DNA of 21,490 nucleotides from a virus: the IMG/VR virus record IMGVR_UViG_3300025098_000333, positions 1 to 21,490 of that record; one strand, written 5' to 3'. This document shows positions 1 through 21,490 of this stretch, piece after piece; position 1 is the stretch's first letter; each line of letters opens with the position of its first letter. Under the pieces are notes generated by a model. It was not told the DNA's origin, made no database searches, and was given only the letters and a program-made list of their open reading frames with translations. The position numbers were made by a program, and so were the translations under genes.

Positions 1-42
1 AGAGAGAGTTGCCAGAACATTATTTTTCGAAAGGGTGTTTTT

Positions 43-483
43 ATGTCAAAGATGGCACGAAACAAGGGTTTAAATTTTGAGCGCAAGGTAATATCAGAGT
101 TGCGGCTAATCATGGGCGACATGGTTATCCCGCAAGACTTGAGGCGCAACTTGTCACAATATCAAGATGTTGATTTATGTGACATAGAGCTTGAGCCGTT
201 TGCCATTGAGTGCAAGCGTTATGCAAAGGGTAGCTGGTATCAGAAGGATTGGATAGAGCAGGTCAATCGTGCCGCCGCGAGGCTAAATATGATACCCGTG
301 CTTATCTGGAAATATGACAGGCTTCCTATTCGGGTGACGATGCCGATTTATGCGGTAAATTCTGAGTGGGCTGTCGGGCAATCAGACCAATATAGTTGGC
401 CTACAGAGGGTAATGCAATGTTGCCCGTCACATTCACCACGCTTGAAGACGCTTGCAGTGTCATGCGGGAGTGGTTGGTATGA
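43..483 (+). CDS. Holliday-junction-resolvase-like PD-(D/E)XK endonuclease
   Basis: A 146-residue protein with the layout of archaeal-type Hjc and phage PD-(D/E)XK resolvases. An N-terminal GLNFERKV helix carries E13, then comes an acidic strand QDVDL (D42/D44), then the FAIECKRY strand whose E56-C57-K58 is the E-x-K part of the active site. A following helix with Q73 and the strand PVLIWKY fit the fold. Enzymes of this family cut branched DNA during replication, recombination or before packaging, using two metal ions. The start is chosen because AAGGG lies 7 bases upstream of the ATG; a second ATG three codons later is possible. The stop overlaps the next start by ATGA, so the two genes are probably translated together. 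Family assignment is from motifs only; the exact substrate is inferred. Confidence 0.72.
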   Translation: MSKMARNKGLNFERKVISELRLIMGDMVIPQDLRRNLSQYQDVDLCDIELEPFAIECKRYAKGSWYQKDWIEQVNRAAARLNMIPVLIWKYDRLPIRVTMPIYAVNSEWAVGQSDQYSWPTEGNAMLPVTFTTLEDACSVMREWLV

Positions 484-929
484 GTTGGAAGCACGAATGG
501 GACAGCGACCTTGACAATGAAAAGCGGATAGTCGCCAAGCTGCATGAGATGTGGAGCTGCGAATCCGCCAAGATGCAGGGCTTCAGCTATGCCGATTTTA
601 TCTTGACACGGGGCGAACAGGACGGGCTGGCACAAGGTGTTGCCTTTTGCGAGATACGCTGTCGCACAACCCCAAAAGATAAATTTCCTACTATCTTTAT
701 CACGCTGAATAAATACAAGAATATGCTGATGATGACAGAGTTTACGGGGCTGAAGTCCCTATTTGTCGTGCAATGGTCTGACCAATGTGGCTATCTTGAA
801 TTGACTTCTGACAATGAGGGAACAACCTTCCCGAAGCGGCGCAACCCGAAGGGTGATGACCACCATGACGAGCCGTGTGTTCTGCTGTCTGTTGCCAACT
901 TCACAAAACTTTGGGACGGGCAAGCATGA
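480..929 (+). CDS. Possible second PD-(D/E)XK-fold nuclease, active-site Lys replaced
   Basis: A 149-residue protein beginning at the ATGA overlap with the resolvase-like gene. An in-frame ATG 27 bases upstream lies inside the previous gene and is less likely. The core reads FSYADF (D39), then a strand AFCEIRCR with E58-I59-R60, then KFPTIFITLNKY and LFVVQWSDQ strands. The spacing of D39 and E58 followed by alternating strands resembles the restriction-endonuclease-like fold, but the residue where the catalytic Lys is expected is Arg60. It may be an active variant (using R60 or R62), or a structural or DNA-binding relative. Its stop overlaps the following initiator gene, again by ATGA, placing it in a replication and recombination operon. 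The fold call is an inference from pattern; I do not recognise a named family. Confidence 0.5.
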   Translation: MSWKHEWDSDLDNEKRIVAKLHEMWSCESAKMQGFSYADFILTRGEQDGLAQGVAFCEIRCRTTPKDKFPTIFITLNKYKNMLMMTEFTGLKSLFVVQWSDQCGYLELTSDNEGTTFPKRRNPKGDDHHDEPCVLLSVANFTKLWDGQA

Positions 930-1414
930 GTTGGTCGGCGATGGAATGGGCTGTTGAGCAGGACTGTGGCGACGCACAAAGCAAGATTGTTTTGGTCGTC
1001 ATTGCTAAACATGCTAACAAAAAGTTACAGGCTTTCCCGTCTGTCTCTCGCATTGCAAAGCTGGCGAATATGTCTCCGCGCTCTGTGCATCGCAAGATTA
1101 ACCGCTTGCAAGAGCTTGGTCTTTTGCATGTCAAAAATCAGGGCAAGGACGGCAAGAAAACGAGCAATCTTTACACGTTGCGGGTAGTGACAGACAGTCA
1201 GGGGGTAGTGACAGAGAGTCAGGGGGGTGGTGACACAGTGGCAGATAGAACTAGTAATAATAACCAGTCATTTAATATATCTTCTTCTATTCCTGATAAG
1301 ACAGACTGTCACCATCAAGAAGAAGATGATGAAAAAGAAACAGATTGGACTAGCTTCGCTAATGAGATACTAGGTAAGAAAAATGGACGAGATGACAGCA
1401 AAATGGGTGATTGA
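926..1414 (+). CDS. Helix-turn-helix replication initiator-like protein (O-like)
   Basis: A 162-residue protein started at an ATGA overlap (an upstream in-frame ATG at 875 lies deep in the previous gene). Residues about 15-70 form a winged-helix domain of the HTH_36 type: AQSKIVLVVIAKHAN, then PSVSRIAKLANMSPRSVHRKINRL and the wing LGLLHVKN. This domain is typical of lambda O-like and other phage replication proteins, which bind origin iterons and recruit the helicase. After it comes a duplicated VVTDSQG/VVTESQG (residues 87-100), encoded by 21-bp DNA repeats, then a low-complexity Ser/Asn and acidic linker (residues 109-140) and a short C-terminal segment, probably the partner-binding end. 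The repeats inside the gene look like the origin. The last 32 bases overlap the next small gene. Confidence 0.7.
   Translation: MSWSAMEWAVEQDCGDAQSKIVLVVIAKHANKKLQAFPSVSRIAKLANMSPRSVHRKINRLQELGLLHVKNQGKDGKKTSNLYTLRVVTDSQGVVTESQGGGDTVADRTSNNNQSFNISSSIPDKTDCHHQEEDDEKETDWTSFANEILGKKNGRDDSKMGD
1184..1239 (+). repeat. Tandem 21-bp iterons inside the initiator gene
   Basis: Two adjacent 21-bp copies, GTAGTGACAGACAGTCAGGG at 1184 and GTAGTGACAGAGAGTCAGGG at 1205, differ by one base. A degenerate third begins at 1227 (GTGGTGACACAGTGGCAG, cut at 1239 for the clear part). Each full copy contains the dyad TGAC-N5-GTCA. The repeats are read as VVT(D/E)SQG in the initiator protein. Tandem sites within an initiator gene match the lambda ori/O arrangement. 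Confidence 0.75.
1184..1312. other. Putative origin of replication (iterons, AT-rich segment, inverted iteron)
   Basis: Downstream of the tandem iterons lies an AT-rich stretch (about 1247-1290, containing TAATAATAA and TTTAATATAT). Then comes GACAGACTGTCAC at 1300-1312, whose reverse complement GTGACAGTCTGTC matches the iteron core GTGACAGACAGTC at 11 of 13 positions. Iterons, an easily melted region and an opposing copy together are the layout of theta-type phage origins carried inside an initiator gene. The origin function is inferred; the repeats are seen directly. Confidence 0.55.
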
Positions 1415-1514
1415 AAACTTTTCTGATAGAGAGGACTATCAGGACAATCAAACAGTGCAAGAATGGTTAGACCAAGCGCGTCAGGTATTGGAAGCCAGAC
1501 GTTTAGATTATTAG
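1383..1514 (+). CDS. Small hypothetical protein, 43 residues
   Basis: A short open frame starting MDEMTAKWVIENF and ending ARRLDY. It overlaps the last 32 bases of the initiator gene in another frame and stops 12 bases before the next gene. It is mostly helical in character (Trp, Glu, Gln and Leu rich) with no recognisable motif. The ribosome site is weak (AGGTAAG just upstream), and an in-frame ATG three codons in could serve instead. It fills the only gap between two well-supported genes, has a normal stop and compact spacing, and fits a coupled small gene. It is not long enough to rule out chance. Confidence 0.45.
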   Translation: MDEMTAKWVIENFSDREDYQDNQTVQEWLDQARQVLEARRLDY

Positions 1515-1526
1515 AAAGGGACTAAG

Positions 1527-2264
1527 ATGAAAGAATTTGAAAAGAAGGAAACGATGACTTGGGAGTCGCGCACTGCCCTTGTCAGAGATAATTTTTTGCG
1601 ACAGGAGAGCCTTCTCTATAGGCCGCACAACCACTTGCGGGACAATGAGGAAGCAATGGGAATCTACATGAAGGAAGTTTGCGAGGCCATCAATAGCCGC
1701 ATCAGTGCCGACGTGCCGAACAGTGAAAGTTATAAAGATATTCTCCGCACCATCTGGCGCACTGTAACCAGCAAGCATAAGTCTAGCTTTTACTTCAACC
1801 TTGCAGACATTATCAGCGCAACCGTCAAGGCGAATAAAAACTGGGAGGCCAAGAGCGGCACAAAGAAAACGGCTAAAGCATTTAGTGGCAGCTTCGAGGC
1901 GGAGCAGCAGGCAAGGGAGGGCGAACAAAAGAAACCCGAAACCGTTGAGGGCTGGCTTGCCAAGCTAGAAGAAACCGACCGCATGATTGCAAGCGGCGAG
2001 TTAAACAGGGGCATGGGTGTTTTGTTGCGTCGTATTCCATGCGCTGCGCTTTCTAGGCTTGGTTATGAGGGTGATACCAGCTTAGAGGGCGTGGGCGAAA
2101 CGCCAGCCGAACACCTGCCAGATGATAGCGGCAAGATAAACATGGATTTAATTAAGGCGGGGCATACTGCGCCGAAGTTTGACCCGTTTGATTTGGCCGA
2201 ACCATTGGACGACCCGCTTCCTGACAATATGAAAGCACCATTGCCAGATTTTAATCAGATATGA
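1527..2264 (+). CDS. Uncharacterised early-region protein, 245 residues
   Basis: Not recognised. The start is well supported by GAAAGGG six bases before the ATG. The N-terminal half is helical and charged (WESRTALVRDNFLRQ; EEAMGIYMKEVCEAIN), followed by SYKDILRTIWRTVTSKHKSSFYF. A Lys/Glu-rich stretch (residues about 105-140) comes next, then a second helical part (GWLAKLEETDRMIASGELNRG, shortened here to its start and end, and LLRRIPCAALSRLGYEG). The C-terminal 50 residues are acidic, proline-rich and probably disordered (DPFDLAEPLDDPLPDN). No enzyme motif is visible. Its place directly after the initiator is where phages often carry a helicase loader or other replication partner, but there is no Walker motif, so this is only a positional idea. 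Confidence 0.8.
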   Translation: MKEFEKKETMTWESRTALVRDNFLRQESLLYRPHNHLRDNEEAMGIYMKEVCEAINSRISADVPNSESYKDILRTIWRTVTSKHKSSFYFNLADIISATVKANKNWEAKSGTKKTAKAFSGSFEAEQQAREGEQKKPETVEGWLAKLEETDRMIASGELNRGMGVLLRRIPCAALSRLGYEGDTSLEGVGETPAEHLPDDSGKINMDLIKAGHTAPKFDPFDLAEPLDDPLPDNMKAPLPDFNQI

Positions 2265-2276
2265 TATTATCAGGGC

Positions 2277-2687
2277 ATGAAATGCACCTATTGCAATGAC
2301 CCTGCCGACAGCCTCGACCATGTTGTGCCGCATAGTTTTGCGAGAACAAGCGCAAAGCAATCGCGCCGATATAATCGGAAGCTATGCGTGCCAGCGTGCC
2401 GCGAATGTAATCAGCTTTTAGGCAATAGAAAAATGCACACTGTTTGGGATAGGGCTGGCTATCTTGCCGACAAGTATGCGAAGCGATATGAAAAGGCTTT
2501 GTCAATGCCCGAATGGTCGCCCGAAGAATTGGAAGAAATGGGAAGCAATATGCGCCACGTTGTAGAAACTGGCTTGCGAGACAAACGGGAAACAAACGAG
2601 CGAATAAAATTCGCCAAATATCGGGCGTCACTTTACCAAGATATTTCCGAAATATGGGAAGAAATGGAAGAACGCGGAGAGGCGTAG
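2277..2687 (+). CDS. HNH endonuclease
   Basis: A 136-residue protein with a classic zinc-containing HNH (ββα-metal) nuclease domain at the N-terminus. It has C3-x2-C6, then DHVVP (D14-H15), then N33 and C41-x2-C44-N45. The two CxxC pairs would hold a structural zinc, while H15 and the later Asn/His residues form the metal-binding catalytic site. The remaining 80 residues are charged helices (MPEWSPEELEEMGSN, ISEIWEEMEERGEA). Such proteins are either free-standing homing endonucleases or packaging-linked nucleases; here the gene sits at the end of the early block rather than beside terL, so homing-type mobility is slightly favoured. The ribosome site is weak (CAGGGC directly before ATG). Confidence 0.85.
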   Translation: MKCTYCNDPADSLDHVVPHSFARTSAKQSRRYNRKLCVPACRECNQLLGNRKMHTVWDRAGYLADKYAKRYEKALSMPEWSPEELEEMGSNMRHVVETGLRDKRETNERIKFAKYRASLYQDISEIWEEMEERGEA

Positions 2688-2816
2688 ATAATTATCCTCT
2701 CAACCCCGCAATCGAAAAAGTTTCAAAACGCGCTGTATGGGCAAATTTGACCCCTTAGCGGCGATATTTTCGGCATATGCTAAACCCCGATTGCAAGGGC
2801 TGGCAAAATAGGTATG

Positions 2817-2847
2817 AAAAAGGCGAGACACCTCTCAGTGCCTCGCC
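2817..2847 (-). terminator. Rho-independent terminator of the minus-strand cassette
   Basis: Read on the minus strand, GGCGAG-G-CAC, loop TGAGAG, GTG-T-CTCGCC forms a 10-position stem with one mismatch. It is followed at once by TTTTT. It lies just past the stop of the last minus-strand gene and before the convergent end of the HNH gene, so it stops the cassette transcript from running into the early genes. A second small hairpin (CTAGGC / GCCTAG, 2852-2872) sits between it and the stop codon. Confidence 0.8.
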
Positions 2848-2877
2848 CTAACTAGGCAGGGAAAAAGCCTAGCTTGT

Positions 2878-3108
2878 TTAAATACCCCTCCAACTTATGT
2901 TGTCGGCGTTCTCACATAAGAAAACAGCTAAATCATTTATGCGCTCGTATATATCTTGAGCCAACCAGTATTCAAAAGGTGAACAGGCTTCAGCGTCATT
3001 AATAAACTCAAATAGTTGTTCCCTAGTCATCTCGTCGTGATTTTCGGGATATGGCTCGCAAAGAAAATTTTCGCTTGCCAGTCTGATTGTTTCGGGTGAT
3101 GGGGTCAT
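2878..3108 (-). CDS. Small acidic hypothetical protein, 76 residues
   Basis: Last gene of the minus-strand cassette; not recognised. It has about sixteen acidic against four basic residues, two or three predicted helices (MTREQLFEFINDAEA; YWLAQDIYERINDLAVFL), and cysteines at C17, C42 and C64. No signal peptide or membrane segment is visible. Its ribosome site GAGGAGG is formed by the last Glu codons of the preceding gene, so it is probably coupled to it. Strong net negative charge and small size are shared with the second gene of the cassette and fit a host-protein inhibitor or DNA mimic; that role is inference only. Confidence 0.7.
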   Translation of the reverse strand: MTPSPETIRLASENFLCEPYPENHDEMTREQLFEFINDAEACSPFEYWLAQDIYERINDLAVFLCENADNISWRGI

Positions 3109-3111
3109 GGT

Positions 3112-3303
3112 TTATTCCTCCTCTGTATCGCGCCGCAAATAAGCGGGCTGGTCGATATGGTCTTCGCTGTAAAGCATTGGCGGCCTGAAGTTTACAATGA
3201 CCCGCACGGGCGGCCGCTTGCGTTGCAATACGTCACCAATAATGATTAAGGCCGCTAGGGCGAAAACTACGCCTAAAAAGCCGAATAAAAAATTGATAGT
3301 CAT
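3112..3303 (-). CDS. Small single-span membrane protein, 63 residues
   Basis: Begins MTINFLFGFLGVVFALAALI, a hydrophobic segment covering residues 3-23 that should span the inner membrane, followed by the basic loop QRKRPPVR. The basic residues after the span suggest an outside N-terminus with the tail in the cytoplasm. The remaining 30 residues end in an acidic tail RRDTEEE. It is too long after the span, and too lone, to be a typical spanin, and no holin features are clear. Ribosome site GAAAGGGAG lies upstream. The gene is three bases from the next, in the same operon. Family unknown. Confidence 0.72.
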   Translation of the reverse strand: MTINFLFGFLGVVFALAALIIIGDVLQRKRPPVRVIVNFRPPMLYSEDHIDQPAYLRRDTEEE

Positions 3304-3322
3304 GGTTTAGTCTCCCTTTCGT

Positions 3323-3520
3323 TTACAATAGGTCGCGCAAGCTGGCTGACTTTTGAATCCAATAATCATCAAAGCCACGTTTTTTCATTTCCTCGCTTGC
3401 TATCGCGTTAGCTTTTTCTGGCGATAGTCTCCCGTCAATAATCATAATGCCCCTATCGCCACAAGGTTTCCAATAATTGCCATTCGCAATAATTTCTAAA
3501 AATTCTACATAATATCGCAT
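3323..3520 (-). CDS. Small hypothetical protein, 65 residues
   Basis: Not recognised. It starts MRYYVEFLEIIANGNYW, a strand-rich opening that resembles the start of the first cassette gene (VYYSVEFALIGND). This is followed by GDRGIMIIDGRLSPEKANAIASE (given here without its final residues), then a helix and FDDYWIQKSASLRDLL. Charge is near neutral. The α/β pattern suggests a small folded domain. The start is fixed by GAAAGGGAAAGACT directly before ATG, nearly identical to the leader of the gene before it. A 75-base gap containing a strong hairpin separates it from that gene. Confidence 0.7.
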   Translation of the reverse strand: MRYYVEFLEIIANGNYWKPCGDRGIMIIDGRLSPEKANAIASEEMKKRGFDDYWIQKSASLRDLL

Positions 3521-3558
3521 AGTCTTTCCCTTTCTAATCGGTCACAATTAACCGCGAC

Positions 3559-3584
3559 AATGGGCGACAAATGCGCCGCCCATT
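3559..3584. other. Hairpin in the gap between two minus-strand genes
   Basis: AATGGGCG (3559-3566) and CGCCCATT (3577-3584) form a perfect 8-bp stem with a 10-base loop. Three further pairs are possible after a small internal loop (GCG 3554-3556 with CGC 3587-3589). There is no T-run on either strand, so it is not a standard terminator. It lies directly upstream of the leader of the gene at 3323-3520 and may tune its expression or protect mRNA ends. Confidence 0.5.
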
Positions 3585-3595
3585 CGCGCTGATAA

Positions 3596-3922
3596 TTATG
3601 CGGCTTCCTTTTCTTTCTCCAGACGTTCGGTCACTTCTTCAATAATCATTTGTTCAAGTGCAAAATAGGCAATGCGTGAAGCTGTTTCGTCATAGCTGCC
3701 ATGTTCGGGGAAGCAATCCGCAACGCTATCTTCCGCATGGTTTCGCACATCACTAGGCAACCAACGCACAAAATCATGGGCTTGGCTGTAGTATATAACG
3801 AGCTGGCTGCTATCGGCATGCTGGCTGGCAATGTCGCACAAGTCGTCCTCAGACCAATTCTCACGCTCCGCCATAATATCATCAGCGATTGCCTCAATAT
3901 ATTCATAATAATTTTCAGACAT
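3596..3922 (-). CDS. Highly acidic small protein, 108 residues (possible DNA mimic)
   Basis: About 27 acidic and only 7 basic residues, giving a net charge near -20. The sequence is helical, with a conserved-looking core QHADSSQLVIYYSQAHDFV. This resembles a widespread class of small phage proteins of unknown function with a 'WVIYY' segment. The C-terminus is a charged helix (MIIEEVTERLEKEKEAA). No membrane or signal segment is present. The leader GAAAGGGAAAGATT precedes the ATG. Very acidic small phage proteins include DNA mimics that block restriction or host DNA-binding proteins (Ocr, Gam-type), which is why that role is proposed; nothing in the sequence proves it. Confidence 0.7.
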   Translation of the reverse strand: MSENYYEYIEAIADDIMAERENWSEDDLCDIASQHADSSQLVIYYSQAHDFVRWLPSDVRNHAEDSVADCFPEHGSYDETASRIAYFALEQMIIEEVTERLEKEKEAA

Positions 3923-3944
3923 AATCTTTCCCTTTCATGTTGGC

Positions 3945-3994
3945 CTATCTCATCAGATAGCGGCGGCCAGTCTCGCTATGACGCCCGAAGGCGT
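3945..3994. other. Two hairpins in the gap after the first minus-strand gene
   Basis: CTATCT-CATC-AGATAG (3945-3960) is a 6-bp stem with a tetraloop. ACGCC-CGAA-GGCGT (3981-3994) reads on the transcribed minus strand as ACGCC-TTCG-GGCGT, a C(UUCG)G loop known for unusual stability. The second lies only a few bases past the stop of the gene at 4000-4368. With no U-run they are more likely processing, stability or attenuation elements than terminators. Confidence 0.5.
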
Positions 3995-3999
3995 TTCGA

Positions 4000-4368
4000 T
4001 TAATAAAGGTTATCTTCTCTTGCTTTGTCAGAAACAAGCCACGTCACTTGCTCATCGTCTGATTGCTCTTTCGTATTCATGGCGACCATAAGCTCGCGGG
4101 CTTGGCGACCATTAAACAGAACTCCGTCGGATTTTTCGACAATGCGAACAAGGCCAGCCCTATTCATCATGTTCAAGCCTCTCAATTCTTCAAGAGCGCG
4201 TGACCTTGCTTGCAGGTAACCTAAATCAATTTGCTGGTCTTCTGGCCATTCTTTGCCATTGCTGCCCGTGATAATTTGTGACGGGTAAGAGCAAGCCATT
4301 CCGAATTCAGGCTCTTTGTCATCATTGCCTATGAGGGCAAATTCAACCGAATAATAAACTGTGTTCAT
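4000..4368 (-). CDS. First gene of the minus-strand cassette, hypothetical, 122 residues
   Basis: Not recognised. It opens with strands (VYYSVEFALIGND, FGMACSYPSQIITG), has a helix YLQARSRALEELRGL, then LVRIVEKSDGVLFNGRQARE and a C-terminal VTWLVSDKAREDNLY. It is soluble and mildly acidic. The LVRIVEKSDGVLFNG segment looks like paired strands with a turn. It is the promoter-proximal gene, with GAAAGGGAAAACATT before the ATG and a plausible sigma70 promoter about 40-75 bases further upstream. Being first in a separate leftward transcript, it is a candidate for early, strong expression. Function unknown. Confidence 0.72.
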   Translation of the reverse strand: MNTVYYSVEFALIGNDDKEPEFGMACSYPSQIITGSNGKEWPEDQQIDLGYLQARSRALEELRGLNMMNRAGLVRIVEKSDGVLFNGRQARELMVAMNTKEQSDDEQVTWLVSDKAREDNLY

Positions 4369-4414
4369 AATGTTTTCCCTTTCGATTTGCCGCGTTATTG
4401 CGGCTCACTCGTAT

Positions 4415-4444
4415 TTAATACCATGAGCGAATTGGAATAGTCAA
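4415..4444 (-). promoter_or_regulatory. Sigma70-like promoter of the minus-strand cassette
   Basis: On the minus strand, TTGACT (4439-4444) and TATTAA (4415-4420) are separated by 18 bases, matching the -35 and -10 consensus at 5/6 and 4/6. Transcription would start near 4408. The leader then contains GCCGC-N6-GCGGC (4389-4404), a small hairpin, followed by the ribosome site at 4377-4383. It is the only good leftward promoter seen ahead of the cassette. Confidence 0.6.
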
Positions 4445-4471
4445 CAGTAAAATGATGCAAAACGCGAATTA

Positions 4472-4507
4472 TTTACAAACGCAAAACAATGTTGCAAAAT
4501 AGCAACA
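4472..4507 (+). promoter_or_regulatory. Rightward promoter overlapped by an 18-bp dyad operator candidate
   Basis: TTTACA (4472-4477) and CAAAAT (4495-4500), spaced by 17 bases, make a moderate sigma70-like promoter for the gene at 4534. Over its -10 lies TGTTGC-AAAATA-GCAACA (4490-4507), a perfect 6-bp-arm dyad of the kind bound by dimeric regulators. Short (T/C)GCAAAA repeats occur at 4456, 4480 and 4493 between the two divergent promoters. An almost identical dyad is found at 9794-9811. Confidence 0.5.
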
Positions 4508-4533
4508 CATTCAAAGGGGTTAGGAATTAAACA

Positions 4534-4872
4534 ATGGCGATAGTGAAAAAGAAAAGGGGAAGGCCAGCGGGGTCTGGTCATGGACAGCAAGTAGTCCATA
4601 AATTGCGGCACGGCTTCGAGGGGGCGCTTGCTGAATTAGACGCTAGGGGTAAGAGCCTGCCCGAATTGCTAGCAGATGCTTTAGAACAAGACGTGAACGG
4701 AACAATCCGCAGCATGGCGGCACTGCTTCCCCGTGATGTAGATATATCGGTCAATGCTGGCGACACATTAGGCGACGCATTAGCGCAAATACAAGTGAAG
4801 CTATCGGAGCGCAAGCGTGGCGAGATTATCGAGGCTGAATTTAGTGAAGCTGATTCACAAAAAGATGAATAG
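4534..4872 (+). CDS. AT-hook protein, candidate small terminase subunit
   Basis: A 112-residue protein with a basic N-terminus KKKRGRPAGSGHG, an AT-hook-like RGRP that grips the minor groove. A helical part follows (FEGALAELDARGKSLPELLADAL, quoted only in part, and GTIRSMAALLPRDVDISV), then an acidic C-terminus. The pattern of 'GRPxGS' tail, helix pair and 'LLP..V' resembles DUF5681-like phage proteins, some of which sit in the small-terminase position. No other terS candidate is present and terL is the next gene, so a role in recognising the packaging site is likely but inferred. The start has TAGGA 8 bases upstream; AAAGGGG lies further away. A 7-bp-stem hairpin (CGTGAAA-CCT-TTTCACG, 4877-4893) follows the stop. 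Confidence 0.6.
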   Translation: MAIVKKKRGRPAGSGHGQQVVHKLRHGFEGALAELDARGKSLPELLADALEQDVNGTIRSMAALLPRDVDISVNAGDTLGDALAQIQVKLSERKRGEIIEAEFSEADSQKDE

Positions 4873-5057
4873 AGAACGTGAAACCTTTTCACGATAAAAT
4901 GACCCCCCTTCAATTTTATTAGCGGGGGCTGTTATATATTATATAGTATCCTCAAAACCCTTATCTTATCCCCAAGACCCCCCCCCTGTTCTCCACAACT
5001 CGTAAGTAACTACCCCCATAAAAATTTTTTTTCTTCTTTTTTCTTCCTCTCATTTAG

Positions 5058-5155
5058 GGGTGGCACTGTGCCGTAGTAAATAAGATTAAATGATATATTC
5101 TTTCTGATATATTAGGGTGGCACTGTGCCGTAGGGGAGGGTGGCAGTGTGCCGTA
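5058..5155 (+). repeat. Three copies of a 19-bp dyad repeat, GGGTGGCACTGTGCCGTAG
   Basis: Identical copies at 5058-5076 and 5115-5133; a third at 5138-5155 has one change (GGCAGTGTGCC) and lacks the last base match. The core GGCAC-T-GTGCC is self-complementary, so each copy can bind a dimer or extrude a hairpin. Spacing is 57 and 23 bp between starts. The second and third copies are nearly adjacent; the first is set off by AT-rich DNA. Candidates are terminase-binding sites or operators of a late regulator. Confidence 0.8.
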
Positions 5156-5236
5156 CCCCCCACGTCAGATTGTCACCCCTTGCAGACCGCTCCGCCCTGT
5201 GTCATATTTGCAACAGAGGAGATAACAAAATCGGTT

Positions 5237-5301
5237 GAGCGTTTCTCCTCCTTGACGCTCCCGACGGTGGGGCGGGCTTCTTTCCCTTTCGGCTCGCCCC
5301 A
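5237..5301 (+). promoter_or_regulatory. Tandem hairpins in the terL leader with anti-Shine-Dalgarno-like loops
   Basis: GAGCGT/ACGCTC (5237-5242 with 5255-5260) makes a 6-bp stem whose loop contains CTCCTTG. This is exactly complementary to CAAGGAG (5308-5314), the terL ribosome site. Next, TGGGGCGGGCT with GGCTCGCCCCA (5268-5278 and 5291-5301) makes an 11-bp stem with two G-U pairs and a pyrimidine loop, ending 9 bases before that site. The pairing could regulate terL translation. This is a structural observation; function is inferred. Confidence 0.45.
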
Positions 5302-5320
5302 TCATAACAAGGAGAGAGAG

Positions 5321-6721
5321 ATGGAAAAAGAAAACATGTCTGTTGAGGAGCTATTGCTTGCCATTGCTCTCGACCCCGTATTATTCGTTGAGTCTATCTT
5401 GCAGGCCAGTCCAGAGGAGTGGCAACGTAATGCTCTGTATGCTGTGCGGGACAATGACCGCGTAGCTATCCGCTCTGGTCACGGTATCGGCAAGACTGCA
5501 TTTCTTTCATGGTTGATTCTTTGGTGGGTATTGACACGCTCTCCCAGTCGGATAGCATGTACTGCCAACACTGCTAGTCAGTTGTCAGACATTTTATGGG
5601 CAGAGGTCGCAAAGTGGCATCGTCGTATGCCAGATGGCCTGAAAGATTTAATTGAAGTGAAGTCTGACAAAGTTGAGCTTACGGGGCAGGACAGTTTCGC
5701 TGTTGCCCGAACTGCACGTCGTGAAACTCCAGAGGCGCTGCAAGGTTTCCACTCACCCAATATGCTGTTCTTGATTGACGAGGCATCTGGTGTGGACGAC
5801 ATCATCTTCGAGGTCGGAGAGGGTGCGATGTCCACCGAGGGTGCGAAGACTGTGATGACGGGCAACCCGACTCGCACGTCTGGCTACTTCTATGAAGCCT
5901 TCAATAAGATGAAAGATAGGTTCTTTACAATGAAGGTCGCATCATCTGATAGTACTCAGGTGAGTAAAACCTTTATGGAGGATATGAAACTCAAGTATGG
6001 CGAAGACAGCAACATCTACAGAGTTCGTGTTCTTGGAGAGTGGCCTGAAGCCGACGACGACGTGGTTATACCACTGCACCTCTTGCAGTCAGCATCCACG
6101 CGAGAGCAAGAAGCAGCAGAAACCACCCCCGTTGTATGGGGTCTTGACGTGGCACGTTTCGGTACGGACAAAACAGCTCTATGCAAACGCAAGGGTAATG
6201 TTGTAACAGAGCCTATCAAAACTTGGCGCAACAAAGACCTCATGGAAGTATGCGGGATTATCCTCAATGAATATGAAACAACTCGATGGGGCGACCGTCC
6301 TGCTGAAATACTGGTTGATAGTATCGGTCTTGGTGCTGGCGTTGTTGACCGCCTCATGGAACTTGACCTTCCTGTGCGCGGTATCAACGTCGCAGAGTCC
6401 CCTGCAATGGGAGACAGATATGGGCGTTTACGAGATGAGTTGTGGTTTCTCGCAAAAGAATGGTTCGAGTCGCGGGACTGCACCATTCCGCCGCAAGAGG
6501 AGCTAATAGACGACCTGTCTAAGCCACGCTTTAAGTTTACCTCCAATGGTAAACTGAAGGTTGAGAGCAAGGACGAGATGAAGCGTCGTGGCCTAAACTC
6601 ACCTGACCTTGCAGACTCCTTCTGCCTGACCTTCGCTGGTCGTGCCAGCATCGGCAAAGATGGCTCACGGCACAAATGGAACAGGTCAATAAATTATGAG
6701 AAAGCGAGTTGGGTGGTCTGA
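5321..6721 (+). CDS. terL: Terminase large subunit (packaging ATPase and nuclease)
   Basis: A 466-residue protein that pumps the genome into proheads and cuts the concatemer. The ATPase domain shows Walker A SGHGIGKT (residues 52-59), Walker B MLFLIDEAS (D153, E154) and coupling motif TGNP (180-183). The RNase-H-like nuclease domain follows with metal-binding acidic residues D276 (GLDVARF), D333 (VDSIGLG) and D432 (SPDLADS). All key residues are present and length is normal. The start is the ATG directly behind AAGGAGAGAGAG; the frame stays open back to 5117, but that stretch carries repeats and hairpins and reads unlike terminase. The stop overlaps the next start (TGATG). The nearest neighbours (portal, scaffold, coat) match P22-type order. 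Confidence 0.96.
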   Translation: MEKENMSVEELLLAIALDPVLFVESILQASPEEWQRNALYAVRDNDRVAIRSGHGIGKTAFLSWLILWWVLTRSPSRIACTANTASQLSDILWAEVAKWHRRMPDGLKDLIEVKSDKVELTGQDSFAVARTARRETPEALQGFHSPNMLFLIDEASGVDDIIFEVGEGAMSTEGAKTVMTGNPTRTSGYFYEAFNKMKDRFFTMKVASSDSTQVSKTFMEDMKLKYGEDSNIYRVRVLGEWPEADDDVVIPLHLLQSASTREQEAAETTPVVWGLDVARFGTDKTALCKRKGNVVTEPIKTWRNKDLMEVCGIILNEYETTRWGDRPAEILVDSIGLGAGVVDRLMELDLPVRGINVAESPAMGDRYGRLRDELWFLAKEWFESRDCTIPPQEELIDDLSKPRFKFTSNGKLKVESKDEMKRRGLNSPDLADSFCLTFAGRASIGKDGSRHKWNRSINYEKASWVV

Positions 6722-6942
6722 TGGCTTATATTGAGTTTGAAGAAGATACAGATGACTTTGACATCTTGGTTGCCACCCTTGATGGCCTGAATGGTCTTGG
6801 CACTGACTGGGACGACCTATTGAACTTGACCTTGCTTGCATCTGCGTATTGTGGTCAAATGGCGGAAATTTCGCCTGACGAATACATGGAGATTGTTTCG
6901 TCCATCCGCGTTACGGAAGATGGCATTTACGGAGAGGCTTGA
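6721..6942 (+). CDS. Small acidic hypothetical protein, 73 residues
   Basis: Starts in the TGATG overlap with terL and ends in the same type of overlap with the next gene, so it is translated in a coupled chain. The sequence is strongly acidic (YIEFEEDTDDFD near the start; ISPDEYMEIV near the end) with a hydrophobic helical middle LLNLTLLASAYCGQMA. There is no Cys pair, signal peptide or recognised motif. It is the only acidic product in a run of very basic small proteins, and could partner one of them or terminase. Function unknown. Confidence 0.75.
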   Translation: MAYIEFEEDTDDFDILVATLDGLNGLGTDWDDLLNLTLLASAYCGQMAEISPDEYMEIVSSIRVTEDGIYGEA

Positions 6943-7061
6943 TGGCTAAGAAAGTTGTAGCTACGTTTGAGGTGCGAACACCAGTGCGTCGCCGTCATAA
7001 AAAACGTGGTCTGCACATTCGTAAGAAGCTCGGCCCGAAAAGCAATATGAGGATTCGCTAA
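6942..7061 (+). CDS. Tiny very basic protein, 39 residues
   Basis: Reads MAKKVVATFEVRTPVRRRHK and continues KRGLHIRKKLG up to a C-terminal NMRIR. More than a third of residues are Lys, Arg or His, so it must bind nucleic acid or an acidic partner. It begins and ends in TGATG and TAATG overlaps with both neighbours, which, with its composition, supports a real gene despite its size. The first strand-like part (VVATFEVRTPV) is followed by a basic helix or arm. No family recognised. Confidence 0.65.
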   Translation: MAKKVVATFEVRTPVRRRHKKRGLHIRKKLGPKSNMRIR

Positions 7062-7336
7062 TGGCTATTGTTTACCGCGGTGAGCGTTTTGCTGGTTACA
7101 ACAAACCGAAGCGTACCCCCAAGCATCCAAAGAAGAGCCATGCGGTTCTAGCAAAAGAAGGTGGCAAGATTCGCCTCATTCGTTTTGGTCAGCAAGGTGT
7201 GCGTGGTGCTGGCAAAAATCCAAAGACTGCAAAAGACAAAGCGCGTAAGCGTTCTTATTATGCGCGTCACAACGCACAAGGTAAGCCGACAACTAAGTTG
7301 TCAGCAAAATATTGGTCACATAAAGTTAAGTGGTAG
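7061..7336 (+). CDS. Basic conserved phage protein, 91 residues
   Basis: Starts MAIVYRGERFAGYNKPKRTP and contains KSHAVLAKEGGKIRLIRFGQ (two strands), GVRGAGKNPKTAKDKARKRS (basic helix) and a C-terminal KLSAKYWSHKVKW. The pattern 'SHAVLAKEG..IRLIRFGQQG...ARxxSYxARH....SAxYWxxKVKW' is one I recognise as recurring in phage genomes beside terminase and portal, without known function; a DUF6321-like assignment is possible but unverified. It is strongly basic and probably binds DNA. The start overlaps the previous stop (TAATG). Confidence 0.82.
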   Translation: MAIVYRGERFAGYNKPKRTPKHPKKSHAVLAKEGGKIRLIRFGQQGVRGAGKNPKTAKDKARKRSYYARHNAQGKPTTKLSAKYWSHKVKW

Positions 7337-7345
7337 GAGTTAGAT

Positions 7346-7468
7346 ATGCCAAACGTAGCAGGAAAAAAGTTCCCTTACACCAAAAAGGGTAAAACAGCAG
7401 CAAAGTCTTATGCAAGTAAGATGGGCAAAAAGGTAGTCAAGAAAAAAGCTACTAAGAAGAAAAAATAA
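7346..7468 (+). CDS. Tiny Lys-rich protein, 40 residues
   Basis: Reads MPNVAGKKFPYTKKGKTAAK, then SYASKMGKKVVKKKATKKKK. The opening MPNVAGKKFPYTKKG with AAKSYA is seen in many phage genomes as a tiny gene near terL and portal; the rest is a poly-Lys tail like those of histone H1-type proteins. It has a good ribosome site (TAGGAG 6 bases upstream) and ends in a TAATG overlap with the next gene. A role in DNA binding or condensation, or as a packaged peptide, is inferred from charge only. Confidence 0.72.
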   Translation: MPNVAGKKFPYTKKGKTAAKSYASKMGKKVVKKKATKKKK

Positions 7469-7596
7469 TGTATGTTACTGTTTACACACGTAACCGTGCC
7501 GCCGAGAAAGCAGCAGCATTGGAAGCGGAGAAAGTAGCTAAGAAGGCTGCACCCAAGAAACGTGGTCGCCCACGCAAACAGAGGACAGAGAAATGA
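7468..7596 (+). CDS. Small AT-hook protein, 42 residues
   Basis: Starts MYVTVYTRNRAAEKAAALEA, a short strand and an Ala/Glu/Lys helix, then a basic tail containing KKRGRPRKQR. KRGRPRK is an exact AT-hook core (R-G-R-P flanked by basic residues), which inserts into the minor groove of AT-rich DNA. It is joined by overlapping start and stop codons to both neighbours. It is the second AT-hook in the window after the protein encoded at 4534. Probably a DNA-binding accessory protein; function otherwise unknown. Confidence 0.68.
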   Translation: MYVTVYTRNRAAEKAAALEAEKVAKKAAPKKRGRPRKQRTEK

Positions 7597-7745
7597 ATTG
7601 CCCACACTGCGGATATCCCAATCCCAATGGTTATACAGAATCCTGCAAGTCTTGCCGCAAGCCGCTGATGGTTGCTCCTGTGGTAGAGAAAAAGCCCAAA
7701 GTAGCTAAGGCGGCTAAAAAGGCTAAAGTATCTAAGAAAGCATAG
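7593..7745 (+). CDS. Small zinc-ribbon protein with Lys/Ala tail, 50 residues
   Basis: Begins MNCPHCGYPN with C3-x2-C6 and continues to C18-x2-C21 (ESCKSCRKP), a four-cysteine zinc ribbon of about 20 residues. The remainder is a tail rich in Lys-Ala-Val (KKPKVAKAAKKAKVSKKA), the composition of histone H1-like DNA-compacting tails. It overlaps the AT-hook gene by ATGA and ends two bases before the portal start. The zinc site plus basic tail suggests nucleic-acid binding. No named family. Confidence 0.75.
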   Translation: MNCPHCGYPNPNGYTESCKSCRKPLMVAPVVEKKPKVAKAAKKAKVSKKA

Positions 7746-7747
7746 TT

Positions 7748-9772
7748 ATGGCTAAAATGGACGAAATTGAGTTTCAGGGCATTGTTCGCAATGAGATTGA
7801 ACAAGCGCTAGGTCACTACGATACGGAGTACTCGCAAGACCGTATCGACGCGATGGACTACTACTTGGGCGAACCGTTTGGTAATGAACAGCCAGACCGC
7901 TCTCAAGTTGTTAGCACCGAAGTATCTGACACCATTGAACACATCATGCCGTCCTTGATGCGTATCTTTACGCAGTCTGATGACTATGTGCGCTTTGTTC
8001 CGCATGGGCCAGAGGACGTCGCCATTGCTGAGCAGGCTAGTGATTACTGCAACTGGGTTATCAATAATGATAACCGTGGTTTTGAAATCATGCACAACTG
8101 GTTTAAAGACGCGCTTATTCTGAAGAGTGGTGTCGTTAAGTTTTACTGGGACGAAATCATCGAAGTTGAGACAGAGGAATATGAAGGTCTTAATGAAGAT
8201 GAGCTTACCATGCTGATAGCAGACCCAGAGGTTGAGGTTGTCTCCCGCGATGAACGCACCATTGGTGAGGACATGGAAGGCCCAGAAGGCATCATCATTC
8301 CTGCCCCGATTATTTACGATGTAAAAATTAAACGCACAAAAAACAGTGGCAATGTTCGTATTGAGAATGTGCCGCCAGAAGAGTTCCTTATTGGCAACCG
8401 CGCCAAGTCTCTTGATGACGCAAATTTTGTAGCCCATCGTTCAACGATGACGGTCAGCGACCTTGTGTCTATGGGGTATGAGCGTGATGAGGTAGAGCAA
8501 TATGCGGGATATACTGACCTTGATATTTCTGAGGAACGCACGTCGCGTTTTGAAGACCTTGAGACAAGTGCGGTTAGCGACAGCAATGACCCAACTATGC
8601 GAAATGTTCTCGTTACGGAATGTTATATTCGTTCTGACTATGATGGGGACGGGGTGGCTGAGTTCCGTCGTGTTCTTACAATAGGCAATGGCTACCACAT
8701 TCTTGAAAACGAAGAATTTGACCATATTCCATTTGCTATGCTATCGCCAATCCTGATGCCGCACCGTGCTATTGGTCGCTCGGTTGCAGAGCTTGTGATG
8801 GACGTGCAGCTTATCAAATCTACCCTGATGCGTCAGTTGCTCGACAACATCTACAACACTAACAATGCTCGCGTTGTTGCCGTTGAAGGCCAAGTAAATC
8901 TTGATGACTTGTTGACTAACAGGCCAGGGGGCATCGTGCGTACTCGTACCGCAGGGGCGGTTCAGCCTCTTCAAGTTCCCGAAGTTTCTTCTTCTGTCTT
9001 CCCTGCACTGAACTACATGGACAGCATCAAAGAGCAGCGCACAGGCATTTCTCGTCAGTCGATGGGTCTTGATGCAGACGCATTGCAGTCCACTACCGCT
9101 ACTGCTGTGGCTGCTATGCAAGCTGCTTCGCAAGGCAAGATTGAGATGATTGCCCGCGTATTTGCTGAGACAGGTGTGCGCGCCTTGTTCCGTGGTATCC
9201 TGCACTTGGTTACGAAGTATCAAAATAAAGAGAAGATTATTCGTCTTCGTAATCAGTTTGTGCCGATGAATCCGCGTGAGTGGGAAAGCTCTTATGATGT
9301 GCAAATCAATGTAGGTCTTGGCACAGCACAGCGCGACCAGCAAATTGCGTTCCTTTCTCAGATTGCACAGAAGCAAGAGCAGGTTCTTATGCAGATGGGT
9401 GCAAACAATCCAATGGTCAGCATGTCTCAGTATCGCAACACGCTTGCTAAGATTGCTGAACTATCTGGGTTTAAAGATGCTAGTCAATTCTTCGCGCCTT
9501 CCGAGCAGATTGAAGCTGCACTAGCACAGCAGGCACAAGCTGCTGCACAGGCTGGGCCACAGCAAGACCCTGCTATTGCTCTTGAAATGCAGAAGATGCA
9601 GGCGAAGATGCAAATGGAACAACAGAAGATGCAGATGGAGTTTGACCTCAAAAGAGAGAACATGGCTGCGGAGCTTGAGCTACGCCGTCAGGAGCTTGAG
9701 TTTGAGCGTCAGTTGAGACTTGAGCAAATTCGCTCTGGACTTGATGCGTCAACAAATCTTCCTCGCGTATAA
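7748..9772 (+). CDS. Portal protein, P22-like family
   Basis: A 674-residue protein forming the dodecameric ring through which DNA enters and leaves the capsid. The N-terminal part (DAMDYYLGEPFGNEQ; VVSTEVSDTIEHIMPSL) is the conserved opening of the P22-type portal family. SGVVKFYWDE, VPPEEFLIGNRAKSLDDA and a CYIRSDYDGDGVAEFRR loop follow, then the long stem helix MDVQLIKSTLMRQLLDNIYN. GISRQSMGLDADAL and the following Ala-rich helix belong to the crown-side core. The last 95 residues are a Gln/Met/Glu-rich coiled coil (EMQKMQAKMQMEQQ), comparable to the P22 portal barrel. Length is close to P22 gp1 (725). There is no separate ribosome site; it is likely coupled to the zinc-ribbon gene. Confidence 0.93.
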   Translation: MAKMDEIEFQGIVRNEIEQALGHYDTEYSQDRIDAMDYYLGEPFGNEQPDRSQVVSTEVSDTIEHIMPSLMRIFTQSDDYVRFVPHGPEDVAIAEQASDYCNWVINNDNRGFEIMHNWFKDALILKSGVVKFYWDEIIEVETEEYEGLNEDELTMLIADPEVEVVSRDERTIGEDMEGPEGIIIPAPIIYDVKIKRTKNSGNVRIENVPPEEFLIGNRAKSLDDANFVAHRSTMTVSDLVSMGYERDEVEQYAGYTDLDISEERTSRFEDLETSAVSDSNDPTMRNVLVTECYIRSDYDGDGVAEFRRVLTIGNGYHILENEEFDHIPFAMLSPILMPHRAIGRSVAELVMDVQLIKSTLMRQLLDNIYNTNNARVVAVEGQVNLDDLLTNRPGGIVRTRTAGAVQPLQVPEVSSSVFPALNYMDSIKEQRTGISRQSMGLDADALQSTTATAVAAMQAASQGKIEMIARVFAETGVRALFRGILHLVTKYQNKEKIIRLRNQFVPMNPREWESSYDVQINVGLGTAQRDQQIAFLSQIAQKQEQVLMQMGANNPMVSMSQYRNTLAKIAELSGFKDASQFFAPSEQIEAALAQQAQAAAQAGPQQDPAIALEMQKMQAKMQMEQQKMQMEFDLKRENMAAELELRRQELEFERQLRLEQIRSGLDASTNLPRV

Positions 9773-9793
9773 AGTCTTGCGCGCAAAGCATTG

Positions 9794-9827
9794 TGTTGTT
9801 ATTTTGCAACAGTAGAGGAGACTACTG
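9794..9827 (+). promoter_or_regulatory. Second copy of the 18-bp dyad, abutting a hairpin that displays a ribosome site
   Basis: TGTTGTTATTTTGCAACA (9794-9811) matches the reverse complement of the dyad at 4490-4507 at 17 of 18 positions. Overlapping its end, CAGTAG-AGGAGA-CTACTG (9810-9827) is a perfect 6-bp stem with the Shine-Dalgarno AGGAGA as its hexaloop. The stem ends directly at the ATG at 9828. A weak TTGCGC/TATTTT promoter (9777-9805, 17-base spacer) is possible here. Confidence 0.5.
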
Positions 9828-10079
9828 ATGGATGAAGGCAAGAGAAGGGAAGAACAAAACAGGGGTGAACGCGCAAAAGCATTGATGCGCGAACCTCTGA
9901 TTGTAGAGGCGTTTAATGTTCTTGAGGAAAAGTACATGAACGCACTGAAAGATTCCTCGTCATCGCAAGATGAACGAGAAACGCTCTTTCAAATGTACCA
10001 AGCACTAATGGTGGTGCAAGGCCATTTGTCAGAAGTCATCGAGACAGGTGACTTAGCGAAACTGGAGTTAAACTCCTAA
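9828..10079 (+). CDS. Small helical protein between portal and scaffold, 83 residues
   Basis: Starts MDEGKRREEQNRGERAKALM and runs through EPLIVEAFNVLEEKYMNAL, SSQDERETLFQMYQAL and GHLSEVIETG. It is all helix, charged, without Cys. Small helical genes of this type ('NP…F.…DERE.L…Y.AL…I…G') are regularly found between portal and scaffold genes in P22-like and marine podoviruses and have no established role; a capsid-assembly or internal scaffold helper is the natural guess. Its start is fixed by the AGGAGA loop six bases upstream of the ATG. Confidence 0.8.
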   Translation: MDEGKRREEQNRGERAKALMREPLIVEAFNVLEEKYMNALKDSSSSQDERETLFQMYQALMVVQGHLSEVIETGDLAKLELNS

Positions 10080-10102
10080 AGAATCCGTAGAGGAGATTAA
10101 AA

Positions 10103-11158
10103 ATGAGCGATGAACCCAGCACCCTGTTAGGAACTGGAGAGTCTCTAAACAAAGGTCAAGCTGTTGACCTTCTCTTGAATACCAACGCCCCTGAAGAGGC
10201 AAGCGGCGATATTCAAGAGCCTGTAGCCGAAACAGAAGCAGTAGAGCAAGAAGAGATTCTTGAAGATGCTGAAGAAGTTGAGGCCACATCTGAAGAGGAA
10301 CTGGAAGACGATGACGCTGAAGAGCTATCTGAGTCGGAAGAGGAATTTGATGATGAAGAGTATGACGTTGACCCCGAAGACGTAGAGTACGTTGAGGAAG
10401 AACTTCATACCGTAAAAGTTGATGGTGAGGAGATACAAGTAACCTCTGAGGAACTTGTCAAATCATATCAGCTAGAACAAGCCGCGCAAAAGCGTATGCA
10501 AGAGGCCGCAGAACTTCGCAAGACTTCTGAGGCGGAATCGGCAGCTCTAGCGCAGCAACGCGAGAAGTATGGGCGAGCTTTGGAAGCTATTGAAGCCCAG
10601 CTTAACTCAGTGCCAGAGCAACCCAAAGAATATTGGGATAAGCTCTATCAGGAAGACCCTCTCGAATGGGCCAAGCAACGCGACGCTTTCCGTGACCGCA
10701 AAGAAAATGTGGCAAAGGTACAGGCAGAGCGTTCAAGGATAGATCGAGAGCAGCAAGAGCAAATGGCGCATCAGCATCAAGAGTATCTTGCAGAGCAGCA
10801 AAAACAGTTGCTTGAACGTATTCCTGAATGGCGTGATGACGAAGTGGCTATGCGGGAGAAACAAAATGTTATCTCTTATGCACAGCGCATCGGTTACAGT
10901 GAAGAAGAACTGGCGACGGCTAGTGACTCTCGTGCAATCGAAGTCTTACGCAAAGCACACCTATATGATGAGCTTATGGCTAAGAAGCCTGCCGCTCAGA
11001 AGAAGGTTCGCAAAGCACCGAAAGCAGTTAAGTCTGGTACTCCAAAGTCCAAGAAGCAAGTCAGAGCTAATCGTGACAAACAGGCACTTGAACGCCTAAA
11101 TAAAACTGGCAGCAAAGATGCTGCTGTGGACTTAATATTAGAGAGAATGAGGTCTTAA
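10103..11158 (+). CDS. Capsid scaffolding protein
   Basis: A 351-residue protein expected to direct coat assembly inside the prohead and then leave. Residues 30-105 are almost wholly acidic (EEELEDDDAEELSESEEEF), followed by the conserved strand pair and helix LHTVKVDGEEIQVTSEELVK of phage scaffolds. Long Gln/Glu/Arg coiled coil follows (AAQKRMQEAAELRKTSEAES, EQQEQMAHQHQEYLAEQQKQ). The C-terminal 60 residues are basic (KKPAAQKKVRKAPKAVKS), consistent with the coat-binding helix end of scaffolds. Position directly before the coat gene supports the call. GTAGAGGAGA sits 7 bases before the ATG; CTCCT (10073-10077) over the previous stop could pair with AGGAG (10091-10095), giving translational coupling. 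Confidence 0.85.
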   Translation: MSDEPSTLLGTGESLNKGQAVDLLLNTNAPEEASGDIQEPVAETEAVEQEEILEDAEEVEATSEEELEDDDAEELSESEEEFDDEEYDVDPEDVEYVEEELHTVKVDGEEIQVTSEELVKSYQLEQAAQKRMQEAAELRKTSEAESAALAQQREKYGRALEAIEAQLNSVPEQPKEYWDKLYQEDPLEWAKQRDAFRDRKENVAKVQAERSRIDREQQEQMAHQHQEYLAEQQKQLLERIPEWRDDEVAMREKQNVISYAQRIGYSEEELATASDSRAIEVLRKAHLYDELMAKKPAAQKKVRKAPKAVKSGTPKSKKQVRANRDKQALERLNKTGSKDAAVDLILERMRS

Positions 11159-11159
11159 A

Positions 11160-12098
11160 ATGGCTCAATTTACTACTGCCAATGCTGTTGGCGAACGGGA
11201 AGACCTGAGTGACGTAATCACTCGCATCGACCCTGATGAAACCCCCATCTTTTCTGCTCTGAAAAAAGAGACAGGAAATGGCGTATTTGTCGAATGGCAA
11301 GTACAAGAACTGGCTGCTGCTTCAGCAACCAACTACCAGAACGAAGGTGCTGACGCTACTTATGATACGCCGACTGCCACCACTCGCTTGGGCAACTACA
11401 TGCAAATCTCGCAAAAAGATGCACAAGTTTCTGGTACGCTGGACGCTGTTGATAAAGCAGGCCGCGACAAGGAAACTGCCTATCAAAAAGTTTTGAAAGG
11501 TCTTGAGCTGCGTCGTGACATCGAGAAGTATCTGCACTCGGATACAGCCCGTAGTGGTTCTGACCCGCGTAAAGCTGGTACTTTGTCAAGCTGGATTACC
11601 AATGTAGATGATGCCTCTGGCACTTCTGCTGCTACTGGTGACGGCACGGATGTTCCTGATATGTCAGGTACGAACCGCGCCATGACTCTGGCTCAAATCG
11701 ACACCGCAATGCAAGCTGCTTACACCGATGGTGGTCAGCCGAACATGCTGGTTGTTTCTCCTGCTAAAAAAGCCGCTTTCAGCGACTTGAACAGCGGTTC
11801 AGTTGCAACCAACCAAATCAACTATACTGCTCCTCGTGAAGCAGCTATCGTTGGGTCAGTTTCGCTGTATCTGTCCGACTTCGGTCAGCTCGACGTTGTA
11901 ATCGACCGCTTTGCTTCAGATGACCGCGTGTATCTGCTTGACAGTGACTACGCCTCTATCTGCACATTGCCAAACCGTAACTTCGCCGTACAAGAAATGG
12001 CGAAAACGGGTGACTCTGAGAAGTTCCAAATCCTCACGGAATGGACTCTCAAAGTTTCAGCACCAAAAGCGCATGGCGCTGTTTACGACCTGTCGTAA
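11160..12098 (+). CDS. Major capsid protein, SU10/DUF5309-type
   Basis: A 312-residue coat protein that should form the icosahedral shell with an HK97-type fold. The start MAQFTTANAVGEREDLSDVI, followed by PDETPIFSALKKE, then FVEWQVQELAAAS, NEGADATYDTPTATTRLGNY and MQISQKDAQVSGTLDAVDKA, follows the DUF5309/SU10 coat family nearly line by line. ELRRDIEKYLHSD and a C-terminal FQILTEWTLKVSAPKAHGAV also fit. Codons are of the highly expressed type (CGT/CGC for Arg throughout). It starts one base after the scaffold stop, with GAGG 8 bases upstream. A very stable hairpin follows the stop. Confidence 0.92.
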   Translation: MAQFTTANAVGEREDLSDVITRIDPDETPIFSALKKETGNGVFVEWQVQELAAASATNYQNEGADATYDTPTATTRLGNYMQISQKDAQVSGTLDAVDKAGRDKETAYQKVLKGLELRRDIEKYLHSDTARSGSDPRKAGTLSSWITNVDDASGTSAATGDGTDVPDMSGTNRAMTLAQIDTAMQAAYTDGGQPNMLVVSPAKKAAFSDLNSGSVATNQINYTAPREAAIVGSVSLYLSDFGQLDVVIDRFASDDRVYLLDSDYASICTLPNRNFAVQEMAKTGDSEKFQILTEWTLKVSAPKAHGAVYDLS

Positions 12099-12105
12099 GT
12101 GTTGA

Positions 12106-12127
12106 GGGGGTAGCTTCGGCTACCCCC
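12106..12127 (+). terminator. C(UUCG)G hairpin after the coat gene (attenuator or weak terminator)
   Basis: GGGGGTAGC-TTCG-GCTACCCCC is a perfect 9-bp stem closed by the extra-stable C(UUCG)G tetraloop, 8 bases after the coat stop. The downstream sequence GTTCACTTT has only a poor U-run, so read-through into the tail genes is expected. This fits a partial terminator or an mRNA 3'-end stabiliser that raises coat expression relative to downstream genes. Confidence 0.7.
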
Positions 12128-12147
12128 GTTCACTTTAGGGGAGAAAG

Positions 12148-12474
12148 ATGAAGAAGAAACTTGTACAAAAAGATGCGGTCACGGGGAAAGAAACGTGGGC
12201 GCATTTTGACGAAAGTGGAAAGATTATTTTTGAAAGCAGTCAGGATGTTAGCTCCTTGCTTTCTCGCAACGCAGCAGAGCGTAATGAGTATCGCTCAAAC
12301 TCGTTAATTGGCGATACGCAGCGCCACCAACAGAAGGTTGCGGAAATACCCACAGCGTTGTATCATCAGCTAATCCAAGAGCTAGGCCAGCCGAAAGATA
12401 ATCCTACTGGTTGGAAAAAGTGGCTTAATGAATACGATAATCGGTTTTTTAGAACCAGTGGCGGTACAGTATAA
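12148..12474 (+). CDS. Conserved phage protein following the coat gene, 108 residues
   Basis: An N-terminal strand pair (KKLVQKDAVTGKETWAHFDE) is followed by an unstructured Ser/Asn stretch, then HQQKVAEIPTALYHQLIQEL and a C-terminal WKKWLNEYDNRFFRTSGGTV. The last two pieces match a pattern I know from small genes after the coat in podoviruses ('VAsIP..v…L' then 'WLNDPDYRxxRTxxGRV'). These proteins are probably virion or assembly components, but no function is established. Ribosome site AGGGGAG lies 6-12 bases before the ATG. The stop overlaps the adaptor start. Confidence 0.78.
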   Translation: MKKKLVQKDAVTGKETWAHFDESGKIIFESSQDVSSLLSRNAAERNEYRSNSLIGDTQRHQQKVAEIPTALYHQLIQELGQPKDNPTGWKKWLNEYDNRFFRTSGGTV

Positions 12475-13103
12475 TGGCAATCACAAATTACTCCGAGCTA
12501 AAGACATCTATCGCCAACTTTTTGGCTCGTGATGATTTGACCGCGCAGATACCTGATTTTATTTCTATTGCTGAGTCTCGTATGTCTCGTGAGATGAACG
12601 CTCGTAGCCAAGAGAAACGCGCCATAGCGACTCTTACGGGTGGTGACGCATATGTATCCTTGCCAACTGATTTACGCTCTATTCGCCTTGTAAAGCTAAA
12701 CACTTCCCCAAAGGAAGTTCTTGAGTATTACACACCAGCAAAGTTGGATGAGCTTTACGCAAGTAATGCTCAGGGAAAACCACGCGCCTACACAATTATT
12801 GGTGGTGAGATTAAGTTTGCCCCAGAGCCTGACTCTGCTTACACGGCAGAGATTGTTTATATGGAGGGCATCCCAGACCTCTCCGACAGCAACGCAATAA
12901 ATGAAATATTGACTCGTCATCCTGACGCATATCTCTATGGCGCTTTAGCTGCTGCTAGTGTATATTTAATGGATGACCAAAAAACGACTGTATATGAGCA
13001 GTTATTTACACGGGCTATTGATGAAGTTAAGCGCGAAGAAGAGCGCAGCAAGCAAGCTGGTTCTGCTCTTCAAATGAAATCTGACTATGGAGAACTAACA
13101 TGA
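12474..13103 (+). CDS. Head-tail adaptor protein (SU10-type, P22 gp4-like role)
   Basis: A 209-residue protein expected to dock under the portal and join head to tail. The N-terminal TNYSELKTSIANFLARDDLT, the helix IPDFISIAESRMSREMNAR and SLPTDLRSIRLVKLN are hallmarks of the phage adaptor family. RAYTIIGGEIKFAPEPDSAY and the strand AEIVYMEGIPDLSDSN also fit, as does a C-terminal helical part LTRHPDAYLYGALAAASVYL. Length fits the family (about 200). It follows the coat module as in P22-like and SU10-like genomes. It starts in a TAATG overlap with the previous gene and ends in an ATGA overlap with the next. Confidence 0.85.
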   Translation: MAITNYSELKTSIANFLARDDLTAQIPDFISIAESRMSREMNARSQEKRAIATLTGGDAYVSLPTDLRSIRLVKLNTSPKEVLEYYTPAKLDELYASNAQGKPRAYTIIGGEIKFAPEPDSAYTAEIVYMEGIPDLSDSNAINEILTRHPDAYLYGALAAASVYLMDDQKTTVYEQLFTRAIDEVKREEERSKQAGSALQMKSDYGELT

Positions 13104-13489
13104 GCGCAATGAGTGATTATCTTGAGAACAAGTTTCTCGACCATTTTCTTGGCACGTCTAGTACGTCTTCGCCATCGAATGTATATGTGTCCCTACACAC
13201 CGCTGACCCAACCGATGCGGGTACAGGCACAGAGGTAAGTGGTAACGGATATGCGCGACAAACTATTGCATTTGGTGCGTCTTCATCTGGCACAGCATCT
13301 AACAATGCTGCTGTTGAGTTTCCTGCTGCTAATGGTGGCGCTTTTGGGACAATTACTCATATTGGCCTTTGGGATGCCTCAACAAGTGGAAATCTTCTTT
13401 TTCACTCTGCTTTGACAGCATCTAAAACAATCGCGGATGGAGACATCTTCAAGATTGCTGCATCGGGCATTGACATCACGGCTGCTTAG
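13100..13489 (+). CDS. Phage fibre-type structural protein (tail or head fibre family), 129 residues
   Basis: Contains the full pattern of a very common small phage structural family: DYLENKFLDHFLGTS, NVYVSLHTADPTDAG, GTEVSGNGYARQTIAFG, NNAAVEFPAANGGAFGTITH and LLFHSALTASKTIADGD. It is all β-strand, short, and usually annotated as tail fibre or capsid fibre (Gp80-type). It probably decorates the virion. The ATG at 13100 has GGAG 8 bases upstream and overlaps the adaptor stop; a second ATG at 13109 would match the usual start of the family and is possible. Confidence 0.8.
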   Translation: MSAMSDYLENKFLDHFLGTSSTSSPSNVYVSLHTADPTDAGTGTEVSGNGYARQTIAFGASSSGTASNNAAVEFPAANGGAFGTITHIGLWDASTSGNLLFHSALTASKTIADGDIFKIAASGIDITAA

Positions 13490-13491
13490 TT

Positions 13492-14079
13492 ATGGCCGAT
13501 ATTGTTGGGCCTTCCTTAGATGATTTAAATGGTTATGGAAATCTTGACCAGATGCGTCAGGAGTTGCTTGACGCATCATTTTGGTCATCAGTTGCTTTAA
13601 GGGTTGGTGAGTCTAGCGCATTTGTTTCCTCAACAGCCCTTACTTCTAACTCTATAAGAATAAGATTAGGAAATTCTAATTCATTTGTAAGCGCAACCGC
13701 AAGCTCTGAGGCAGCAGTTATTATTTTTGGCTCTGCCTCTGAGGCGGTATCAGTCACAATTACATCAGAAGGAATCCGAATTAGATTTGGCGCTTCTCTT
13801 GTCGTTGGCCCCTCAACAATGATTAGCTCCGCTAATGTTATCGCCATTGGCGCGGCGACCCCAGCAACACAATCTTTGATGGAATCTATAGGAAATGGTG
13901 TGTTTGATGGAAGTGCATCTCTTCAAAATATAGTGACCATTGGAGAAACAGATGTAGAGATTTTAGGAGAAGATTGGTCTATAGTTACAGAAGAAGGCGA
14001 AACATGGTCAGAAATTTTAGAGGGAACAGAAATTTGGACTGTTGTCTCTGAAGGCTCTGAGAGTTGGAATGTACAATGA
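13492..14079 (+). CDS. Repetitive β-solenoid-like structural protein, 195 residues
   Basis: Not recognised by family. Residues 31-120 repeat with a period of 20: strands ending in Gly at residues 39, 60, 80, 100 and 120 (ALRVG, IRIRLG, VIIFG, IRIRFG, VIAIG), each followed by a Ser/Ala/Thr-rich strand. Residues 160-195 carry Trp at exactly every tenth position (162, 172, 182, 192) within acidic decapeptides such as W-x-x-x-x-EG-x-E. This looks like a β-solenoid or stacked β-sheet, plausible for a decoration or fibre protein. Arg is encoded mostly by AGA/AGG here, unlike the coat gene. There is no clear ribosome site; the start lies two bases after the previous stop, so coupling is likely. Confidence 0.78.
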   Translation: MADIVGPSLDDLNGYGNLDQMRQELLDASFWSSVALRVGESSAFVSSTALTSNSIRIRLGNSNSFVSATASSEAAVIIFGSASEAVSVTITSEGIRIRFGASLVVGPSTMISSANVIAIGAATPATQSLMESIGNGVFDGSASLQNIVTIGETDVEILGEDWSIVTEEGETWSEILEGTEIWTVVSEGSESWNVQ

Positions 14080-15554
14080 TTAAGCTAGGACAATTTTTAC
14101 CTGACCAACCACCGTATCAGAACGCGGGAGCAACTGTTGCTACTAACGTAGTGCCAGCGGCTAACGGTTATAGCAACCTGCCCGATGTGCTTCCTTTTTC
14201 TGATGCTTCTAACAAATTCATTAGGGGCATGTTTGCTGCAAAAGATAACTCTGCTTCTTCTGCAATTTATGTCGGAGATGAAAACTCTCTTTATAAACTT
14301 AACGCTACGAATTCTAATTTAGATGATATTTCTAAGACATCTGACGCATCTTACACAACTGGTAATGGTTACTCTTGGCGTTTTGTTCAGTTCGGGGAAG
14401 CCGTAATTGCAACCAACTACAGCGACCCAATACAAACAATAACCGCTGCTGGTGGTGGTCGCTTTGCTGACTTGGCTGGGACTCCGCCGAAGGCAAAGTT
14501 TATTGCGGTTGTGCGTGACTTTGTAATGTGTGGTTACACTAACGATAGCACTGATGGAGAAAAGCCTTATCGTGTTCGTTGGTCTGGTATTGGTGACTAT
14601 GATAGCTGGGCTGTCAGCGCGAATACACAAGCTGACTTTCAGGACATTTCAGACATGGGTTCTGTTACTGGACTTGTTGGTGGTGAGTATGCAACTATTT
14701 TAATGGAGAAAGGTATTGTACGAGCGCAATATGTTGGCTCTCCGCTTGTGTTTGAATTTGACAAGGTTCAACTACAGCGCGGTTGTAAAATTTCTGGTTC
14801 AGTTGCCTCTGTTGGTCGCAATGTATTTTATCTTTCTGATGATGGCTTTTATGTATTTGATGGTCAGTCTTCCAAACCTATTGGCGCGGAAAAGATAAAC
14901 AGATTTTTTCTGAAGAGGTTTCAGTCAAATAACTCTGCTCGAATGAGTGCCGTTGTTGACCCCTCTCGTCAGATTGTTGTCTGGTCTTATCCTAGTGTTG
15001 ACTCTGGGGATGGCTCACCTGATGAGTTGATTATTTATAACTATGCAACAGATGGCTGGAGTACTGCTAATATTGGTTTGGACGCTATGGCTTCCCTATT
15101 TACTGCTGGTTATACTCTTGAAGGCCTTGCTACTATTTCTAGTAATCTGGACACTCTCCCTAGCTCACTTGATTCATCGGTTTACAAGGGCGGAGAGTTT
15201 TTCTTTGCTGGTGCAAAGGATAAAAAGATTCAAACATTCACTGGCGAAAACCTTGATGCTATTGTGGAGACTGGCGAGTTTGATTTGCAGGCGGGTCGTA
15301 GCTCCCTTGTCAATAATATTATTCCATATGTTGAAAATAGTAGCGGCACAACTGCTACGATTACTGCACAGGTTGCTTCTCGTGACTCTAACAATGCTGA
15401 GGTTAGCTTTGGTGCGGCTTCGACTCTGAACAGTGATAACTTCTGTCCAGTGCGCTCATCTGGTCGCTTTCATCGTGTGCGGTTAAATTTGAGCGGCAAC
15501 TGGACGAATGTTCAGGGTGTTGATGTTGACGGGCAGATTAGAGGTCGCAGGTAA
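14076..15554 (+). CDS. Tail nozzle or hub protein (P22 gp10-like)
   Basis: A 492-residue β-rich protein. It opens MIKLGQFLPDQPPYQNAGAT and GYSNLPDVLPFSDAS, runs through SWRFVQFGEAVIATNYSDPI, FIAVVRDFVMCGYT and VGRNVFYLSDDGFYVFDGQ, and ends with SSGRFHRVRLNLSGNW. The repeated blade-like strands ('RFVQFGE.VIATN', 'LSDDGFYVFDG', 'IIYNYATDGWS') are typical of the β-propeller tail proteins of podoviruses (P22 gp10, tubular protein B equivalents), which form the lower tail tube. The ATG at 14076 overlaps the previous stop; the frame extends 12 bases further to a TTG, which is less likely. The stop overlaps the next start (TAATG). Confidence 0.82.
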   Translation: MIKLGQFLPDQPPYQNAGATVATNVVPAANGYSNLPDVLPFSDASNKFIRGMFAAKDNSASSAIYVGDENSLYKLNATNSNLDDISKTSDASYTTGNGYSWRFVQFGEAVIATNYSDPIQTITAAGGGRFADLAGTPPKAKFIAVVRDFVMCGYTNDSTDGEKPYRVRWSGIGDYDSWAVSANTQADFQDISDMGSVTGLVGGEYATILMEKGIVRAQYVGSPLVFEFDKVQLQRGCKISGSVASVGRNVFYLSDDGFYVFDGQSSKPIGAEKINRFFLKRFQSNNSARMSAVVDPSRQIVVWSYPSVDSGDGSPDELIIYNYATDGWSTANIGLDAMASLFTAGYTLEGLATISSNLDTLPSSLDSSVYKGGEFFFAGAKDKKIQTFTGENLDAIVETGEFDLQAGRSSLVNNIIPYVENSSGTTATITAQVASRDSNNAEVSFGAASTLNSDNFCPVRSSGRFHRVRLNLSGNWTNVQGVDVDGQIRGRR

Positions 15555-15859
15555 TGGCTAATCAATTCCGCAATCTTCCTAAAGAGGGTGGTTCGCCTCG
15601 TCAAATTTCTGAGGTAGTGAACAACATTATAGAGGGTAAGATTAACAGCACTGGCACGTTTACGGCAGTAAACGGTACTACGTCAACGACTGTTATTGAC
15701 CGTCGTGCAAGTGTTAATAGTGTAATTTTGTTTACGGGTTTGGACTCTCATTACTATGATGTTGACCCATATATAAGCTCTCGTTTGAATGGCAGCTTTG
15801 TTGTTGGTCACAAGAACCACGGACACAATAGCAACCTTGCCTATGTTATTATCGGTTAA
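15554..15859 (+). CDS. Conserved virion-associated protein, 101 residues
   Basis: N-terminal FRNLPKEGGSPRQISEVVNN and IIEGKINSTGTFTAVNGTTS lead to TTVIDRRASVNSVILFTG and a C-terminal SRLNGSFVVGHKNHGHNSNL followed by AYVIIG. This is the layout of a common small phage protein ('VVNNILDGKTNNTG…VI…T…Y.SSR..GSF.I.H.NN…YVIIG'), usually found among tail genes and rich in β-strands. Function is not established; a tail-tip or fibre-attachment piece is plausible. It overlaps the nozzle stop by TAATG and ends 11 bases before the cupin gene, whose AAAGGAG begins at its stop. Confidence 0.78.
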   Translation: MANQFRNLPKEGGSPRQISEVVNNIIEGKINSTGTFTAVNGTTSTTVIDRRASVNSVILFTGLDSHYYDVDPYISSRLNGSFVVGHKNHGHNSNLAYVIIG

Positions 15860-15870
15860 AGGAGATAACC

Positions 15871-16458
15871 ATGACAGAAATGACAGCAAAGGATTATGCC
15901 AAGATAGGTTTTGATGAGTTTTTGCAATCCTCGGACAAAGAGTTTCCTTTTGAGTTTGACGATATATGGTTATTTCTTGAGCAAAAGAGAGCTAAGGAAA
16001 GCTGGCGAGAAAAAGTAACTGTTTTTGAAGACGAATTAAGGGAAACAGAAGAGGCTTTGGGGGAAAACATGCTGAATGTTATTATGCCTGTAGAGCATAG
16101 GTTTACGGAAAAACAATACATAAGGGAGTTTAGAGCGCCTGCTGGTCATACCGTTGTAAGTAAGATACACAACACCAATCATCCTATATTTCTTCTTGAG
16201 GGAGAGGTTACAATAATAGAGGAATCTGGTAAAAAAAGAGTTAAAGCGCCTTACTATTCAATAACTGAGGTTGGAACAAAAAGAGTCGTTATTGTTCACG
16301 AAGACTGTTTTTTTGTAACAGTTCATCCATCGGAAAAAACAAACATATTTGATGTAGAAGAAGAAGTTATAGCAAAATCTTTTAAAGATGTTAATATAGA
16401 GCCGAAAAACTCATCATCTATTGATGGGTTCATAGAGCAAGTTAGGAACGTAATATGA
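15871..16458 (+). CDS. Cupin-fold protein in the tail module, 195 residues
   Basis: Residues 70-155 form a cupin barrel: PVEHRFTEKQYIREFRAPAG, then HTVVSKIHNTNHPIFLLEGE, then KAPYYSITEVGTKRVVIVHE. Likely metal ligands are H100, H104, E110 and H143. The N-terminal 65 residues are an acidic helical domain. Phage proteins with this barrel are known in structural operons but their substrate or role is unknown; it may be an enzyme acting on host or virion components or a structural barrel. A strong ribosome site (AAAGGAG) precedes the ATG. The gene is AT-rich and 8 of its 9 Arg codons are AGA/AGG, unlike its neighbours, suggesting recent acquisition. Confidence 0.78.
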   Translation: MTEMTAKDYAKIGFDEFLQSSDKEFPFEFDDIWLFLEQKRAKESWREKVTVFEDELRETEEALGENMLNVIMPVEHRFTEKQYIREFRAPAGHTVVSKIHNTNHPIFLLEGEVTIIEESGKKRVKAPYYSITEVGTKRVVIVHEDCFFVTVHPSEKTNIFDVEEEVIAKSFKDVNIEPKNSSSIDGFIEQVRNVI

Positions 16459-17435
16459 GTTGGGCAGCTATAGGAGCAGCAACTATAACTGTAGCGGGTT
16501 CTCAAATGGGTGGTGGCGGCGCTAGTCAGTCAGGCACATCTACAACGCAAACCGCCCCGCCAAGCTACATAGCTGGCGAATATGATGCGCTTGCAAGCCA
16601 GATTCAAGATATTAGGCAGGGAGGTCTTCTTGAAGACATCCAAACTCTTTCCCCTTATGAGCGTAGTCTTGTAGAGAGGGGAATGACCCGCGCTGCTGCT
16701 GAAGACCCGTTTCAGGCTGCTGGTGAGCGTGCCGTATCTGGGCTTCTTGGGGGCGGTGGTCTTCTCGATGAGGCGGCCCAAATGTATCGAGGCACAACTG
16801 GCTCAACAATGGAATCCCCAGAGTTTCTGGCAGCAAGTCAACGTGCGGTTGAGCGGGCGATGCGTCCCGTCACATCTCAGTTTGCTGCTGGTGGTCGCTT
16901 GGGTAGTAGGGCATTTGCCGACGCATTAGCTGACGCAAGTTTTGGGGCTATGTCTCCGCTTGCCTTGCAGGCTAGGCAACAGGACATATCGGCAGACCTG
17001 TCTAGGGCTTCTGGTCTTGGTAGTCTTGCTGGTCAACGCACTAGCGATATTGCCGCAGGGCTTACTGGTGCTGCCACTGTTGGGGATATGCCATTTACAA
17101 ACATCCAGCGCGGTCTTGGCCTCGGCGGTCTATTAAGCGGAGAGGAGTATGCGCTTCGACAAGCTCCCGTCACTGCAACGCAAAGGCTGTCTGATATTGT
17201 TCGAGGCTCTACTGTTGGCAGTAATGTAACTCAACCACTGTATGCGCCTTCATCAGGCAGTTTGGCTGGCGGAGCTTTAATGGAGGCAGCCCCTCAGATT
17301 GGTCAGGCATTTGGCAATTTTATGAACAGGCCAGCACCCCCAGCGTCGTATAATACAGGCATTGATTTAGGCGGGTCTTCTGCGTTCTCAGTACCTGCGC
17401 CAGACTTTAGTGATTTATATTTTGGTGGAAATTAA
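16455..17435 (+). CDS. Internal virion or ejection protein (first of three)
   Basis: A 326-residue Ala/Gly-rich protein: a hydrophobic start WAAIGAATITVAGSQMGGGG, a Ser/Thr/Pro linker, and helices IQDIRQGGLLEDIQTLSPYE and SLVERGMTRAAAE. MESPEFLAASQRAVERAMRP, VTSQFAAGGRLGSRAFADAL and a glycine-rich C-terminal half follow. The 'RPVTSQFAAGGRLGSRAFADAL' pattern (split above) is common in phage proteins of the tail-to-ejection region. In P22 the equivalent position is held by gp7/gp20/gp16, which are ejected to carry DNA across the envelope. Role assigned by composition, order and pattern. It overlaps the cupin stop by ATGA. Confidence 0.65.
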   Translation: MSWAAIGAATITVAGSQMGGGGASQSGTSTTQTAPPSYIAGEYDALASQIQDIRQGGLLEDIQTLSPYERSLVERGMTRAAAEDPFQAAGERAVSGLLGGGGLLDEAAQMYRGTTGSTMESPEFLAASQRAVERAMRPVTSQFAAGGRLGSRAFADALADASFGAMSPLALQARQQDISADLSRASGLGSLAGQRTSDIAAGLTGAATVGDMPFTNIQRGLGLGGLLSGEEYALRQAPVTATQRLSDIVRGSTVGSNVTQPLYAPSSGSLAGGALMEAAPQIGQAFGNFMNRPAPPASYNTGIDLGGSSAFSVPAPDFSDLYFGGN

Positions 17436-17436
17436 A

Positions 17437-18603
17437 ATGGCTATTGACCCTAGAATGTTGCGGAACTTGAACCTGCCTTCCCTTGAGAATCTTCAAGCTC
17501 GGATGAATCCGATGGAGCAAAGTGATGCCCCGCAGGGTTTACTCCCTTCCAATCAAGGAGTCGGCTCTGGGCTTCTTGGTGGAGTTCAAAGGTTTGCTGG
17601 TCGTGTTGGTGAAGCTGTAGCACCTGTAGTACCTCAAGCCGCTAGGAATATTGCCGACATGGCTCGATTTACTGCCATGCAAAGGGCTAGTATGCCATCT
17701 TTGGTGACGGCTCAAGACTTAGATAAATTACGCCCCATTGACCCTGTTGCCATTGCCGCTCAGTTGCCAACCCTTCGCGCCGCTGAAAAAGAAGCTGTGC
17801 AAAAACCTATGCTTGATGCGCTAAAGGCTCAAGCTGATTTGACTAGGGCAAGTGGTTCAGGGAGAGTCGGAACTAGATATAAGTACCCCTCTCTTTATGT
17901 AAATAAAGATAATCCAGACGATTTCATTCGCACACTCACTGACACTCAAACCCAAGAGGTCGTTGACCAAGCGACATTTAAGCCAATCGACACATCAATT
18001 TATGTCCCGTCAAGTTTAGGTATTATGGGCAAGGGGGTTGCTTCTCGCGCAGATTTAAAGAAAGAATATTCAAGTTTAAACACAACTGCTGGCCAGTTTA
18101 AGAATGTTCAAAAGTTTTTTGATAAACTTCCAGACCTTGAAAAAGGTTTGAAGGGAAAAATGCAAACATGGTCAGGTAACATTAAAACACTCTTTGGGGC
18201 GGATTTGTCCCCACAAGAAGCTGCAAGGCGACTGGCTCAAGGTGAACAACAAGGCCTTCTGGGTATGTTTAGGGAGCAGGTTGTTGGTGGTGGCGTGATG
18301 ACAGAACAAGATGCCCGTCGCGTTATGGAACGACTTGGTAACTCTTTGGGTGATTGGACGACAGACCCAAGCATTGTTGCTCGTGCGGTTCAATCGGTGA
18401 TGGAAGAGAAGTACCAAACTTATATTGGTGATTCTCAGTTTTACGGCTCTTCTCGTTCCGACTTTAGAGGTGCGCCAGAACATAAAACAGTTCTAATGCC
18501 TACCTTTGAGTTGCCCCAGTCTTTTGTTGACGCGGGTCTTAATCAGGATGATTGGGCCGAGACTCCATATGAAGAGCGTCTAACTTGGCGCGGATTAAAT
18601 TAG
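17437..18603 (+). CDS. Internal virion or ejection protein (second of three)
   Basis: A 388-residue protein started at the ATG two bases after the previous stop; the frame also extends 27 bases into the previous gene. The N-terminal 110 residues are Ala/Pro-rich and flexible (GVGSGLLGGVQRFAGRVGEA). A folded part follows (RYKYPSLYVNKDNPDDFIRT), with helices QFKNVQKFFDKLPDLEKGLK, SPQEAARRLAQGEQQGLLGM and FREQVVGGGVMTEQDARRVM. The last segment, 'FREQVVGGGVMTEQDARR', is a motif I associate with phage DNA-ejection proteins ('lr..lvG.G.vte.e…'). No lytic transglycosylase motif is visible. Confidence 0.65.
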   Translation: MAIDPRMLRNLNLPSLENLQARMNPMEQSDAPQGLLPSNQGVGSGLLGGVQRFAGRVGEAVAPVVPQAARNIADMARFTAMQRASMPSLVTAQDLDKLRPIDPVAIAAQLPTLRAAEKEAVQKPMLDALKAQADLTRASGSGRVGTRYKYPSLYVNKDNPDDFIRTLTDTQTQEVVDQATFKPIDTSIYVPSSLGIMGKGVASRADLKKEYSSLNTTAGQFKNVQKFFDKLPDLEKGLKGKMQTWSGNIKTLFGADLSPQEAARRLAQGEQQGLLGMFREQVVGGGVMTEQDARRVMERLGNSLGDWTTDPSIVARAVQSVMEEKYQTYIGDSQFYGSSRSDFRGAPEHKTVLMPTFELPQSFVDAGLNQDDWAETPYEERLTWRGLN

Positions 18604-18611
18604 GTTTTGTT

Positions 18612-20156
18612 ATGTCATCTATAGAAGAGCTTAAAAAGAAGGCTATCGAGCGGAGAAAAAAGAAGACACAAGCAGATGATTCATCATCTACTGTTTCTGA
18701 CATAGCGCGTGCTGCTGGGCAGGGATTAACCTTTGGATTTGGCGATGAGCTTGTTGCCTTGGCTAAATCTCTTGGTGGTAAAACATATGAAGAGGCTCTT
18801 GCTGAAGAGCGTCAGGCTTTAGAACGTTTTAGGGAAGAGTCGCCTCAGTACGCTTATCCAATCGAGATAGCAGCCTCCATTCCTACATCACTTTTAGGTG
18901 TTGGTCTTTTGGGGCGTGGAGCGCAAGCCGCAGGAAGGCTTATTCCTGCTGCTCTTAAGTCAGCCCCAGTAGGCGCTGCTGCAACTGGCGCGGCAGAAGG
19001 GGCGTTGTATGGCGCGGGTGCTGCTGAGGAAGGGGAGCGTTTAGCTGGCGCAGGAGTTGGTGGCGCGTTGGGTGGTGTCCTTGGTGGCGCTGCTGGCGTG
19101 GCTTTTCCAAAAGTGTCTAAGCAGGCTCAAAAACTTATTTCTGAGGGAGTTCCTGTTACTGCTGGTCAAGCGATGGGTGGCGTTCCTAAACTCACGGAAT
19201 CAGCACTAGGGGTAATTCCTGTTGTTAAAGAATTTGTTGAGCAAGCTAGAGGCCGAGCTGTAACTGGTTTTACTGCCGCAACGATGAATAGAGCTTTAAA
19301 ACCTCTTGGGGTAAGTTTGCCAAAGGAGGCAGACTTGGGAGGGGTGCAGGCTTTTGACAAGGCTATGGATATAATTTCTAAAGAATACGAAAAGGTTATT
19401 CCGTCTCTTAATATTGGCTCTGCGGAAGAGATGGCTAAGGCCGTCCAGATTGGTATATCAGAAGCGGCTGAATCTCAACCTACCCTTTATGGGAAAGACC
19501 TAAAAGAGTTTAGCGACCTTGTTGGGAATATTTTCTCTAAAATGCCCAAAAGCGGAAAGGTTGACGGTAAGGTCTTGAAAGAGATTGAGTCTCGTTTGGG
19601 CGCAGCCGCCAGAACCAAAACTAAAGCTAGCCGTCCTGACACTGCATTTGCCTTAAATGATGTTAAAGCAGCCTTCCGAAAAGAGCTGGCTCGCCAAGAT
19701 GATACTGGCTCTAAGGCTCTTTCTCGTGTTAACGAGGCTTACAAAAACATTCTTCCGATTGAACGGTCTGTAAATAAAGCCATTGCGGAAGGTGGGGATT
19801 TTACGCCAAAGCAGCTTATGCAGTCTATGAGGCAACAATCCCCTAGACAAACGGCTAGAGGACAAATGACTGACCAAGATTTTGCTTTGGCGGGGCAACA
19901 GGTTATAGGCAAGAGGTCTGGTGAAGGTGCTATAGCTGCACCCTTAACGGGTCTGGCGGTTGGTCAACAAGCGCTTTCTGGCAATCTTGCTCCACTTTAT
20001 CAAACTATGGGTACGGCGGCGCTGGCAGCACCAATGTACTCACGAGCTGGCGTACCAATTACCCGTGGCTTATTGTCTGGTGCTGGCGGCGCAGTGCGGT
20101 CAGTTGTTCCAGCAACAAGCGGATTGGCTGCTGGTGGCCTTTTAGGACAGGAATAA
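18612..20156 (+). CDS. Internal virion or ejection protein with membrane-active segments (third of three)
   Basis: A 514-residue protein. A charged N-terminal helix (IEELKKKAIERRKKKTQADD) precedes AAGQGLTFGFGDELVALAKS and EERQALERFREESPQYAYPI, a pattern frequent in phage ejection proteins. Three hydrophobic, glycine-rich stretches follow: residues 84-105, 119-135 and 145-166, the last being a glycine zipper GVGGALGGVLGGAAG. The C-terminal half is helical and charged, then Ala/Gly-rich again (residues about 440-510). Such segments would insert into the host inner membrane to form the DNA conduit, as proposed for P22 gp16 and T7 gp14-16. ATG at 18612 is preferred; the frame extends 27 bases to a TTG. 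Ribosome site weak (TTAGG). Confidence 0.7.
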   Translation: MSSIEELKKKAIERRKKKTQADDSSSTVSDIARAAGQGLTFGFGDELVALAKSLGGKTYEEALAEERQALERFREESPQYAYPIEIAASIPTSLLGVGLLGRGAQAAGRLIPAALKSAPVGAAATGAAEGALYGAGAAEEGERLAGAGVGGALGGVLGGAAGVAFPKVSKQAQKLISEGVPVTAGQAMGGVPKLTESALGVIPVVKEFVEQARGRAVTGFTAATMNRALKPLGVSLPKEADLGGVQAFDKAMDIISKEYEKVIPSLNIGSAEEMAKAVQIGISEAAESQPTLYGKDLKEFSDLVGNIFSKMPKSGKVDGKVLKEIESRLGAAARTKTKASRPDTAFALNDVKAAFRKELARQDDTGSKALSRVNEAYKNILPIERSVNKAIAEGGDFTPKQLMQSMRQQSPRQTARGQMTDQDFALAGQQVIGKRSGEGAIAAPLTGLAVGQQALSGNLAPLYQTMGTAALAAPMYSRAGVPITRGLLSGAGGAVRSVVPATSGLAAGGLLGQE

Positions 20157-20160
20157 AATC

Positions 20161-20814
20161 ATGGCTAAGAATAGTATTAGAGATTATGCAAACACTGCCG
20201 CATCTAACACAGATGTGCAGAGTCAAAACATTGACGAGGGCTGTAGTCCTGCTGGCATTAATAACGCCATCCGCGAGGTTATGGCTGACTTGGCAGATGT
20301 CAATGACGGCACTATCTCCCTTGTGTCTCCTGATTTTGATACGGCGACAATTAACAGCGTAGCTATTGATGCTTTTCCGTCTGGCACAAAGATGTTGTTT
20401 CAGCAGACTGCTGCGCCTACTGGTTGGACAAAAGACACCACGCATAATGACAAGGCTTTGCGTATTACAAGCGGCACTGTAGGCACTGGTGGTAGCGTAG
20501 CTTTTGAGACCGCCTTTGCAAGTCACACGCCTGCTGGCTCTGTTTCTGTTACTGTTGCCTCGCACACTCTAACGCTATCTGAAATCCCATCTCACAGTCA
20601 CGACATTGATTTGTTTGATGCGTCTGCCCCTAGCGGAACTAATCTTCGTGTAGCAGCTACCGATGATGTCGGCGACCAACGTACTGGCACACAGACTGCA
20701 ACATCTGGCGGTGCATCTGGTCACGGACACGCTGGCTCAACAGGCTCTTTCACAGGCACGGCCATTGACCTTGATGTCTCTTATGTGGATGTAATCATTG
20801 CAGCAAAAGACTAG
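20161..20814 (+). CDS. Tail fibre or collar-like receptor-binding protein with HxH motifs
   Basis: A 217-residue protein. The N-terminal 60 residues (NSIRDYANTAASNTDVQ; IREVMADLADVNDGT) form a virion-anchoring domain shared with the partial fibre at the window end. Then comes FPSGTKMLFQQTAAPTGWTK, the common opening of phage collar-type domains. Two His motifs follow, H145-S-H147 (IPSHSHD) and H188-G-H190, of the type that coordinates metal along the trimer axis in T4 gp12 and gp37 tips. The end is a strand YVDVIIAAKD. It probably binds the host receptor as a trimer. It starts four bases after the previous stop. Confidence 0.82.
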   Translation: MAKNSIRDYANTAASNTDVQSQNIDEGCSPAGINNAIREVMADLADVNDGTISLVSPDFDTATINSVAIDAFPSGTKMLFQQTAAPTGWTKDTTHNDKALRITSGTVGTGGSVAFETAFASHTPAGSVSVTVASHTLTLSEIPSHSHDIDLFDASAPSGTNLRVAATDDVGDQRTGTQTATSGGASGHGHAGSTGSFTGTAIDLDVSYVDVIIAAKD

Positions 20815-20817
20815 CCA

Positions 20818-21117
20818 ATGAAGTTGGAGGTCAAACATAACTGCCCCCTCAATAACTTCGAGCCTTGCAAGCAGATGGAGTGTGCTTGGTTTATTGAGGT
20901 GCGTGGTATGCACCCGCAGACAGGAGAAGAGATTTCTGAGTGGGGTTGTTCCATGTCCATGCTGCCTGTGCTATTAATAGAAAACGGCAGACAAACATCT
21001 CACGCTGGCGCGGCTATTGAGAGCTTCCGCAACGAGATGGTTAAGGCCAATGAGTTAAACACAGAGATTATGGTTGCCGCTGCTGAAGGGCGTAACCCAA
21101 ACCTTATAGAGGGCTGA
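20818..21117 (+). CDS. Conserved four-cysteine phage protein, 99 residues
   Basis: Reads MKLEVKHNCPLNNFEPCKQM then ECAWFIEVRGMHPQTGEEIS and EWGCSMSMLPVLLIENGRQT. Four cysteines (C9, C17, C22, C44) and the pattern 'CPL..F.PC....CAWF……G…WGC…LPVLL' point to a small metal-binding (zinc or iron-sulphur) domain followed by a helix AGAAIESFRNEMVKAN. The pattern recurs near tail-fibre genes in phages but no function is known. It is unusual in being a reduced-environment Cys cluster among virion genes, so it may act in the infected cell or as an assembly helper. The spacing to the fibre gene is three bases; no clear ribosome site. Confidence 0.78.
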   Translation: MKLEVKHNCPLNNFEPCKQMECAWFIEVRGMHPQTGEEISEWGCSMSMLPVLLIENGRQTSHAGAAIESFRNEMVKANELNTEIMVAAAEGRNPNLIEG

Positions 21118-21118
21118 T

Positions 21119-21490
21119 ATGACCAAATCAAATATCACTCAATACGACAATACAGCCGATAATAATACAGACATTCAAGACGTACCTCTTGGTGAAAATC
21201 AAATGTTTCCCGCGCATGTTAATAATGCGTTCCGTGAAATTATGGCTGACTTAGCTGATATCAATGACGGTACTGTCACCCTGACCAGTCCCTCTTTTGC
21301 TTCTGCCAGCCTGACGGGCAACCTGTCATTTGGCGACAACAACAAAGCCATCTTCGGTGCTGGGTCTGACTTGCAGATTTATCACGATGGGTCGAATAGT
21401 TATGTGCAGGATGCTGGAACGGGCGGCTTGTATTTAAGGGGTTCTTCTGAGATTGCACTTAGAAGCGCAACAAATGAAAACATCTTTTTA
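21119..21490 (+). CDS. Tail fibre protein, 5' part only (runs off the window)
   Basis: The ATG lies one base after the previous stop; 124 codons are visible and the frame is still open at the edge. The N-terminus carries the same anchor as the fibre at 20161 (FREIMADLADINDGT against IREVMADLADVNDGT, each followed by a Ser-Pro strand). Then comes FGDNNKAIFGAGSDLQIYHD and GSNSYVQDAGTGGLYLRGSS, a β-helical repeat very common in marine phage tail fibres. The gene is therefore a second fibre or fibre-base protein whose distal receptor-binding end is outside the window. Ribosome site weak (GAGGG). Confidence 0.85.
   Translation, partial: MTKSNITQYDNTADNNTDIQDVPLGENQMFPAHVNNAFREIMADLADINDGTVTLTSPSFASASLTGNLSFGDNNKAIFGAGSDLQIYHDGSNSYVQDAGTGGLYLRGSSEIALRSATNENIFL

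Follow-up and report, generated by a model that had tools for sequence, protein, structure and literature searches.

The window analysed here (the whole stretch of viral DNA, 21,490 nucleotides) contains a minus-strand block of five small genes, c1 to c5, which in our reading probably forms a hypervariable anti-restriction or accessory cassette, expressed as one leftward transcript and split into swappable slots by conserved RNA linkers. New are the combination, the c2 family, linkers C and D, and the slot that c2 has in common with ArdA; hammerhead ribozymes flanking ardA are already known. In the direction of transcription, the features of the cassette are:

4415..4444, minus strand: cassette promoter, TTGACT-18-TATTAA, sigma-70-like (TTGACT at 4439-4444, TATTAA at 4415-4420)
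4389..4404, minus strand: leader hairpin GCCGC-AATAAC-GCGGC ahead of the c1 Shine-Dalgarno (SD) sequence (z -3.0)
4000..4368, minus strand: c1, first gene, 122 aa; 94% identical in relative L062
3939..4001, minus strand: linker B, the c1/c2 spacer, type II hammerhead (RF02276, 33.7 bits, E 1.5e-4 with 1.9 kb searched)
3596..3922, minus strand: c2, candidate anti-restriction protein, 108 aa, net charge -20; strictly conserved motif DGSEHVIYYxKAH
3521..3595, minus strand: linker D, structured c2/c3 spacer with a covarying hairpin (z -2.9)
3323..3520, minus strand: c3, 65 aa; phrog_8099 (1.9e-5), 51% identical relative in L056
3112..3303, minus strand: c4, 63 aa, one hydrophobic span; conserved tail LYxExHIDxPAYxRR (alignment A4)
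2878..3108, minus strand: c5, 76 aa, net charge -12; 84% identical relative in L010 and a close relative in L132
2816..2849, minus strand: cassette terminator, 13-bp stem followed by a U-run (-22 kcal/mol, z -5.8)

The five open reading frames (ORFs) of the cassette (2878-4368) share one direction, each has an SD-like leader, and they lie between rightward replication genes on one side and rightward terminase genes on the other. They are taken to be real genes because each has protein-level relatives elsewhere. The promoter is weak if judged from consensus alone and is missed by a generic promoter scan; TTGAC is present, however, in the first-gene leaders of 13 of 17 relatives (about 13% by chance), usually 74-77 nt upstream of the start codon. 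Leader hairpins resembling that of the window occur in L008, L010, L016, L017, L028, and L062, and the terminator stretch can be aligned in L062 and L067 (84-91% identical), although the cassette genes there differ. In acidity per residue, c2 and c5 rank second and third among the 26 window proteins. A PADLOC search gave no hits.

This layout agrees with the original prediction of a minus-strand five-gene unit with its own promoter, a terminator with a U-run, two strongly acidic products, and a single-span membrane protein (c4, judged by eye from sequence). That prediction did not mention the structured spacers, i.e. the hammerhead and the other RNA linkers, which are the most unusual feature of the cassette. 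Its description of an otherwise rightward genome holds within the window and has to be limited to it, because another early operon, again running against the main direction, is present in a complete 35-kb relative.

Linker B scores below the Rfam gathering cut-off of 37 bits, which is a curation threshold rather than a biological feature, and is classed as a member of RF02276 because the orthologous linkers in L014, L010, L037, and L062 reach 38.9-46 bits. Its core is intact (CUGAUGA, GAAA, and GUC, an NUH triplet), stems I, II, and III comprise 6, 3, and 5 bp, and cleavage is predicted after GUC, between 3980 and 3979. The topology is that of Hammerhead_II: stems I and III are closed by loops, stem II is open, and loop I forms a pseudoknot with the 3' tail. 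Both the helices and this pseudoknot covary among copies, with four pseudoknot pairs found (TGGCC/GGCCA in the window, TTAGCC/GGCTAA, TTAGTC/GACTAA, and TGATT/AATCA). A descriptor demanding the core, three stems, and the cleavage triplet matched eight times in 0.94 Mb, always in cassettes and on the coding strand, against one match in 9.4 Mb of Markov control sequence. A decayed and inactive relic would be in keeping with the window's score and with the lack of the hammerhead in several close relatives; we regard this explanation as very improbable, as the core, all three stems, and the pseudoknot are preserved and the low score accompanies a stem III that is shorter and capped by UUCG. The hammerhead was not found in the cassettes of L008 and L067. 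An apparent hybrid occurs at L035:377-459, where stem I resembles one L037 copy, the 3' tail resembles the other, and the pseudoknot is lost. A general tie between the hammerhead and the c2 family was rejected, since none was present in the 37 records searched, most of which carry distant c2 relatives.

Linkers C and D were detected by nhmmer, with the linker D subtypes offset by one base in the alignment. BLASTN comparisons between relatives show that the spacers are conserved and the genes are not. Several relatives share linker D at 91-100% identity between genes that are unrelated, and the conserved stretch reaches from the stop codon of one gene to the start codon of the next. In L062 and L133, for instance, the linker is identical at 78 of 78 positions, while the 150-bp flanks are 62-63% identical, the level of unrelated sequence here. 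Compensatory changes affect ten pairs in linker C and three in linker D. Linkers C, D, and F fold as rods, with hairpins adjoining the SD, and wherever a cassette combines linker types, their order is B, C, D. Intrinsic termination was rejected as a function of the linkers, whose hairpins lack a following U-run. Promoter-like sites in the window occur at chance level, and no convincing promoter lies within the linkers. In linkers C and D (window 3521-3598; L062:4334-4418), a middle strand can pair either upstream or downstream, apparently in a mutually exclusive manner. In two other loci (L011:3305-4671 and L013:2615-4666), several cassette genes are each preceded by a promoter-like TTGACT leader; a palindrome-like ATGCTAG..AGTAT accompanies it, and a GTAAC/GTTAC hairpin surrounds the SD.

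Relatives were collected by a search with the large terminase (TerL), from which 80 loci, many of them 99% identical, were kept; the contigs are partial and related to one another, and their genes were called by a simple script. Phages with 99% identical TerL differ almost completely in their cassette genes. L064, the window's twin, has all five; L062 has only c1 and c2 of the five (94% and 91% identical); and L008 and L067 have only a c4-like gene. At the cassette place, ArdA is encoded in L023 (PF07275, 7.9e-23) and ArdC with a zincin domain in L017 (3.7e-28 and 4.2e-47; homolog in L018), and DUF7227 proteins and an SprT-like protease are found there in relatives as well. The recognisable slot genes of relatives are mostly related to anti-restriction or conflict; HTH and membrane proteins are also present in their cassettes. 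The comparison called for by the original prediction, of gene content between fixed flanks, thus returned the variability expected of an accessory or anti-defence island, with known anti-defence genes (ArdA and ArdC) in some members; since gene sets differ under 99% identical TerL, the five genes are not fixed and collinear. On sequence evidence, the interpretation of the cassette as a phage anti-defence or accessory island is supported, and such a role for the five genes themselves is one that we infer.

The best candidate for such a role is c2. Relatives of c2 were found in 38 viral loci, and all 29 aligned sequences have a net charge between -12 and -23. The predicted structure (pLDDT 93.6) is all helical, with a last helix of 31 residues. 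No match to the family was found in Pfam, PHROGs, a phage collection, or a plasmid collection, and bacterial and archaeal genomes gave one. Judged by its sequences and its structural model, c2 represents a family not described before, acidic and all helical, in which the strict conservation of the motif hints at a specific site and not just at charge. No sequence link to Ocr was detected (hhalign, Pfam, and PDB sequence searches were negative), and c2 was not assigned to that family, and no profile match relates c2 to ArdA (PF07275), the ArdA of the slot being located in L023 and not in the window. Foldseek and VIA-align found no clear PDB match for the model, an outcome that does not by itself point to another fold; the best match among viral models is an unnamed protein of 160 aa (E 0.05, TM 0.72).

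The arrangement C-c2-D is present in L062, L026, and L028 and C-ArdA-D in L023; in the window itself, c2 is bounded by linkers B and D. Because c2 and ArdA occur between the same two linkers, the most plausible role for c2 is that of an anti-restriction protein. In unrelated phages, members of the family neighbour ArdC (L116), DUF7227 (L118), or a cytosine methylase (L120). Additionally, c2-family genes are divergent from adjoining terminase genes of unrelated types in L108, L112, L121, L123, and L125. Profile and family searches found no informative homologs for c1, c3, c4, and c5. Of these, c1 has no Pfam or PHROG family, its AlphaFold model is poor (pLDDT 66, from too few relatives), and a structure search with it gave no match; c4 has relatives in 10 viral loci.

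Hammerheads of this kind extend to unrelated viral contigs. A pattern scan covered at least 80 loci, and the counts given here are those among the matches listed: at least 118 hammerheads in at least 74 loci satisfy the stem test, at least 108 of them with a pseudoknot, and 75 of 118 lie between two co-directional genes, at a median of 15 nt upstream of the next start. A gene start lies within 60 nt on the same strand for 85 of 118 and on the opposite strand for three. The 156 genes flanking listed hammerheads fall into 144 families; few have any Pfam match, and ArdC (twice) and ArdA (once) are among those few, in tests that name families, not functions. Up to 1.5 kb from a listed hammerhead, 5 of 433 genes are ArdA, ArdC, or c2, against 0 of 852 further away; the contrast is small and includes the window's twin. 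Runs of up to seven hammerheads between small genes occur among the listed matches (L168:8401-11327 and L208:3616-6709); nearly every copy in these runs has its own pseudoknot sequence, and the L168 run contains ArdA.

We propose that one leftward message would be made early and that the predicted hammerhead would cut it after GUC between c1 and c2. The c1 mRNA would keep a UUCG-capped 3' hairpin, and the c2 mRNA would start with a hairpin just before its ribosome-binding site; with such hairpin ends, every gene would have a stable message of its own. Host RNases would probably act at linkers C, D, E, and F to the same effect. As the linkers are the sole sequence common to cassettes with different genes, they could also serve as short homology at which an annealing recombinase, of the ERF type encoded in the complete relative, swaps genes at their borders; the ERF gene is known from that relative, and the corresponding region lies outside the window. 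In this scheme, c2 would be an acidic protein that inhibits restriction, perhaps by mimicking DNA, and would occupy the place where a relative has ArdA.

Two other explanations would each retain part of this scheme. The block may be accessory without being anti-defence, with small early genes for host takeover or metabolism sharing a permissive site with anti-restriction genes. The want of informative homologs for c1, c3, c4, and c5, the many uncharacterised slot genes of relatives, and the HTH and membrane proteins in their cassettes would all accord with this; against it, the slot genes that can be recognised are mostly related to anti-restriction or conflict, c2 and ArdA replace each other within one pair of linkers, and elsewhere c2 adjoins ArdC or a cytosine methylase, so that we judge a non-defence block unlikely. 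The linkers, for their part, may be signals for mRNA processing or stability only, their sharing being a by-product of ordinary homologous recombination. We find this rather doubtful: linker D matches between unrelated genes stop at gene borders, linker order is constant, and L035 has a hybrid linker, even if the RNase III-like rods of C, D, and F with hairpins beside the SD, and the same-strand bias of gene starts near the listed viral hammerheads (85 of 118 against three), speak for processing alone. Beyond the cassette that we favour, with its anti-restriction genes in linker-bounded slots, lies a wider and more speculative claim, for which our expectation is still on the low side: that the anti-defence regions of many phages are ribozyme-punctuated slots whose linkers both cut the message and guide swapping, with C and D as undescribed processing elements and c2 as a new class of inhibitor.

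Prophage genes flanked by multiple hammerheads have been described, with the proposal that these cut long phage transcripts down to shorter mRNAs; hammerheads lie upstream of ardA in Legionella and flank it in Agrobacterium tumefaciens, and activity was reported for hammerheads flanking ardA (Perreault 2011, PMC3088659). Those hammerheads share with the window's the ribozyme class and pseudoknot, the occurrence of several per operon, and the position beside anti-restriction genes. Here, in contrast, the hammerhead belongs to a set of linker types that are interchangeable and keep a fixed order, and the setting is a comparatively mapped hypervariable cassette in a 35-kb environmental phage group. 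The promoter-early-stem-loop (PeSL) modules of T4-like phages are, as summarised in PMC4503421, intergenic stem-loops thought to mediate gene shuffling (Arbiol 2010; Comeau 2014). Both these and the window linkers are short intergenic stem-loop modules, and linker D is likewise a conserved intergenic stem-loop between unrelated genes; compared with the modules as that summary presents them, the window linkers differ in that one is a ribozyme and none contains a convincing promoter; promoter-like leaders do precede several genes in relatives L011 and L013.

Like the DNA mimics T7 Ocr (gp0.3) and ArdA, c2 is small, very acidic, and in an early or accessory position, and its all-helical model with a long C-terminal helix is a further point of resemblance; unlike them, it has a strictly conserved motif, and no similarity in sequence or fold was detected. 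The leading regions of plasmids hold anti-defence clusters in which genes of the ArdA and ArdC type are exchanged as blocks, whereas here the cassette is a phage one, beside the terminase, with RNA linkers. With a mapped family of cassettes, the 2011 remark on hammerheads next to ardA becomes a system open to testing, one where anti-restriction genes coincide with ribozymes and with recombination breakpoints. A search for further anti-defence genes could be guided by linker-bounded slots or, in general, by hammerhead-flanked operons, and c2 is its first candidate.

The complete relative has 35,060 bp, a 127-bp end repeat, and an ERF recombinase among its ORFs, among which no integrase was recognised. 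Many contigs end near TerL, which a physical genome end and assembly branching at the variable region would explain equally well. The variable region runs through the small terminase (4534-4872), whose identity ranges from 28 to 100% in phages with 99% identical TerL; the stretch between the two terminase genes is largely conserved. An HNH-like ORF (2277-2687), possibly a homing nuclease, adjoins the cassette and among relatives is present only in the twin L064. After TerL, at 6939-7745, five small ORFs follow in a run, most of them very lysine-rich.
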